Positions 1 to 56,258 of a DNA stretch of 56,258 nucleotides are shown here, piece by piece (positions within the stretch are counted from its first letter, which is position 1; every line of letters starts with the position of its first letter). A model generated the notes under the pieces. That model saw only the letters and a list, made by a program, of their open reading frames with translations. It was not told the DNA's origin and did no database searches. Made by a program: the position numbers and the translations under genes. This DNA comes from Phycisphaerae bacterium. Lineage in GTDB: Bacteria; Planctomycetota; Phycisphaerae; JAAYCJ01. The stretch is from positions 1 through 56,258 of the forward strand of contig JAAYCJ010000016.1 of the NCBI GenBank assembly GCA_012729815.1, read 5' to 3'.

Positions 1-1
1 C

Positions 2-109
2 CGGGTCGCCACACGGCGTGGCGAGCTTGCCATGACCATGCCCATCGCCTGCTTCGAGGCGATCAGCAAGGGCGCCGAGACCCGTACGCCGGAGAAGACC
101 GAAGGCTGA
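2..109 (+). CDS. C-terminal end of an unidentified protein (5' truncated)
   Basis: This frame is open from the window edge to a TGA at 107-109 and encodes about 35 residues, ending with a charged Glu/Lys/Thr tail. The piece containing M-P-I-A-C-F-E-A-I resembles the closing helix of a sugar-processing or Gfo/Idh-type enzyme, but it is too short to assign. No start is visible, so this would be the tail of a gene that begins outside the window. It would be convergent with tsaE. The stretch from 110 to 247 holds no gene I can support. Confidence 0.35.
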   Translation, partial: RVATRRGELAMTMPIACFEAISKGAETRTPEKTEG

Positions 110-247
110 GTTGGTGGTGACATCCGGGCGTTGGGATGATATGCTGGGGACCGGCGGTCACAGCGAGGGAGTCCCCACTTCGAGCGTCGCCGAATTCGCC
201 ACCGCTCGCGCCGCGTACGTTGTCGAGCACGTGGAGATTCGGATCGA

Positions 248-742
248 CTAAGAGCCGGCAAGGGCGGTGATGATCTGCGGGTCGGCGAGGACGGCCTGCC
301 ACGGGCCGGATCGCGGAGCTTCGAGGGTGATGCGGCGGTCGGTTTCGGCGATGACTTCCTGGCGGACCCAGAGGGTCTCGGCGGGCATGCGGTCGGCGAC
401 GCGGTCGGCCCACTCGACGGCGACCAGGCAGTCCTTGCGTTCGAGGATTTCATCCCAGCCGAGCGGGTCAAGTTCCTGGCCGCTGGTGAGGCGGTAGGCA
501 TCCACATGGACAAGCGTCACGCCGTCACCGTACTCGCAGATAATCACGAACGTGGCTGAGCAGATGCTTCGCTCATCGACAGACAAGCCACGGCCGAGCC
601 CTTTGACGAACTCGGTCTTGCCCGCTCCGAGCTGTCCGACCAGGCCGATTACCGCAGGCAGTTGCACCCGGCGGGCCAGCCGGCACGCCAGCTCCCGCGT
701 CTGCTCCGGGCTATGGGTCTGGACGGTCAAGCGATCGGTCAC
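248..742 (-). CDS. tsaE: tRNA t6A biosynthesis ATPase TsaE
   Basis: 164 residues, the usual length for TsaE (YjeE), the small ATPase that works with TsaB and TsaD to make N6-threonylcarbamoyladenosine at A37 of ANN-decoding tRNAs in the cytoplasm. Seen: a Walker A loop GQLGAGKT at about residues 36-43, the family motif D-A-Y-R-L at 81-85, and the E-W pair at 110-111. The start is GTG at 742, preceded by a G-rich Shine-Dalgarno and lying only 11 nt after the stop of the phosphatidyltransferase. It is therefore probably the last gene of the HlyD-phosphatidyltransferase-tsaE unit. TsaB and TsaD are not in the window. Confidence 0.93.
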   Translation of the reverse strand: MTDRLTVQTHSPEQTRELACRLARRVQLPAVIGLVGQLGAGKTEFVKGLGRGLSVDERSICSATFVIICEYGDGVTLVHVDAYRLTSGQELDPLGWDEILERKDCLVAVEWADRVADRMPAETLWVRQEVIAETDRRITLEAPRSGPWQAVLADPQIITALAGS

Positions 743-753
743 AAGCCCCCCTG

Positions 754-1557
754 CTACCTGATGAGGTCCGACAGGTTGAACGGACGAATCCGCACGGCGA
801 TGATCGTCACGGCGACGGCGGCGGCGAACAGCGTGTGCGGCCAGGTGCGGCGCTTGAGGGCCAGGGACATCTCAGCCTTCCCGGACGCCCCGCCGTTGGG
901 CTGTCGCTTTGCGCCTTCGAGTTTGCGATAGCACAGGGCCAGCCGCCCGGCGACGCTCGTCCACGGCAGAACCGCCAGGATCAGCACCATGGTCGCCACG
1001 TGGCCCAGGAAGCAGCCCAGCATCACCGCCACCAGCCGTTCGCCTCGTTGCCAGAAACCGACCGAGCAATCGTCGAGTTCCTTCTCCGCCCGGGCCTTGA
1101 TGTAGCTGATCAGAACGGCGTTGGTCATCGCCAGCAGGGCCAGAACCTGGAACGTCACGTTCTCCACCCGGCCGAACGCGATGGCGATCGCCCCGAAGAT
1201 CGCAATGTCCGAGACACGGTCCATCGTGCTGTCGAGAATCCCGCCGAAGGCCGTCTTGAGATTGCCCACCCGGGCCACCGCCCCGTCCAGCATGTCCATC
1301 GCGCACGCGCCGAACAGCCACAGCCCAGCCCAGAACGGAGCGGGCGGCCGGACCTGGTCCCACGTCTGATCGGCCCCTGCCGCCAATTGCCACGCCGCTC
1401 CAAGCGTCAGCAGCATTCCCAGAACGGTCAGAACGTTCGGCGAGACGCCGAGACGCACAAGGATCCGGGCCAGAGAATCCCTCGCCGTCGCGATCGGATC
1501 GGCAAAGACTCTAGCCGCCAGATGCCGGCTGCGTGGTTGTATTGCGCTGGTTCCCAT
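754..1557 (-). CDS. CDP-alcohol phosphatidyltransferase family membrane protein
   Basis: 267 residues. The full CDP-alcohol signature is present: D88-x2-D91-G92-x2-A95-R96-x8-G105-x3-D109-x3-D113, the metal and CDP-binding site of enzymes that join a CDP-linked lipid to an alcohol such as glycerol-phosphate, inositol or serine. Several hydrophobic segments flank it, so it is an inner-membrane enzyme. The particular alcohol cannot be read from the sequence. Its ATG lies 47 nt inside the end of the upstream HlyD-type gene in another frame, which suggests translational coupling. tsaE follows after 11 nt. Confidence 0.88.
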   Translation of the reverse strand: MGTSAIQPRSRHLAARVFADPIATARDSLARILVRLGVSPNVLTVLGMLLTLGAAWQLAAGADQTWDQVRPPAPFWAGLWLFGACAMDMLDGAVARVGNLKTAFGGILDSTMDRVSDIAIFGAIAIAFGRVENVTFQVLALLAMTNAVLISYIKARAEKELDDCSVGFWQRGERLVAVMLGCFLGHVATMVLILAVLPWTSVAGRLALCYRKLEGAKRQPNGGASGKAEMSLALKRRTWPHTLFAAAVAVTIIAVRIRPFNLSDLIR

Positions 1558-2611
1558 CTTGTTGCACCCGGTCCCTCGGCAGAATGCCGATCAGCTTGAA
1601 CAGGTAATTCGTCTGCCCCACGTGCACCGACAGCTTCGCCGCCATACCCGCGGTCAGCCGGACGTGCGGCGGAATCTCGGTGAGCCGCGCCTTGACCAGG
1701 ATCGTCCCGTCGCCGCTGCCCTGCGGGTTGACCACCGGCGAAACCCAGTAGACCTCGCCGTTGATCACGCCATAGTCGATCTCGGGATAGGCGCTGAGCA
1801 CAACCGAAGTCGACTGGCCGGTCTGAAGATAGCGGACGTGCCGCTCGGGCGCCCGCGCCACGACCTGGTGATACCTGTCGTCGAAGATCTGGCCGAGCAC
1901 TTCGTCGGCGTCGACCACCCGGCCGATACCCAGCGAGTGCAGCACGATCACGCCGTCCAGCGGCGCGGCGACGCTGCGGCGGGTCAGTTCGCCGCGGGCC
2001 CGTTCGAGTTCCGCTTCGAGCATGTTGATCTTCTTCCGCTGAACGTCGAGCATCGCCTCGCGCATCGCGGTGCGGTCGACGGCCAGACGGTCGCAGACCG
2101 CGCTGGCCAGATCGTAGGCGGCCTTGGCCTGGTTGAACTCGGTCTCGCTGGCCACCAGTTGCTCGTGGAGGGTCGAGACCCGCTGGTACTCGCGCTCAGC
2201 GTCGGCAAGCTGGATGCGGGCGTGCGTCAGCTCGCGGTCCTCCTGCTCCCGGTCGACCGCGAGTTTTCGTTCGAGATACTGGAGTTCCGCCGTCTGCTGC
2301 GCCAGCTCGCGCTCGCAGCGGACCACCTCCGACCGCTCCACCTCGCACGAAAGCCTCAGGATCACCTGCCCCTCGGTAACCCGGTCGCCCGACTCGAGCA
2401 GGATCGCCTCGATCGGGCCCTTGCTGCCCGCGCGGATCACCGCGTCGCGGGCCGAGAGGATATTGCCGTACGAAGCGACGTAGAAGTTCGTCGGTATGAA
2501 ATACAGGGCCGCCGGAATGGCAACCGCGATCAGTCCCGTCCCCGCCAGAATCCGCTTTCCCCATCCGGACCGACCCGCCCCCGCGGGCTTCCGCTCTGCT
2601 TGCTCAGCCAT
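1511..2611 (-). CDS. HlyD-family membrane fusion (periplasmic adaptor) protein
   Basis: 366 residues. In order: a short basic cytoplasmic N-terminus, one membrane segment at about residues 20-40, a first lipoyl-like half (G-P-I-E-A-I-L-L-E-S-G-D), a long heptad-rich coiled coil from about 90 to 205, the second lipoyl half (A-A-P-L-D-G-V-I-V), and a beta-barrel-like C-terminal part. This is the architecture of HlyD/EmrA adaptors that link an inner-membrane exporter to the envelope. No cognate ABC or RND pump lies next to it, so its partner is unknown. It is divergent from the GT4 gene across a 124-bp gap, which makes glycan export possible but unproved. First gene of the minus-strand unit ending in tsaE. 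Confidence 0.85.
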   Translation of the reverse strand: MAEQAERKPAGAGRSGWGKRILAGTGLIAVAIPAALYFIPTNFYVASYGNILSARDAVIRAGSKGPIEAILLESGDRVTEGQVILRLSCEVERSEVVRCERELAQQTAELQYLERKLAVDREQEDRELTHARIQLADAEREYQRVSTLHEQLVASETEFNQAKAAYDLASAVCDRLAVDRTAMREAMLDVQRKKINMLEAELERARGELTRRSVAAPLDGVIVLHSLGIGRVVDADEVLGQIFDDRYHQVVARAPERHVRYLQTGQSTSVVLSAYPEIDYGVINGEVYWVSPVVNPQGSGDGTILVKARLTEIPPHVRLTAGMAAKLSVHVGQTNYLFKLIGILPRDRVQQDGNQRNTTTQPASGG

Positions 2612-2735
2612 CGCCGTTCCACCAGACTCTTTCCCTCACGTCCAACCGCCGACCGACGGCGGTCGCGACGCTTTGAGCTCATCAGCACCCGGCGAACCTG
2701 CCGAAAATAGGGCAAGGGGCCGATGCGCCGATTTC

Positions 2736-3860
2736 ATGACCAAAATACTGCAGCTTGTATCGACATTCCAGATCAAAACCGACACAAAATGGCTGGCCCG
2801 ACTGCTGCCGGCCATCGATCGCAACCGATTCGAGCTGACCGTCGCGGCATTTTACGACGACGGTCCGGCTCGGGCCCAGTTTGAACGACATGGGATCGCG
2901 TGTCGCCTGCTCGGCGTGCGATCGGCGTGGGATGGCCGGTCGCTGGTCTCGCCTTTACGGCTGATCGAACGGCTGAGGCCCGACCTGGTCCACACGCACT
3001 TGCTGCGGGCGGACCTGTTCGGCGGCCTGGCCGCGGCGATGACCGGCACGCCGCTGGTCTCGACGGTCTACGCCCACGGCCCCTACCGCCGCCAGTACCG
3101 CCGGCCCGGCCTGGATGCCCTCCTGGACCGGCTGACCGTGCGGCTGCCCGATCGGATCGTCGCGGTTTGCCGCGATATCAAATTGGACTTGGTCAGGCGT
3201 CTTGGCGTTCCCGATTGCCGAGTCGCGGTCATCCACACGGGCATGGACCCGCTGGAGACCGCGCCGGCCGACGTTGACCGCGTTCGGCGGCAGTATGACC
3301 TGCCTTCGGACCGGCCGGTCGTCATGGTCCCAGCCCGCCTGAGCTACGAAAAGGGTATCGACACCCTGCTGCGGGCGGTCAGGGCCTTCCTGGACCGCGG
3401 CGGACGGGCGGCGTTCCTGATCGCTGGAACGGGCGCCCTTGAGACCGAGTTGCACAACCTGGCCCAGCGTCTGGACCTACAGCCGCACGTGCGGTTCCTC
3501 GGCTTCGTGCATGACATTGAGCTGCTTCTGGCGGCGGCGGACCTCGTTGTCCTACCGTCGTACTCCGAGGGCCTGCCCAACGCCGCACTCGAGACCTTCG
3601 CCGCGGCCCGGCCGCTGGTCGCCTCAGCCGTCGGCGGGATCAACGACCTGGCCGAATACGATCCGCGGGCCATCGTGCGGGTCGAACCGGGCCGACCGCT
3701 TGATCTGGCCGATAGAATACTAGAGGTGCTCCGCAGCCCCAGCCTCGCGGCCGACCTTGCCGACCGAGGATTACGTATAATTAAGCGGAACCTTGCGACC
3801 GCCCGTGTAGCGGCAGAGTATGAACGACTATACGTTTCACTGTTACAATCTGAACCCTAG
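2736..3860 (+). CDS. GT4-family glycosyltransferase
   Basis: 374 residues with a GT-B fold. The N-terminal acceptor half includes the H-T-H-L-L-R-A-D motif after R-P-D-L-V. The C-terminal donor half includes the E-x7-E signature inside S-E-G-L-P-N-A-A-L-E and a K-G-I-D-T-L-L motif. GT4 enzymes transfer a sugar from a nucleotide donor with retention of configuration, here probably onto a lipid-linked surface glycan. The open frame extends back to 2496, but the ATG at 2736 starts the canonical first strand (T-K-I-L-Q-L-V), so I place the start there. Its end overlaps the next gene by 41 nt. The donor sugar is not readable. Confidence 0.9.
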   Translation: MTKILQLVSTFQIKTDTKWLARLLPAIDRNRFELTVAAFYDDGPARAQFERHGIACRLLGVRSAWDGRSLVSPLRLIERLRPDLVHTHLLRADLFGGLAAAMTGTPLVSTVYAHGPYRRQYRRPGLDALLDRLTVRLPDRIVAVCRDIKLDLVRRLGVPDCRVAVIHTGMDPLETAPADVDRVRRQYDLPSDRPVVMVPARLSYEKGIDTLLRAVRAFLDRGGRAAFLIAGTGALETELHNLAQRLDLQPHVRFLGFVHDIELLLAAADLVVLPSYSEGLPNAALETFAAARPLVASAVGGINDLAEYDPRAIVRVEPGRPLDLADRILEVLRSPSLAADLADRGLRIIKRNLATARVAAEYERLYVSLLQSEP

Positions 3861-4626
3861 CCATACCAAGGCGGATGCGTTCGTCGAATTCGACGGCTAT
3901 CGGATCTGGAACCTCGGGGCTGCGCGGTTCGTCAATGAACTGGCCGCCCGGGCACAGGCTCGTCGCCCGACGCGCGCATTCTATTTAAACGCCTGGACTT
4001 ATGTGCTGGCCGCGTCCGATAAGGCGTTTCGCCAAACGATCCGGACCGCGGATATCCTGTATCCCGACGGGATCAGTGTTACCGGGGCGTGCCGTCTGGC
4101 CGGGGTTGGCAGGCCCGCGCGGATGACCGCGGGCGACTTTTTCGAAGATTTTTGCCGGACCGCCCAGGACGCGAGGCTGAAGGTCTACTTCCTGGCGGGC
4201 AAGCCGTACGTGATCGACCGGGCGATGCTTCGCCTGCGGTCACGGTTCCCACGGCTGGAGATCGTGGGCCATCATCACGGCTATCTGGGTGAGAGGCCCG
4301 AGTTGACCGATTTTGTGATCGGCGAGATCAACCGCCGTCGGCCGGATGTGCTGGTGGTGGGCATGGGCTCGCCCAAGCAGGAGAGTTTCGTTGCCCGTCA
4401 CAGCGGGCGGCTGGATGTCCCGGTGGTCTGGACCGTTGGAGCGATGCTGGACTACGTCGCCGGGACCGAACGGCTGGCCCCGCGCTGGGTCGGGCGGGCC
4501 GGTCTCGAGTGGCTCTATCGGCTCTGGCAGGACCCAGCGGGCAAGTGGAAGCGGTATCTCTTAGGCAACGCGGAATTCGTGGCCCGCGTATCGGTGGCGG
4601 CGATCAGGGAGAGGGTGAGAGTGTAA
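3820..4626 (+). CDS. WecG/TagA/CpsF-family glycosyltransferase (GT26)
   Basis: 268 residues, the family's usual length. Diagnostic motifs: Y-P-D-G-I-S-V at 81-87 with the catalytic-type Asp, G-M-G-S-P-K-Q-E at 181-188, and G-L-E-W-L-Y-R-L followed by R-Y-L-L-G-N at the C-terminus. Known members add ManNAc or ManNAcA to undecaprenyl-PP-linked sugars in enterobacterial common antigen, teichoic acid linkage units or capsule. The first 22 residues precede the usual family start, but no better start codon is visible. It overlaps the GT4 gene by 41 nt, and its TAA shares one base with the next ATG (TAATG), indicating coupled translation. Confidence 0.92.
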   Translation: MNDYTFHCYNLNPSHTKADAFVEFDGYRIWNLGAARFVNELAARAQARRPTRAFYLNAWTYVLAASDKAFRQTIRTADILYPDGISVTGACRLAGVGRPARMTAGDFFEDFCRTAQDARLKVYFLAGKPYVIDRAMLRLRSRFPRLEIVGHHHGYLGERPELTDFVIGEINRRRPDVLVVGMGSPKQESFVARHSGRLDVPVVWTVGAMLDYVAGTERLAPRWVGRAGLEWLYRLWQDPAGKWKRYLLGNAEFVARVSVAAIRERVRV

Positions 4627-5348
4627 TGAGTACAGCTTATAAGCTCGACTACAGCGGCGGGATCGGCCCGACGCTGGCCATGCCGCTTCGCCTGCCGGAG
4701 CAGTACAACCCGGATGGCTGGACACACCTGCATGTCTGGCCCGCGTCAACGTGGAACGAGGTCCTGCGCCGGACGATCGACGTCGCGGGCAGCATCGTCC
4801 TGCTTCTGCTGACGCTGCCGGTCATGGCGGCCGCCATCCTGGCCATCCGTCTGACCAGCCGCGGGCCGGCTGTCTTCAGGCAGGTCCGCGCCGGCCGGTA
4901 CGGTCAGCCGTTCGTCATGTACAAATTGCGCACGATGCGCCATAACGCCCCGCACTTGCGACTCGCCGAGCAGGACGAAGGGCGTAACGGCCCAGCCTTC
5001 AAGCTCCGCAACGACCCGCGCGTGACCCACATCGGACGGCTGCTGAGAAGGACCAGTATCGACGAACTGCCGCAACTGCTCAACGTGCTGCGCGGCGAGA
5101 TGTCGCTGGTCGGACCGCGGCCGCTGCCGCTGCACCAGGTGCGACTCGAAACGCTGTCGGAACGGGCGAGAATCTCGGTCAAGCCGGGCCTGACCGGCCT
5201 CTGGCAGGTCTCCGGCCGGGCCGACATCCCCTACGACGAATGGGTCGAACTGGACCTCTACTACGTCCAGCACCGCTCCATCCGCCTCGACCTGCAAATC
5301 CTCCTCAAAACCATCCCCGCCGTCCTGACCTGCCGCGGCGCGTACTGA
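4626..5348 (+). CDS. Polyprenyl-phosphate sugar-1-phosphate transferase (WcaJ/ExoY type)
   Basis: 240 residues. One membrane segment at about 51-74, then the bacterial sugar transferase core: G-P-A-V-F-R-Q-V-R-A-G at 80-90, K-L-R-T-M at 100-104, the D-E-L-P-Q-L-L-N motif, L-V-G-P-R-P-L, and K-P-G-L-T-G-L-W-Q-V-S-G-R near the C-terminus. Such enzymes start exopolysaccharide repeat units by moving a hexose-1-phosphate onto undecaprenyl phosphate. It lacks the large N-terminal region of full-length WcaJ, so it is the short ExoY-like form. The ATG overlaps the previous stop by one base and has a purine-rich ribosome site. With its two neighbours it forms a three-enzyme glycan cassette without a Wzx or Wzy here. 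Confidence 0.93.
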   Translation: MSTAYKLDYSGGIGPTLAMPLRLPEQYNPDGWTHLHVWPASTWNEVLRRTIDVAGSIVLLLLTLPVMAAAILAIRLTSRGPAVFRQVRAGRYGQPFVMYKLRTMRHNAPHLRLAEQDEGRNGPAFKLRNDPRVTHIGRLLRRTSIDELPQLLNVLRGEMSLVGPRPLPLHQVRLETLSERARISVKPGLTGLWQVSGRADIPYDEWVELDLYYVQHRSIRLDLQILLKTIPAVLTCRGAY

Positions 5349-5365
5349 GCCTTCACCCAAGTTCC

Positions 5366-5381
5366 GCACGGAACACGCGGA
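5366..5381. repeat. Short intergenic repeat GCACGGAACACGCGGA (copy 1)
   Basis: The string GCACGGAACACGCGGA occurs here, again at 7492-7509 with one change, and in an expanded form at 33249-33276. All three copies are between genes, just after a gene end. It is a small dispersed motif of unknown function. Confidence 0.6.
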
Positions 5382-5491
5382 CTGCGCGGGAAGGCGGTCC
5401 GGCCTCCAGATGTGGACTTGGTCTTGTCTATCCCGCTACGCAGTCTCTCCACGCGGTCACCTGATAGTGGCGGATTTTCGTTAAGTTGCGC

Positions 5492-5520
5492 TTGCAATGT
5501 CTGTTTGGGGGGGCTAAAAT
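5492..5520 (+). promoter_or_regulatory. Sigma70-type promoter for rpmB
   Basis: TTGCAA at 5492-5497 and TAAAAT at 5515-5520 are separated by 17 bp. This predicts a start near 5527 and a leader of about 95 nt before rpmB. No other gene lies between. Confidence 0.7.
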
Positions 5521-5538
5521 CAGGGTTTTCCATGGCTT

Positions 5539-5594
5539 GCAGGATGATGGGCGGCGAAGGCCGCAGCCGGGGCGTCTGCCCCTAACCGCCCTGC
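5539..5594 (+). promoter_or_regulatory. Folded 5' leader of rpmB
   Basis: Nested inverted repeats lie in the leader: GCA 5539-5541 with TGC 5592-5594, GGGCGG 5549-5554 with CCGCCC 5586-5591, and an apical GGGGC 5569-5573 with GCCCC 5578-5582 around a GTCT loop. The ribosome site AGGAG follows the structure. It could be an autoregulatory r-protein site, but it matches no named riboswitch that I recognise. Confidence 0.45.
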
Positions 5595-5621
5595 ATAAAA
5601 CAGCTTACAGGAGCTCGGCAA

Positions 5622-5894
5622 ATGCCTAGAGAGTGCTACTTCACGGGTAAGAAGACGACCGCGGGCCGGACCATTTCCCGTCGCGGCAAGGCCAAATACC
5701 TCGGCGGCGTCGGTATCAAGACCACCGGGATCGAGAAACGCACGTTCAAGCCGAACATCCAGACGGTTCGGGCGGTCATCGACGGCAAGCCGGTCCGGAT
5801 CAAGGTCTCGGCCAAGGCCATCCGCATGGGCCTGGTCGAAAAGCCGCTCAAGCGGAATTGGAAGCCCCAGCCGACTGAGGCCGCCAGCGAGTAG
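5622..5894 (+). CDS. rpmB: Large ribosomal subunit protein bL28
   Basis: 90 residues. The N-terminal C-Y-F-T-G-K-K, the R-T-F-K-P-N-I-Q motif and the V-S-A-K-A-I-R motif identify bL28, which binds 23S rRNA near the E site of the 50S subunit. It is encoded alone, with a clear promoter, a structured leader, an AGGAG ribosome site 8 nt before the ATG, and an intrinsic terminator after the stop. In many bacteria rpmB pairs with rpmG; rpmG is not here. Confidence 0.97.
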   Translation: MPRECYFTGKKTTAGRTISRRGKAKYLGGVGIKTTGIEKRTFKPNIQTVRAVIDGKPVRIKVSAKAIRMGLVEKPLKRNWKPQPTEAASE

Positions 5895-5912
5895 GCAATC
5901 GGTACACCGATC

Positions 5913-5940
5913 AAGGGCACCTCTGTCGTGCCCTTTTTCT
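5913..5940 (+). terminator. Intrinsic terminator after rpmB
   Basis: Perfect 8-bp stem AAGGGCAC (5913-5920) with GTGCCCTT (5928-5935), a 7-nt loop, then a T-rich run. It lies 18 bp after the rpmB stop. Confidence 0.9.
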
Positions 5941-5951
5941 TGCGCCGCGTA

Positions 5952-5980
5952 TTAACTGGTAGTCCATTTTTTGGAATAAT
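5952..5980 (+). promoter_or_regulatory. Promoter of the XRE-cupin gene with an overlapping inverted repeat
   Basis: TTAACT (5952-5957) and AATAAT (5975-5980) are separated by 17 bp. Inside the spacer lies the inverted repeat TCCA (5963-5966) / TGGA (5972-5975), and TAGTCC occurs on both sides. The placement suits an operator, perhaps for the regulator encoded directly downstream. Confidence 0.55.
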
Positions 5981-6011
5981 AGTCCCTACGGCCCAAGTCG
6001 AGGAGAGCGCG

Positions 6012-6563
6012 ATGAATCTGGTGGAACTGGCGATCCGGATCAAGGGGCTCCGCAAGGCGCGGGAACTGACGCTGGAGGAACTGGCTGGGCGAACGGGGTT
6101 GACCGGGAGCATGTTGAGTAAGATTGAGAATTTCCGGGTCACCCCGTCCCTACCGGGGCTGTCGCGGATCGCCGAGGGGCTGGGCGTGACGCTCTCGGAG
6201 CTGTTCGAGGGACTCGACGAGCGGCCCAAACTGACCGTCGTGAAGGCAGACCACCGGCGGCGGCTCTCGCGTGACGACTCGCCGTGGATCTACTGGTCGC
6301 TGGCGGCTGGGCCCAGCGGACGGGTGATGGATCCCTTCATGATTGAGATTCCGCCGGGCGAGCAGCGGCGCGAGGCCGCCGCCCACGAGGGCGAGGAGTT
6401 CATGCTCGTGCTCGAAGGACCGGTCGATTACGTCTACGGCTGCGAGACGCACCAACTGGAGACCGGCGACAGCGTCTACGACGTCGGTAACGAGGTGCAT
6501 ACGCTGGTCAACCGGTCGGACCATACGGTACGGCTGATGGTGGTGTACTGCAATCCCAGGTAA
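6012..6563 (+). CDS. XRE-family transcriptional regulator with C-terminal cupin domain
   Basis: 183 residues. An N-terminal helix-turn-helix of the Cro/CI type at about 4-60 includes T-L-E-E-L-A-G-R-T-G-L and S-M-L-S-K-I-E-N. It is followed by a cupin-2 beta-barrel at about 110-180 with H-E-G-E-E-F and the late E-V-H motif. Such proteins are one-component regulators: the cupin senses a small ligand or metal and the HTH binds DNA. The start at 6012 has the ribosome site GAGGAGAG; an upstream in-frame extension to 5928 would include terminator DNA and is rejected. It lies 21 bp before an EamA exporter, which it may control. The ligand is unknown. Confidence 0.92.
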   Translation: MNLVELAIRIKGLRKARELTLEELAGRTGLTGSMLSKIENFRVTPSLPGLSRIAEGLGVTLSELFEGLDERPKLTVVKADHRRRLSRDDSPWIYWSLAAGPSGRVMDPFMIEIPPGEQRREAAAHEGEEFMLVLEGPVDYVYGCETHQLETGDSVYDVGNEVHTLVNRSDHTVRLMVVYCNPR

Positions 6564-6584
6564 GAAGGGCCGCTGGTCGCGACG

Positions 6585-7487
6585 ATGTCGGGCTGGCGTT
6601 TGGTTATGGACCGAAGCATCCTGTTTGCGTTGTGCAGCCTCCTGTTCGCCGGGGTTAATGACCTGGTCTTCAAGAAACAGGCGACCAGCGGGTACGGCCG
6701 CGGCCAGTACATGTCGATCGCCGGAGTGGTCTGGGCGGCGTTCTTCGTGGGGTGGGGCTTGATTCACGGGCGTACCGACGTGGCCTGGCAGGCGATCGCC
6801 TGGGGCGCAGCCGCGGGCACGTTATCCGTGTCCGCCAACTACCTCCTGATCGCCAGCCTTCGCCAGCTCGACGCCAGTGTCGGAGCGACGATCTACCGCT
6901 TGAACATGGTGGCCGCCGCGCTGATTGCGGTGGTGTTCCTCGGCGAGCCGTTGGGAGCGGTCAAGTCGCTGGGACTGACCGCCGGTGCGGCGTCGGTGGT
7001 CATGTTCTCGCTGGGCAATGGAAAAAAGTCGCTGCGCAGCGTGTTGACCGGGGCGATGATGATGGTGGTCACCGCCTCGCTGCTGCGGGCGTTGATGGGA
7101 ATCACCTACAAGCTGGCGACCAGCGACTTTGCCGAACTGCAGGCGGCGGGACACGGTTCGCAGGACGAGTGGTTTCTGGCCGTTCAGGGCGGCATGTGGA
7201 TGGTCGTCGGCTTTCTGTGTTCGGCGAGGTTCGAGGGCCGCCCACGCCTGACCGCCGGCAATGTCGTCTACGGGACGCTCAGCGGGCTGCTGATCTGCGG
7301 GATCGTGCTCTTTTTCGCATGGGCGCTGGCGGCCGGCCAGGCCAGTGTGGTGATCCCGATCGCCCAGATGAGCTTTCTGGTAACCGCCGTGCTGTCGCTG
7401 CCGGTGACGCGGGAGAAGCTCTCCGGCGCCAAAGCCGCCGGGCTGGGTCTGGCCGTGGCGGCGATCCTGCTGCTAAGCCGAACGTGA
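6585..7487 (+). CDS. EamA/DMT-family membrane transporter
   Basis: 300 residues, almost entirely hydrophobic, with about ten predicted membrane segments in two tandem EamA halves. Each half ends with the family pattern around (V/I)-x-F-L-G-E-P-L or (V/L)-P-V-T-R-E-K-L. The drug/metabolite transporter superfamily includes exporters of amino acids, sugars and metabolites; the substrate here cannot be named. A second in-frame ATG at 6606 (residue 8) is an alternative start. It follows the XRE-cupin regulator closely and is probably co-transcribed with it. Confidence 0.88.
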   Translation: MSGWRLVMDRSILFALCSLLFAGVNDLVFKKQATSGYGRGQYMSIAGVVWAAFFVGWGLIHGRTDVAWQAIAWGAAAGTLSVSANYLLIASLRQLDASVGATIYRLNMVAAALIAVVFLGEPLGAVKSLGLTAGAASVVMFSLGNGKKSLRSVLTGAMMMVVTASLLRALMGITYKLATSDFAELQAAGHGSQDEWFLAVQGGMWMVVGFLCSARFEGRPRLTAGNVVYGTLSGLLICGIVLFFAWALAAGQASVVIPIAQMSFLVTAVLSLPVTREKLSGAKAAGLGLAVAAILLLSRT

Positions 7488-7491
7488 GAGC

Positions 7492-7509
7492 GGCACGGAA
7501 CACGCGGGA
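7492..7509. repeat. Short intergenic repeat GCACGGAACACGCGG (copy 2)
   Basis: Matches the element at 5366-5381 over 15 consecutive bases. It sits between the EamA stop and the terminator of the ribosomal operon. Confidence 0.55.
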
Positions 7510-7540
7510 GAAGACCATCCCTGAAGACCGGCGGAGATAC

Positions 7541-7574
7541 AAAAAGCGGCGTCTCCGCGTGGGAAACGCCGCTT
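7541..7574 (-). terminator. Intrinsic terminator of the S10-spc-alpha superoperon
   Basis: A 9-bp stem (AAGCGGCGT 7544-7552 with ACGCCGCTT 7566-7574) is followed on the minus strand by a run of T. It lies 25 bp past the rplQ stop. In the plus direction there is no T run, so it serves the ribosomal operon and not the EamA gene. Confidence 0.88.
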
Positions 7575-7598
7575 CGTGACAATCCAAATCCTGGGCCG

Positions 7599-8189
7599 CT
7601 ATTCGGCCTTCTGCTCGCTTTGCGATTCCGGCTCGGCTGAGGCTTCCTCAGCCTTGGCTGCGGGCTTCTTGCCCTTGAGCAGACCGGCGGCGAACTGCTC
7701 GCGCATCTGGGTCTTCCTGCGGCGGCTGCCGCCGGTGCGCGTCCGCTTGGTCTTTTTCTCCACCGTCGGATCGACCAGCTCGAGGTAGACGGTCGGCCCG
7801 CAGTCGCCCAGCCGCGGCTTGGGCAGGTGGATCACCCGCGTGTAACCGCCGGACACGTTGGCGTACTTCGGAGCGATCTCGGAGAAGACCTTGGCGACCA
7901 GGCGCGGTGCTTTGACCACGCGGTAGTTTTTGTCGCGCTTCACGTCGGTCTCCTCGGCGTCCACGATGAACCGATCCTGGAGCATCGCGACCACCCGGCG
8001 GCGGGCGGTCAGGTCGCCCTTCCGCGCGATGGTGATGATCTTCTCGACGAACGGGCGGACGAACCGGGCCTTGGCCTCGGTCGTCTTGATCCGGCCGCTG
8101 ATGAACAGGGCCGCGGCCAGGTTGCGCCGCAGGGCCCGTCGGTGGTCGGTATCGCGCGACAGTTTCTTTCCGGAAACCATATGTCTCAT
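7599..8189 (-). CDS. rplQ: Large ribosomal subunit protein bL17
   Basis: 196 residues. The core carries M-R-H-x3-G-K-K-L-S-R-D-T-D-H-R and R-A-L-R-R-N-L-A, which identify bL17, a 50S protein at the exit side. It is clearly longer than the roughly 120-130 residues of proteobacterial bL17; the extra C-terminal 40 residues are rich in Ala, Lys and Glu and probably disordered. Last gene of the superoperon, after rpoA as in most bacteria. Confidence 0.97.
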   Translation of the reverse strand: MRHMVSGKKLSRDTDHRRALRRNLAAALFISGRIKTTEAKARFVRPFVEKIITIARKGDLTARRRVVAMLQDRFIVDAEETDVKRDKNYRVVKAPRLVAKVFSEIAPKYANVSGGYTRVIHLPKPRLGDCGPTVYLELVDPTVEKKTKRTRTGGSRRRKTQMREQFAAGLLKGKKPAAKAEEASAEPESQSEQKAE

Positions 8190-8210
8190 AGCGTCATTTC
8201 CTGTGGATGC

Positions 8211-9212
8211 TTAGGACTCCTGGGGCACGGCCATGCCGAGCGAGAGCCCCAGTTCGGACAGTTTACGTTTCACTTCCCGCAGCGAGGTCTTTCCGAAGCT
8301 GCGGACCTTCAGCAGGTCGGCTTCGCTGCGCACGACCAGCTCGCCCAACGTCGAAATGTTGGCCGCCTCCAGGCAGTTCGTGGCCCGGACCGACAGGTCC
8401 AGTTCCTGGATGCTCATGTCGAGCTTCTCCCGGAGCGCCTCGTCCATGCCGCCGCCGGCGGCTTCCTCTGCCAGGCCTTCAACCGTCGCCGTTTCGACGC
8501 CCAGCTCGCTGAGCTGGACGAACGGGTTCATGTGCTTCCGGAGGATCTTGGCCGCCTCGACCAGCGCCATCTCGGGGCTGATCGTGCCCTTGGTCCAGAT
8601 CTCCATGACCAGCCGGTCGTAGTTGGTCTTCTGGCCGACCCGGGTGTCCTCGGTCTGGTAGCGGACCCGCACCACCGGCGAGAAGAGGGAATCGACCGCG
8701 ATCACGCCGATCTCCTCCTCTTCCTGGGCGGCGATGTTCTCGGCCGCGGTCACGTAGGACCGGCCCGACTGCACCGTCATCTCCATGGTGAACTCGACGT
8801 CGTCGGTGAGCGTGGCCACGAGCTGATCCGCATTGACGATGGTGATCGCCGGATCGGTCTCGATGTCCGACGCCCGGATCTCGCCCTTCTTCTTGCGGCT
8901 CACCTTCATCGTCTTGGGGCCGTCGCCTTCCATGCGAATGATCAGCGACTTGACGTTCAGGATGATGTCGGTGACATCCTCGTAAACGCCGTCGATGGCC
9001 ATGAACTCATGGGTTACGCCGGAGATCTTCACGAACGACACCGCCGCCCCCTCGAGGCTCGAGAGGAGGATTCGCCGCAGGGAATTCCCGACGGTGGTCC
9101 CAAAGCCGCGCTCGAAGGGCTCGATGACGAACCTTCCGTAGGTCGGCGTCGAAACTTCCTTATCTATGGCAACTTGTGAGGGTAGCTCCAACCCGCGCCA
9201 ACGTACACGCAT
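8211..9212 (-). CDS. rpoA: DNA-directed RNA polymerase subunit alpha
   Basis: 333 residues. The N-terminal dimerisation and assembly domain contains P-F-E-R-G-F-G-T-T-V-G-N-S-L-R-R-I-L-L-S-S. The C-terminal domain contains the helix-hairpin-helix region that binds UP-elements and regulators (L-D-L-S-V-R-A-T-N-C-L-E-A, then L-L-K-V-R-S-F-G-K-T-S-L-R-E-V). The open frame extends to 9353, but that would overlap rpsD by 115 nt. The ATG at 9212 has a perfect GGAGG seven bases upstream, so it is the start. It lies between rpsD and rplQ, as is typical of the alpha operon. Confidence 0.97.
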   Translation of the reverse strand: MRVRWRGLELPSQVAIDKEVSTPTYGRFVIEPFERGFGTTVGNSLRRILLSSLEGAAVSFVKISGVTHEFMAIDGVYEDVTDIILNVKSLIIRMEGDGPKTMKVSRKKKGEIRASDIETDPAITIVNADQLVATLTDDVEFTMEMTVQSGRSYVTAAENIAAQEEEEIGVIAVDSLFSPVVRVRYQTEDTRVGQKTNYDRLVMEIWTKGTISPEMALVEAAKILRKHMNPFVQLSELGVETATVEGLAEEAAGGGMDEALREKLDMSIQELDLSVRATNCLEAANISTLGELVVRSEADLLKVRSFGKTSLREVKRKLSELGLSLGMAVPQES

Positions 9213-9238
9213 TAGCACGCCTCCGCACAAAGGGTTTG

Positions 9239-9871
9239 TTATCGACTGGACAACTCGACGATCAACTGCTCCTCGACCGGGATCTGGACGTCCTCGCGCG
9301 TGGGCAGTCCCTTGACGGTTGCTTCGAGTTTCCCGCGATCGATTTCGAGCCACGGCTGAATCTGCCGGTTCGGGTCCATCTCCAAGAACGCCTTGACCGC
9401 CTTGGCCGACTTCTCGGTCGGCTTCAGCGTGACGGCGTCGCCCGGCCGCACCAGGTAGCTCGGGCGGTCGATCTTACGGCCGTTGACGCGGATGTGCCCG
9501 TGGGTGATCAACTCCCGGGCCGCCTTGCGCGACAGCCCGAAGCCCACCTTGTAGAGCACATTGTCGAGCCGGCGTTCGAGCAGAACGAGCAGGTTGACCC
9601 CGGTGTTGCCCTTGAGCCGCTCAGCCATGCGGAAGTAGATCATGAATTGCCGTTCCAGCACGCCGTAGTAGCGCTTGACCTTCTGCTTCTCGCGCAGACG
9701 CACCGCGTACTCGCTGGACTTTCCTCGGCGCCACGAGTGCTGTCCGGGCGGGTTGTTCCGGCCGGGGCGTTCCATGGCGCACTTGGCGGTGTGGCAGCGA
9801 ATCCCCTTCAGGAGGAGCTTGATGCCTTCTCGCCGGCACTGACGACAGGATGGTCCTGTGATTCTACCCAT
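9239..9871 (-). CDS. rpsD: Small ribosomal subunit protein uS4
   Basis: 210 residues. It begins M-G-R-I-T-G-P-S-C-R-Q-C-R, and a second pair C-H-T-A-K-C follows, giving the four-cysteine zinc-binding form. The S4 RNA-binding domain (R-L-D-N-V-L-Y-K-V-G-F) is in the middle. uS4 is a primary 16S rRNA binder and assembly nucleator. A GTG at 9883 would add four residues; the ATG at 9871 matches the usual family start. Confidence 0.96.
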   Translation of the reverse strand: MGRITGPSCRQCRREGIKLLLKGIRCHTAKCAMERPGRNNPPGQHSWRRGKSSEYAVRLREKQKVKRYYGVLERQFMIYFRMAERLKGNTGVNLLVLLERRLDNVLYKVGFGLSRKAARELITHGHIRVNGRKIDRPSYLVRPGDAVTLKPTEKSAKAVKAFLEMDPNRQIQPWLEIDRGKLEATVKGLPTREDVQIPVEEQLIVELSSR

Positions 9872-9919
9872 GTCTCTATTCACTCACTTTATCAAGGTTC
9901 ACTCGGTTATCGTCAAACA

Positions 9920-10306
9920 CTAGACGCGCCTGCGCTTGGGAGGCCGGCAGCCGTTGTGCGGCAGCGGCGTGATGTCCTCGATCGACTGGATCCGCAGCCC
10001 GGAAGCCTGAAGGGCGGAAATCGCCGACTCGCGGCCGGAACCCGGGCCCTTGACCTTCACCTCCAGCTCGCTGACCCCGTACTTCTTGGCCGTGCTGGCC
10101 ACCTGGTCAGCGGCCCGCTGGGCGGCGAACGGCGTGCTCTTGCGGGCGCCCTTGAAGCCGGCCGCTCCGGCCGAACCCCAGCAGAGCACCTCGCCGTTCA
10201 TGTCGGTGATCGTGATGATCGTATTGTTGAACGTCGCTTTGATGAACGCGATCCCGCGAGGCACGTTCCGCCGGATCTTCTTCTTGCCTGGAGCCTTTTT
10301 AGCCAC
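9920..10306 (-). CDS. rpsK: Small ribosomal subunit protein uS11
   Basis: 128 residues. [10 protein letters not shown] and the conserved C-terminus [11 protein letters not shown] identify uS11, located on the 30S platform near the mRNA exit. The start is GTG at 10306, inside the last codons of rpsM (8-nt overlap), with an AAGGAG site. The two genes are therefore translationally coupled. Confidence 0.96.
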
Positions 10307-10688
10307 GATGCATCTCCTTCACGCCTTTCTTTCCGGCAACCGTCTTGCGCGGGCCCTTGCGGGTGCGGGCGTTCGTCCGCGTCCGCTGGCCGCGGGCCGG
10401 CAGCCCGCGCCGATGCCGCAGACCCCGGTAGCAGCCGATGTCCCGCAACCGGGCGATATTCTGCGCGACCTGGCGGCGAAGCTGCCCTTCGGTCACGTGG
10501 GCCCGGTCGATGATCGACGAGATCATACTGATCTGCTCGTCGGTCAGCTTGTTGGCCCGGATGTTCCCGTCGATGCGGGCCTCCTCCAGGATCTGCCGGG
10601 CCGTCTTGGGCCCGATCCCATAGATGTATCGCAGCGATACCTCTATGTGCTTGTCGTCCGGAATTTCCACGCCTGCTACGCGAGGCAT
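10299..10688 (-). CDS. rpsM: Small ribosomal subunit protein uS13
   Basis: 129 residues. It starts [10 protein letters not shown] and has the Y-I-Y-G-I-G motif and the basic tail [13 protein letters not shown]. uS13 sits in the 30S head and contacts the 50S subunit and the P-site tRNA. First gene of the alpha-operon part, after rpmJ. Its last codons overlap the rpsK start. Confidence 0.97.
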
Positions 10689-10744
10689 ATATCTAACTCC
10701 TTACGTCAAAGATAGTTACCAGCGACACCCGCGGCGTCCCCGCG

Positions 10745-10861
10745 TCACTTGCCCTGGCGCTGCTTGTGCCGCGGGTCGGTGCAGATCACCCGGACCACGC
10801 CCTTGCGGCGGATGATCTTGCAGTTCTCGCAAATTCGCTTGACCGAACTTCTGACTTTCAT
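10745..10861 (-). CDS. rpmJ: Large ribosomal subunit protein bL36
   Basis: 38 residues, M-K-V-R-S-S-V-K through K-Q-R-Q-G-K. The zinc ligands are visible: C-E-N-C, a later Cys, and a His in D-P-R-H, so this is the zinc-binding form. bL36 stabilises 23S rRNA late in 50S assembly. It lies between infA and rpsM, its usual position. Confidence 0.96.
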
Positions 10862-10880
10862 GACCACTGCTCCCGTACGT

Positions 10881-11105
10881 CTATCCGCGTGTGACGATCC
10901 GACCTCGGGTCAGATCATACGGCGAAATCTCGACAACGACCCGGTCACCGGGCAAAATCCGGATGAAGTGCATCCGCATCTTGCCGCTGACGTGGGCCAG
11001 AACCTCGTGCTTCTTCTCGCCTATGTTGATCTCCACCTTGAACATCGCGTTCGGCAGAGCATCCTTGACCACACCTTCGACTCTGACGGCGTCCTGTTTG
11101 GCCAT
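10881..11105 (-). CDS. infA: Translation initiation factor IF-1
   Basis: 74 residues forming one S1/OB-fold domain. Characteristic pieces are [31 protein letters not shown] and the end [10 protein letters not shown]-1 binds the 30S A site during initiation. It follows map by 10 bp in the spc part of the operon. Confidence 0.97.
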
Positions 11106-11115
11106 CGTTCCTTCC

Positions 11116-11913
11116 CTAGGGCTTGCGGCCCGGTTGTCCGTCGGTCAAGACGGAAGCCCCGTCCCGGGTGATCGCCACCGTATGCTCGAAATGCGCCGAA
11201 GGCTTCCCGTCGCGAGTGACGACGGTCCAGCCGTCCGAGGCATATCGCACGTCGGCGGACCCCATGTTGACCATCGGCTCGATCGCCAAGACCATTCCCG
11301 GTTCAAGAATTATATCATTCCTTAACAAGTCCGAGGATACAAAGTTCGGTATCTTCGGGTCCTCGTGCATTTCCGTCCCGATCCCGTGCCCGACAAAGTC
11401 GGTCACCACCGCGAAACCGGCCTTCTCCACGTGCGTCTGCATCTTCGCGGCCACCTGACTCCACTTTCCGCCCGGCACGATCGTCTCGATCGCCAGCGCC
11501 AAGGCCTCGACCGTCACGTCCATCAGCCGCTGCACCTTCTCACTCACCCGCCCTACCGGACAGGTGGTCGCGGCGTCGCCGCAGTAGCCCTGATAGCGAA
11601 CTCCGCAGTCGATGCTGATGATCTGTCCTTCTTCGAGCACCCGTTTCTCGCTCGGAATGCCGTGCACCACCTCGCCGTCGATGCTCGCACAGATGCACGC
11701 CGGAAACGGATACCCGGCCCGCGGGTTCGGCACCCCTCGAAAGAGGGCCTGCGCCCCGAGCTTCCGGATCATCGCGTCGGCCTGCTCCTCCAGCGCTCCC
11801 GTCGAAACGCCCGGCTTGACCAGCGTCCGCAGATGCTCCAACACCTCGTGCACTATGTGTCCGGCCCGGCGCATCCTCTCAATCTGGATGTCGCTCTTGA
11901 GTTTGATCGCCAT
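11116..11913 (-). CDS. map: Type I methionine aminopeptidase
   Basis: 265 residues. The enzyme removes the initiator Met from new proteins. The five metal ligands can be placed: D in S-I-D-C-G-V, D in Y-C-G-D-A, H in G-H-G-I-G, E in L-A-I-E-P-M, and E in H-F-E-H-T. It lacks the N-terminal zinc-finger extension of the longer forms. The open frame reaches a TTG at 11937 inside adk, but the ATG at 11913 has GAGG at a good distance and starts M-A-I-K-L-K-S. Confidence 0.96.
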
Positions 11914-11926
11914 TCGGGCCTCAAAT

Positions 11927-12604
11927 CTACTTGTCAACGGTACTTCGCTTCAGCTCGTGTTCGATCTTCTTCTGAATGTCGCCGATGTCGCCCTCGGCGT
12001 CGATCTCCCTCAGCAGTCCCGCCTGGCGGTAGTAGTCCTCCAGCGGCTGGGTCTGGCGGCGATAGACTTCCAGACGATTGCGGACCACCTCTTCGCGGTC
12101 ATCCGCCCGCTGAACCACCGCCGTCCCGCAGGCGTCGCAATGCGTGCCGTCGGCGGGCGGGTTGGCCTTGGCGTGGTAGACGCGCCCGCACTGCGGGCAG
12201 CTCCGCCGGCCGGCCATCCGCTCGACGATCGTCTCGTCGCCCAGGCTCAGGTCAATCACCGCGGCGATCCGCTCGCCAATGCCCCGCAGGGTCTGATCCA
12301 GATCCTGCGCCTGGCTGATGGTCCGCGGAAAACCATCCAGCAGCAGGCCCTTCTCGCCCGAGGTCAGTTCCTCGCGGATGCGATTCAGGACCACCTGCGT
12401 GACCAGCTCGTCCGGCACCAGTTGGCCGGAGTCCATATACTGCGTGACCTTGCGGCCCAGCTCCGACCCGGCGGCCCGCTCAGCCCGCAGCATGTCGCCG
12501 CTGGAAAGATGTACCAGGTTGTACCCGTCGACCAGGCGCTTGGCCTGCGTGCCCTTTCCTGCCCCGGGCGGTCCGACCAGAATGACATTCAAATGCTTAG
12601 CCAT
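11927..12604 (-). CDS. adk: Adenylate kinase
   Basis: 225 residues. The P-loop G-P-P-G-A-G-K-G-T, the D-G-F-P-R-T motif and the R-A-D-D-R-E-E-V motif define adenylate kinase (2 ADP to ATP and AMP). The LID carries C-P-x-C and C-D-x-C pairs, so it is the structural-zinc form. The ATG at 12604 overlaps the last 8 nt of secY; a longer frame to 12625 would start further inside secY and is less likely. Confidence 0.97.
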   Translation of the reverse strand: MAKHLNVILVGPPGAGKGTQAKRLVDGYNLVHLSSGDMLRAERAAGSELGRKVTQYMDSGQLVPDELVTQVVLNRIREELTSGEKGLLLDGFPRTISQAQDLDQTLRGIGERIAAVIDLSLGDETIVERMAGRRSCPQCGRVYHAKANPPADGTHCDACGTAVVQRADDREEVVRNRLEVYRRQTQPLEDYYRQAGLLREIDAEGDIGDIQKKIEHELKRSTVDK

Positions 12605-13967
12605 GCGCGCCCTTGATCCTTCCACCGCCGCTGGCCGACAGGAAACCGGGGTAATTCCGCATCATCAGGTTCGCCTCGATCCGCTGGACCAGGTCCAGTA
12701 TGACCGAGACCACGATCAGGAGTCCGGTGCCGCCCAGGAACGTCGAAATCCCGAACGGAATGCCGATCCACCGGGCCACCAGGGACGGGATCACCGCGAT
12801 CAGCGCCAGAAACGCCGCACCCGCGTAGGTGATCCGTTCCATCACGCGCTCCAGGTAGTCCTCGGTCCGCTTGCCCGGCCGCAGACCGGGAATGAAACTG
12901 CCGTAATCGCGAAGCTGCTCCGACATCTCCTTGGGCTTGAACTGGACCGTCGTCCAGAAGTACGCGAAGAAGTACACCATCGCCACGTAGACCACGGTGT
13001 AGAGGAACTCGCCGTCCTGCAGCGACGTCGCCAGGAACACGAAGAACTGCGAACCCCAGAACCCGAGCTGGGCGAAATAGTCGAAGATGATCTGCGGGAA
13101 CAGCATCAAGCTCGAGGCGAAGATGATCGGCATCACGCCGCCGTGATTGACCCGCAGCGGCAGATAGTGCCGCATGCCGCCGTAGATCCGCCGGCCGCGC
13201 ATCTGCTTGGCCTGCTGGATCGGAATCCGCCGCTGGCCCTGCGTGATCAGGATCGAACCGGCCACCACGAACACGAACGCGAGCACCAGGAACACGATCT
13301 TCTGGGGACCGATCTCGCCCGGCGCGGCGCCGCCGATCTTCGTCGTGGCCATCTGTCCAGCCTGGATGATGGCGCCCGGCATCTGCGAGAGAATGCCCGC
13401 CGTGATGATCAAGCTGATCCCGTTGCCGATGCCGTACTCGTCGATCTGCTCGCCCAGCCACATCAGAAAGATCGTGCCGGTGGTCAACGCCAGCACGCCC
13501 ATGATGATGAACAGCGGACTGCCGACAAACTCCGGATACACCAGGTTCTGACTCGAAATGTATTTGAGCCAGAACATCGCCTGGATCACGCAGATCAGCA
13601 CGGTGGCGTACCGCGTGTATTCGCGGATCTTCCGCCGTCCGGTCTCACCCTCCTTGTGGAGTTTCTCCAGCGAGGGGATCACCGTCACCAGCAGCTCGAA
13701 AATGATCGCCGCGGTGATGTACGGCATGATGCCAAGGCCGAAGATCGTGCTCTGGGCCAGCGATCCGCCGGTGAACACCGCGAAGTACTCAGCCATCCGA
13801 CCAAGCCCGCCGCCCACGTTCCCGAAGTGCTCGGCGATCATCTCCTGATTGACGCCGGCCAACGGCACGTGGAACCCGATGCGGTACACCGCCAGCAGGC
13901 CCAGCGTGAACAGGATCTTGTTCCGCAGCTCCGGGACCTTGAAGATGTTGATCAGCGTCTTGATCAT
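12597..13967 (-). CDS. secY: Protein translocase subunit SecY
   Basis: 456 residues with ten predicted membrane helices, forming the channel of the Sec translocon with SecE and SecG. Recognisable parts are the plug region after T-L-G-L-L-A-V-Y-R-I-G, the G-I-G-N-G-I-S loop motif, and the cytoplasmic loop containing P-G-L-R-P-G-K-R-T-E-D-Y-L. It starts 2 bp after rplO and its stop lies inside the adk start region. Confidence 0.97.
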   Translation of the reverse strand: MIKTLINIFKVPELRNKILFTLGLLAVYRIGFHVPLAGVNQEMIAEHFGNVGGGLGRMAEYFAVFTGGSLAQSTIFGLGIMPYITAAIIFELLVTVIPSLEKLHKEGETGRRKIREYTRYATVLICVIQAMFWLKYISSQNLVYPEFVGSPLFIIMGVLALTTGTIFLMWLGEQIDEYGIGNGISLIITAGILSQMPGAIIQAGQMATTKIGGAAPGEIGPQKIVFLVLAFVFVVAGSILITQGQRRIPIQQAKQMRGRRIYGGMRHYLPLRVNHGGVMPIIFASSLMLFPQIIFDYFAQLGFWGSQFFVFLATSLQDGEFLYTVVYVAMVYFFAYFWTTVQFKPKEMSEQLRDYGSFIPGLRPGKRTEDYLERVMERITYAGAAFLALIAVIPSLVARWIGIPFGISTFLGGTGLLIVVSVILDLVQRIEANLMMRNYPGFLSASGGGRIKGAHG

Positions 13968-13969
13968 TC

Positions 13970-14422
13970 CTACTTGATCACCTCCGCCGATCCGCCGGCG
14001 GCCGTCACGGCCTCGGCGGCGGCTTTGCTGAACTTGTGGGCCTTGACCGTCAAGGCCTTCTCCAGCTTGCCGTCGGCCAGGATCTTGACCGCGTGCTCAG
14101 CCGCGGCGATCAGGCCCTTGCCCGCCAGGGCCGCCGGATCAACCGTCTGGCCCGCCTCGAACGCCCGGTCCAACTCGCCCAGGTTCACCACCTGGAACTC
14201 GGTCCGGAAGCGGAAGTTCGAGAACCCGCGCTTCGGGATCGACCGGAAGTACGGCACGCGCCCGCCCTCGTGGCGGGGCGAGGGGCCGCTGCCCGCCCGC
14301 TGGCCCTTGCCCTTGTGCCCGCGCCCGCTGGTCTTGCCCTGACCGCTGGACTCGCCGCGGCCGATCCGCTTGCGGTCCCGGTTCTTGACCACCTTGCCGG
14401 CGTTTATTTCGTGGAGCATCAT
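13970..14422 (-). CDS. rplO: Large ribosomal subunit protein uL15
   Basis: 150 residues. The Gly/Arg/Lys-rich N-terminal tail (R-I-G-R-G[15 protein letters not shown]) and the G-F-S-N-F-R segment identify uL15. Two adjacent ATGs at 14422 and 14419 overlap the rpsE stop. The usual uL30 gene (rpmD) between rpsE and rplO is missing here. Confidence 0.96.
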
Positions 14423-14928
14423 GCTACGGTCACTCCTCTGAGTTCTTCGACCTGTTGTTTCGATCGCAGTTCGAGCAGCCCTTCCAGCGTCGCCTTGACC
14501 AGGTTCTTCGGGCTGGTCGAACCGTACGACTTGGTCAGGATGTCGTGAATGCCCACCAGCTCCAGCACCGCCCGCGGCGCCGATCCGGCGATAACGCCGG
14601 TACCTTCGCTGGCCGGGATCAGCACGATCTTGCTCGCCCCGAACCGGCCCCAGATCCGGTGAGGGATCGTCCGGCCGCGGAGCGGGATCGCGTGCAGGTG
14701 CTTCTTGGCGTCCTTGATCGCCTTCTCGACGGCCAGAGGCACCTCGTTGGCCTTGCCGTATCCGACCCCGACCTGCCCGCCGCGGTTGCCCACGACGACC
14801 AGCGCGGCGAAGGAAAAGCGTCGCCCGCCCTTGACCACCTTAGTGCAGCGGTAGACCCGCACCACGGTTTCTTCAAATGGCTGCTCACCCGTTACGATCG
14901 GTATGTCCAGTGTCGGCTGCTGACTCAT
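14419..14928 (-). CDS. rpsE: Small ribosomal subunit protein uS5
   Basis: 169 residues. It has the double-stranded-RNA-binding-like N-terminal part ([10 protein letters not shown]) and the C-terminal motif with G-T-G-V-I-A-G and G-S-x-N/P-x-x-N-L-V-K-A. uS5 lies at the mRNA entry channel and affects decoding accuracy. Its stop overlaps the rplO start (ATGA). Confidence 0.97.
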
Positions 14929-14931
14929 GCC

Positions 14932-15300
14932 CTAGAACTCCAATCCCGCTTTTCTGGCCGCGTCGGCCAGCGCTTTGACACGACCGTGGAACTTGTACGG
15001 CCCGCGGTCGAAGACCACCTTCTTGATCCCGTGCATCACCGCCCGCTGGGCGAGGATAGCTCCGACGATCTCCGCCGACTTGCGGTCGCCGCCGTGCTTG
15101 ACCTGCTCCTTGATCTCCGGGTTCAGGCTGCACGCCGAGCACAGGGTCCTGCCCGCCAGATCGTCGATCACCTGGGCGTAGATGTGCTTGTGCGACCGGA
15201 ACACCGAGAGCCGGGGCCGTTCGGGAGTCCCGAACACCCGGTTCCGCACACTCCATTTACGCCGTGACGTTTGTTCCCGCTTTTCTTTTATTGCACTCAT
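14932..15300 (-). CDS. rplR: Large ribosomal subunit protein uL18
   Basis: 122 residues. R-P-R-L-S-V-F-R-S-x-K-H-I-Y-A-Q and the end [17 protein letters not shown] identify uL18, a 5S rRNA-binding protein of the central protuberance. It ends 3 bp before rpsE. Confidence 0.97.
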
Positions 15301-15341
15301 CGTTTTCCGCTCATGCCCAACGTGTCAACGTGCCCGAGGCA

Positions 15342-15917
15342 CTATTTCGCCGCTCCAAACGCCTTGCCCGCCTTCCGACGGATCCGCTCGCCCTGGAACC
15401 GGATCCCCTTGCCCTTGTACGGCTCGGGTTTCTTGATCCGTTTGATCCGGGACGCCAGTTCGCTCACCACCTGCTTGTCCGGCCCCGAGATCGAGAAGAC
15501 CGCCGGCATGGTGTCCGACCGCGACTGAGGCGTCTGGATCTGGAGCGTCACGCCCGCCGGGATGTCCAGCTTCACCGTGTTGGCGAAACCGACGTTGATC
15601 GCCACCTGCTGGCCTTCCTGCTTGACGTTGTATCCGGTCCCGTAGATTTCCATGGTCTTGGTGTACCCGTTGGCCACCCCCTCGACCATGTTGGCCACCA
15701 GCGCCCGCGTCAGCCCGTGCATCGACTTGGCCTCGCGGGAGTCGTCCCGCCGGCCGACCGTCACTTCCTTGGCCTCCGCGTCGAAGCTCACCGTCACCTC
15801 GGCCCGGTGGGTGTACGCCAGTTTGCCCTTGGGTCCCTCGACGGACACCGTGGAGCCCTGGATGGACACCTTCACGTTGCCCGGGACGCTGATCGGTTTT
15901 CTTCCCATTCGCGACAT
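15342..15917 (-). CDS. rplF: Large ribosomal subunit protein uL6
   Basis: 191 residues, starting M-S-R-M-G-R-K-P-I. Two tandem L6 alpha-beta domains are visible; the second ends in the conserved E-P-Y-K-G-K-G-I-R motif. It binds 23S rRNA near the sarcin-ricin loop. A TTG three codons upstream (15926) also has a ribosome site, but the ATG fits the family start better. Confidence 0.96.
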   Translation of the reverse strand: MSRMGRKPISVPGNVKVSIQGSTVSVEGPKGKLAYTHRAEVTVSFDAEAKEVTVGRRDDSREAKSMHGLTRALVANMVEGVANGYTKTMEIYGTGYNVKQEGQQVAINVGFANTVKLDIPAGVTLQIQTPQSRSDTMPAVFSISGPDKQVVSELASRIKRIKKPEPYKGKGIRFQGERIRRKAGKAFGAAK

Positions 15918-15935
15918 TATGATCAACCTCTGTCC

Positions 15936-16334
15936 TTAGTAGATCGTGCAGATCAATTCGCCGCCGATCCGTTCCGCCCGGCACTGGCGGTCGCTCATGA
16001 CCCCCTTGCTGGTCGAAACGATGGCCACGCCCAGACCGTCCAGCACCCGCGGCAGTTCGCGAACCCCGCGGTACACCCGGCACCCCGGCTTGCTCTCGCG
16101 CTTCAGGTCCTGGATGACGCGCTCGCCGTTGGGACCGTACTTGAGCGTCACCCGAATGACGCCCTGCCGACCGTCGTCGATCACGTCGAATTCCTCGATG
16201 TAGCCTTCATCCTTCAGCACCTTCGCGATGCTGGCGCACAGCTTGCTCCCGCGCACCGTCACGTGCTTGGCGTTGTTTCGCACCCCGTTCCGGATGCGGG
16301 TCAGCATGTCGGCAATCGGATCCGAAAGACTCAT
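15936..16334 (-). CDS. rpsH: Small ribosomal subunit protein uS8
   Basis: 132 residues. It begins [16 protein letters not shown] and has the C-terminal S-T-S-K-G-V-M motif of the 16S helix-21 binding domain. uS8 is a primary assembly protein and in E. coli represses the spc operon. Confidence 0.97.
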
Positions 16335-16393
16335 ATTCTGCTCCTAGCTGCGGACAAGACCTTCCTATCCACGCAGCAACCAGTGGCCCTCTG

Positions 16394-16579
16394 TTACCAG
16401 CTCGCCTTCTTCATGCCCGGCATCTTGCCCTCGTTCGCCAGCGAGCGGAGGCAGACCCGGCAGATCTTGAACTTCCGGTACACCGCCCGGCTCCGGCCGC
16501 ACAACTGGCAGCGCGTGTAGTTCCGGACCTTGAATTTCGGCTTTCGATTGGCTTTTGCGATCCACGCCTTTGTCGCCAT
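16394..16579 (-). CDS. rpsN: Small ribosomal subunit protein uS14, zinc (type Z) form
   Basis: 61 residues, the short form. Two cysteine pairs, C-x2-C in R-C-Q-L-C-G-R and C-R-V-C-L-R, bind zinc. The end [10 protein letters not shown] is typical. It sits in the 30S head. It lies between rplE and rpsH, as in other bacteria. Confidence 0.97.
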
Positions 16580-16605
16580 GTTCTCGTATCCTGTAACTGT
16601 GTGCC

Positions 16606-17151
16606 TTACTTGCCGGTTCGGAACGGCAGACCCAGCTTCTGGAGCAGCTTGAGCCCGTGCTCGTCGCTGCCCGCGCTGGTCACCATCGTGATGTTCATCC
16701 CCTGCTGGAACTGGACCTTGTCCACCGAGATCTCCGGGAACACCGTCTGCTCGCCCAGGCCCATGTTGAAGTTCCCGCGGCCGTCGAAACCCGTCGGATC
16801 CAGTCCGCGGAAGTCGCGCACGCGGGGGATCGCCACGCTCACCAGGCGGTCGAGAAACTCGTACATCCGCTGGTGCCGAAGCGTCACCTTCACCCCGATC
16901 GGCATGCCCTCGCGAAGCTTGAAGTTCGACACGCTCTTGCGGGCCTTGCAGATGATCGGACGCTGGCCGACGATCATCGCCAGCTCCGCCGCCGCCGTGT
17001 CGATCAGCTGCTTGTTCGCCACCGCCTTGCCCATCCCCATCGACACCACGATCTTCTCAAGCCGCGGCACCGCCAGGGGATTGCCGATCCCCAACTCCGC
17101 CTGAAGGGCGGGAAGGATCTCGTTCTTGTATCGTTCCTGTAATCTCGCCAT
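16606..17151 (-). CDS. rplE: Large ribosomal subunit protein uL5
   Basis: 181 residues. Motifs: [28 protein letters not shown], and the loop [10 protein letters not shown] that touches P-site tRNA. uL5 binds 5S rRNA with uL18. Confidence 0.97.
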
Positions 17152-17169
17152 CGTTGCGTCTCTTTCCGA

Positions 17170-17526
17170 TTACCTGCCCGACGTGGGCTTCCTGATCTGA
17201 TGCAACTCCGTCCCGCACGTGCGGCACACCCGGTGCTTCGCCCCGTTCTCGCTCACCCGGTAGCCGACCCGCACCCCGCGGTCGCACTTGGGACAGACCG
17301 GCATGACGTTCGAAAGGTTGATGGGCATCTCCCGCTGCACCCGCCCGCCCTGCGGATACCGCTGCGAACGACGCACGTGCTTGTAGTGACGGTTCACGCC
17401 CTCGACCACCACCTTGTTCTCGCCCGGCATCACCCGCAGCACCGTCCCGCGGACCTTGCTGGGCCGCTCGGCCGCCGCCTGGTTGCCGACTTTCACTTCC
17501 ACCGTATCGCCTTTGATGACTCGCAT
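17170..17526 (-). CDS. rplX: Large ribosomal subunit protein uL24
   Basis: 118 residues. The N-terminal KOW domain starts V-I-K-G-D-T-V-E-V and has the V-V-V-E-G-V-N family strand. The C-terminal part has C-P-K-C and C-R-T-C pairs that resemble a zinc ribbon, as in many bacterial uL24 proteins. uL24 initiates 50S assembly near the exit tunnel. The ribosome site AGGAG precedes the ATG. Confidence 0.96.
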   Translation of the reverse strand: MRVIKGDTVEVKVGNQAAAERPSKVRGTVLRVMPGENKVVVEGVNRHYKHVRRSQRYPQGGRVQREMPINLSNVMPVCPKCDRGVRVGYRVSENGAKHRVCRTCGTELHQIRKPTSGR

Positions 17527-17550
17527 GACTGCAAGCTCCTGTTTCTGGTC

Positions 17551-17940
17551 CTAAACCACCTCGCCGGCCAGCGAGATGATTTTGCCGAAATTCTTCTCGC
17601 GAAGCTCCCGGGCCACCGCGCCGAAAATCCGCGTGCCGCGGGGGTTCCGCTCCGCGTCGATGATCACCGCCGCGTTCGAGTCGAACCGGACGTAGCTGCC
17701 GTCCGTCCGACGCGTCGACTGCTTGCACCGGACGACCACCGCCTTGACCACGTCGCCTTCCTTCACGTCGCCCGACGGCAGCGCCTTCTTGACCGCACAG
17801 ACGATCACGTCGCCCAGGCCCGCCGTCTGCAGGGTGTACTTGCCCGTACGGGCCGTCGAACCCTTGAGCACCCGGATGCACTGGACCTGCTTGGCCCCGG
17901 TGTTATCCGCCACGTCCAACATGGTCTGCAACTGGATCAT
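17551..17940 (-). CDS. rplN: Large ribosomal subunit protein uL14
   Basis: 129 residues from the ATG at 17940 ([16 protein letters not shown]). The motif [16 protein letters not shown] is diagnostic. uL14 forms an intersubunit bridge. The frame extends upstream to 18033 but would lie inside rpsQ; the ATG overlaps the rpsQ stop in an ATGA arrangement, indicating coupling. Confidence 0.97.
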
Positions 17941-18251
17941 TGATTGCTCTCCGTCGCACCGGCCGTGACGCTCTCCGAGCGCCGCACCACCCGGACCAGA
18001 CGCCAGGTCTTGGTCTTCGACACCGGCCTGCACTCCATAATCTCAACGCGGTCGCCGGTCTTGGCCTCGTTCCGCTCGTCGTGAACGTGCATCGTCGTCC
18101 GACGCCGCAGGTACTTGTTGTACCGCGGGTGCCGCGTGAGCTCCTCGACCATGACCTTGATCGTCTTGTCGCGATTGGCCGCGACCACCACGCCCTCGTA
18201 GTTCCGGCGCGGCTTGCGTTCCGTTTGTTTTGTCTGTTCGTCTGCGGTCAT
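17937..18251 (-). CDS. rpsQ: Small ribosomal subunit protein uS17
   Basis: 104 residues with an OB fold. The core [16 protein letters not shown], then [14 protein letters not shown] and [16 protein letters not shown] identify uS17, a primary 16S rRNA binder. Its stop overlaps the rplN start. Confidence 0.97.
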
Positions 18252-18276
18252 CGACCTGTTCCTTTGCCGTCAGTAA

Positions 18277-18531
18277 TCACTTGCCGCCCTTGCCCGCCGT
18301 CGAGTGGCTCTTCTCCAGGTGATGCTGGGTCGACTCGACGTCCTTGACCTCGCGCTCGCGAAGCGACGTCATGACGCGGGCGATGTCGCGCTTCGTCTTG
18401 GTCAACTGCGTCGGGTCCTCGAGCTTCTCCGTCACCGCCTGGGCCCGAAGGTCGAAAAGACGCCTTCGCAGGTCCTCCAGCAGGTTGTGAAGCTCTTCGG
18501 TGCTATGCTCTCGAATTTCCGTTATCTTCAC
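18277..18531 (-). CDS. rpmC: Large ribosomal subunit protein uL29
   Basis: 84 residues from a GTG at 18531 (M-K-I-T-E-I-R-E-H-S-T-E-E-L), preceded by AGGAGCAGGAG. The two-helix coil contains L-R-R-R-L-F-D-L-R-A-Q and T-K-R-D-I-A-R-V, as expected for uL29 at the exit-tunnel rim, the docking place of SRP and trigger factor. The open frame continues to 18924 inside rplP; that extension has no ribosomal-protein character and is rejected. The C-terminal 15 residues are a short polar tail. Confidence 0.94.
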   Translation of the reverse strand: MKITEIREHSTEELHNLLEDLRRRLFDLRAQAVTEKLEDPTQLTKTKRDIARVMTSLREREVKDVESTQHHLEKSHSTAGKGGK

Positions 18532-18547
18532 GACTGTGCTCCTGCTC

Positions 18548-18967
18548 CTACAGCCCGTGATGCCGCCGGACGAACCGTACCTTGATCGGCATCTTGTGCG
18601 CCACCCGGGTGAACGCCAGACGGGCCGTCTCCTCGTCCACGCCGCCGATCTCGAAGAGAACGGTGCCCGGCTTGACCACCGCCACCCAGTCCTCGATCTC
18701 GCCCTTGCCCTTTCCCATTCGCGTCTCCAGCGGCTTGCCCGTGATCGACTTGTGCGGGAAAATCCGAATGTACACCCGCCCCTCGCGGTGGAGGAAGTGG
18801 GTCGCCGCCATACGGCCCGCCTCGATCTGGTGGCTCGTGATCCACGCCGGCTCCAGCGTCTGAAGTCCGAAGTCGCCGAACGCCACCGTATTCCCGCGGG
18901 TCGCCTTGCCGTGGATCTTCCCACGCTGGCTCTTGCGGAACTTGACTCGTTTGGGCATCAATCCCAT
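18548..18967 (-). CDS. rplP: Large ribosomal subunit protein uL16
   Basis: 139 residues. [10 protein letters not shown]-x-K-A-T-R-G-N, R-M-G-K-G-K-G and the H-K-M-P-I-K motif identify uL16, which helps position A-site tRNA. ATGs at 18967 and 18958 are both possible; a GGAG eight bases before the first favours 18967. Confidence 0.96.
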
Positions 18968-18986
18968 CGATCGTACTCCTCAACCT

Positions 18987-19685
18987 CTAGCGCTTGCCGC
19001 GACGGGTGAACCGACCGGCCTTGGCTTCTTGCTCGACCACTTCCTCGCCGAACATTCCTTTGTAAATCCACACCCGCACCCCGATCACCCCGTACGTCGT
19101 CCGGGAGATCGCGTAACCGTAATCCACGTTCGCCTGCAGCGTGTGCAGCGGGATCGATCCGAGAATCTGCGTCTCCGTCCGGGCCATCTCCGAACCGCCC
19201 AGGCGGCCCGACACGATCACCTTGATCCCCTTCGCCCCGGCCTGCATCGCCGACTCGCAACGCTGCTTGATCACCCGGCGGAAACTCGCGCGGCGGCGAA
19301 GCTGCTCCGCGATCGCCTCGCCCACCAACTGGGCGTCGATGTCCGCGTTGCGGATCTCCACCACTTCCACGTTCACCTTCCGGCCCGTCAGGTCCTCCAG
19401 CGCGCCGCGAAGCTTCTCCACCTCCGCCCCGCGCGGCCCGATCACCAGGCCCGGCCGCGCCGTGTGCAGCACCACCTTCACCTCTTCGCGCGTCCGCTCG
19501 ATCTCGACCCGCGCCACCCCCGCGTACGGAGGCTGACGGTTCAGGTGCTGGTCCACGTGGCTGCGAATCTTCTGGTCCTCGACCAGGCACTCGCCGTACG
19601 CCTGCTTGCTCGGGGCGTACCAACGGCTCAGCCAATCCAGGGTCACCCCGGTTCGAAATCCGATTGGAGATACTTTCTGGCCCAC
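18987..19685 (-). CDS. rpsC: Small ribosomal subunit protein uS3
   Basis: 232 residues, starting M-G-Q-K-V-S-P-I-G-F-R. An N-terminal KH domain (G-L-V-I-G-P-R-G-A-E) and the C-terminal S3 domain (Y-G-x-I-G-V-R-V-W-I-Y) are present. uS3 forms part of the mRNA entry helicase with uS4 and uS5. Confidence 0.97.
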   Translation of the reverse strand: MGQKVSPIGFRTGVTLDWLSRWYAPSKQAYGECLVEDQKIRSHVDQHLNRQPPYAGVARVEIERTREEVKVVLHTARPGLVIGPRGAEVEKLRGALEDLTGRKVNVEVVEIRNADIDAQLVGEAIAEQLRRRASFRRVIKQRCESAMQAGAKGIKVIVSGRLGGSEMARTETQILGSIPLHTLQANVDYGYAISRTTYGVIGVRVWIYKGMFGEEVVEQEAKAGRFTRRGKR

Positions 19686-19703
19686 GGTATTCCTCGCTAA
19701 AAG

Positions 19704-20042
19704 CTATGCCTGTGCCTGGTCCACTTCAATGTGGATGTGACTGGTCCGCCGCTTGATCACGAACATCCGACCGCGGTCGCCCATCTTCAGACGCTTCAGC
19801 GGCGTCCCCTCGTCGATCCGCGCCGCCGAGACGAACAACGCCTCGCGGTCCGCGTCGCCCTGGGACTGGGCGTTGCTCACCGCCGACTGCAAGACCTTGC
19901 GGATCATGTAGCTCGCCCGCTTCGGAGTGAACTTCAGCAGGTCCAGCGCCTCCGCGGCGTTCCGCCCCCGGATCATGTCGATCACCAGGCGGGCCTTCCG
20001 GGCCGATATCTGTGCTCCTCGATGTGTCGCAGACCAAGGCAT
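19704..20042 (-). CDS. rplV: Large ribosomal subunit protein uL22
   Basis: 112 residues. A-R-L-V-I-D-M-I-R-G-R, the long hairpin that reaches into the exit tunnel, and the end K-R-R-T-S-H-I-H-I identify uL22. It ends 18 bp before rpsC. Confidence 0.96.
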   Translation of the reverse strand: MPWSATHRGAQISARKARLVIDMIRGRNAAEALDLLKFTPKRASYMIRKVLQSAVSNAQSQGDADREALFVSAARIDEGTPLKRLKMGDRGRMFVIKRRTSHIHIEVDQAQA

Positions 20043-20079
20043 ATCTGTTTCCTCGTCGCTCGTAATCCGAAGGCGTCCG

Positions 20080-20346
20080 TTACCGTTTCGTTCCCGCGTG
20101 CCCGCGGAACGTCCGGGTCGGCGAGAACTCGCCCAGCTTGTGCCCGACCATGTCCTCGGTCACGAACACCTTGTTGAACGCTTTTCCGTTGTGCACTTCG
20201 AACGTAAATCCGATGAACTCCGGCACGATCGTGCTCCGGCGAGACCACGTCCGGATCGGACTGCGATCCCCGGTCTCGCTCATGCGTTCGACCTTCACCA
20301 GGAGTTTCTCGGCTACGTAAGGTCCTTTTTTCAACGATCGAGCCAT
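20080..20346 (-). CDS. rpsS: Small ribosomal subunit protein uS19
   Basis: 88 residues. A-R-S-L-K-K-G-P-Y, then [25 protein letters not shown] and G-H are the standard uS19 motifs. The protein is in the 30S head and contacts uS13. Confidence 0.97.
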
Positions 20347-20367
20347 CGTCGCTCTCCACCAATATCC

Positions 20368-21219
20368 TTACAGGGTCAACTGCCCATAGCGCTTGCTGCG
20401 CCGGCGACGCATGATCAGGCTGTTCGACGCCTTCTTGGGCTTGCGCGTCTTCCCGCCCTTGGCCAGCACCCCGGTCGCCGACTGCGGGTGCTTCCCGCTC
20501 TTGCTGCGGCCCTCGCCGCCGCCCATCGGGTGGTCCACCGGGTTCTTCGCGATCGCGCGAACCCGCGGCCGACGACCCACGTGGCGATTGCGGCCCGCCT
20601 TGCCCAGCGAAATCTTCGCGTGGTCCAGGTTCCCGACCTGACCGATCGTCGCCCGGCAACGCGAGCTGAGCATCCGGATCTCGCCCGAAGGCAACTGGAT
20701 GTGGGCGGTCGGACCTTCCCGGCCGATCAACCGCGCCACGTTCCCCGCCGAACGCACCATCTTGCCGCCCTGACCCGGGATCACCTCGATGTTGTGAATC
20801 TCGTAGCTCACCGGCACCGACGAAAGCGGCATCGCGTTCCCCACCCGCGGCTCGACGCCCTCGCCGCTCTCCAGCACGTCGCCCACCTTCAGACCGATCG
20901 GGGCCAAAATGTAACGCTTCTCGCCGTCCGCGTAGTGCAGCAGCGCGATGAAAGCCGTCCGGTTCGGATCGTACTCGATCGACGCCACCTTCGCCGGAAC
21001 CCCGTCCTTGTCGCGACGGAAGTCGATCCGCCGGTACCGGCGCTTGTTCCCGCCGCCGCGACGCTTCGCCGTCGCCACCCCGTGGTGGTTCCGGCCGCCC
21101 GTCTTCTTCAGCGGTTCCAGCAGCGACTTCTCCGGCTCGGTCCGCGTGATCTCGCTGTACGAGTTGACCGAACCGAAGCGCCGTCCCGCGGATGTCGGAT
21201 TGTAGTTTTTAACTGCCAT
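20368..21219 (-). CDS. rplB: Large ribosomal subunit protein uL2
   Basis: 283 residues. It starts [13 protein letters not shown]. The conserved histidine loop near the peptidyl-transferase centre is seen as H-P-M-G-G-G-E-G-R. The RNA-binding and SH3-like domains are complete. uL2 is needed for subunit joining. Confidence 0.98.
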
Positions 21220-21252
21220 GTCTCAAAATCCCATTCCCTGATATCCAGCCGA

Positions 21253-21546
21253 TCAGAACAGGTCGATGTGGTAGTCCGGGTGCAACTCGACGTACACCTT
21301 TTTCCACCGCGGCGTCTTGCCGAAGGTCAGACGGAACCGACGACGCTTGCCCTCGCGGTTCGCCGTCCGCACCCCGCTGACTTTCACGTTGTAGATCTTC
21401 TCGACCGCTTCCTTGACCTGGAACTTCTTGGCGTCCGGGTGCACCTCGAAGCAATACACCCCGCCCCGCCCTTCGAACCGGCGCTCGGCCAGAAAGGTGC
21501 CCTTCTCGGTGACCAACGGTCGGATGATAACCTGGTAAATATCCAT
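21253..21546 (-). CDS. rplW: Large ribosomal subunit protein uL23
   Basis: 97 residues, with the start region I-I-R-P-L-V-T-E-K and the motif V-H-P-D-A-K-K-F-Q-V-K-E-A-V-E. uL23 lies at the tunnel exit and is the main docking site of trigger factor and SRP. Confidence 0.96.
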   Translation of the reverse strand: MDIYQVIIRPLVTEKGTFLAERRFEGRGGVYCFEVHPDAKKFQVKEAVEKIYNVKVSGVRTANREGKRRRFRLTFGKTPRWKKVYVELHPDYHIDLF

Positions 21547-21565
21547 CGCTTGTGACCCTTACTCG

Positions 21566-22222
21566 CTAGCTCGCCGGCTGCTCAGCCGCCACGGCCTTCC
21601 CGCTGGCCAAATCCTGCAGCTTCTGGAACCCGGCCTTCGTGATGAGCACCTTCCGGTGGCTCAGAATGTCGTACGCGTTGAAGTCCCCCACCGGAAGCAC
21701 GTCCACCCGCGGCAGATTGCGGACCGACAGGTAAACGTTTTTATCATACCCCTCAATTCCGATAAGGCAAGAGGTCTCGATCTTCAGGGCCTTCAGCAGC
21801 GCCGCCGCCTCCTTCGTCTTCGGCTGATCCGCCTGCAGCCCGTCGATCAGCAGCAGCTCCTGGTCCAGCATCTTGGCCAGCAAAGCCGACAACCGCGCCA
21901 TCCGCTTGGCCTTCTTCGGCATGTCCTGCGAGAAGTCCCGCGGAGTCTTCGCGAACGCCATGCCGCCGCCCCGACGGATCGGCGTCCGAAGCGGACCCAT
22001 CCGCGCCCGGCCCGTGTGCTTCTGCTTGAAAAGCTTCCGCGTCGAACCCTCAACCATCGCGCGGCTCCGGGTCGCCATGGTCCCCTGCCGCTTATTGGCC
22101 TGATACATCACCATGGCCTGCTTGAGCAACCGGCGCCGGACGATCGACCCAAAAAGGGTCTCATCCACCGACACCGTCTCAACCTGCTGCCCTTGGCGGT
22201 TGTAAACGGGCACCTCGATCAT
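21566..22222 (-). CDS. rplD: Large ribosomal subunit protein uL4
   Basis: 218 residues. The extended tunnel loop is seen in K-Q-K-H-T-G-R-A-R-M-G-P-L-R-T-P and G-G-G-M-A-F. In E. coli this protein represses its own S10 operon. It is separated from rplC by an unusually long 118-bp gap for this operon. Confidence 0.96.
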   Translation of the reverse strand: MIEVPVYNRQGQQVETVSVDETLFGSIVRRRLLKQAMVMYQANKRQGTMATRSRAMVEGSTRKLFKQKHTGRARMGPLRTPIRRGGGMAFAKTPRDFSQDMPKKAKRMARLSALLAKMLDQELLLIDGLQADQPKTKEAAALLKALKIETSCLIGIEGYDKNVYLSVRNLPRVDVLPVGDFNAYDILSHRKVLITKAGFQKLQDLASGKAVAAEQPAS

Positions 22223-22340
22223 GGCAACAATTCTCCTATGGTAGAGCTGGTGATGATTCGCCTGTCGGCCCGGTGGCCCAGCGGTTCGAATCGCAGCATC
22301 TACTGACTAAAGCAAATATTCTATTGGTTTTACTGAAACC
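22223..22340 (-). other. 118-bp rplC-rplD spacer with a tRNA-like string
   Basis: Elsewhere in this operon genes are separated by 0-60 bp. On the plus strand, GGTAGAGC (22240-22247), the self-complementary arm GGCC-CGGT-GGCC (22267-22278) and GGTTCGAATC (22283-22292) follow one another like the D-loop, variable arm and T-loop of a class II tRNA. No full acceptor or T stem forms, so no tRNA is annotated. An internal regulatory structure is also possible. Confidence 0.3.
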
Positions 22341-22994
22341 TTAGGACTTCGTCTTGCTCGCACGGATCATCACAAAACCTCCTGTCGGCCCGGGAACCAC
22401 GCCCCGGATCAGCAGGAGGTTCTTGTCTTTGACGATCCCCACGAGTTCCTGATTGCGAACCGTGCGGCGTGCATTCCCCATGTGGCCCGCCATCCGTTTG
22501 CCCTTCTTGATCCCGCCGCTGCGACCGCGTTCGCAGCCGTGCGAGCCGATACTGCCCGACGACCGGTGCTTCCGCTCCGTGCCGTGGCTGTCCGGCTGAC
22601 CGCCGAACCCGTGCCGCTTCATCACGCCGGCAAACCCGCGGCCCTTGGTCACCCCGACCACGTCCACGTGCTTGACCTGGTTCTGCTCGAACACCTCAAC
22701 CGTCACCATCTCCCCGACCTGGTGATCGGCCGCCCCGGCCATCCGGAACTCTCGGATAAACGCCTGAGGGGCCACCCCCGCCTTCGCACAGTGACCGATC
22801 ATCGCCTTGGTCGAACGCGATGGCTTGACGCCCTCGAAACCGAGCTGAACCGCTTCGTAGCCATCAGCATCCGGCCGCCGCACCTCGAGCACCGTACACG
22901 GGCCCGCCTCGACGACGGTGGCGCTGACCGCACGACCGTCCTCGGTGTAAATCTGCGTCATCCCGACTTTTTTGCCTAGTATTGCAGCAACCAT
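22341..22994 (-). CDS. rplC: Large ribosomal subunit protein uL3
   Basis: 217 residues. It starts V-A-A-I-L-G-K-K-V-G-M-T-Q-I-Y. The loop toward the peptidyl-transferase centre is seen as K-G-R-G-F-A-G-V-M-K-R and H-G-F-G-G-Q, the latter carrying the glutamine methylated in E. coli. uL3 starts 50S assembly. Confidence 0.97.
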   Translation of the reverse strand: MVAAILGKKVGMTQIYTEDGRAVSATVVEAGPCTVLEVRRPDADGYEAVQLGFEGVKPSRSTKAMIGHCAKAGVAPQAFIREFRMAGAADHQVGEMVTVEVFEQNQVKHVDVVGVTKGRGFAGVMKRHGFGGQPDSHGTERKHRSSGSIGSHGCERGRSGGIKKGKRMAGHMGNARRTVRNQELVGIVKDKNLLLIRGVVPGPTGGFVMIRASKTKS

Positions 22995-23023
22995 CTCAGT
23001 TCAACTCTTTCCGTAGCAACGGG

Positions 23024-23338
23024 TTAAGCTTTGATCTTGATGAACACGCCCGCCGGAACCGCCAGACGGTTCAACGCCTCGACCGTCCGAGGGGTCGGCT
23101 CCAGGATATCGATCAGACGCTTGTGCGTCCGAATCTCAAACTGCTCGCGAGACTTCTTGTCGATGTGAGGCGACCGCAGAACGGTGTACCGCTCGATCCG
23201 CGTGGGAAGCGGAACCGGGCCGCGAACCCGCGCGTTCGTCCTGCGGGCGTGATCGACGATCTCGCGGGCCGAGGAATCCAAGGCCCGGTGGTCATAACTT
23301 TCCATGCGTATACGAATACGTTCGCTTTCAACCGCCAT
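23024..23338 (-). CDS. rpsJ: Small ribosomal subunit protein uS10
   Basis: 104 residues from the ATG at 23338 ([12 protein letters not shown]). [32 protein letters not shown] and I-D-I are uS10 hallmarks. In other bacteria this protein also serves as the antitermination factor NusE. The frame extends to 23377, but the ATG has GAGG at nine bases and the family start. First gene of the superoperon. Confidence 0.97.
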
Positions 23339-23415
23339 AGGGTGCAGCCTCAACCGTTTTCGGAAAACACCACGCACCCGGCCCGAGCTGCCGGCACCAA
23401 GGGTGCAGATTCTTT

Positions 23416-23443
23416 AATCTATCCGTTCTAACGCAGCAGTCAA
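23416..23443 (-). promoter_or_regulatory. Main promoter of the S10-spc-alpha superoperon
   Basis: On the minus strand TTGACT (23443-23438) and TAGATT (23421-23416) are separated by 16 bp. The DNA upstream of the -35 is AT-rich and could act as an UP-element. A start near 23409 gives a leader of about 70 nt. Confidence 0.75.
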
Positions 23444-23660
23444 CTAATTTTCTGAAAGAAATTTACAGAATTTTCACCCGCGGCTGATCGCTCCAGGTGA
23501 AACCCGTAAACGCAAGATTGTATCCAAACTCTCAGCCGTTGTCACGCAATTTTCCCAAAAGTAAGAATTTCTATCCGCCGACGCCCCCAAAGTCAGCCTC
23601 GCTCCCGCTCCCGATCGCCACAAGTGCTTCAATTCGCGCGACTTGCAGCCCATATAGGGC

Positions 23661-23688
23661 GACGCCCGACCGTGGTGGGCCGGGCGTC
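23661..23688 (-). terminator. Terminator-like hairpin after the PPi-phosphofructokinase gene
   Basis: Arms GACGCCCG (23661-23668) and CGGGCGTC (23681-23688); the stem can extend by two more pairs past one mismatch. It lies 70 bp after the stop. There is no following T run, so it may be a weak or factor-dependent terminator. Confidence 0.4.
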
Positions 23689-23758
23689 GAGTGAGGTCGC
23701 GCTGAGGTCGTCAGCGGCTCCGCTGTCAATCCAATGCGTCGGGAGGTCTTCCATCCGC

Positions 23759-24958
23759 CTAGAACAGGTAACCCGTGGTCGGCAGTTGACCGACCAGCGG
23801 GGCCACGTAGTCACGATACGAATCCGCGATGTCGTTGCCATCCACGATGTACTTGGCGTCCAACGACTTGGTCTGCCGCGCCACCGACGTCAACTCCGTG
23901 ACGAACGTCTCAACCGCGTACTTCGCGCCCTCGCCGGTCCGACGCATCGCCACCGACCCGTCCACGTTCTGCTGCACCGCGCACTTGACCGCCGCACGGC
24001 CCACCATCCGGGCCTCCCGGGCGTCCACCTCGCTGTAGAACCCGGGGAACGACCGCTGCAGATACCCGAACGTGTCCGCCCGGACCCGCAGCTTCTGCCC
24101 GAGCTTCGCCTTGACCAGGGTGGACAGGTAATCGCCCAACGCCCCCGTTCCCGAAAGCTGCACGTTGCCGTGGCCGTCCACCTCATCGATCTTGGCGATC
24201 TTCGTCGTCACCGCCGTCCCGTCCGCAAAATGGATCCCTTCGCTGACCACGACCACGCAGCGGTTGTACTTCTTCATCACCCGGTCCACGTCCGCTGCGA
24301 ACTTGTCCTCGTCGAAACTGACCTCCGGCACGTAGATCAGGTGCGGACCGGCCCCCTCGCGCGTCCGGGCCAGCACCGACGCCGCCGTCAAAAACCCCGC
24401 GTGACGTCCCATAATAACGTCGATCTTAATCCCCGGAAGCGACCGGTTGTCCAGATCGTCGCCCATCACCGCCGACGCCACAAACCTCGCCGCCGACCCG
24501 TATCCGGGGCAGTGATCCGTCACCCGCAGATCGTTGTCGATCGTCTTGGGGATGTGGAACACCCGCAGCTCATAACCCGACTGAACGGCAAGCTGATTCG
24601 TGATGTTCGCCGTGTCCGCCGAATCGTTGCCGCCGATGTAGAAAAAGTACCGCACGTCGTTCTGCTTGAACACCTCGAACATCTTGCGGCAATACTCTTC
24701 ATCCGGCTTGTCGCGGGTCGACCCCAAAGCCGACGACGGCGTGACCGCCACGTCCTCCAGCGTCTTTCCGCTCACCTTCGAAAGGTCGATGAAATCGCCC
24801 TTGATGATGCCCCGAACCCCGTGCCGAGCCCCCAGCAACCCGGTAATCTGGCTGTGGCCCACCGCCTCCTGGATCACCCCCACCAGCGACTGGTTGATCA
24901 CCGCCGTCGGCCCGCCCGACTGCCCCACCACCGCCTTGCCTTTCAGAATCTCCGCCAT
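23759..24958 (-). CDS. pfp: Pyrophosphate-dependent 6-phosphofructokinase
   Basis: 399 residues. Converts fructose-6-phosphate and PPi to fructose-1,6-bisphosphate and Pi, reversibly, in the cytoplasm. Donor choice can be read from two places: G-G-N-D-S (109-113) instead of the G-G-D-G of ATP enzymes, and P-K-T-I-D-N-D (137-143) with Lys where ATP enzymes have Gly. Both point to PPi. The M-G-R-H-A-G substrate motif is present. Its promoter is at 25024-25052, and a GGAG ribosome site lies upstream of the ATG. It diverges from a pyrophosphatase-like gene that could affect the same PPi pool. A separate ATP-type pfkA is at 48.4 kb. Confidence 0.93.
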   Translation of the reverse strand: MAEILKGKAVVGQSGGPTAVINQSLVGVIQEAVGHSQITGLLGARHGVRGIIKGDFIDLSKVSGKTLEDVAVTPSSALGSTRDKPDEEYCRKMFEVFKQNDVRYFFYIGGNDSADTANITNQLAVQSGYELRVFHIPKTIDNDLRVTDHCPGYGSAARFVASAVMGDDLDNRSLPGIKIDVIMGRHAGFLTAASVLARTREGAGPHLIYVPEVSFDEDKFAADVDRVMKKYNRCVVVVSEGIHFADGTAVTTKIAKIDEVDGHGNVQLSGTGALGDYLSTLVKAKLGQKLRVRADTFGYLQRSFPGFYSEVDAREARMVGRAAVKCAVQQNVDGSVAMRRTGEGAKYAVETFVTELTSVARQTKSLDAKYIVDGNDIADSYRDYVAPLVGQLPTTGYLF

Positions 24959-25348
24959 CGGTCAAAACTCCATAGATATGGGTCTAAACTTTGGTTTCCG
25001 CAAAACCGCTTTGCAGCATGGCCTTTATAGCCGCCCAATACCCAAATTGCAAACCGGAATGCCCCCGAAAACCACACCCCCCTCACCGGTCACCTACCAC
25101 GGCGGCAGCCGCACAGAATAACTCTCCGGACACAATCAGGAATTTGGCTCCTGTATTCCCGATCGCAGGCGGAGCCCGCGATCGAAAACGCAACGAACCG
25201 CGGCAAGCGGCGCAGAACTCCGACCGAAAGACCGACACCAACCATATCCCTCAGCCGTCAGCCGCCAACCGCCGCCTTCCTCACGCCAATACCTCTGGCT
25301 TTTGTACCCCAACCCGGCCATCATCGTGTCCATCAGAAAGGACATCCA
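24959..25348. other. 390-bp divergent intergenic region
   Basis: It holds the minus-strand promoter of the PPi-phosphofructokinase (25024-25052) and the ribosome site (AAAGGA) of the pyrophosphatase-like gene. An inverted repeat CGATCGC (25160-25166) / GCGATCG (25178-25184) lies in the middle. No gene is seen. Confidence 0.55.
25024..25052 (-). promoter_or_regulatory. Promoter of the PPi-phosphofructokinase gene
   Basis: On the minus strand TTGCAA (25052-25047) and TATAAA (25029-25024) are separated by 17 bp, giving a leader of about 60 nt before the ATG at 24958. Confidence 0.75.
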
Positions 25349-25681
25349 ATGCCCGCTCTGCCGCCCGCAACGCAAACCGACCGATTCTGGGCCGCCCTCG
25401 ACCAGCTCACCTCGCAGTCCGCGATCCGCATCGACGGCCCGCGCGGCAGCGCCCATCCGCGATTCCCCGACTTCATCTACCCGCTGGACTACGGCTACCT
25501 CGAAGGCGCCCAAGCCGCCGACGGCAACCCGATCGACCTGTGGCGAGGGACTCTCCCAGCCGACCGCGTGACCGCGGTGATCTGCACCGTGGATCTGCTC
25601 AAACGGGATACCGAAATCAAACTCCTGATCGGCTGCTCATCCCAGGAGGCCGTCCTGATCGAACGACCCGCCATGCCCTGA
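25349..25681 (+). CDS. Small inorganic-pyrophosphatase-like protein
   Basis: 110 residues. R-F-W-A-A-L-D is followed by I-D-G-P-R-G-S-A-H-P-R-F-P-D-F-I-Y-P-L-D-Y-G-Y-L, D-G-N-P-I-D-L-W-R-G and V-I-C-T-V-D-L-L-K-R-D-T-E-I-K-L-L-I-G-C. These follow the order of the family I pyrophosphatase barrel (the R-x-x-Y-P-x-D-Y-G-Y region and the D-G-D-x-x-D site), but the protein is only two-thirds of normal length and the active-site aspartates are reduced (D-G-N-P-I-D). It resembles short pyrophosphatase-like proteins known from several phyla; whether it hydrolyses PPi is uncertain. It diverges from the PPi-phosphofructokinase. An AGAAAGGA ribosome site precedes the ATG. Confidence 0.75.
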   Translation: MPALPPATQTDRFWAALDQLTSQSAIRIDGPRGSAHPRFPDFIYPLDYGYLEGAQAADGNPIDLWRGTLPADRVTAVICTVDLLKRDTEIKLLIGCSSQEAVLIERPAMP

Positions 25682-26098
25682 CGCTCCACCACCGGCCACG
25701 CGCTCATCACCGACGCCGCCTGCCGCCGATCGCCAACCCAACAACCGCAAGAATATGCCTTTCTCTCTGCATGTACGACTCAAGACCCGCGGCGCAGTTC
25801 CGCAATAGGTCGTAGTACGACCTGTCGTGGTCGCCGTCCGCAATAGCACCGGATGCCGGCAAGCAGCCCCTGCCGCGACACGCAGCGCCGCCGCAGATCG
25901 CTTCCACGCTCAGGCGCATGGCCGAGGGCGATTGCCCGAATGTGGGTCCTGCCGCCCTTGGCAGAGTCTCTGCCTCCTTCGACCACCGCGCCGGAGCCAG
26001 AACGTTCGGTCTACACTCGTCAACTCAGCCGAGAGTCTGGACGTCCCCCCAACCGCCGCAACGCCCATCACCTCCCCGCCAAAGGGCACAAACCCAAA
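25682..26098. other. 417-bp convergent intergenic region with palindrome copy 1
   Basis: Between the pyrophosphatase-like stop and the stop of the APH-fold gene. It carries one copy of the ATAGGTCGT palindrome family (25804-25826) and a further isolated CCGCAATAG half-element near 25841. No coding region is supported. Confidence 0.55.
25804..25826 (-). repeat. Dispersed palindrome family, copy 1
   Basis: Arms AGGTCGTA and TACGACCT surround a single G (25807-25823). Read on the minus strand, the element has the form CGA-Y-AGGTCGT-NNN-ACGACCTATTG, shared with copies at 35259 and 35356. Confidence 0.75.
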
Positions 26099-27268
26099 TC
26101 AGTCCCCTGGCAGTTGGGGCAACAACCGTTCGCACAGCTCAACACACACGTGAATATAATCTCGCGGGCCGGTCACACCGGGCACCCACCGCAGCCCCTT
26201 CACGCACCCCGCAATCCGCCCGAGATGCTGGACGAACTGCGCCCAGACCACCCGCGCCATGAACCGATCGTGAGCGATGGTCCGTCCCGTTCGGGCCGCG
26301 TACTCGTCGAGGTAGAATCGCACCAGATCGGCCTTCTCCGCCTCGGCCCCGTCCTTCAGCCGCCACAGCAGGACGTAGATCTCAGCCTCCATCGGAGCCA
26401 GACTCGCCGTGCCCCAGTCGAACGTCACCACCTCCTCGACCGTCCCAACCCGCCGCACGCCCACGTTGTCCGGGGCAATGTCCGCCGTCACGCACACGAG
26501 TTCCCACTCGTCCACCCATCCGGGCCGGCGTTCGACTGCCTGCAGGCATCGATCGATCACCGCCCGCTCATGGTCGCTGACGCCCAAGCCGGCCAGGAAA
26601 GACGCATCCGCCATGGCCTCGGCGACGTCCGCCGCCAGGAACGTCAAGCCGGGCCAGTCGTCCGGGAACAAAGCCGCTAATTCCCCGATCCGCGCACGGC
26701 TGTGGGCGTGCACGTCGGCGGCGTGACTCATCAGCGACAGGCCGCGGTCACGCGTAAAACACTTCGAGTCCGCCGACACCGTCTCCGGCCACCCGACTTG
26801 CGGAAAGTACTCCTGCAGAATCCAGAACTCACGCGCCGCGACGTCCGCACGCGTCGCATAGACCTTCGGCGCCCATCGGACCTCCTGACGCCCCCACCAC
26901 TCCGCCCACGCCACCTCCGCCAGACGTCCCGAAAATCGCCTGTCAAGTTTGAACAGGTTCACCGAGTCGGGGCAGAGAATCTTCGCCGCCACGTCCAGGC
27001 TGTCCCCGTCTTCAAACTCCACAGCCAGACGCAGGACCGTCGCCCCGGAGTGGCTCACCCCTCCCCACACCAAAGCGCACAGATTCGTGGTCCGGCAACG
27101 GCGGATGCCCACCCTTCGCCCAAGCCAAGCCGACAGGACGTCCTCCAGATACGGCCGGTCCAGCCGAGGCGGAACGTACACAAACGCCTGATCCTCCGCG
27201 CAGGCGACACGGATCAGATCGTTGCCGACCACTCGGGAGTCTTCACAACGTCCTTTGTTCGCCGCCAT
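26099..27268 (-). CDS. Aminoglycoside-phosphotransferase-fold protein of unknown substrate
   Basis: 389 residues. The C-terminal half has the layout of APH/choline-kinase-like enzymes: a catalytic-loop-like T-A-D-I-A-P-D-N (usual form H-x-D-x4-N) at about residue 260, then V-V-T-F-D-W-G-T-A, corresponding to the metal-binding D-x-(D/E/G) loop, and a helical tail. The loop Asp and Asn are kept, but the first His is Thr. The N-terminal lobe is diverged. Whether it phosphorylates a small molecule or is inactive cannot be told. It stands alone, convergent with the pyrophosphatase-like gene. Confidence 0.65.
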   Translation of the reverse strand: MAANKGRCEDSRVVGNDLIRVACAEDQAFVYVPPRLDRPYLEDVLSAWLGRRVGIRRCRTTNLCALVWGGVSHSGATVLRLAVEFEDGDSLDVAAKILCPDSVNLFKLDRRFSGRLAEVAWAEWWGRQEVRWAPKVYATRADVAAREFWILQEYFPQVGWPETVSADSKCFTRDRGLSLMSHAADVHAHSRARIGELAALFPDDWPGLTFLAADVAEAMADASFLAGLGVSDHERAVIDRCLQAVERRPGWVDEWELVCVTADIAPDNVGVRRVGTVEEVVTFDWGTASLAPMEAEIYVLLWRLKDGAEAEKADLVRFYLDEYAARTGRTIAHDRFMARVVWAQFVQHLGRIAGCVKGLRWVPGVTGPRDYIHVCVELCERLLPQLPGD

Positions 27269-27499
27269 CGACCAGGCCCCAATACAACAGGTGCGGCGCA
27301 GGGGGATGGCTGACGAGGTCCTTCCCTTTCAACCGACGCCGCCGGTGCCTATACCCCAAGCAGGCAAGACCCCTCCGACGCCGGTGCGATTGATCCAGAG
27401 GCGCAGCCGAGGCCTGCAACCCTCTCCCGGCTCAGATAAGCTGTACGCCGCGGACGCAAGCCCAGCACAGAGAAACCGCCGTATTCGTTACCTCACCCG

Positions 27500-28825
27500 T
27501 CAGTCCTTGATCCGCGAACTGACGCTGGCCGGAAGGTTCTTCATCAGGTACTGCAGGAAGTAACGCCGCAGGTGCATCTTCTTGACCACGTATTCCTCAA
27601 ACTGCTTCCAGGTCACCGTCCCGCCGTTGCGGTCGATGAACTCCTCGATGACCTTCCGCAGCGGAACGCGGCGCTGGGCATGCTCGGCCCGGCAGACGTG
27701 CGGGAACCGCGGATACGCCAGTTCCTTGCTGCCCGATTCCTTGAGCCACCCGTAAAGACTCTCCGGCGTGGTCATGCCCACCTTCTCAAGCCGCTGGCGG
27801 TAGACCGCAAACGCCCCGTACGCAGCGACGTACTTGACCTCGTCGTTGAGGTGGTCGAAGAACCACTGCTCCACGTCCGTGATCAGCTTGGGCGACGGGG
27901 CCATGTGCTTCAGGTGCATGAACTTGCCCCGGCCGACCGGCACCACGTCCTCAGCCAGCCAGATCCGGTTGTACGCGTACCGGTGCGTCACCTTGTGCCC
28001 GCGCCGCTTCGACAACTCGTCGGCGATTTCCGTAAAGTGCATCGGACGACCGGCCTCATCCAGAATCGCCGAGACCGCCGACGCGACAAAACCGCGCTCC
28101 AGATCCCACTGGCTGGCCGTAAACACCGTCCCGTTCTCGTAGACCACCTGCTCGGCCACCGCCTCGTCGGTGTCGATCAGGTACCGAACCAGAGCCTCCG
28201 AAAAACCGCGGACCTTCTTGGCCTTGGCCCGGCACGCCCCCTTGCTCCGGTCCCACAACGCCGAAGCCGCCTTCGCCACCGGCATCGACGCGGTCTCCTC
28301 GATCAGCTTGATCAGGTCCTCGCGGACCTTCTTGGCCTCTAGGCACGGGTGCTCTGCGAGGCAGACGTCCTGCTCGCCGAAGCCCTCGAACCCGAAGTGC
28401 AGCAGAAACGTCCGCAAAATCCGAGGCTCGGGCTTCTGTTTCCATTTGAACTCCGCCGCGACCTTCTCGCTCAACTCCTCAGCCGACATCACCCCGCCCC
28501 ACGCGAACAGGGTCTGCTCGCAGGCGTTCCAGAAGGGGGCCAGTTTCGCGAAATGATCCTCTTCCTCCAGTTGTTCAACGCACATGTTGACGATCTGGCG
28601 GACCCGCTCGCGGCTCATGCCCATCTTCAAGCCGCACTCGTTGAGGGTGGGCTGCTCCTTCTTCCACAGCCCAAGCCGCATGGTGAAGACCTTGCGGTCC
28701 CGCTCGTTGGCCACGCCTTCGGCGAGCCAACTCTCAACCATGCTCTTGAATGAACCAAAATCCACTCCCGCGACAGGCTTGCCTTGCCGGGGACCGACGC
28801 GACGCGACCGTTTCACAGCGCTCAT
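27500..28825 (-). CDS. Stand-alone sigma-region-4 regulator with HARE-HTH-like domain
   Basis: 441 residues. At about 41-90 is a sigma70 region-4-type helix-turn-helix: T-L-N-E-C-G-L-K-M-G-M-S-R-E-R-V-R-Q-I-V-N, the unit that in sigma factors reads the -35 box. There is no region 2. Two more helical DNA-binding-like parts follow: a winged segment at about 110-150 and, at about 245-305, a segment (A-I-L-D-E-A-G-R-P-M-H-F-T-E-I-A-D-E-L) like HARE-HTH modules found in RpoE-delta and chromatin proteins. The Lys/Arg-rich C-terminus may bind nucleic acid. It could be a nucleoid-linked or RNA-polymerase-linked regulator; the target is unknown. Confidence 0.75.
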   Translation of the reverse strand: MSAVKRSRRVGPRQGKPVAGVDFGSFKSMVESWLAEGVANERDRKVFTMRLGLWKKEQPTLNECGLKMGMSRERVRQIVNMCVEQLEEEDHFAKLAPFWNACEQTLFAWGGVMSAEELSEKVAAEFKWKQKPEPRILRTFLLHFGFEGFGEQDVCLAEHPCLEAKKVREDLIKLIEETASMPVAKAASALWDRSKGACRAKAKKVRGFSEALVRYLIDTDEAVAEQVVYENGTVFTASQWDLERGFVASAVSAILDEAGRPMHFTEIADELSKRRGHKVTHRYAYNRIWLAEDVVPVGRGKFMHLKHMAPSPKLITDVEQWFFDHLNDEVKYVAAYGAFAVYRQRLEKVGMTTPESLYGWLKESGSKELAYPRFPHVCRAEHAQRRVPLRKVIEEFIDRNGGTVTWKQFEEYVVKKMHLRRYFLQYLMKNLPASVSSRIKD

Positions 28826-29171
28826 GCTCTCATCCAGCCTCGTATATGGAACTCATTGGACAGATTACTTTATACGAAAAACTTCCTGTCGTCAAGCGGT
28901 AGGTTCAGCGTTGAAAGTGTCATCTTTTCCTTCTGCACTCGGTGAGATGCTCCGGGCGGCTACCGGCTCGGGAGGCCGATATTAATAGTCATTCCGCGAC
29001 AAGGCAAGGGAAATCTACCCCCAAACCGCTAAACACCACCAAAAATCGCTCCGAAAACAACCCGCAAACCCGCCACCGCGACTCCCGGTGGTCCCCGCCC
29101 CAGTGCTATGGTATGATTGCTTCGACGCAGAGTTGACCCCAGCCCCGACGGCGGGCGAGACGGGAGATACA
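28826..29171. other. 346-bp divergent intergenic region
   Basis: It holds the minus-strand promoter of the sigma-region-4 gene (28869-28895). On the plus strand TATGAT at 29112-29117 is a possible -10 for the VWA gene but has no good -35. No coding region is supported. Confidence 0.5.
28869..28895 (-). promoter_or_regulatory. Promoter of the sigma-region-4 regulator
   Basis: TTGACG (28895-28890) and TATAAA (28874-28869) on the minus strand are separated by 15 bp, short of the optimum. A TAAAGT two bases further on gives 17 bp. The leader is about 40 nt. Confidence 0.55.
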
Positions 29172-31250
29172 ATGGTTGCAAGTATCAGTTTTGCCGCCCC
29201 GCTGGTCCTCCTGGCCGCACTGGCGGCCCTGGCCCCCGTGGCCCTGCACCTGCTCGGACGGGCTCGGGCCCCCCGCCTGGAGTTCGCAGCCATGCGGTTC
29301 GTCCGGCGGGCATCCGCCCGAACCTCCCGTCGCCGGCGGATCGAGAATCTGGCCCTTCTCTTGCTTCGGGCGGGACTTATGGCGCTTCTGCCGGTGGCCC
29401 TGGCCCTGCCGTTCTACCGCTCCGGCCGCCCGTCGGGTGCCGCGGACGACGGCCTGGCGGTGGCCCTGGTCATCGACGATACCGGCTCGATGAGCCAGAA
29501 AACGGACGGCCAGACCGCTTTCGAGCGGGCCCGGCTCTGGGGTCTGCGGCTGGTCCGGGGCTCCCAGGAACTGCCCGCCCCAGGACACGTGGCGGTGGTG
29601 ACCGTGACCGGAACCCGCGGGCCGCGGGTCTTTTCCGGTGCCGGATCCGCCGCCGAGGCAATCCGATCGCTGGAACCCGCGGACGCCGAAGGACGCCTCG
29701 GACCGGCGGTGCAAGCCGCTGCGCAGGCGCTCGATGAGCTTCCCGCAGCCGACAAGGTGGTCTATGTCCTGACCGACTTCCAGGAGGCGACGTTCGAATG
29801 GCCGGACGGCCAGATCGCCGGGGAAACACCGGTGGTGTTGCTGGAACTGGGCGATACCGGCGGGTCGAACATGGGAATCGGCGGCGTCCGACCCATCGGA
29901 CCAGCCATCGCGGGCAAACCGCTGACCATCCGGGTGGAATTGGCTGGAAGGCTGAGCGAACCGGCCGGATCAGCCGTCCAGGCGATTTCAGATGACGGGC
30001 AGGTGTTGGCGTCGCAGCAGGTGTATCTGGATCGCGGACCGCTGCGCCATGCGGTCGATCTGAGCCTGCCTCCCCTGCCGGATCGCGATCTGGCGATTCG
30101 TGCGGAGCTTTCGCTAAGTGACGCCCTACCATCGGATAACCGTCGTTGCACGGTGTTGCATGCGGCGGCGTCGTTGAAGGTGATGATCGTTACGGACGAG
30201 GCGCGGTACGGCGATTGGCAGGACGATCCGGGTTTTTTCGTGGCGGCTGCGCTGCGGGCGGCGGGATGGTTTGAGGTCCAACGGGTGGCGGTCGAAGAGT
30301 TTCTCAACAGCGACCTGGAGGCGGTGCATGCCGTTTATCTGGCGGAGCTTACGGACATTTCAGACCCCTTGACTAAAAAGCTGACGGCGTTCACGGAACA
30401 AGACAACCGGACGCTGGTGATATTTCCTTCGATCGGCGAAGCGGTGCCGGGCTATGCGGAATTGCTCGGTCGGCTGGGGGTCGGACGGGTCGGCGAGGCA
30501 GTCCAGAGCGAGCCGGCGGCGCGGGTGGCGGAGGCCCGAACGTCCGATGTTCTTCTGGCGAATTTGTCAGATGATATGACAACTTACAATCCGCTGGCGG
30601 CGAGCGACTACGTGCCGATCGAGCCGGCATCCGGGGCGACGACTCTCATCAGCTTGGAGGGCGGCGCCCCCCTGCTGGTCCGGTCGCGGCCTGGCAAATC
30701 GACGGTCTATACATTCGCCACGACGGCGCGGCCGGCGACCGGGTCGCTGCCGATGGCGCCGGTGTTTCCCGCCCTGCTGGCGGAGATGCCGGTCGGTGGA
30801 CTGGGCGATGCGCAAGGGGGCGATCGGGATGCGGGTGAGGTGTGGACGATCGAAGAGGCTGGGAGAGTGGTTGACGCGGAAGGCAAGACGTTGGCGGAGG
30901 TGGGCGGCGAAGGCGGGCGGGCGGTGCTTTGGCGGGCGGGTTTGTATCGCGTTGTGGGATCGGATGATGCGGTGCGGGAGCACCTGGCGGTGAACGTTTC
31001 GCCGAGGGCGACCGATCTGGTTCGGACGGACGAGGTGGGGCCCACGGTGGCGGGACGGGGTCAGGTGCGGTACCTGGCTGAGCCGGACCGGGAGTTGCCG
31101 GAGGTGCTGACGGAGCTGTCGAAGGGCCGGCCGATGTGGGATTACGTGCTGGCGGTGGCGTTGGTGGCGATGCTGGGCGAGACGTTTGTGGCCAATCTTC
31201 ATCGGGGCGGCAAGCGGGAACGGAAGCCTTCGGCGTCGGTATCTGCTTGA
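29172..31250 (+). CDS. BatA-like membrane protein with von Willebrand factor A domain
   Basis: 692 residues. The N-terminal BatA/aerotolerance region has two membrane segments (about 5-28 and 60-82) around a basic loop, placing the rest in the periplasm. The VWA domain begins at about 95 with V-A-L-V-I-D-D-T-G-S-M-S; D102-x-T-x-S is a MIDAS-type site in which Thr replaces the usual middle Ser. A long beta-rich middle part and a last membrane segment near the C-terminus (W-D-Y-V-L-A-V-A-L-V-A-M-L) follow. Such proteins usually act with a MoxR ATPase and a DUF58 protein; neither is in the window. The ATG at 29172 has GGGAG seven bases upstream. Confidence 0.87.
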   Translation: MVASISFAAPLVLLAALAALAPVALHLLGRARAPRLEFAAMRFVRRASARTSRRRRIENLALLLLRAGLMALLPVALALPFYRSGRPSGAADDGLAVALVIDDTGSMSQKTDGQTAFERARLWGLRLVRGSQELPAPGHVAVVTVTGTRGPRVFSGAGSAAEAIRSLEPADAEGRLGPAVQAAAQALDELPAADKVVYVLTDFQEATFEWPDGQIAGETPVVLLELGDTGGSNMGIGGVRPIGPAIAGKPLTIRVELAGRLSEPAGSAVQAISDDGQVLASQQVYLDRGPLRHAVDLSLPPLPDRDLAIRAELSLSDALPSDNRRCTVLHAAASLKVMIVTDEARYGDWQDDPGFFVAAALRAAGWFEVQRVAVEEFLNSDLEAVHAVYLAELTDISDPLTKKLTAFTEQDNRTLVIFPSIGEAVPGYAELLGRLGVGRVGEAVQSEPAARVAEARTSDVLLANLSDDMTTYNPLAASDYVPIEPASGATTLISLEGGAPLLVRSRPGKSTVYTFATTARPATGSLPMAPVFPALLAEMPVGGLGDAQGGDRDAGEVWTIEEAGRVVDAEGKTLAEVGGEGGRAVLWRAGLYRVVGSDDAVREHLAVNVSPRATDLVRTDEVGPTVAGRGQVRYLAEPDRELPEVLTELSKGRPMWDYVLAVALVAMLGETFVANLHRGGKRERKPSASVSA

Positions 31251-31355
31251 TTATCCGGTGTTTATGCCATTATGCGGCGGTGCGGGGTTGACAATCGGGG
31301 GGCGGGTGGTTTAAGTGGAATCTGAAGGGGGACGACGTTTATGCGAGTATGATTC

Positions 31356-33176
31356 ATGGAAGCTGAACGCGCATCATATATCTGGCAGTTTTTACGGCTG
31401 TTCAAGCCGTACAAGGGGTTGTTGATCCTGGTTCTGGTGATTGCCATTGGTAATCAGGCGATGGTGCTGGCGTTTCCGTGGCTGGCCCGTTGGATCGTGA
31501 ACGAGGTGGTCTCCGGAAAGTCGGGGCTGCCGATGGCGGAGCGGATCGGGATTCTGAAAGTTGCGGGCGGATTGATGTTCGCGATGGCGTTCGGGATCGG
31601 GATCGCCAGTTTTGCCCGGGGCAACCTACTGGGCAAGCTGCTGTGGGAGATCATTTTTGAGCTTCGTCAGAGTTTGAGCTGGCACCTGAAGAAGTTGAGT
31701 TTGTCGTTTTATAATCGTCAGCAGACGGGGCATCTGGTTTCGCGGCTGATCAACGACATCAACCAGAGCAGCGCGTTGGTGAGCCAGGGGGCGATCAATT
31801 TGTTTCTGGACATGGGGTTCATCGTCGCGGCGGTGGTGATTCTCTGGCAGATCAATCCTCGGCTGACGATGCTGACGCTGGTGGTGCTGCCGGTGTACTT
31901 CGTGGCGTTCCGGAAGCTGAATCCGCAGATCCGGGAGGCGAGCCGGGACGTTCAGAGCCTTATGGCCAGGATGAGCGGGAACGTTCAGGAGCGGCTTTAT
32001 GGGATTTCGCTGATTCAGACGTCGATGACGGAGAAGCGGGAGCAGGAGCTGTTCACAGCCGATAACCAGGAATATACGCGGAAAGTGCTGCACCGCCGGA
32101 ACCTGAACCTGCTGCTGCGGTCGGTGACGGTGACGGTGAACCAGTTGGGCACCGGGATCATCGTGGTGGCGGGAGGCTATCTGGCGCTGAGGGGGTCGAT
32201 GAATTCTGGTGACATCGTGGCGTTTGTGTTGTACATCGCGCAGGTGTACGGGCCGCTGGGGCGGCTGGCGGAGATCAACATTCACATTCAGCAGGCGTTG
32301 GGGAGTCTGGAGCGGATTTTTGATATCCTGCAGACGACGCCGGAGATCAAGAACTCGCCGGAGGCGGTGCGGGAGGTTCCGGGCGAGGGGCGGCTGACGT
32401 TTGACGACGTGCGGTTTGCGTACGGTGAGAGCGCGGAGGTGCTTCGCGGGATCGATCTGGACGTATCTCCGGGCACGAAGGTGGCGGTGGTGGGTCCGAG
32501 TGGGGCGGGCAAGAGCACGCTGGTGAGTTTGATTCCGCGGCTTTACGATGTGAGCGGCGGTGCGATTCGGATTGACGGGACGGACATACGGGAGATTCAC
32601 CTTAAGACGCTGCGGCGGATGATCGGGATCGTGCAGCAGGAGCCGTTTCTGTTCTCGATCAGCATTCGGGACAACATCGCGTACAGCCGACCGGACGCGA
32701 CGATGGAACAGATCGAGGAGGCGGCGCGGTCGGCGAACGCGCATGAGTTTATCAGCCGGCTGCCGGAGGGGTACGAGACGATGCTCAGCGAGCGGGGCGG
32801 GAATCTGTCCGTGGGTCAGCGTCAGCGGATTTGTCTGGCGCGGACGATGCTGGAGGGGCCGCGGATTCTGATCCTCGATGAGGCGACGAGCAGTCTGGAC
32901 AGCGAGTCGGAGAATTTGATTCAGCAGGCGATGGAGCGGGTGATGGAGGGGAGGACGTCGGTGATTATCGCGCACCGGCTTAGCACGATCACCAGCGCAG
33001 ATCTCGTGGTGGTGTTGGCGGACGGACGGATCGCGGAGGCTGGGTCGCATTCGGAGTTGTGGGAGCGCGGCGGGTTGTACGCGCGGCTTTTGGATCAGCA
33101 GTTCGGGCCGCTTAAGACGCTGTTGGATAAGAGTCAGCGGGGGATGGGGAGCGGGCAGGAGAGGAGCAGGCTTTAG
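31356..33176 (+). CDS. ABC exporter, fused membrane and ATPase domains (MsbA-like)
   Basis: 606 residues, a half-transporter that works as a homodimer. Six membrane helices occupy about 20-310. The ATPase part has Walker A G-P-S-G-A-G-K-S-T at 380-388, Q-loop Q-Q-E-P at 427-430, signature L-S-V-G-Q at 484-488, Walker B I-L-I-L-D-E-A at 504-510, and the switch His in A-H-R at 539-541. Known relatives move lipids, peptides or drugs outward; the substrate is not readable. It follows the VWA gene by 105 bp without an obvious terminator, so co-transcription is possible. No strong ribosome site is visible next to the ATG. Confidence 0.92.
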   Translation: MEAERASYIWQFLRLFKPYKGLLILVLVIAIGNQAMVLAFPWLARWIVNEVVSGKSGLPMAERIGILKVAGGLMFAMAFGIGIASFARGNLLGKLLWEIIFELRQSLSWHLKKLSLSFYNRQQTGHLVSRLINDINQSSALVSQGAINLFLDMGFIVAAVVILWQINPRLTMLTLVVLPVYFVAFRKLNPQIREASRDVQSLMARMSGNVQERLYGISLIQTSMTEKREQELFTADNQEYTRKVLHRRNLNLLLRSVTVTVNQLGTGIIVVAGGYLALRGSMNSGDIVAFVLYIAQVYGPLGRLAEINIHIQQALGSLERIFDILQTTPEIKNSPEAVREVPGEGRLTFDDVRFAYGESAEVLRGIDLDVSPGTKVAVVGPSGAGKSTLVSLIPRLYDVSGGAIRIDGTDIREIHLKTLRRMIGIVQQEPFLFSISIRDNIAYSRPDATMEQIEEAARSANAHEFISRLPEGYETMLSERGGNLSVGQRQRICLARTMLEGPRILILDEATSSLDSESENLIQQAMERVMEGRTSVIIAHRLSTITSADLVVVLADGRIAEAGSHSELWERGGLYARLLDQQFGPLKTLLDKSQRGMGSGQERSRL

Positions 33177-33491
33177 GCTCTGGGCTTTAGGCTTTAGGGG
33201 CTGTCGCCTGCGGAGTCGTCCGCCGGTGTTGGCAGCTTCCTTTGGGACGGCACGGAGTACGCGGAACACGCGGAGAAAGATAGGGGTCAGGTAGTCGGGA
33301 GGTCGGACGGAGAGAATTCAGAACTCAGTGGTCAGAACTCAGAATGGGGAGGCACAGGGGGCGGGTCTGAACAGAAGGGAGCGAAGGGAGCGAAGGAGGG
33401 TCGAGAACCGAGCTTTGAGGATCTGACCCCAGTTGGCCTGCGAGAGCGGACAACGGCAGCGTTGCTGCACCATCAGGGGCCTACCGGACCG
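33177..33491. repeat. 315-bp intergenic region rich in short repeats
   Basis: GGCTTTAGG occurs three times (33169, 33183 and 33190), the first copy containing the stop of the ABC gene. TCAGAACTCAG occurs twice (33318-33328 and 33332-33342). GGGAGCGAA is repeated in tandem near 33377. A third form of the GGAACACGCGGA motif is at 33249-33276. No gene is seen; it looks like slippage-expanded non-coding DNA. Confidence 0.6.
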
Positions 33492-34514
33492 CTATCCCCA
33501 CCGGATGCCTTCCGCCAGGTTGGTGCTGAGAGGGAGGTGGATGGCTCCCCAGAGGTCCATGGGGCCGTCAGAGGGGTTCATCTGCTTGAGGGGGCCGTCC
33601 AACGTTTCGTGGAACGCATTCATGTAGCCCGCGAAGTTGAACGGCAGGAACGAGTCGGGTCTTTCGATCCGCAACGGCTGCGGAAGGATCAGATCGGATT
33701 CGTTTGCCATGCGGCCGAAGGCGTCGAGAATGCCGAGAAGGCCGGACTCGATGGTGCGGAGGTCGTCGACCTGCAGGATTTCCTCCATCTGTCCGCTGAT
33801 CCCATCCGGAAGACGCGGAAGCTCCCTGAACGCATGATAGAGCCATTTCCTGAATGGGGCATACCTGCGGTTCAGAAGGAAGCCCAGCCGCATGCAGCAC
33901 TCCAGAGCCCAGCACAGAAAAGCATGCGTGGCAACCCGGTTGCCTCGCGCCACGGTTCGCGATATGTTGGCGCAGTGGGACAACTGCAGCCAGGCGAACG
34001 AAAGGCGTTTGCGCCACACCATGTCGGGGAAGTACGCGAACGCGTCTCGCAGCGGGGAGATCAGCGGTGTCGGCTCGTGGAATATTCTGCCGGCTGTGAA
34101 CTCGAAGAGACGGTGTTCCGGGATCGCGAGCCAATCGCGGTCGCTGTCGGGTGCGGTCGGAAAGCCGGTGTTGAAACGGCAGCTTTCTTCGGGGGTTGTT
34201 ACAGGCGCCGGGGCGGTCGGGAACTGGCGGCCAGTTCGATGAACGGATGCGCCCGAGTACTCCCTGGGCAGTTCACGGTTGAGTGTTTCCTGGACTTGAT
34301 GTCCGAATCTGGCTTGGTCGTCGGCGCTGAGGAAGAGAATGAAACGGGGTCCCCAGTTGTGGTCTCGGGAGATTTCGTCGTCGAACCCGGCGACCTCACT
34401 GCCGCAGGAAATGAGACCCGCTGCCATCCTGTCCACCAGATGGGGAAAGTGCGTCTGGAGGATTGGCAACCCGCAGTCGAGGAAGTACCGCTCGGATAGT
34501 TCAAGTCCTTTCAT
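33492..34514 (-). CDS. DUF4037-like protein (nucleotidyltransferase-fold)
   Basis: 340 residues. The N-terminal part has G-S-E-V-A-G-F-D-D-E-I-S-R-D-H-N-W-G-P-R, a close fit to the G-S-x2-x-G-x-D-D-x2-S-x-D-H-x-W-G-P pattern of DUF4037 proteins, which share features with the nucleotidyltransferase fold (G-S and paired acidic residues). The rest is helical. The biochemical role is unknown; related proteins have been tied to antibiotic-type nucleotidyl transfer only by fold. A GTG at 34541 would add nine residues; the ATG at 34514 is preferred. Downstream of the GNAT gene, 77 bp away and on the same strand. Confidence 0.75.
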   Translation of the reverse strand: MKGLELSERYFLDCGLPILQTHFPHLVDRMAAGLISCGSEVAGFDDEISRDHNWGPRFILFLSADDQARFGHQVQETLNRELPREYSGASVHRTGRQFPTAPAPVTTPEESCRFNTGFPTAPDSDRDWLAIPEHRLFEFTAGRIFHEPTPLISPLRDAFAYFPDMVWRKRLSFAWLQLSHCANISRTVARGNRVATHAFLCWALECCMRLGFLLNRRYAPFRKWLYHAFRELPRLPDGISGQMEEILQVDDLRTIESGLLGILDAFGRMANESDLILPQPLRIERPDSFLPFNFAGYMNAFHETLDGPLKQMNPSDGPMDLWGAIHLPLSTNLAEGIRWG

Positions 34515-34591
34515 TTCGTTCGCTCGGTCCGTCGTCGGCACTCACGCCCGGCATGCAGCAGGCACGCACGCGCAGTGCTTAGCCGACCTTT

Positions 34592-35056
34592 TTAGGGTTT
34601 TAGTTTGCCCACGGTGATGTATGGCTGCATGCCCATGCTGTTCCAGAAGGCGATGGCGGGGGCGTTCTGTGATGCGACGCGGACATCCGCGAATTCGACG
34701 CCGTTGTCCCGAAAGAACCGCAGCGCCATTTGGACCAATCCCCTGCCGACGCCCTGCCGCCGGCATTCAGGCCGGACAAGAAGATCCCAGACCTGCCCCT
34801 GGTGAGAGACGGTGAAGCACGGCGGGCGTTTCAGGATGGAGGCGTGGATGAAGCCGACGAGGCGGCTGTTGTCTTCGGCGACGCCGAGGAGGGTTGTGGT
34901 CTCGTTGGCTGCTTGTCTGATGTGGTCGGCAAAGCCGCCGGCGGCGTCCGCTTTGACTTCGAAATGGGGATCGTAATCCAGATGGGTCCGGATCAACTCG
35001 TGCCAGAGCAGGGCCACGGGCTGGGCGTCGTCAGGTGTTGCCTTGCGAAGCCTCAT
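34592..35056 (-). CDS. GNAT-family N-acetyltransferase
   Basis: 154 residues, one GNAT domain. Motif A, with the acetyl-CoA-binding loop, reads V-W-D-L-L-V-R-P-E-C-R-R-Q-G-V-G-R-G-L. Motif B (A-S-Q-N-A-P-A-I-A-F-W-N-S-M-G-M) follows. The acceptor amine is unknown. The frame extends to 35155, but two close ATGs (35062 and 35056) follow a GGAG; the second, starting M-R-L-R-K-A-T-P-D-D-A, has the better spacing. Confidence 0.88.
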   Translation of the reverse strand: MRLRKATPDDAQPVALLWHELIRTHLDYDPHFEVKADAAGGFADHIRQAANETTTLLGVAEDNSRLVGFIHASILKRPPCFTVSHQGQVWDLLVRPECRRQGVGRGLVQMALRFFRDNGVEFADVRVASQNAPAIAFWNSMGMQPYITVGKLKP

Positions 35057-35258
35057 ATCCATCTCCGAAGCCGACTTCTGATTCCACGCGTATCTCCGTG
35101 TGTCGGCGGATTGCTGGTTTGGGAGGATGCCATCAGAAGCCAAGAGGGCCATCAAGGGCTTGTGCGGGATGCCTCTCGACGGGTGTGGCTGGACAAGGAG
35201 CAGAAGCCACCTCGCCGATGGTGGAATCGTATGGGCGTGTTGGATGGCTTCTGGCGCG

Positions 35259-35279
35259 ATAGGTCGTACAACGACCTAT
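35259..35279 (+). repeat. Dispersed palindrome family, copy 2
   Basis: Perfect 9-bp arms ATAGGTCGT (35259-35267) and ACGACCTAT (35271-35279) around ACA, flanked by CG on the left and TG on the right, as in the other copies. Confidence 0.8.
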
Positions 35280-35355
35280 TGCTGTTGTCGGCCGGCTCGC
35301 ATGAGAGGAGGCGAAACAGCTTCAGAGCGGTTGTATTGGGACATACAGCGGTACG

Positions 35356-35376
35356 ATAGGTCGTGGTACGACCTAT
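35356..35376 (+). repeat. Dispersed palindrome family, copy 3
   Basis: Perfect 9-bp arms ATAGGTCGT (35356-35364) and ACGACCTAT (35368-35376) around GGT. It begins 97 bp after copy 2 in the same orientation. Confidence 0.8.
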
Positions 35377-35384
35377 TGCGGCGA

Positions 35385-35412
35385 AGAGTCCGCCGAGGGC
35401 GGCGGATCTACA
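35385..35412 (+). repeat. GC hairpin repeat (TCCGCCG-AGGG-CGGCGGA), copy 1
   Basis: A 7-bp stem with a 4-nt loop. A second copy is at 40781-40807, with identical hairpin and flanking AG on the left. Confidence 0.7.
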
Positions 35413-35423
35413 TTTGGGCGAAA

Positions 35424-35454
35424 GGACCCCGCTCCCTCACGGTCGCGGCTCTTT
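35424..35454 (+). repeat. CCCCGCTCCCTCAC repeat, copy 1
   Basis: CCCCGCTCCCTCAC followed by GGTCGCGGCTCTTT. Near-identical copy at 38709-38739 and a decayed copy at 39537-39570. Confidence 0.7.
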
Positions 35455-35479
35455 GGGGAGTGGTCGCGCGAAGTGTCAG

Positions 35480-35507
35480 GGCGGAAAAGTAGAATGTCTC
35501 CTTTTTG
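35480..35507 (+). repeat. GCGGAAAAGTAGAATGT repeat, copy 1
   Basis: GCGGAAAAGTAGAATGTC followed by a pyrimidine, CC and a run of T. The second copy is at 39613-39639 with one base different. Both copies lie 100-130 bp upstream of a URO-D-like gene. Confidence 0.75.
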
Positions 35508-35606
35508 GCCGGTTTTCGCAAGATATTCGCCTTGTGGGGTTTGGGGGCGTGCTCGAAAATGGTCTTCGGTGAATACGTCGCGTTGTGCTTTCAGTAGAGT
35601 AGAGCG

Positions 35607-36749
35607 ATGATGATTAGTCCACGCGAGAACCTGCTGCGGGTCTTCCGGCACGAGAGGCCGGAATGGGTTCCGGCGACCGGGCATTGCGATCCGTACAACC
35701 AGCCCAATCGCGAAGGGATGGACCCCGCGCTGGCTGAGGCGCTGGGCGAGGTCCGCTGGGGCGATGAGGCTTCGGTGACGCTGTCGCGGTATCTGGGGCT
35801 GGACATCATGGACGGGTGCGCGATGCCGGTGCGCATCACGCGGCGCAACGTGTCCGTCGAGCAGCAGGTGGAGGGCGACCAGACGACGTGGGTGTGGCAC
35901 ACGCCGGCGGGCGACCTGCGAGAGGGCATCCGGGTCTGCCGCGATGTTAGCGGGGCTGTGTCCAGTAACCGTACGGAGCACATGGTCAAGGGCCCGGAGG
36001 ATCTGCCCGCGTTGGCGGCGATCTTCGAGGACGAGGTCATCGAGAGCGACGCTGAGGGAATCGAGCGGATACGGCAGCGGCGCGAACGACTCGGCGACGA
36101 CGGGGTGACGGTGATCGGCATGCCGGGTACGCCGCTGGGCATGATGGTGCGGGACTATTCGGGGGTGGCGGCGCTGGCATACCTCTGGGCGGACGCGCCG
36201 CGGGCGATGCACGACCTCTTCGCCGTCGTGGAGGCCAACTATCGCAAGCGCCTGGCGGTCGGCTTGGGGTGCGACGCCGACGCGGTGATCGCGGTCGATG
36301 ACACGTCGACCACGGCGATCTCGCCGGCGATGTTCGAGGCGTGCAACATGGACCTGACCGACGCGCGGGCGGATGCGGCCCACGCGGCTGGGAAGCTGTA
36401 TTTTCATCACTCCTGCGGGCTTATCCGCAGCCTGCTGCCGCTTTACAGACGCACGAAGATGGATGCCGTGCACGGTTATACCATTCCGCCGGTCGGGAAC
36501 GTGACAGTGGCGGCGGGGCGCGAGGCGTTGGGCGGCCGGATCAGCATTATGGCCGTCGTCGACCAGTTGGCTGGGCCGATGGCCGATCGCGCGGCGGTGC
36601 GGAAGAGCATCCACAGGATGATCGAAGACGCCCGGCCGTGGGATCATTTCATGCTGATGCTCGCGGGCTATCCGAACCGGACCATGGAGCAGACGACCTT
36701 CGTGGTCGATTGCTGCCGCGAGCTGGGCGGCAGGCCTTGTCGCTCGTGA
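35607..36749 (+). CDS. URO-D/MtaA-family protein 1 (cobalamin-type methyltransferase-like)
   Basis: 380 residues with the start pattern S-P-R-E-N-L-L-R-V-F-R-H-E-R-P-E-W-V-P of the uroporphyrinogen decarboxylase superfamily. The zinc-thiol motif of MtaA-like methyltransferases, H-x-C, is visible in Y-F-H-H-S-C-G. The catalytic aspartate region of true HemE (F-D-S/T near the N-terminus) is not clear, so heme synthesis is unlikely. Planctomycetes have many such paralogs, and some act on methylated compounds; the substrate is unknown. No corrinoid protein is adjacent. The ribosome site is weak. Confidence 0.8.
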   Translation: MMISPRENLLRVFRHERPEWVPATGHCDPYNQPNREGMDPALAEALGEVRWGDEASVTLSRYLGLDIMDGCAMPVRITRRNVSVEQQVEGDQTTWVWHTPAGDLREGIRVCRDVSGAVSSNRTEHMVKGPEDLPALAAIFEDEVIESDAEGIERIRQRRERLGDDGVTVIGMPGTPLGMMVRDYSGVAALAYLWADAPRAMHDLFAVVEANYRKRLAVGLGCDADAVIAVDDTSTTAISPAMFEACNMDLTDARADAAHAAGKLYFHHSCGLIRSLLPLYRRTKMDAVHGYTIPPVGNVTVAAGREALGGRISIMAVVDQLAGPMADRAAVRKSIHRMIEDARPWDHFMLMLAGYPNRTMEQTTFVVDCCRELGGRPCRS

Positions 36750-36872
36750 GGACTCCGTCCGCCGTGTATGTAGAGGACCTGCGACTGGGGCTGTGAAGTC
36801 AGAACGTATCGGAAGGAAGACTGACACATACTCACTTGGTTCATTTTCACCTCAACCGGGAGCCGTGACGAA

Positions 36873-38609
36873 ATGAATACGACATCGATACCCATGGGCT
36901 CTTCGGACGCCGTCAAGTCGGAGCCGATTTATGGCATTCGAATTTTACGCGACGTGAAGGTTCCGATGCGCGATGGGGTGCGGCTTTCGGCTAACATCTT
37001 CCTGCCCGAGACCGAGGGGCGGTTCCCCGTTATCTTCGAGCGCATGCCGTATGGCGACAGCGGGCGCGAACCGGGCGAATTCTATGCTCGACGCGGATAT
37101 GCCTTCGTTATCCAGGACTGCCGCGGACGGCACGACTCGGAAGGCGAATTCTACCCGTTCCGCGACGATACCCCGGACGGTCTGGACAGCCTGGACTGGA
37201 TCTGTGCGCAGCCGTGGAGCAACGGGCGGGTGGGGATGTTCGGAGCGTCCTATCTTGCGGGAGTGCAGTGGGCGGTTGCGGGGGAGCGGCATCCCGCGCT
37301 GCAGGCCATCGTGCCTATCGTGGTTCCGTGCGATTTCTGGAAGAGCGGATATTGGCGCAATGGCGCGTTCAGCCTGGCGCTCAACTCCTTGTGGACCTGC
37401 CTGGAGATCGCCAGTCGGACCAGTGATCTGGGCATGATTCCGTGTTACGATCTGAACAAGTTCTTCCGGCATCTGCCGCTGCGCACGCTGGACAGCCATG
37501 CCGGCCGACCGTGTGAGTTCTGGCAGGATTTCCTGAAGCACTCACAGTACGATGATTACTGGCGGCGCATGAATGTGATCCAGGGCCGGTTTGACCAGGT
37601 CGCGGTTCCGGCTTACCTCATGTGCGGCTGGTACGACTATTACCCCGGCGAGTTTTTTGATGCATTCCTGGGCATGCGGACCCAGGCGCGGGGCAAGGCG
37701 CGCGAACAATCGAGGATCATCATGGGCCCGTGGAGCCATTTGATCAGCCTTTCGCCGAAGCTCGGCGAGGTCGATTTTGGGGCGCATTCCCACCTCAATA
37801 TCAACTCGCTGGCCCTGCGCTGGTTCGATTGCCTTCTGAAGGACATGAACACCGGTATTCTCGACGAACCTCCCATTGCCATTTTCGTGATGGGCATTAA
37901 CGAATGGCGGCATGAGAACGAGTGGCCGTTGGCGCGGACGCGATTTACGGACTACTACCTGCACAGCGGCGGCGCCGCCGGCTGCGATCCCGATGATGGA
38001 TACCTCAGCGTGGAGCCACCTCAAGACGAACCGCCGGATCAGTATACATATGATCCGGACGATCCGGTGCCGACTCTGGGCGGAAACCACTCGATCTGCT
38101 GGCAAGACGCTTTCCACGTGATTCAACCCGGTCCGTTCGATCAGCGGTCGATCGAGCAACGGCCCGACGTGTTGACCTATACGACGCCACCGATGGAGGC
38201 GGACACGGAAGTGACGGGTCCCATCGTTCTGCACCTCTACGCTGCGACCGATGCTTGCGACACCGACTGGACGGCCAAACTGGTCGACGTGCATCCGGAC
38301 GGTCGGGCCATCAATCTTACCGAAGGCAACGTGCGGGCCCGGTTCAGCAAGTCCGTTCATGAGCCGCCGGAGCTGCTTGAACCGGGCAAGGTGTACGCTT
38401 ACAGAATCGAGATTCAGCCGACGAGTAACGTGTTTCTGAAGGGGCACCGGATTCGCCTCGAGATATCCAGCAGCAACTTCCCTCTGTGGGATCGCAATCC
38501 GAACACGGGCCACGAGCAAGGTCAGGATGCCGAGTTGCGAGTCGCCCGGCAGACCGTCTTTCATAGTACGGAGTATCCATCGCGAATCGTGCTTCCGCTG
38601 ATTCCTTGA
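36873..38609 (+). CDS. CocE/NonD-family alpha/beta hydrolase (X-Pro dipeptidyl-peptidase S15 type)
   Basis: 578 residues. N-terminal hydrolase: V-P-M-R-D-G-V-R-L-S-A-N-I-F near 30-44, nucleophile Ser126 in G-A-S-Y, the Asp region in C-G-W-Y-D-Y-Y, and the catalytic-type His in G-P-W-S-H. The C-terminal jelly-roll domain of this family (V-T-G-P-I-V-L-H-L-Y-A and G-H-R-I-R-L-E-I-S-S-S-N-F) follows. Members split acyl esters, cephalosporin-type esters or X-Pro peptides. No signal peptide is seen, so it is probably cytoplasmic. It follows the URO-D-like gene by 123 bp. Confidence 0.88.
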   Translation: MNTTSIPMGSSDAVKSEPIYGIRILRDVKVPMRDGVRLSANIFLPETEGRFPVIFERMPYGDSGREPGEFYARRGYAFVIQDCRGRHDSEGEFYPFRDDTPDGLDSLDWICAQPWSNGRVGMFGASYLAGVQWAVAGERHPALQAIVPIVVPCDFWKSGYWRNGAFSLALNSLWTCLEIASRTSDLGMIPCYDLNKFFRHLPLRTLDSHAGRPCEFWQDFLKHSQYDDYWRRMNVIQGRFDQVAVPAYLMCGWYDYYPGEFFDAFLGMRTQARGKAREQSRIIMGPWSHLISLSPKLGEVDFGAHSHLNINSLALRWFDCLLKDMNTGILDEPPIAIFVMGINEWRHENEWPLARTRFTDYYLHSGGAAGCDPDDGYLSVEPPQDEPPDQYTYDPDDPVPTLGGNHSICWQDAFHVIQPGPFDQRSIEQRPDVLTYTTPPMEADTEVTGPIVLHLYAATDACDTDWTAKLVDVHPDGRAINLTEGNVRARFSKSVHEPPELLEPGKVYAYRIEIQPTSNVFLKGHRIRLEISSSNFPLWDRNPNTGHEQGQDAELRVARQTVFHSTEYPSRIVLPLIP

Positions 38610-38708
38610 TGGGAGTCTCCGGGCAGCGTCGGGAGCAGAGAGCGAAGCAGGTGGAGTGGCGGGAGGTCGGCAGAGGAGAGGCTTTGGGGGCCGTTTTCGG
38701 CGGCTGAG

Positions 38709-38739
38709 GGCCCCGCTCCCTCACAGTCGCGGCTCTTTT
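38709..38739 (+). repeat. CCCCGCTCCCTCAC repeat, copy 2
   Basis: CCCCGCTCCCTCAC followed by AGTCGCGGCTCTTTT, one base different from the copy at 35424. It lies between the CocE-like stop and the stop of the convergent histidine phosphatase. Confidence 0.7.
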
Positions 38740-38774
38740 CGTGGCAGGTTGCGCGTTGAGTTCGGGTGGTTGGG

Positions 38775-39389
38775 TCAGATTGTGTGGGTTTGGCGGTTGC
38801 AGAAATCCATCGTCCACGCGCCGTTGTAGCTGACGGACGTCATGCCGCAGTTGTCGTGGGGGAATCGGATTGGGCTGCGGGTATCGAAAAGGAGGTTGAG
38901 GAGTTCTCTGATGAAGAGGCCGTGGGTGACCATCAGGATGGAGTGGTTTGGTCTGGCGGCGGCGTCTTTGATCCGCTGGGCGGTTGTGTGGACCCTGCAG
39001 AGGCCGTCGGCGAAGGATTCGGGTTCGACGGGTTTGACTGCCTGGTTGTTTCGGTAGGAGAAGAGGTTGGCGAGGCGGTCGGGCACGGAGGCGGGCTGGG
39101 CGTTCCAGGAGGGGCTGGGGTGGGGTTCTCGTTCCTGCCAGCAGGCTTCGGCGATTTCGGGCCATATTTCGGCGCGTTGATGCGTTGTTTCGAGATAGGG
39201 GGCGATGGTTTCGAGGGCGCGTTGGAGCGGGCTGACGAGGATTTCGTCGAAGTGCCGCGATGTCAGGCAGCGGGCAAGAGCAGAAGCCTGAGCGTGGCCT
39301 TGAGGGGAGAGGGAGTCGTGGGAGAGGACGGAGTAGTCGCCGTTGGCGTTTCCTTTGGACTCGGCGTGTCGGACGATGAGCAGGTTCAT
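38775..39389 (-). CDS. Histidine phosphatase superfamily protein
   Basis: 204 residues. The phosphohistidine motif L-L-I-V-R-H-A-E-S is at 3-11, L-S-P-Q-G-H-A-Q-A follows, and the second catalytic His is in V-T-H-G-L-F. This is the phosphoglycerate-mutase-like fold, covering mutases and phosphatases acting on sugar phosphates, proteins or nucleotides. Its size fits a broad-range phosphatase. It stands alone, facing the CocE-like gene. Confidence 0.88.
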   Translation of the reverse strand: MNLLIVRHAESKGNANGDYSVLSHDSLSPQGHAQASALARCLTSRHFDEILVSPLQRALETIAPYLETTHQRAEIWPEIAEACWQEREPHPSPSWNAQPASVPDRLANLFSYRNNQAVKPVEPESFADGLCRVHTTAQRIKDAAARPNHSILMVTHGLFIRELLNLLFDTRSPIRFPHDNCGMTSVSYNGAWTMDFCNRQTHTI

Positions 39390-39739
39390 GGTTCTCCTGA
39401 TCCCGGCTGGGCGTTGCTTTTTGTCGTGATGGTCGGTAGTCCGCTACGCGACGGGGTTGATGATACCGCGATTCGGGCTGGGGATTCAATGGTTGTGGTA
39501 GGGATGGAAAGAGGCTTCAGGGCCGCCTGTGGCGGTTGAGGGGGCTCGCTCCCAGCGGTCGGGGCTCTATCTGGAGGGGAACCGCGATTGGGGATCGGCG
39601 GAGGCGGCGGGTGGCGGAAAAGTAGAATGTCCCCTTTTTCTGAGCGGGGCGGGATTGACTTTGGGGTTGGGCGGCGGTAGAGGTATGCGGCGTTGTGTTT
39701 GGATGAGGAAGATGGCGTGTGCATGGCGAGGAGTGTGCG
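39390..39739. other. 350-bp divergent intergenic region with repeats
   Basis: Between the histidine phosphatase start and the second URO-D-like gene. It holds a decayed CCCCGCTCCCTC-type element (39537-39570) and copy 2 of the AAAAGTAGAATGT element (39613-39639), in the same order as upstream of the first URO-D-like gene. No gene is seen. Confidence 0.6.
39613..39639 (+). repeat. GCGGAAAAGTAGAATGT repeat, copy 2
   Basis: Same element as at 35480-35507, with C instead of T in the pyrimidine stretch, and again followed by a run of T. Confidence 0.75.
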
Positions 39740-40756
39740 ATGACGTCTCGAGAGCGGGTGCGGCGGGCGTTGCGGTTTGAGAGGCCGGATCGGGTGGCGC
39801 GGGATTTGTGGGTTTTGGATGGGGCGATGGTGCATCACAAGGCGGCGGTGGAGGCGTTGCGGGAGCGGTTCCCAGGGGACATCGCGCATCCGCCGATTCA
39901 TCAGCCGCGGCTGGCGCATCAGGTGGGTCATCCGACCGAAGTCGGGACGTACGTGGATGAGTGGGGGTGTCGGTTTGAGAACATTCAGCGGGGCGTGGTG
40001 GGCGAGGTGAAAGAGCCGCTGGTGGGCGAGTGGAGCGAGTTGGGCAAGGTGAAGGCGCCGATGGAGCTGGTGGGCGTCGGGTTGGAGGAGGTGGACGGGT
40101 TCTGCGAGTCGACGGAGACGTTCGTGCTGGCGGGGTGGGGCACTCCCTTTGAGCGGATGCAGTACATTCGCGGTTCGGAGAACCTGTACATGGACATCGC
40201 GGATCCGCCGGCGGAGTTTTTCGAGCTGCGGAGGATGGTACACGAATTCAACCTGGCGGGCCAGGAGGCGTTGTGCCGGACGAAGATTGACGGGATCATT
40301 TTCGCGGACGATTGGGGGAGTCAGAAGGCGCTGCTGATCAGTCCGGCGCGGTGGCGGGAGTTGTACAAGCCGCTGTACCGGGATTACGCGGCGATGGCCA
40401 AGGCGGCTGGGAAGTTCGTGTTCATGCACTCGGACGGGTACATCATGGACATCTACGAGGACCTGATCGAGATCGGGGTGGACGCGATCAACAGCCAGCT
40501 TTTCTGCATGCCGATCGAGGAGATCGGGAAGCGTTTCGCGGGTCGGATCACGTTCTGGGGCGAGATTGACCGTCAGAATCTGATGCCGCGCGGGACGGTC
40601 GGGCAGGTGCGTGAAGGGGTTCGGCGGGTGTGGCGGAATCTGGCCCGCGAGGGCGGCGGGGTGATCGCGCAGTTCGAGTACGGGATCGACACGCGGCCGG
40701 AGAACGCGGTGGCGGCGTTCGAGGAATGGGAGCAGGCGGGTTGCGGGGCGGGTTGA
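39740..40756 (+). CDS. URO-D/MtaA-family protein 2
   Basis: 338 residues beginning T-S-R-E-R-V-R-R-A-L-R-F-E-R-P-D-R-V, the superfamily start. The motif that is H-x-C in the first paralog reads F-M-H-S-D-G-Y here, so the metal-ligand cysteine is Asp. This is the larger subgroup of URO-D-like proteins of unknown substrate common in planctomycetes. The frame extends to 39719, but the ATG at 39740 has GAGGAG seven bases upstream. It shares upstream repeats with the first URO-D-like gene although the proteins are only distantly alike. Confidence 0.82.
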   Translation: MTSRERVRRALRFERPDRVARDLWVLDGAMVHHKAAVEALRERFPGDIAHPPIHQPRLAHQVGHPTEVGTYVDEWGCRFENIQRGVVGEVKEPLVGEWSELGKVKAPMELVGVGLEEVDGFCESTETFVLAGWGTPFERMQYIRGSENLYMDIADPPAEFFELRRMVHEFNLAGQEALCRTKIDGIIFADDWGSQKALLISPARWRELYKPLYRDYAAMAKAAGKFVFMHSDGYIMDIYEDLIEIGVDAINSQLFCMPIEEIGKRFAGRITFWGEIDRQNLMPRGTVGQVREGVRRVWRNLAREGGGVIAQFEYGIDTRPENAVAAFEEWEQAGCGAG

Positions 40757-40780
40757 GGGGATTGGCTTCGAAGGGGGAGG

Positions 40781-40807
40781 GAGTCCGCCGAGGGCGGCGG
40801 ACCCACA
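40781..40807 (+). repeat. GC hairpin repeat (TCCGCCG-AGGG-CGGCGGA), copy 2
   Basis: Same stem and loop as at 35385-35412. It sits just after the URO-D-like stop and just before the phosphomannomutase promoter, and could terminate transcription only weakly because no T run follows. Confidence 0.7.
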
Positions 40808-40824
40808 ATGGCGGCGGGTGGCGC

Positions 40825-40852
40825 TTGATTGGGGCGGGTTGGGGCCTATAAT
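40825..40852 (+). promoter_or_regulatory. Promoter of the phosphomannomutase gene
   Basis: TTGATT (40825-40830) and a consensus TATAAT (40847-40852) are separated by 16 bp. The predicted start (about 40859-40860) coincides with an ATG at 40860, so the longer protein form could come from a leaderless transcript. Confidence 0.7.
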
Positions 40853-40859
40853 GGGGGCG

Positions 40860-42440
40860 ATGAGCGCTTTGCAGGATCCAAAGGATTACAAGCGACAGTG
40901 CCCGGGGCAGACGTACCGGATTTCGGACGCGGTATGCAAGACGCGTCAGATGCGGAACTATCCGGTGTGCCAGGAGTGCCCCTTTCGCGATGCGGATCGC
41001 GGGGCAGTGAAACCACGGACGAACCCGGTGGGGTCGAAGAACCTCGAGAGGGGCAGTGAAATGGACGCGATATTCAAGGCTTATGACGTTCGCGGCGTGT
41101 ATCCGGATCAGTTGAACGAGGAGATAGCGTGGTGCATCGGGTATGCGACGGCGCAGTTTTTGCGGGGTCAGCTATCGGGGATCGACCGGACGGACCCGCA
41201 GCTTAACAGCCTGGCGATCGGCTCGGACATGCGCAAGAGCAGCCCATCGCTGTGCCAGGCGTTTGTGGAGGGGGCGTTGGGCGGCGGGATGAACGTGGTG
41301 GACGTTGGGATGATCGACACGTCGCAGATCTACTTCGCGGTCAACCACCTCAAGAGCGGCGGCGGCGTTCAGACGACGGCGAGCCACAATCCGGCGCAGT
41401 ACAACGGCTTTAAGATCACCGGTCCGGGCGGCAAGCCGATCGGTCAGGACACGGGTCTGATGGAGATCAAGCGGATCGCGCTGGCGGTGCCGCCGCGGTC
41501 GGCGACGGCGCAGGGGACCTTGACGCGGCGGGATCTGGCGCCGGAGTACAAGGCGTTCGTGCGGAGTTTTTTGCGTGGTCCGGGTCGGAAGCTGAAGGTG
41601 GCGATCGACGCGTCAAACGGGATGGCGGGCAAGATGTGGCCGATCGTGTTCGGCGACCTGGCCGACCTGGAGACGGTGGAGTTGAATTTCGAGCACAAGG
41701 GCGAGTTTGCGCACGATCCGAACCCGCTGGTGGCGGCGAATTTGCGGCAGCTTCAGGCGGCGGTCAGGAAGCACGGCTGCAATCTGGGGATCTGTTTCGA
41801 CGGCGATTCGGACCGGTCGATGATCGTGGACGAAAAGGGGCAGATCGTGCCGTGCGATCTGCTGACGGCGCTGCTGGCGAAGGCATTTTTGCGATGGACG
41901 CCGGGTTCGACGGTGGTGTACGACCTTCGGAGCAGCCGGGTGGTCAAGGAGGAGATCGAGAAGTCAGGCGGGGTTCCGCGGCGCGAGCGGGTGGGGCATT
42001 CGTTCATGAAGCGGGCGATGGCGGAGAGCAACGCGGTGTTCGGCGGGGAGCTGTCGGGGCACTTCTACTTCAAGGACAACTGGTATTGCGATTCGGGATA
42101 TCTGGCGGTGGTGGCGCTGCTGAACGTGATCGAGCAGGAGGGCGGCAAGCCGGTGTCGAAGCTGGTGGCTCCGCTTCGGCGGTACGCGCAGTCGGGCGAG
42201 TTGAATTTTACGACCGACGATAAGGACGCGCGGATCAAGGCGTTGGGCGAGCAGTTCAGCGACGGGCAGGTCGACTATCTGGACGGGATCACGGTGCAGT
42301 ATGCGGACTGGTGGTTCAACGTCCGCAAGAGCAACACGGAGCCGCTGTTGCGGCTGAACATGGAGGCGAAGGACAAGGGGCTGCTGACCGCGAAGCTGGC
42401 GGAGGTGGCGCCGATGCTGGGCGAGCCGGAGGAGCACTGA
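40860..42440 (+). CDS. manB: Phosphomannomutase/phosphoglucomutase with cysteine-rich N-terminal extension
   Basis: 526 residues from the ATG at 40860. From residue 68 on it is a full alpha-D-phosphohexomutase: I-F-K-A-Y-D-V-R-G-V-Y-P, the phosphoserine loop T-A-S-H-N-P, the metal site D-G-D-S-D-R, the sugar loop G-G-E-L-S-G-H, and the phosphate loop R-K-S-N-T-E-P. It interconverts mannose- or glucose-6- and 1-phosphates for sugar-nucleotide synthesis. The first 67 residues contain Cys14, Cys26, Cys37 and Cys40, a possible metal site not part of the family. An internal ATG at 41061 (residue 68) has its own GAGGGG ribosome site and gives a normal-length enzyme, so two products are possible. 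The role fits the surface glycan genes. Confidence 0.88.
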   Translation: MSALQDPKDYKRQCPGQTYRISDAVCKTRQMRNYPVCQECPFRDADRGAVKPRTNPVGSKNLERGSEMDAIFKAYDVRGVYPDQLNEEIAWCIGYATAQFLRGQLSGIDRTDPQLNSLAIGSDMRKSSPSLCQAFVEGALGGGMNVVDVGMIDTSQIYFAVNHLKSGGGVQTTASHNPAQYNGFKITGPGGKPIGQDTGLMEIKRIALAVPPRSATAQGTLTRRDLAPEYKAFVRSFLRGPGRKLKVAIDASNGMAGKMWPIVFGDLADLETVELNFEHKGEFAHDPNPLVAANLRQLQAAVRKHGCNLGICFDGDSDRSMIVDEKGQIVPCDLLTALLAKAFLRWTPGSTVVYDLRSSRVVKEEIEKSGGVPRRERVGHSFMKRAMAESNAVFGGELSGHFYFKDNWYCDSGYLAVVALLNVIEQEGGKPVSKLVAPLRRYAQSGELNFTTDDKDARIKALGEQFSDGQVDYLDGITVQYADWWFNVRKSNTEPLLRLNMEAKDKGLLTAKLAEVAPMLGEPEEH

Positions 42441-42465
42441 TCGGCGGCGTGATGGGGGGCGGCGG

Positions 42466-44595
42466 TCAGTCGGGCGAGTGGTTGACGCGGTAGAGGACGC
42501 GGGCGGGCGTGTGGTCGCCGCGGAATTCGATGGTCGGGCCCCAGGCTCCGGCGCGGCGGACCGTGAACTGCGGGCGTGAGTTGAGGTAGCGGAAGATTCT
42601 GGGGCGGATGGACTGGTCGAAGCCGTAGGTGTCGGCGAGGCGGCGGATTTCGAGCCAATCGACGTAGATGTAGTCCGGTTTGGTGCGGGCGAGGTATTCC
42701 TTGAGGTCGCGCAGGCCCGGGGCGATTCCAGCGGCTTGGGCGAAATCGTTGCGGTTAAAGACGGTCCAGTAGATCGGATTGCCGATGACGTAGAAGGGCC
42801 GGGCTTCGCCGATGAGCATGACGCGGGCGTTCGGCTGTTCGTTGACCACGCCCAGGTATTCGCTTCCGGGCACGTCGCCGCGGAGGAAGTAGGCGTGAGC
42901 GCCGAAGAGGTTGAGGGGCTGGCCGGTAGGCGCGTAGAGGTGGCGGTGGTAGCGGCGTTGGGCGTCGAGCCAGTTGATGCCGGAGGCGATCAGGAGGAGG
43001 GCGACCAGCGGCACGGACCAGAACTGGCGGCCGGGCGGAGCGACGGTTTCGGCGGAACGGGCGATCAGGAACGGGACAAGGGCCAAAAGCGGTACGAGGA
43101 AGCGGCCCTGCAGGTGGGTGGCGAAGAGCCAGACCGCGATCCCGATCAGAAGGATCAATAGCAACAGGTGGTCGCAGAACCGCTGACGGCGGGTGAGGAA
43201 GACCAGCCAGGGCAGCAGGAGGACTGCGAGGCCGAAGCGGGGCAGGTCGAGGATGGGCGGCGGGTTGAGGATGTCGCGGGCCCGCTGCTGGTCGCCGAGG
43301 TTGCGGTGCTTCTGGGCGAGGAAGTGATCTACGACGATGTTGCGGCCGCCGGTCCAGTAGAGGGCGGCGAGGCGTCCGGCGACCGATTGCTGGTCCGGAC
43401 GCGGCGAGTGGCCCTGTTGCCAGCGTTCGGCGAGGGCGTCGCTCCAGTCGCGGCCGCCGAAGCGGTCGTAGGCGATTGGGAAGACGGGGTTGCCGGTCCA
43501 GAAGAGGTTGCGGAGCAGATAGGGCGAGAGACCGATGGCGGCGAAGACGGCGACGGCGAGCGGATAGAGCAGAAAGCCGCGGTAGCGCCGAACGGCGACG
43601 GCGCCGAGGGCGGCGGCGATGACGACGCCGGGAGCGAGCATGGCCAGGGCGGTGTACTTGTACCCCCCTACCAGGCCGAGCATCAGGCCGATCAGGCCGG
43701 AGGCGCGAAGGTCGAGTGTGGCGTCGCGCAGGGTGGTGACGAGGACGCCGACAATCACGATCGACAGGAACAGCATGGGCATTTCGACGTAGGCGAGCGG
43801 GGCGAGGTAGGCCATCCAGCCGCAGGTGGCCAAAGCGGCGGCGGCCAGGGCGGCGGGCCAGGTTCCCCACGGGCGAACGAAGATCCAGACGGCCAGGACG
43901 CAGGCGAAGGCGAAACCGGTGTGGGTCAGTTGCGCGGCGTAGACGGCGGCGTATGGTCCGCGGTTCAGGATTGTGGCCAGGAGGTAGAACATTTCGGCGT
44001 TGGCGGGCAGGTTGGCGTAGGCGTTGTGAGGCAGGAACTCGATGCGGCCGGCGTGGTACCACTCATTGGGGACCTGGAGGTGGTATTCGAGGACGTCGTA
44101 GCCTCCGCCTTCGGCTGACCAGAGGAAACCCGGCGGGACGGTGGCGGCGGCCAGGGCCATGACGGCGAAGGGAAAGATGACGAGCAACAGGAGGGCCCAC
44201 CATCGGCCGAATTCGTAGACGACTTTCTCCGCAGCGGTGCGGCGCAGGTTTTTGTAGAGGATGCCGAGGGCGACGGCGGCCAGGGCAATGACGGCGATCA
44301 GCCAGAGCGTTCGCGAGAGGAGGCCGGCCAATCCGGCCAGCAGGATCAGCGTGGCCAGCAGGCCCGAGCCGAGGGCCCAAGAGGCGACCAAGCGCTGGCT
44401 GATTGTCAGTTTTGGGACGAGCCATCGGACCGGCAGGCAGCCGACGGTCAGTGAGGCGAGGAAGATGCCGAGGACGGCTGGGATTTCGGTCAGGACGATG
44501 TAGAAAACGACGGGTGAGACCCAGTAGAGGGCCGCGACGATAGCGACGACGGCGGCGGAGGCGACGGCGATGGTGATCAGAGTTTGCGTTTTCAC
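42466..44595 (-). CDS. Large multispan membrane protein, glycosyltransferase-like
   Basis: 709 residues with about twelve predicted membrane segments in the first 530 residues and a soluble C-terminal part. An early periplasmic loop has G-G-G-Y-D-V-L-E-Y-H-L-Q-V-P-N-E-W and N-L-P-A-N-A-E-M-F-Y, the type of acidic loop seen in GT-C fold lipid-sugar transferases (GT39/GT83-like). The C-terminal part has R-V-M-L-I-G-E-A-R-P-F-Y, often seen in planctomycete members. It overlaps the upstream membrane protein by 4 nt (ATGA), so both are made together. Sugar and acceptor are unknown. Confidence 0.7.
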   Translation of the reverse strand: MKTQTLITIAVASAAVVAIVAALYWVSPVVFYIVLTEIPAVLGIFLASLTVGCLPVRWLVPKLTISQRLVASWALGSGLLATLILLAGLAGLLSRTLWLIAVIALAAVALGILYKNLRRTAAEKVVYEFGRWWALLLLVIFPFAVMALAAATVPPGFLWSAEGGGYDVLEYHLQVPNEWYHAGRIEFLPHNAYANLPANAEMFYLLATILNRGPYAAVYAAQLTHTGFAFACVLAVWIFVRPWGTWPAALAAAALATCGWMAYLAPLAYVEMPMLFLSIVIVGVLVTTLRDATLDLRASGLIGLMLGLVGGYKYTALAMLAPGVVIAAALGAVAVRRYRGFLLYPLAVAVFAAIGLSPYLLRNLFWTGNPVFPIAYDRFGGRDWSDALAERWQQGHSPRPDQQSVAGRLAALYWTGGRNIVVDHFLAQKHRNLGDQQRARDILNPPPILDLPRFGLAVLLLPWLVFLTRRQRFCDHLLLLILLIGIAVWLFATHLQGRFLVPLLALVPFLIARSAETVAPPGRQFWSVPLVALLLIASGINWLDAQRRYHRHLYAPTGQPLNLFGAHAYFLRGDVPGSEYLGVVNEQPNARVMLIGEARPFYVIGNPIYWTVFNRNDFAQAAGIAPGLRDLKEYLARTKPDYIYVDWLEIRRLADTYGFDQSIRPRIFRYLNSRPQFTVRRAGAWGPTIEFRGDHTPARVLYRVNHSPD

Positions 44596-46250
44596 GGACG
44601 AGAGTTTAGCCGATAGATGACGATCTTGCCAGCGACGACCCGTGCGGTTTTGCCGGCGAGGATCGGTTCTGGGCTGAAGGAGAAGGACTGAACAGGCTGG
44701 AGGATGCGTTCGTCAAGGAGCGGCTGGAGGTCGAGCCGGCGGAGGTACTCGTCCGGGTCGTGGTAGGGGAAGATCATCGCGAGGTAGTCGGTTTGGCGTT
44801 GGCGGAGGTAATGCGGGATGGTGCGGTTGTAGAGGGCGCGGGCGGCATCGGGGTCGCAGAGGCCGCCGACGTCGATAACGGTGCGGCCGGCGAGGTAGGC
44901 GATAGCGCCGATGTCGAAGGCGGCGACTCTGGCGTCGGAGGCGGTGTGGCTGTGGAGCCACGCAGCGGCTGATAGGTGGACGCGGTCGAAGAGGGTGATG
45001 GACTGCCGTGCCGCGATTATCCAGAGGGCGTTGCCGCCCAGGGCGGCGGCCACGACGACGGAGGCCAGGGCGATCAAGGTCGTCCTTAGCGGCCGGGACC
45101 GCGGGCGGTCGATCAGCCAGAGGATGCCCAGTCCGAGGCAGAGCATGGCGAGGATCAGGACCATCGGCTGATACCGTCCAGCGTGGCCGCGAGTGGGCAG
45201 GAAGACGGCGTAGGCGAGCAGGTGAAGGATTGCCCAGATCAGCAGGATCGCGGCCTGCGTGCCGGCCCGGGCCAGATAGGCAATGAATCCGACGAGGGCG
45301 ATTGCGGCGGCGAGGCCGGAGACGATCCAGGCGACGGTGCCCGGCAGGCCCAGATGGACGAGGATGGCTTGGCCGAAACTGAACTGCAGGAGGCGATAGC
45401 CCCACACGCCGATCAGCCAGAGGACATTGGCGGCGATGGATAGCGGGTTGAGAGCGGGGCCGGGAGGCTGGCCGATGATCCAGCTTCGGCCCTGGAGGGT
45501 GGTGGGCAGCCATTGGCCGGTGACGGCGTGCTGCCAGATCAGACCGATGGCGACGGCGGCTGCGCAGGCGGCGAGGGGAATGAGCCACGATGCGCGGCGG
45601 CACCGGTCGGAGGGTTCTCGCAGGCGATGGAGGAAAGCCCACGCGGCGACGGCCAAGCCGACGGTGATGCCTTCCGGACGGGTCAGGCCGGTCAGGACGA
45701 TCAGCAGGCCGGTCGTCCAGTGGCGGCCGGCGGAGGCGGATCGGATGGCGGCCAGGCCCAGGGCCAGCATGAGCAGCGTCTCCATGCCAGTGAAGGCGTA
45801 CCAGATCAGGTTGCCGCAGGCGGCGACGAGAACGACCAGAAGCAGCCGTTGGCGAGGACTGGCTGGCACGAGTTCGCGTGCGATTCCAGCGGCCAGGACG
45901 GCGACGGCGATCAGCGCGAGGAGGTTGACGGCGTAGGCGGCGAGCACACCCGCGTGGTTCAGGAGAAAGGCGGGCGTCAAGGCCAGGACGTACAGGATGG
46001 AGGTGTCGCCGGCTGAAGGCTGGTCGGGATTGAGGCCCCAGACTCCGAAGTCGGCGAGGTTTCGGGCGTAGGCGAGGTGGATCCAGCCATCGTCGAGGGT
46101 GAAACCGAGGCCGTGGTGGAGAGATGCGGAGACAATGGAGATCAGATAGACCGCGAACAGTCCGGCGGCAATGACGGCGGCGGGGAAAGCCGCTGACCTG
46201 AGCGATCGGTTTGTCGATTGACGGTGTAATGGGTCATTCATACAATGCAT
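44592..46250 (-). CDS. GT39-like membrane glycosyltransferase
   Basis: 552 residues with about eleven predicted membrane segments. The first periplasmic loop reads F-T-L-D-D-G-W-I-H-L-A-Y-A-R-N-L-A-D, the DD-type motif of GT-C enzymes such as ArnT and protein mannosyltransferases, which use polyprenyl-phosphate sugars. The C-terminal soluble part contains F-D-I-G-A-I-A-Y, often found in such proteins. Two starts are possible, 46250 and 46241; neither has a clear ribosome site. Its first bases overlap a plus-strand promoter (46218-46246). Confidence 0.75.
   Translation of the reverse strand: MHCMNDPLHRQSTNRSLRSAAFPAAVIAAGLFAVYLISIVSASLHHGLGFTLDDGWIHLAYARNLADFGVWGLNPDQPSAGDTSILYVLALTPAFLLNHAGVLAAYAVNLLALIAVAVLAAGIARELVPASPRQRLLLVVLVAACGNLIWYAFTGMETLLMLALGLAAIRSASAGRHWTTGLLIVLTGLTRPEGITVGLAVAAWAFLHRLREPSDRCRRASWLIPLAACAAAVAIGLIWQHAVTGQWLPTTLQGRSWIIGQPPGPALNPLSIAANVLWLIGVWGYRLLQFSFGQAILVHLGLPGTVAWIVSGLAAAIALVGFIAYLARAGTQAAILLIWAILHLLAYAVFLPTRGHAGRYQPMVLILAMLCLGLGILWLIDRPRSRPLRTTLIALASVVVAAALGGNALWIIAARQSITLFDRVHLSAAAWLHSHTASDARVAAFDIGAIAYLAGRTVIDVGGLCDPDAARALYNRTIPHYLRQRQTDYLAMIFPYHDPDEYLRRLDLQPLLDERILQPVQSFSFSPEPILAGKTARVVAGKIVIYRLNSRP
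46218..46246 (+). promoter_or_regulatory. Promoter reading toward the zinc-ribbon and SDR genes
   Basis: TTGACG (46218-46223) and TACAAT (46241-46246) are separated by 17 bp. It lies within the 5' end of the opposite GT39-like gene and gives a leader of about 85 nt for the gene at 46338. A second TACAAT is at 46314-46319 without a good -35. Confidence 0.65.
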
Positions 46251-46337
46251 TCGATCGGCAGAAACGGCAAGACGGCTGGATGATAACCGGCCGGTAGCCG
46301 CCGCTCAAGCCGGTACAATCGAGAACGGGAGGCGACG

Positions 46338-46553
46338 ATGGAGCGTCCAATCAGCGAGAAGGACCGCCAGCGGGCCAAGCAGTGCCTGGAATGCCCGGTC
46401 TGCCGGCGTGCGCGGGCGAAGCAGCGCGGCTTGGCGTTCTGGTTGGTCAAGCGGGTCGAAGGGTCGCTGTGTCCGAACTGCAAGGCGTACGAGCGGGTGT
46501 ACGGGCGCAAGGCCCACGAACCGATCTCCAAGGGCGGGGACTCGCGGTCATGA
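46338..46553 (+). CDS. Small zinc-ribbon-like protein of unknown function
   Basis: 71 residues. Two C-x2-C pairs, in C-L-E-C-P-V-C and L-C-P-N-C, separated by about 24 residues with many Arg and Lys, suggest one bound zinc and possible nucleic-acid contact. A strong GGAGG lies five bases before the ATG, which supports that it is translated. It is 25 bp ahead of the SDR gene on the same strand, so probably in one transcript. I do not recognise a named family. Confidence 0.72.
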   Translation: MERPISEKDRQRAKQCLECPVCRRARAKQRGLAFWLVKRVEGSLCPNCKAYERVYGRKAHEPISKGGDSRS

Positions 46554-46578
46554 AGCACCTTTGAAGGGGGCGTGATCG

Positions 46579-47385
46579 ATGGCGACAGGCGACGCGTTCG
46601 CACGGGGCAAGAGCGTTCTGGTGACCGGGGCGTCCAGCGGGATCGGGTACGAACTGACGCGGTGTTTTGCGCGGGACGGGTACGACCTGGTGCTGCTGGC
46701 CCGGCAGGTCGAGGCGCTCGAGAAGACGGCAGAGGAGATGCACCGCGAGTTCGAGGTAGAGACGCGGGTTCTCGCCAGGGACCTTTCCGATCCGGCGGCG
46801 TCGCGGCAGGTGCATGACCGGCTGGCCGGCGACGGGGTGGAGATTGACGTGCTGGTCAACAACGCCGGGCTCGGGACGTACGGGCGGTTCGCCCAGACCG
46901 ACCTGGAGAAGGAACTGGCGATGATCCAGGTGAACGTGACGGCGTTGACGGGGTTGAGCAAGTTGTTTCTGCGGGACATGCTGGGGCGCGGGCGCGGGCG
47001 GATTCTGAACGTGGGTTCGATGGCGGGTTTTCAGCCGGGGCCGCTGATGGCGGTGTACTATGCGACCAAGGCGTACGTGCTGTCGCTGACGCAGGCGTTG
47101 GCCAATGAGATTGCCGGCTCCGGCGTGACGGTGAGCGTGCTGTGTCCGGGTCCGACGGAGACCGACTTTACGCGTCGGGCGGGCACGGGGAAGGTGGCGA
47201 TGTTTCAATCGTCGCGGGCGATGGACGCGAGGACGGTGGCCCGGATCGGGTATCGCGGGCTGATGCGGGGCAAGACGATCATCATCCCCAAAGGCGGCGA
47301 CCGGCTGTTGATACAGCTTGAACGCCTGTTGCCGCGCAAGACGGTGACGGAAATCGTGCGCCGGTTTCAGGAGAGCCGGTCGTAG
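46579..47385 (+). CDS. Short-chain dehydrogenase/reductase (classical SDR)
   Basis: 268 residues. Cofactor loop T-G-A-S-S-G-I-G at 16-23, N-N-A-G in V-L-V-N-N-A-G, the catalytic Ser in V-G-S-M-A-G, and Tyr and Lys in Y-Y-A-T-K. The region after P-G-P-T-E-T-D-F and the tail with R-L-L-P-R-K match the DltE/YqjQ-type SDR subgroup. It uses NAD(P)H; the substrate is unknown. AAGGGGG precedes the ATG. Confidence 0.92.
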   Translation: MATGDAFARGKSVLVTGASSGIGYELTRCFARDGYDLVLLARQVEALEKTAEEMHREFEVETRVLARDLSDPAASRQVHDRLAGDGVEIDVLVNNAGLGTYGRFAQTDLEKELAMIQVNVTALTGLSKLFLRDMLGRGRGRILNVGSMAGFQPGPLMAVYYATKAYVLSLTQALANEIAGSGVTVSVLCPGPTETDFTRRAGTGKVAMFQSSRAMDARTVARIGYRGLMRGKTIIIPKGGDRLLIQLERLLPRKTVTEIVRRFQESRS

Positions 47386-47397
47386 CGATTGAATGTA

Positions 47398-48093
47398 TCA
47401 GGCGGATCGGCGCGGGCGGCGAACGAGCATTCCGAGAGCGCCGCAGGCCAGCAGCGCGATCACCGAAGGTTCGGGGATCGGGATTTCTTCGTTGACCGCA
47501 TCGATGACGGATTCGCTTCCGCCGTCGGGAAAGGCCAGGACGTGCAGGCCGACCCGCAGCGTGCCGTTCTGGAGTTCATCCATCACGTCGAAGATGGTCT
47601 GGCCGTTCTGCAGCGTGAAGGCGATATCGACCCACTCGCCGAAGGGGTCATTCTTGACGCCGTTTTTCGGCGGCGGGTTGACGGCTCCGATGTTGAACCC
47701 GCGAGAAGCCTCGAACGGCGGGGTCAGGTTCTGGCCGCCGGGCAGGTTATCCGGGCCGGGATAGGCACGGGCGAACTCGGTGCCCGGTCCGTTGGTGATC
47801 GTATCGACGCCCAGCAGCGAACCGTCGTCGAAGTAGATTCGGGCGATGGAGCAGTCGATGGCGCTTTCGTTGTAGAAGGTGAAATGGGCCAAGCCGTCGC
47901 CGTAGTCCTCGACGGTCATGTAGAGGTACAGCCCCGGGTAAGGCATATCCTCACCCTCCTGGTCGAAGGCGGTGAACTCGTAGAAAGACGCCTGGGCGAC
48001 GGCTGGGGCAACAATCGCCGCTGCGATCAGAAGCACCCGACAGACCCCGCCCAACTTTCCACCAACCGATGCGACCCGATCCCCTCGATTCAT
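47398..48093 (-). CDS. PEP-CTERM sorting-signal protein
   Basis: 231 residues. The N-terminal signal peptide has a hydrophobic core V-L-L-I-A-A-A-I-V-A-P-A-V and a likely cut after A-Q-A. A secreted beta-rich region follows. The C-terminus is the classic PEP-CTERM tripartite signal: P-E-P-S, hydrophobic V-I-A-L-L-A-C-G-A-L-G-M-L-V, then R-R-P-R-R. Such proteins are processed by exosortase (EpsH) and usually associated with exopolysaccharide; no exosortase is in the window. It has an unusual leader with its own promoter and a terminator-like hairpin. Confidence 0.9.
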   Translation of the reverse strand: MNRGDRVASVGGKLGGVCRVLLIAAAIVAPAVAQASFYEFTAFDQEGEDMPYPGLYLYMTVEDYGDGLAHFTFYNESAIDCSIARIYFDDGSLLGVDTITNGPGTEFARAYPGPDNLPGGQNLTPPFEASRGFNIGAVNPPPKNGVKNDPFGEWVDIAFTLQNGQTIFDVMDELQNGTLRVGLHVLAFPDGGSESVIDAVNEEIPIPEPSVIALLACGALGMLVRRPRRSA

Positions 48094-48163
48094 CTTTCCT
48101 GCTCCTTTTCCCAGCGGGGCCAGTGACTACTCCTGGGCCGCCGCCAACCTACGGACAATAAAA

Positions 48164-48203
48164 AAGCCCGGGACGGAGTCTCAGCGATCTCTCTCCCGGG
48201 CTT
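48164..48203 (-). terminator. Intrinsic terminator or attenuator ahead of the PEP-CTERM gene
   Basis: A 10-bp stem AAGCCCGGGA (48164-48173) with TCCCGGGCTT (48194-48203), a 20-nt loop, then a T run on the minus strand. It lies about 70 bp before the PEP-CTERM start and about 50 bp after the promoter at 48256-48284. It can end the pfkA transcript, or act as a leader attenuator. Confidence 0.8.
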
Positions 48204-48255
48204 CCAAGTCTCACTTGTTATCATCCGCCGCAGTTTTCTACGACGGAATAGTTTC

Positions 48256-48284
48256 ATTGTAGGGAATTCCGCTGGAACCGTCAA
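48256..48284 (-). promoter_or_regulatory. Promoter in the leader of the PEP-CTERM gene
   Basis: On the minus strand TTGACG (48284-48279) and TACAAT (48261-48256) are separated by 17 bp. Both hexamers are identical to those of the promoter at 46218-46246. A start near 48249 gives a transcript of about 85-90 nt up to the terminator-like hairpin. Confidence 0.7.
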
Positions 48285-48385
48285 TATGGAAAACCGCGAG
48301 TGGAAACAAAAAAGTCGGCCCAGGAGCCCCGCTTGGTCCTATAACTATCCGGCAGCCAAGGAGTTACTGATCTGTGACCCATCTT

Positions 48386-49363
48386 CTACTGCGCCAGGAC
48401 GGGCAGGATTTCCATGAGGAAGGGATCGAGGGGTTTTTCGTCGCGCCGGGACCACGTCTGTTCAAGGGGGGTGGCGACGGGTTTTCCGGCGATTTCGCCC
48501 ACCATGACGCCGGTCTGGCCCTCGGCGGCGAGCTGGACGGCGTAGGCCCCGAGCTTGCTGGCCAGGATTCGGTCGCGGGCGGTGGGCGATCCGCCGCGTT
48601 GGATGTAGCCGAGGATGGCGACGCGGTACTCGTGGCGGCCGAGTTGTTCGAGTTTTTCGGCGATCTCGTGGACGGCCCCGGCTTTTCCGCGTTCGGAGAC
48701 GACGACGATTCCGGTGCGTTTGCCGCGGGCGAGGCCCGCTTCGAGCAGATCGGCGATCTGTTGGAGGGATTCGCCGCTCTCGGGCAGAACGACATATTCG
48801 GCCCCTCCGGCGACGGTCACGTCAAGGGCGATGAAGCCCGCCCATCGGCCCATGACCTCGACGAGGAAGAAGCGGTCGTGGGATTCGGCGGTGTCGCGGA
48901 TGCGGTCGATGGACTCGAGGGCGGTGTTAATGGCGGTGTCGTAGCCGATGGTGTAGTCGGTGCCGAACAGGTCGTTGTCGATGGTACCGGGAACGCCGAT
49001 GATCTGGCCCGGCCAGAATCGGGACAGGGCGGCCAGGCCGTGGAAGGTGCCGTCGCCGCCAATGCCGATCAGGGCGGAGACGTTGCGGCGGGCCAGGTTC
49101 GCTGCCCCCTTCTTCTGACCCTCGTCGGTCATGAACTCTTTGGAGCGGGCGGTATGGAGGATAGTTCCTCCCCGCTGGATGATGTTGGAGACCGATCGGG
49201 AGTCCATTGGCCGGAGGTTGTCATCAATGAGGCCCTGATAGCCGCGGATGACGCCGTGAACCTCGTAGCCACTCGCAATGGCCATTCGGACGACCGCACG
49301 GATGGCAGCGTTCATGCCGGGTGCGTCGCCGCCGCTGGTGAAGACCGCAATGGATTTGTTCAT
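48386..49363 (-). CDS. pfkA: ATP-dependent 6-phosphofructokinase
   Basis: 325 residues. Phosphorylates fructose-6-phosphate with ATP. G-G-D-G-T at 102-106 and P-G-T-I-D-N-D at 125-131 carry the Gly residues of ATP-type enzymes, unlike the PPi-type gene at 23.8 kb. The start M-N-K-S-I-A-V-F-T-S-G-G-D-A-P-G-M-N-A is canonical, and the catalytic-loop E-V-M-G-R is present. The open frame extends to 49576 without family features, so the ATG at 49363 is chosen. Minus strand, divergent from the large lipoprotein gene. Confidence 0.95.
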   Translation of the reverse strand: MNKSIAVFTSGGDAPGMNAAIRAVVRMAIASGYEVHGVIRGYQGLIDDNLRPMDSRSVSNIIQRGGTILHTARSKEFMTDEGQKKGAANLARRNVSALIGIGGDGTFHGLAALSRFWPGQIIGVPGTIDNDLFGTDYTIGYDTAINTALESIDRIRDTAESHDRFFLVEVMGRWAGFIALDVTVAGGAEYVVLPESGESLQQIADLLEAGLARGKRTGIVVVSERGKAGAVHEIAEKLEQLGRHEYRVAILGYIQRGGSPTARDRILASKLGAYAVQLAAEGQTGVMVGEIAGKPVATPLEQTWSRRDEKPLDPFLMEILPVLAQ

Positions 49364-49494
49364 AATTAAGTCTCGCTGATATCCTTGAGGGGCAGGCGGA
49401 GGAATCTTCGGTTTATGGATGTAAATCGCTTGAATGGTAGTCAGAATTATCACACGGATCAACAGCATTTCGCGGATCAGGCCCCCGCACGTCC

Positions 49495-49522
49495 TTGCCG
49501 TCACATGAAGGCTCGGTACAAT
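49495..49522 (+). promoter_or_regulatory. Promoter of the large lipoprotein gene
   Basis: TTGCCG (49495-49500) and TACAAT (49517-49522) are separated by 16 bp. The predicted leader is about 37 nt. Confidence 0.6.
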
Positions 49523-49565
49523 GGAGCCTTGGGATGTGGCGGAGCGAGCTTCTGGAGCATCACAG

Positions 49566-52500
49566 ATGATGAGCAAAAACCGGATGCGCCGGGCCTATTA
49601 TGCGGTGTGTGCACTTGCGGCTGTGGGGGTTATAAGTTCCTGTGATTCGTATCCCTTCGGCCCGCCGGCATGGAATGTGGTGACGCTGGACGAGGCGGCG
49701 GGCACGGCGAGCGTTTCCTATTCGCCCGAAGACGGCGAGCTGCGGGTCTCCGGCGACGCGGCGATCCTCGACCAGGTGGCGGTGGGCAGCGTGATCGCCA
49801 GCGGTCCGCGCCCGGGCATGCCGGATGGGATGCTGGCCCTGGTGACGGCGGTGGATCAGGAGGGCGGAACGACGGTGCTTCAAACCGAGTCCGTCCGATT
49901 GGCCAGCGTGGTGGGCAGCGGCGTTCTGGAGGTGAGCAAGGATTTGACGGGCGACGATCTGGCCTCGGAGCCTCGGATGGGTGAAGGGGCGACGCTGGCG
50001 GAGGCGGAGGGCGAGGCGGCGTTCGTCCTGGAGTTGGCCGACGTGGTACTCCACGACCAGGACGGGCTGGCGGAGACGACGGACGACCGGGTAACGGTCA
50101 GCGGAACGGTGGCGATCAGTCCGGCCTTTGACCTGAGGGTGGTGTTTTCGTGGCTGACGGCGACGGAGGTGACATTCGTCAATCGCACCGCGTTGGAGAC
50201 TTCGCTGAGCGTACGGTCCGGGGCGTCGGCGAACGGGCCGGCGGCGGAGACGGTCATCGCGGAACTGTCGTTTGCGCCGATCACGGAATACGTGGACGGG
50301 ATTCCGGTGGTCCTTCGGCCGGTGCTGGTGGTGTCGGTGAACGTGGACGGGCAGGTGCGCGTGGGGTTCGAGGCGGCTTCGGATCAGCGGGTGACCTATA
50401 CGGCGGGGATCAGCTATTTGAACGGCAAATGGCGGCCGTTGAGCGATTACCAGACCGAATACAACGCGACCGCGCCGCGGGCGTCGGAGGCGTCGGAGAC
50501 GGACCTGACGGTCAGGCCGGAGCTTGGCGTGCTGCTCTATGGGCGGCAGACCTTCGGTTCGAAGGTCAAGGGGCAGAGCCAGTGGACGGTGATGCCGGAG
50601 GGGTTGCCGTGGTGGCGGATGTACGGGCGGCTGGCGGCGGAGTTGGCGTTCGATCCGGGGCGTTTGTGCGCAAATCTGGGTGAGTACTCGTCGGAGGTGA
50701 TCTCGCACCGTCGGCTGGCCGGCGAGTCGGATGGAGTGACGACGGCGCCGTTCTTCAGTCCGCTGGCGCAGGAGTTTTCGGGTGTTCTGGAGGTCGGGAT
50801 CGGCTGCGGGACACCGGGCGCGAAGATCTATTACACGACCGACGGCAGTGCGCCGAGCGTTGAATCCGAGCTGTACGTGGAGCCGCTGCGGATCGAGCGG
50901 ACGACGACGATCATGGCGATGGCGGTGCGGACGGGGCTGAGCGCCAGCGAGGTGGCGGAGGCGACGTACACGCGGGCGACGGTGGCGATGCCGGCGCTGG
51001 AGCCGCCGAGCGCGGAGGATTTCGTGGCGCCGCTCGCGGTGACGATCCGGTGTGCGACGGAGGGGGCGGAGATCCGGTATGCCCTGGATGCGAGCGAACC
51101 GACGGAGGCCAGCACGCTGTACGAAGGGCCGTTTGACCTTACATATAGCGCGACGGTCAAGGCCCGGGCGTTCAAGGCGGGTATGACGCCCAGCGGAACC
51201 GTTTTAGGCGTGTACAGCCGCGCGCAGGTCGCGACGCCGGTGTTCAACCCGCCGGACGGAACCCAATTCGCGGGCAGCACGAGCGTCGCGATCAGCACCG
51301 GCACGCCCGAGGCGAGAATCTACTACAGCCTCGACGGGAGCGATCCGGACGAGGGCGATATCGCCTACAGCGGTCCGGTGGTGTTGACGCAGACGGCGAC
51401 GATCAGAGCTCGGGCGTACGCGGCGGGCATGACGCCCAGCCCGATCGGCACGGCGAGCTTCGCCAACATCAAGGTGGCGACGCCGACGATCAACCCGAAC
51501 GGCGGCACGCACAGCCAGAGCGTGCAGGTGACTCTCGCGTGCGGCACGACGGGGTCGGAAATCCGGTATACGATAGACGGTAGCGAGCCAACTACGGGGT
51601 CAACGCTGTATGCGGGGCCGTTCGTTCTGTCGACGAGCGGCACGCTGAAAGCCAAGGCGTTCGCACCGGACATGGCGGCCAGCGATACCGCGTCGGCGAC
51701 GTTCGCGTTTACGGGATTGGAATCGTGCGATATCACCGAGAGTGAGAGTAACGACACGATGGCGGAGGCGAATCCGCTTGGCTTCTGCGACGGAATGGGC
51801 ACGGCGGCGGGCGCGGTGACGTCCGAGACGGACCTGAAGGACTACTACGCGATCGAGCTTGAGGCGGGCGACGAGGTGAGCGTGTGGATTTCGGCTGAGC
51901 CGGTGGCGGCGGCGAGCGCGGGCAGGGCGGAGGTGATCGGCTCGTACGAAATGATGGTCTCGCTGGTGGACGCGGGCAATTCGCTGATGGCGGTCAGGCC
52001 GTTCAACTACGCGGTGACGCCGCCTCAGGGCTCGTTCGGCACGATCGCGGTTCAGAGCGGGACACACTACGTGCTGGTGGAGCCGGGGCCGGGGTGGACG
52101 CCCGCGACGTACAACCTGACCGTGATGCGGAGCCCGCGGGCAATCGCGGAGATCGAGCCGAACGACGATGCGAGCCAGGCCCAGACGATCGAGGGAGTCG
52201 GCGGCTATGCGATTGAGTTAGTCGGGCGGATCAACGCGGAGACGGATGGCGCTGACTGCTTCCAATTCGACCTGCCGACCGGGCTCGTGGAGATCAGCAT
52301 ATTGCGGCTGCGGGGCGATTTTACGGCATCGGGCTCGGAGGGCGCGTATGCGATCGCGCTCCATGATTTGAACGATTCGATGACGGCGGCGGCCGGTTTA
52401 ACGACGGGCGCGACCGAGACGTCTTTTGTGACCGATGGGCAATCGGGGCATTATACGCTGAAGGTGCACGCCTCGGCGGGCGCGGGCGACTACCTGGTGA

Positions 52501-53633
52501 GGATCGCGCCAACCGCGTCGTTGTGGACCTATGACGAGCCGGTCTCGTCGTGTACGGAAGGGATCGCGGTGTCGGGAGGGTACGTCTATACCGGCGGGTA
52601 TGTCTGCCACGGTGAGACGCCGACAGATTTCCTGGCCCTCAAGTACGACTTGAACGGGACGCCGGTGTGGGACGTGACGTGGGGAGGAGATGCGACGGAC
52701 GGGGCGTACGGGATCGCGGTGCGAGGATCGGACGTGTACCTGGCGGGCTCCACCTATTCGTACGTGGTCGGGTCTCCGGACGAGTCGAACAGCGACGCGG
52801 TGGTGGTCCACTGGAGCAACGTGGGCGCGCTGGACACAAGCCAATCGGAGGAAGGGTACTGGAGCCGGTTCTGCGGGGAATCGGAATACTTCGGCGTGGA
52901 GGAGGCCCGGGACGTGGCGGTGGACGAGGCGGGCGAAGTATACACCGTCGGCTACACCCTGGACGATGGCGACAACATGTGGTTCTACGTCGAGAAGTGC
53001 GACACGGGCGATAACGACTCGTGGGTGGTGGAGATCGGGAGCGATGCCACCGGGGAGGACTGTCTCGGGTACGGCCTGTGCCTGGGCGACTCGCGAATCT
53101 ACGCGACGGGCTGCTTCACAAGCATGGTCAGCACGGGCGACAAGCAGTTGGTGCTGTGGCAGTTGGACGCCGATGGAACGTGGGGTTGGGACGCGTTTTG
53201 GGGCAGCGCGAGCGCCGACGAGGTGGGCCGCGACGTGGCGGTGGTCGGGTCGGACCTCTACGTGGTCGGGACGTTCACCGCCATGGAGTCGCCGACGGGC
53301 AGCGCGGTGCTGGTGGTCAAGTTCAGCGACGACGGCGAGACATACAGCGAAGTCGGCTCGGCGACGTTCGACGGGCCGGGCGACGATGAGGGATGGGGTA
53401 TCGTGGTGGACGGCGGATTCGTGTACGTAACGGGCACGGTGACGCTGGACGGGCAGACCAACGCCCTGCTGCTGACCTACGATACGAATCTGAACCTGCT
53501 GACCAGTTCGTGTTCGGGCGGGATGGCGCCGGACGCTGCGTATGACGCGGCCTGTTCGGGCGGATCGCTGTACATGACGGGGCAGATGAACGGGCGGGCG
53601 TTCGTCAGGAAGGTGGCCGACCCGGTCCCGTGA
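49566..53633 (+). CDS. Large surface lipoprotein with chitobiase-C-like repeats and PPC-like domains
   Basis: 1355 residues. Signal peptide with lipobox I-S-S-C (Cys26), so it is lipid-anchored. About 30-390 is a beta-rich region. About 390-717 holds four tandem repeats of about 80 residues like the chitobiase/beta-hexosaminidase C-terminal domain, each with (I/E)-(Y/R)-Y-(T/A/S)-(T/L/I)-D-(G/A)-S-(A/E/D)-P. About 720-980 holds two segments beginning E-S-E-S-N-D and E-I-E-P-N-D-D, like bacterial pre-peptidase C-terminal domains. From about 985 on come propeller-type repeats with W-G-G-D-A-T-D and D-V-A-V motifs. No catalytic residues are recognised, so it is likely adhesive or structural. The start at 49566 is set by the signal peptide. 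The last 29 nt overlap the M16 gene. Confidence 0.85.
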   Translation: MMSKNRMRRAYYAVCALAAVGVISSCDSYPFGPPAWNVVTLDEAAGTASVSYSPEDGELRVSGDAAILDQVAVGSVIASGPRPGMPDGMLALVTAVDQEGGTTVLQTESVRLASVVGSGVLEVSKDLTGDDLASEPRMGEGATLAEAEGEAAFVLELADVVLHDQDGLAETTDDRVTVSGTVAISPAFDLRVVFSWLTATEVTFVNRTALETSLSVRSGASANGPAAETVIAELSFAPITEYVDGIPVVLRPVLVVSVNVDGQVRVGFEAASDQRVTYTAGISYLNGKWRPLSDYQTEYNATAPRASEASETDLTVRPELGVLLYGRQTFGSKVKGQSQWTVMPEGLPWWRMYGRLAAELAFDPGRLCANLGEYSSEVISHRRLAGESDGVTTAPFFSPLAQEFSGVLEVGIGCGTPGAKIYYTTDGSAPSVESELYVEPLRIERTTTIMAMAVRTGLSASEVAEATYTRATVAMPALEPPSAEDFVAPLAVTIRCATEGAEIRYALDASEPTEASTLYEGPFDLTYSATVKARAFKAGMTPSGTVLGVYSRAQVATPVFNPPDGTQFAGSTSVAISTGTPEARIYYSLDGSDPDEGDIAYSGPVVLTQTATIRARAYAAGMTPSPIGTASFANIKVATPTINPNGGTHSQSVQVTLACGTTGSEIRYTIDGSEPTTGSTLYAGPFVLSTSGTLKAKAFAPDMAASDTASATFAFTGLESCDITESESNDTMAEANPLGFCDGMGTAAGAVTSETDLKDYYAIELEAGDEVSVWISAEPVAAASAGRAEVIGSYEMMVSLVDAGNSLMAVRPFNYAVTPPQGSFGTIAVQSGTHYVLVEPGPGWTPATYNLTVMRSPRAIAEIEPNDDASQAQTIEGVGGYAIELVGRINAETDGADCFQFDLPTGLVEISILRLRGDFTASGSEGAYAIALHDLNDSMTAAAGLTTGATETSFVTDGQSGHYTLKVHASAGAGDYLVRIAPTASLWTYDEPVSSCTEGIAVSGGYVYTGGYVCHGETPTDFLALKYDLNGTPVWDVTWGGDATDGAYGIAVRGSDVYLAGSTYSYVVGSPDESNSDAVVVHWSNVGALDTSQSEEGYWSRFCGESEYFGVEEARDVAVDEAGEVYTVGYTLDDGDNMWFYVEKCDTGDNDSWVVEIGSDATGEDCLGYGLCLGDSRIYATGCFTSMVSTGDKQLVLWQLDADGTWGWDAFWGSASADEVGRDVAVVGSDLYVVGTFTAMESPTGSAVLVVKFSDDGETYSEVGSATFDGPGDDEGWGIVVDGGFVYVTGTVTLDGQTNALLLTYDTNLNLLTSSCSGGMAPDAAYDAACSGGSLYMTGQMNGRAFVRKVADPVP

Positions 53634-54951
53634 CGAGCGGGGCGACGCCGAGCCTCGAGCGGACCAGGCGCCGGGTGCGCCGACGGTCGAGCCAGTTGAT
53701 CGGGCCGACCGCCACCAGGTGACAGCCGTCGGGAGTGAAGGTCGAGCGGGCGACCCTCACGAGTTGATCCATTGACAGATCTTCGATCTGGCGTAGTTCG
53801 TCCTGGAGGGAGAGTATCCGGTCGGGCGGCAGCAGGAGGGTCTGTTTGCCGTACCAGGCGGCGGTTTCGGCGGGGTCGTCGTGGGCGATTTCGAGGCCGC
53901 AGCGGAGTTTTTCGCGGCAAACGGCAAGCTCCTGCTCATCGGCTGGACGCTCGACGAATTCATCGACCACGTTGAGGATCTCATCGAGGGTGGCCACGTA
54001 GTTGGACCGGCTGACCGTGGTGTCGATCTGCAGCCAACCGAAATGGGAGCCTGTGACCAGACCGCTGGAGATGTCGTAGACCAGGCCGAGCTCTTCGCGG
54101 ATGCGGGTGAAGAGGCGCGAACTGGTGCCGGCGCCGAGAAACTCGGAGAGCGCAGCGTAGGCGGCGTAGTCGGGATGATCGAACGAGACGGCCCGCCAGG
54201 CCAGGGCGACGGTGAGCATCGGAGAGTCCTGGCGGCGAAAGACGACTTCGGGACCGGGCCGGGGGTTTTCCGCGGCTTGGGGCTCGGCGGGCCGGCCGGC
54301 GGGCATGGGCTCGAACTCGTTGGCGATCTTGGCGGCGACAGCATCCGGCTCGAACCCCCCTGCCGCCACCAGGACGGTGTTGCCGGCGGTGAAGAATTGC
54401 TTCCAGTAGTTCCGGACCATGTCGCGGTCGAACTGGCCGATGTTGGCGGCGGTGCCGACGAGGGAAACGTCCTGCTCCCTGGAGCGGGTCAGTAGATTGT
54501 AGAGCAGTTCATCGACCGAGAGGTTGCGCTGGGCGCGGTCGTGGAACTGGGCCCGTTCTTCGAGGACGATCTTCTTTTCGTGCTCGATCTCATCGAGTTC
54601 GAAGCGCGGCCGCTGGAGCAGTTCGGCCAGGATCTCGATGGCCTGGCCGGCATACTTGCGGTGGACGGCGAGGGCGAAGTAGGCGTACTCGGGCGAGGTT
54701 GAGGCGGCGATCTGGCCGGTGATCCGGTCGGCCGCCCGGGTGATGTCCTCGCTGGTCGGGTACTTCTGCGAGCCCTGGAAGAGCATATGCTCGATGAAGT
54801 GGCTGATGCCGGTGTGGGCCAAGGGTTCGAACCGCGGTCCCATCGCCACGTAGGCCCCGATGGTGAAATAGTGAAGCCGGTCGTCCGGGACGGCGACAAT
54901 CCGCAGCCCGTTGGGCAAGACGGCCTGAGTGTAGTCCTGCTTGTTTTCCAT
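53605..54951 (-). CDS. M16-family zinc metallopeptidase (insulinase type)
   Basis: 448 residues. The inverted zinc motif H-F-I-E-H (H-x-x-E-H) is in S-H-F-I-E-H-M-L-F-Q-G, and the downstream metal Glu is in the E-I-E-H-E-K-K-I-V-L-E-E region. The C-terminal half shows the paired domain with S-S-R-L-F-T-R-I-R-E-E-L-G-L-V-Y, as in PqqL/YmxG-like processing peptidases. No signal peptide is seen. The frame extends to 55113; the ATG at 54951 starts the family sequence (Y-T-Q-A-V-L-P-N-G-L-R). It overlaps the convergent lipoprotein gene by 29 nt. Confidence 0.9.
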   Translation of the reverse strand: MENKQDYTQAVLPNGLRIVAVPDDRLHYFTIGAYVAMGPRFEPLAHTGISHFIEHMLFQGSQKYPTSEDITRAADRITGQIAASTSPEYAYFALAVHRKYAGQAIEILAELLQRPRFELDEIEHEKKIVLEERAQFHDRAQRNLSVDELLYNLLTRSREQDVSLVGTAANIGQFDRDMVRNYWKQFFTAGNTVLVAAGGFEPDAVAAKIANEFEPMPAGRPAEPQAAENPRPGPEVVFRRQDSPMLTVALAWRAVSFDHPDYAAYAALSEFLGAGTSSRLFTRIREELGLVYDISSGLVTGSHFGWLQIDTTVSRSNYVATLDEILNVVDEFVERPADEQELAVCREKLRCGLEIAHDDPAETAAWYGKQTLLLPPDRILSLQDELRQIEDLSMDQLVRVARSTFTPDGCHLVAVGPINWLDRRRTRRLVRSRLGVAPLVTGPGRPPS

Positions 54952-55021
54952 TAAAACTTTTCTCTGGAACCTCGTTTGCCGATCCCATATAAAGGATAGG
55001 AGGCAAGTTGAGGAGCACGCC

Positions 55022-56258
55022 ATGAAAAGGACGTTTTGGTTGCCCGTACTTGTCGGGGTGATTATAGCTTTTCCATTCGCCAGTGCCAGCGCGCAGATCG
55101 ATCCGAACACCATTCTTTCGAACCTGCCATCGGACCTTCAGGGCCAGATCGAGGCGCTGCTGGGCGGGACGGACCTGAGCAGCCTGTTGGGCGAAGCGGA
55201 CGAGGGCGACGAGGCGGCTGAGGTCACGGAGTTGCCGTCGCCGTGCGAGTCGATCGACCGGGTGCGGGCGAACAATCCGGGCCGGTTGCTCCAGCCGTCG
55301 CGGACGCGGGTCTCGCGGATCGTCAACGGGGCGCGGTCGTGCAACTTCAACTACGGGTTTGACGAGATCGTGGTGCCCGAGGACGAGCCGAGCTTCGGAG
55401 AGCGGATCTGCCGCGTGTTCCTCAATGCACTGGTGATCGCGTTCCAGAACATCTTTGACGACGACATCATTCCCGATCCCAACGGCACGGCGGCGTACGC
55501 ATTCGACCGGGCGTGGGGCACGCAGGGAACGGGCAACGGCCAATTCGACCTGCCGGACGGCATTGCCATTGACGCGGCCAATGACGTTTACGTCGCCGAC
55601 ACCCAGAACAACCGTATCCAGAGGTTCAGCGACACCGGCGAGCTTCGGTCGGAATGGGGCGTCGAAGGCAGCGACGAGGGCGAGTTCCTCCAGCCGCGCG
55701 GCGTGGCCGTCGATTCAGCGGGCGAGATCTACGTGGCGGACACGCAGAACAACCGCATTCAGGTGTTCGACGAGGAAGGGACGTTTTTGCGGGAATGGGG
55801 AACAGCGGGCGAGGCGGAAGGCGAGTTCCTGCGGCCGCAGGGCATTGCGATCGACGCCGACGACAACGTGTACGTGGCGGACACGGAGAACGATCGGGTC
55901 CAGGTATTCACCAGCGAGGGGGATTTCGTCCGCGGCTGGGGAACGCTGGGCGACGGCGACGGCGAGTTGTTCCGGCCCCAGGGAATCGCGGTGGACGATG
56001 CGGGCAACGTCTTTGTGGCCGATACGGAGAACGACCGGGTCCAGCGGTTTGCCACGAGCGGCGAGTTCGTGGAGGTGATCGGCGAACGCGGGACGGGCAA
56101 CGGGCAGTTCATCCAGCCGGAAGGCGTCGCAGTCGATACCGCTGGGAATATCTTCGTGACGGATTCGGGCAACAACCGCGTCCAGCGGCTCACGCGGGCG
56201 GGCGCCTTCCTGACGACCTTCGGCAGCCAGGGCACGGCCAACGGGCAGTTCCGTCAGC
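55022..56258 (+). CDS. Secreted NHL-repeat protein (3' truncated by the window)
   Basis: At least 412 residues, open to the window end. A signal peptide of about 24 residues ends A-S-A-S-A-Q. A spacer of about 145 residues with three Cys follows. At least five NHL repeats of about 46 residues follow, each with a G-(I/V)-A-(I/V)-D core, then (V/I)-Y/F-V-(A/T)-D-(T/S) and N-(N/D)-R-(I/V)-Q, forming part of a beta-propeller. Such proteins are usually extracellular binding or scaffold proteins. The ATG has GAGGAG eight bases upstream. It diverges from the M16 gene with only 70 bp between. Confidence 0.88.
   Translation, partial: MKRTFWLPVLVGVIIAFPFASASAQIDPNTILSNLPSDLQGQIEALLGGTDLSSLLGEADEGDEAAEVTELPSPCESIDRVRANNPGRLLQPSRTRVSRIVNGARSCNFNYGFDEIVVPEDEPSFGERICRVFLNALVIAFQNIFDDDIIPDPNGTAAYAFDRAWGTQGTGNGQFDLPDGIAIDAANDVYVADTQNNRIQRFSDTGELRSEWGVEGSDEGEFLQPRGVAVDSAGEIYVADTQNNRIQVFDEEGTFLREWGTAGEAEGEFLRPQGIAIDADDNVYVADTENDRVQVFTSEGDFVRGWGTLGDGDGELFRPQGIAVDDAGNVFVADTENDRVQRFATSGEFVEVIGERGTGNGQFIQPEGVAVDTAGNIFVTDSGNNRVQRLTRAGAFLTTFGSQGTANGQFRQ

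Follow-up and report, generated by a model that had tools for sequence, protein, structure and literature searches.

In the window, the whole 56,258-nucleotide stretch of DNA analysed here, a 548-bp region between divergent GNAT acetyltransferase and URO-D-like genes carries two copies of a short palindrome, which lie upstream of both genes, and three commoner repeat families (A, B and C). A third copy lies between the convergent 3' ends of two other genes, one pyrophosphatase-like (weak Pfam match below the cut-off) and one with no Pfam match, and a probable fourth was found on another contig of the same genome. The features are as follows:

25349-25681, + strand: gene converging on copy 3
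25802-25827, - strand: copy 3 of the palindrome, CGACAGGTCGT-ACT-ACGACCTATTGC
26099-27268, - strand: second gene converging on copy 3
34592-35155, - strand: GNAT acetyltransferase gene, start from the sequence read near 35058
35257-35282, + strand: copy 1, CGATAGGTCGT-ACA-ACGACCTATTGC, with perfect 9-bp arms at 35259-35279 and a 3-base centre
35354-35379, + strand: copy 2, CGATAGGTCGT-GGT-ACGACCTATTGC, with perfect 9-bp arms at 35356-35376
35379-35421, - strand: repeat A, GTAG followed in most copies by a TCCGCCG...CGGCGGA palindrome; abuts copy 2; at least 22 further matches
35422-35460, + strand: repeat B, GGACCCCGCTCCCTCACGGTCGCGGCTC; at least 12 matches elsewhere in the genome
35479-35506, + strand: repeat C, GGGCGGAAAAGTAGAATGTCTCC; at least 10 matches elsewhere in the genome
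35607-36749, + strand: URO-D-like gene
G000:C149:17852-17877: copy 4 (probable), intergenic, 2 mismatches to the 26-base form

Copy 2 starts 97 bp past the start of copy 1 in the same orientation, and copy 3 is inverted relative to both. The three copies, their orientation, the common form CGAYAGGTCGT-NNN-ACGACCTATTGC with the centres ACA, GGT and ACT, and their position between genes had been described in an earlier note made from the sequence, and all of this was borne out, the three copies lying outside called genes. The palindrome in these copies is not a chance occurrence. Its 21-base form, AGGTCGTNNNACGACCTATTG, gave 6 strand-matches in the window with up to 3 mismatches, corresponding to 3 places, whereas 100 dinucleotide shuffles of the window gave a mean of 0.03.

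We searched the whole of its own genome (5,468,235 bases in 367 contigs, the window being contig C16) with the 26-base form, allowing up to 3 mismatches, and recovered copies 1-3 and the site at C149:17852-17877; the backwards control gave 0. The four copies scored 45.5-48.8 bits with a covariance model, the next place in the genome reaching 19.5 bits. Copy 4 was included in building this model, so its score is not independent, while the pattern search is. A relaxed 12-base core with up to 1 mismatch occurred at 22 places, the three of the window included, compared to 49 for the backwards control; since the control was commoner, the 18 sites beyond the four copies were discarded as chance. The earlier note had taken three copies or fewer genome-wide as a sign against a repeat family, and the genome comes close to this, with three sure copies and one probable fourth in 5.47 Mb. 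Three of the four copies fall inside 9.6 kb (P about 4e-5 under random placement).

The palindrome is about 26 bp long and consists of a stem of 11 bp, with an imperfect G.T or C.A pair, around a 3-base centre; its ends are CGAY on one side and TTGC or TCGC on the other. The 9 perfect arm pairs of copies 1 and 2 can be extended to 11 with a G.T pair, and a C.A mismatch is present in the stem of copies 3 and 4. Six of the 26 columns vary, including all 4 central ones (hypergeometric P about 0.001). Moreover, certain asymmetric columns are held in common, namely G7/T29 in copies 1-3 and C9/A27 in copies 3 and 4.

Beyond the 26-bp borders, no significant likeness of the flanks was found. The best of six comparisons, a 75-bp downstream alignment of copies 1 and 3 (GCGGTTG..TTGGG), had a score of 17, which was reached in 7.7% of 1000 shuffles (frequency 0.077), and the remaining five pairs were equalled in 9.5-99.8% of shuffles. 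The flanks being no more alike than shuffled sequence, the longer unit of 70-100 bp proposed in the earlier note found no support. A MITE is a longer unit with terminal inverted repeats, a target-site duplication and a relation to a transposase; as there is no longer unit and no likeness of the flanks beyond 26 bp, the suggestion of a MITE family found none either. The peptide reading D-R-S-x-x-D-L-L added nothing: the stop-to-stop frames have coding scores of 0.7, -35.6, -13.7 and -49.7 bits, which gave no coding signal and led to the rejection of a coding repeat, and the centre changes among copies are non-synonymous.

The gene contexts of the copies are mixed, with two copies between divergent genes, one between convergent and one between tandem genes. 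The intergenic region around copy 4 measures 788 bp (L083:9607-10394, with the gene start at 9606 by reading), and the copy precedes, by about 250 bp, a gene with no Pfam match whose name is unrelated to the others. This region also contains a GTAG-headed palindrome, a second palindrome and a copy of repeat A. The numbers of matches given above for repeats A, B and C are lower bounds obtained by BLAST, with 48 matches listed and 40 of 110 candidates scored. Judged from its sequence, repeat A is a GTAG-type REP. Our palindrome was also considered as a part of repeat A; this was rejected by eye, as it is missing from the 60 bp upstream of the other A copies examined. In a sample of 515,492 bases (28 stretches, window included), 75 palindromes with arms of at least 8 and loops of 3-7 bases formed 62 groups, three of which had three or more members; this survey demands perfect arms of 8 and may therefore miss copies 3 and 4.

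We then looked at other genomes. The exact oriented 21-mer occurred in 3 stretches of genome_contigs and in none of viral_contigs. Two of the three stretches come from Comamonadaceae, are almost identical and carry an A-run next to the palindrome; the third, from Flavobacteriaceae, has a T-run in the loop. Judged by eye, all three were taken as unrelated hairpins and not as family members. Among relatives, the 16-base form with up to 1 mismatch was found in 1 of 101 genomes, its own genome only, in keeping with a family that is young or private. When a second mismatch was allowed, matches appeared in 13 of 392 genomes of the phylum and in 19 of 397 of the class (own genome counted in each); all those outside its own genome had exactly 2 mismatches, and many genomes were also matched by the backwards control. 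In a search of 31 genomes, the covariance model gave weak matches in relatives, the best reaching 23.9 bits in a class relative (G015:C96; E 3.3e-4 for that genome). This sequence is similar with its core broken, and it may be a distant cousin. The URO-D-like gene was sought in 20 relatives, and its counterparts there were all distant (identity no higher than 38% among the matches listed), so that no orthologous intergenic region was comparable. As far as tested, the palindrome family is private to its own genome among the genomes sampled, which include no second species of the genus.

Given that the palindrome lies in REP-rich mosaics, that asymmetric columns are common to its copies, that its gene contexts are mixed and that it is absent from relatives, we lean towards reading it as a minor, species-restricted, untagged REP-like repeat of about four copies in intergenic repeat mosaics. 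The common asymmetric columns argue for common descent of the copies and not for independent origin; the copies would thus derive from one another, and they probably spread by REP-like single-strand or hairpin-based copying with a putative transposase acting in trans. They may have no present function.

According to Di Nocera et al. (2013, PMC3733652), GTAG- and CGTC-tagged REPs are mostly intergenic palindromes of 20-40 bp with short loops; some families are species-specific and sometimes interleaved with other repeats, and such REPs are reported in Planctomycetes. Our palindrome resembles them in being a short-loop intergenic palindrome, capable of forming a stem-loop, species-restricted and interleaved with other repeats, and differs in having no GTAG or CGTC head and about 4 copies, three of them sure and one probable, instead of tens to hundreds. 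RAYT-associated REPs usually exceed 100 copies per genome, as stated by Nunvar et al. (2010, PMC2817692); like these, the palindrome is interrupted by a few bases and its host genome has two Y1_Tnp-domain genes, and unlike them it is present in few copies and flanks neither gene.

The two Y1_Tnp genes are those over the cut-off, and as the genome is incomplete others could be missed. The first (C71:17862-18200) has two inverted copies of repeat C just upstream (C71:17703-17790), and repeat C is likely a transposase-linked repeat. On either side of the second stand long near-perfect palindromes (L089:1699-1754 and 2755-2814, on G000:C348), of a 56-64 bp TIR-type repeat family (AAAATTAAACTTTCAAGACCTGACCCC...); in this the gene resembles the TIR-flanked genes described in PMC3733652. 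One such palindrome also stands alone at L167:6463-6526 (G000:C242). The 26-bp palindrome was absent from about 2 kb either side of both genes (5 kb around each searched).

A GTAG or CGTC head was sought at the palindrome ends and was not found. Because of this, of the count of about four copies and of its absence near both Y1_Tnp genes, the palindrome is not a canonical REP; what stands of the initial REP proposal is a short, palindromic, intergenic element among REP-type repeats. The REP-like reading also has points against it: the copy number is far below that of published REP families, the head and the transposase link are missing, and the clustering of three of the four copies within 9.6 kb counts against it. 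Moreover, variation concentrated at the centre is easier to reconcile with selection on the arms than with the neutral decay of a dead repeat. The finding is an ordinary one, on which little depends, with no special role found for the palindrome; nevertheless, a palindromic repeat of such low copy number next to commoner REPs could help to study the birth or extinction of repeats.

The same pattern of almost invariant arms around a variable centre is what makes operators of a putative dimeric regulator the second reading in rank, a tentative possibility in which a symmetric dimer would sit on the two arms, leave the central 3 bases uncontacted and use copies 1 and 2 as a pair. Operators of TetR family-type dimeric repressors are odd-centred dyads with invariant arms and a free centre, and our odd-centred 21-bp dyad is like them in all three respects; the paired sites between the divergent GNAT and URO-D-like genes and the local clustering of copies point the same way. 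This reading comes second because the genes near the copies are unrelated and copy 3 is placed where two genes converge; the gene about 250 bp beyond copy 4 has a name unrelated to theirs. Operators of one regulon would lie in the promoter regions of its genes; the contexts here are mixed. Unlike the TetR family-type systems, no regulator gene was recognised beside the copies, the only nearby DNA-binding-type domain being Sigma70_r4 in 27500-28825, and a simple scan, which is weak evidence in this group, revealed no sigma-70-like promoter near copies 1-3. The conserved asymmetry at columns 7/29 is also unexpected in a symmetric operator. The copies may still be protein-binding sites, as the earlier note had proposed. 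A broader version, which we consider rather unlikely, would have the sites bound by a lineage-specific regulator, as its operators, or by a nucleoid-binding protein that nucleates there, at few unrelated loci, some of them non-promoter, with selection holding the arms while the centres drift. If the operator reading were true, the palindrome would point to a new regulator in a poorly studied lineage.

A transcribed RNA hairpin, serving as a terminator, a processing site or an mRNA-stabilising site, is quite unlikely, even if all four copies fold strongly on both strands (z-scores -3.7 to -5.2) and copy 3 is downstream of both genes of a convergent pair. Copies 1 and 2 fold better on the oriented strand (-19.1 and -17.5 vs -14.7 and -13.0 kcal/mol on the opposite strand), while copies 3 and 4 do so on the opposite strand (-17.8 and -21.2 vs -14.3 and -15.2 kcal/mol on the oriented strand). 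The better-folding strand thus differs between copies, and what is kept is therefore arm identity and not pairing on one RNA strand, a result that also counts against the RNA-processing site of the earlier note. Moreover, no compensatory change was found in 11 pairs, the window has no Rfam match, and both flanking genes have copies 1 and 2 on their upstream side. An intrinsic terminator is a G+C-rich stem followed by a T-run; it was rejected, since a T-run is absent and no terminator-like call was made at copies 1-3, copy 4 being judged by eye. Highly improbable, finally, are sites of site-specific recombination that would invert the 9.4 kb separating copy 3 from copies 1/2, or a centromere-like cluster. 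The inverted position of copy 3 and the presence of three copies on a contig carrying ribosomal-protein genes speak for these; however, the central bases, in which strand exchange needs identity, differ among all four copies, a Pfam scan of 15 of the 56 called genes of the window showed no recombinase, and a canonical-looking parS, TGTTCCACGTGGAACA, is present on C214 of this genome, where a second copy with one mismatch lies 41 bp from it.

Further places of the commoner repeats were observed along the way. Repeat A (GTAGnTCCGCCG-CCC-TCGGCGGAnTC) is also present at 40783-40802 of the window and at L083:10132-10151 and 19836-19855, repeat B (CCGCTCCCTCACGGTCGCGGCTC) at 38707-38738 of the window and repeat C (GGCGGAAAAGTAGAATGTC) at 39613-39639. 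The two palindromes beside copy 4, at L083:9728-9757 and 9797-9818, read GTAG-GGTGGATG..CATCCACC and GTGCGTCG-TCC-CGACGCAC, respectively.
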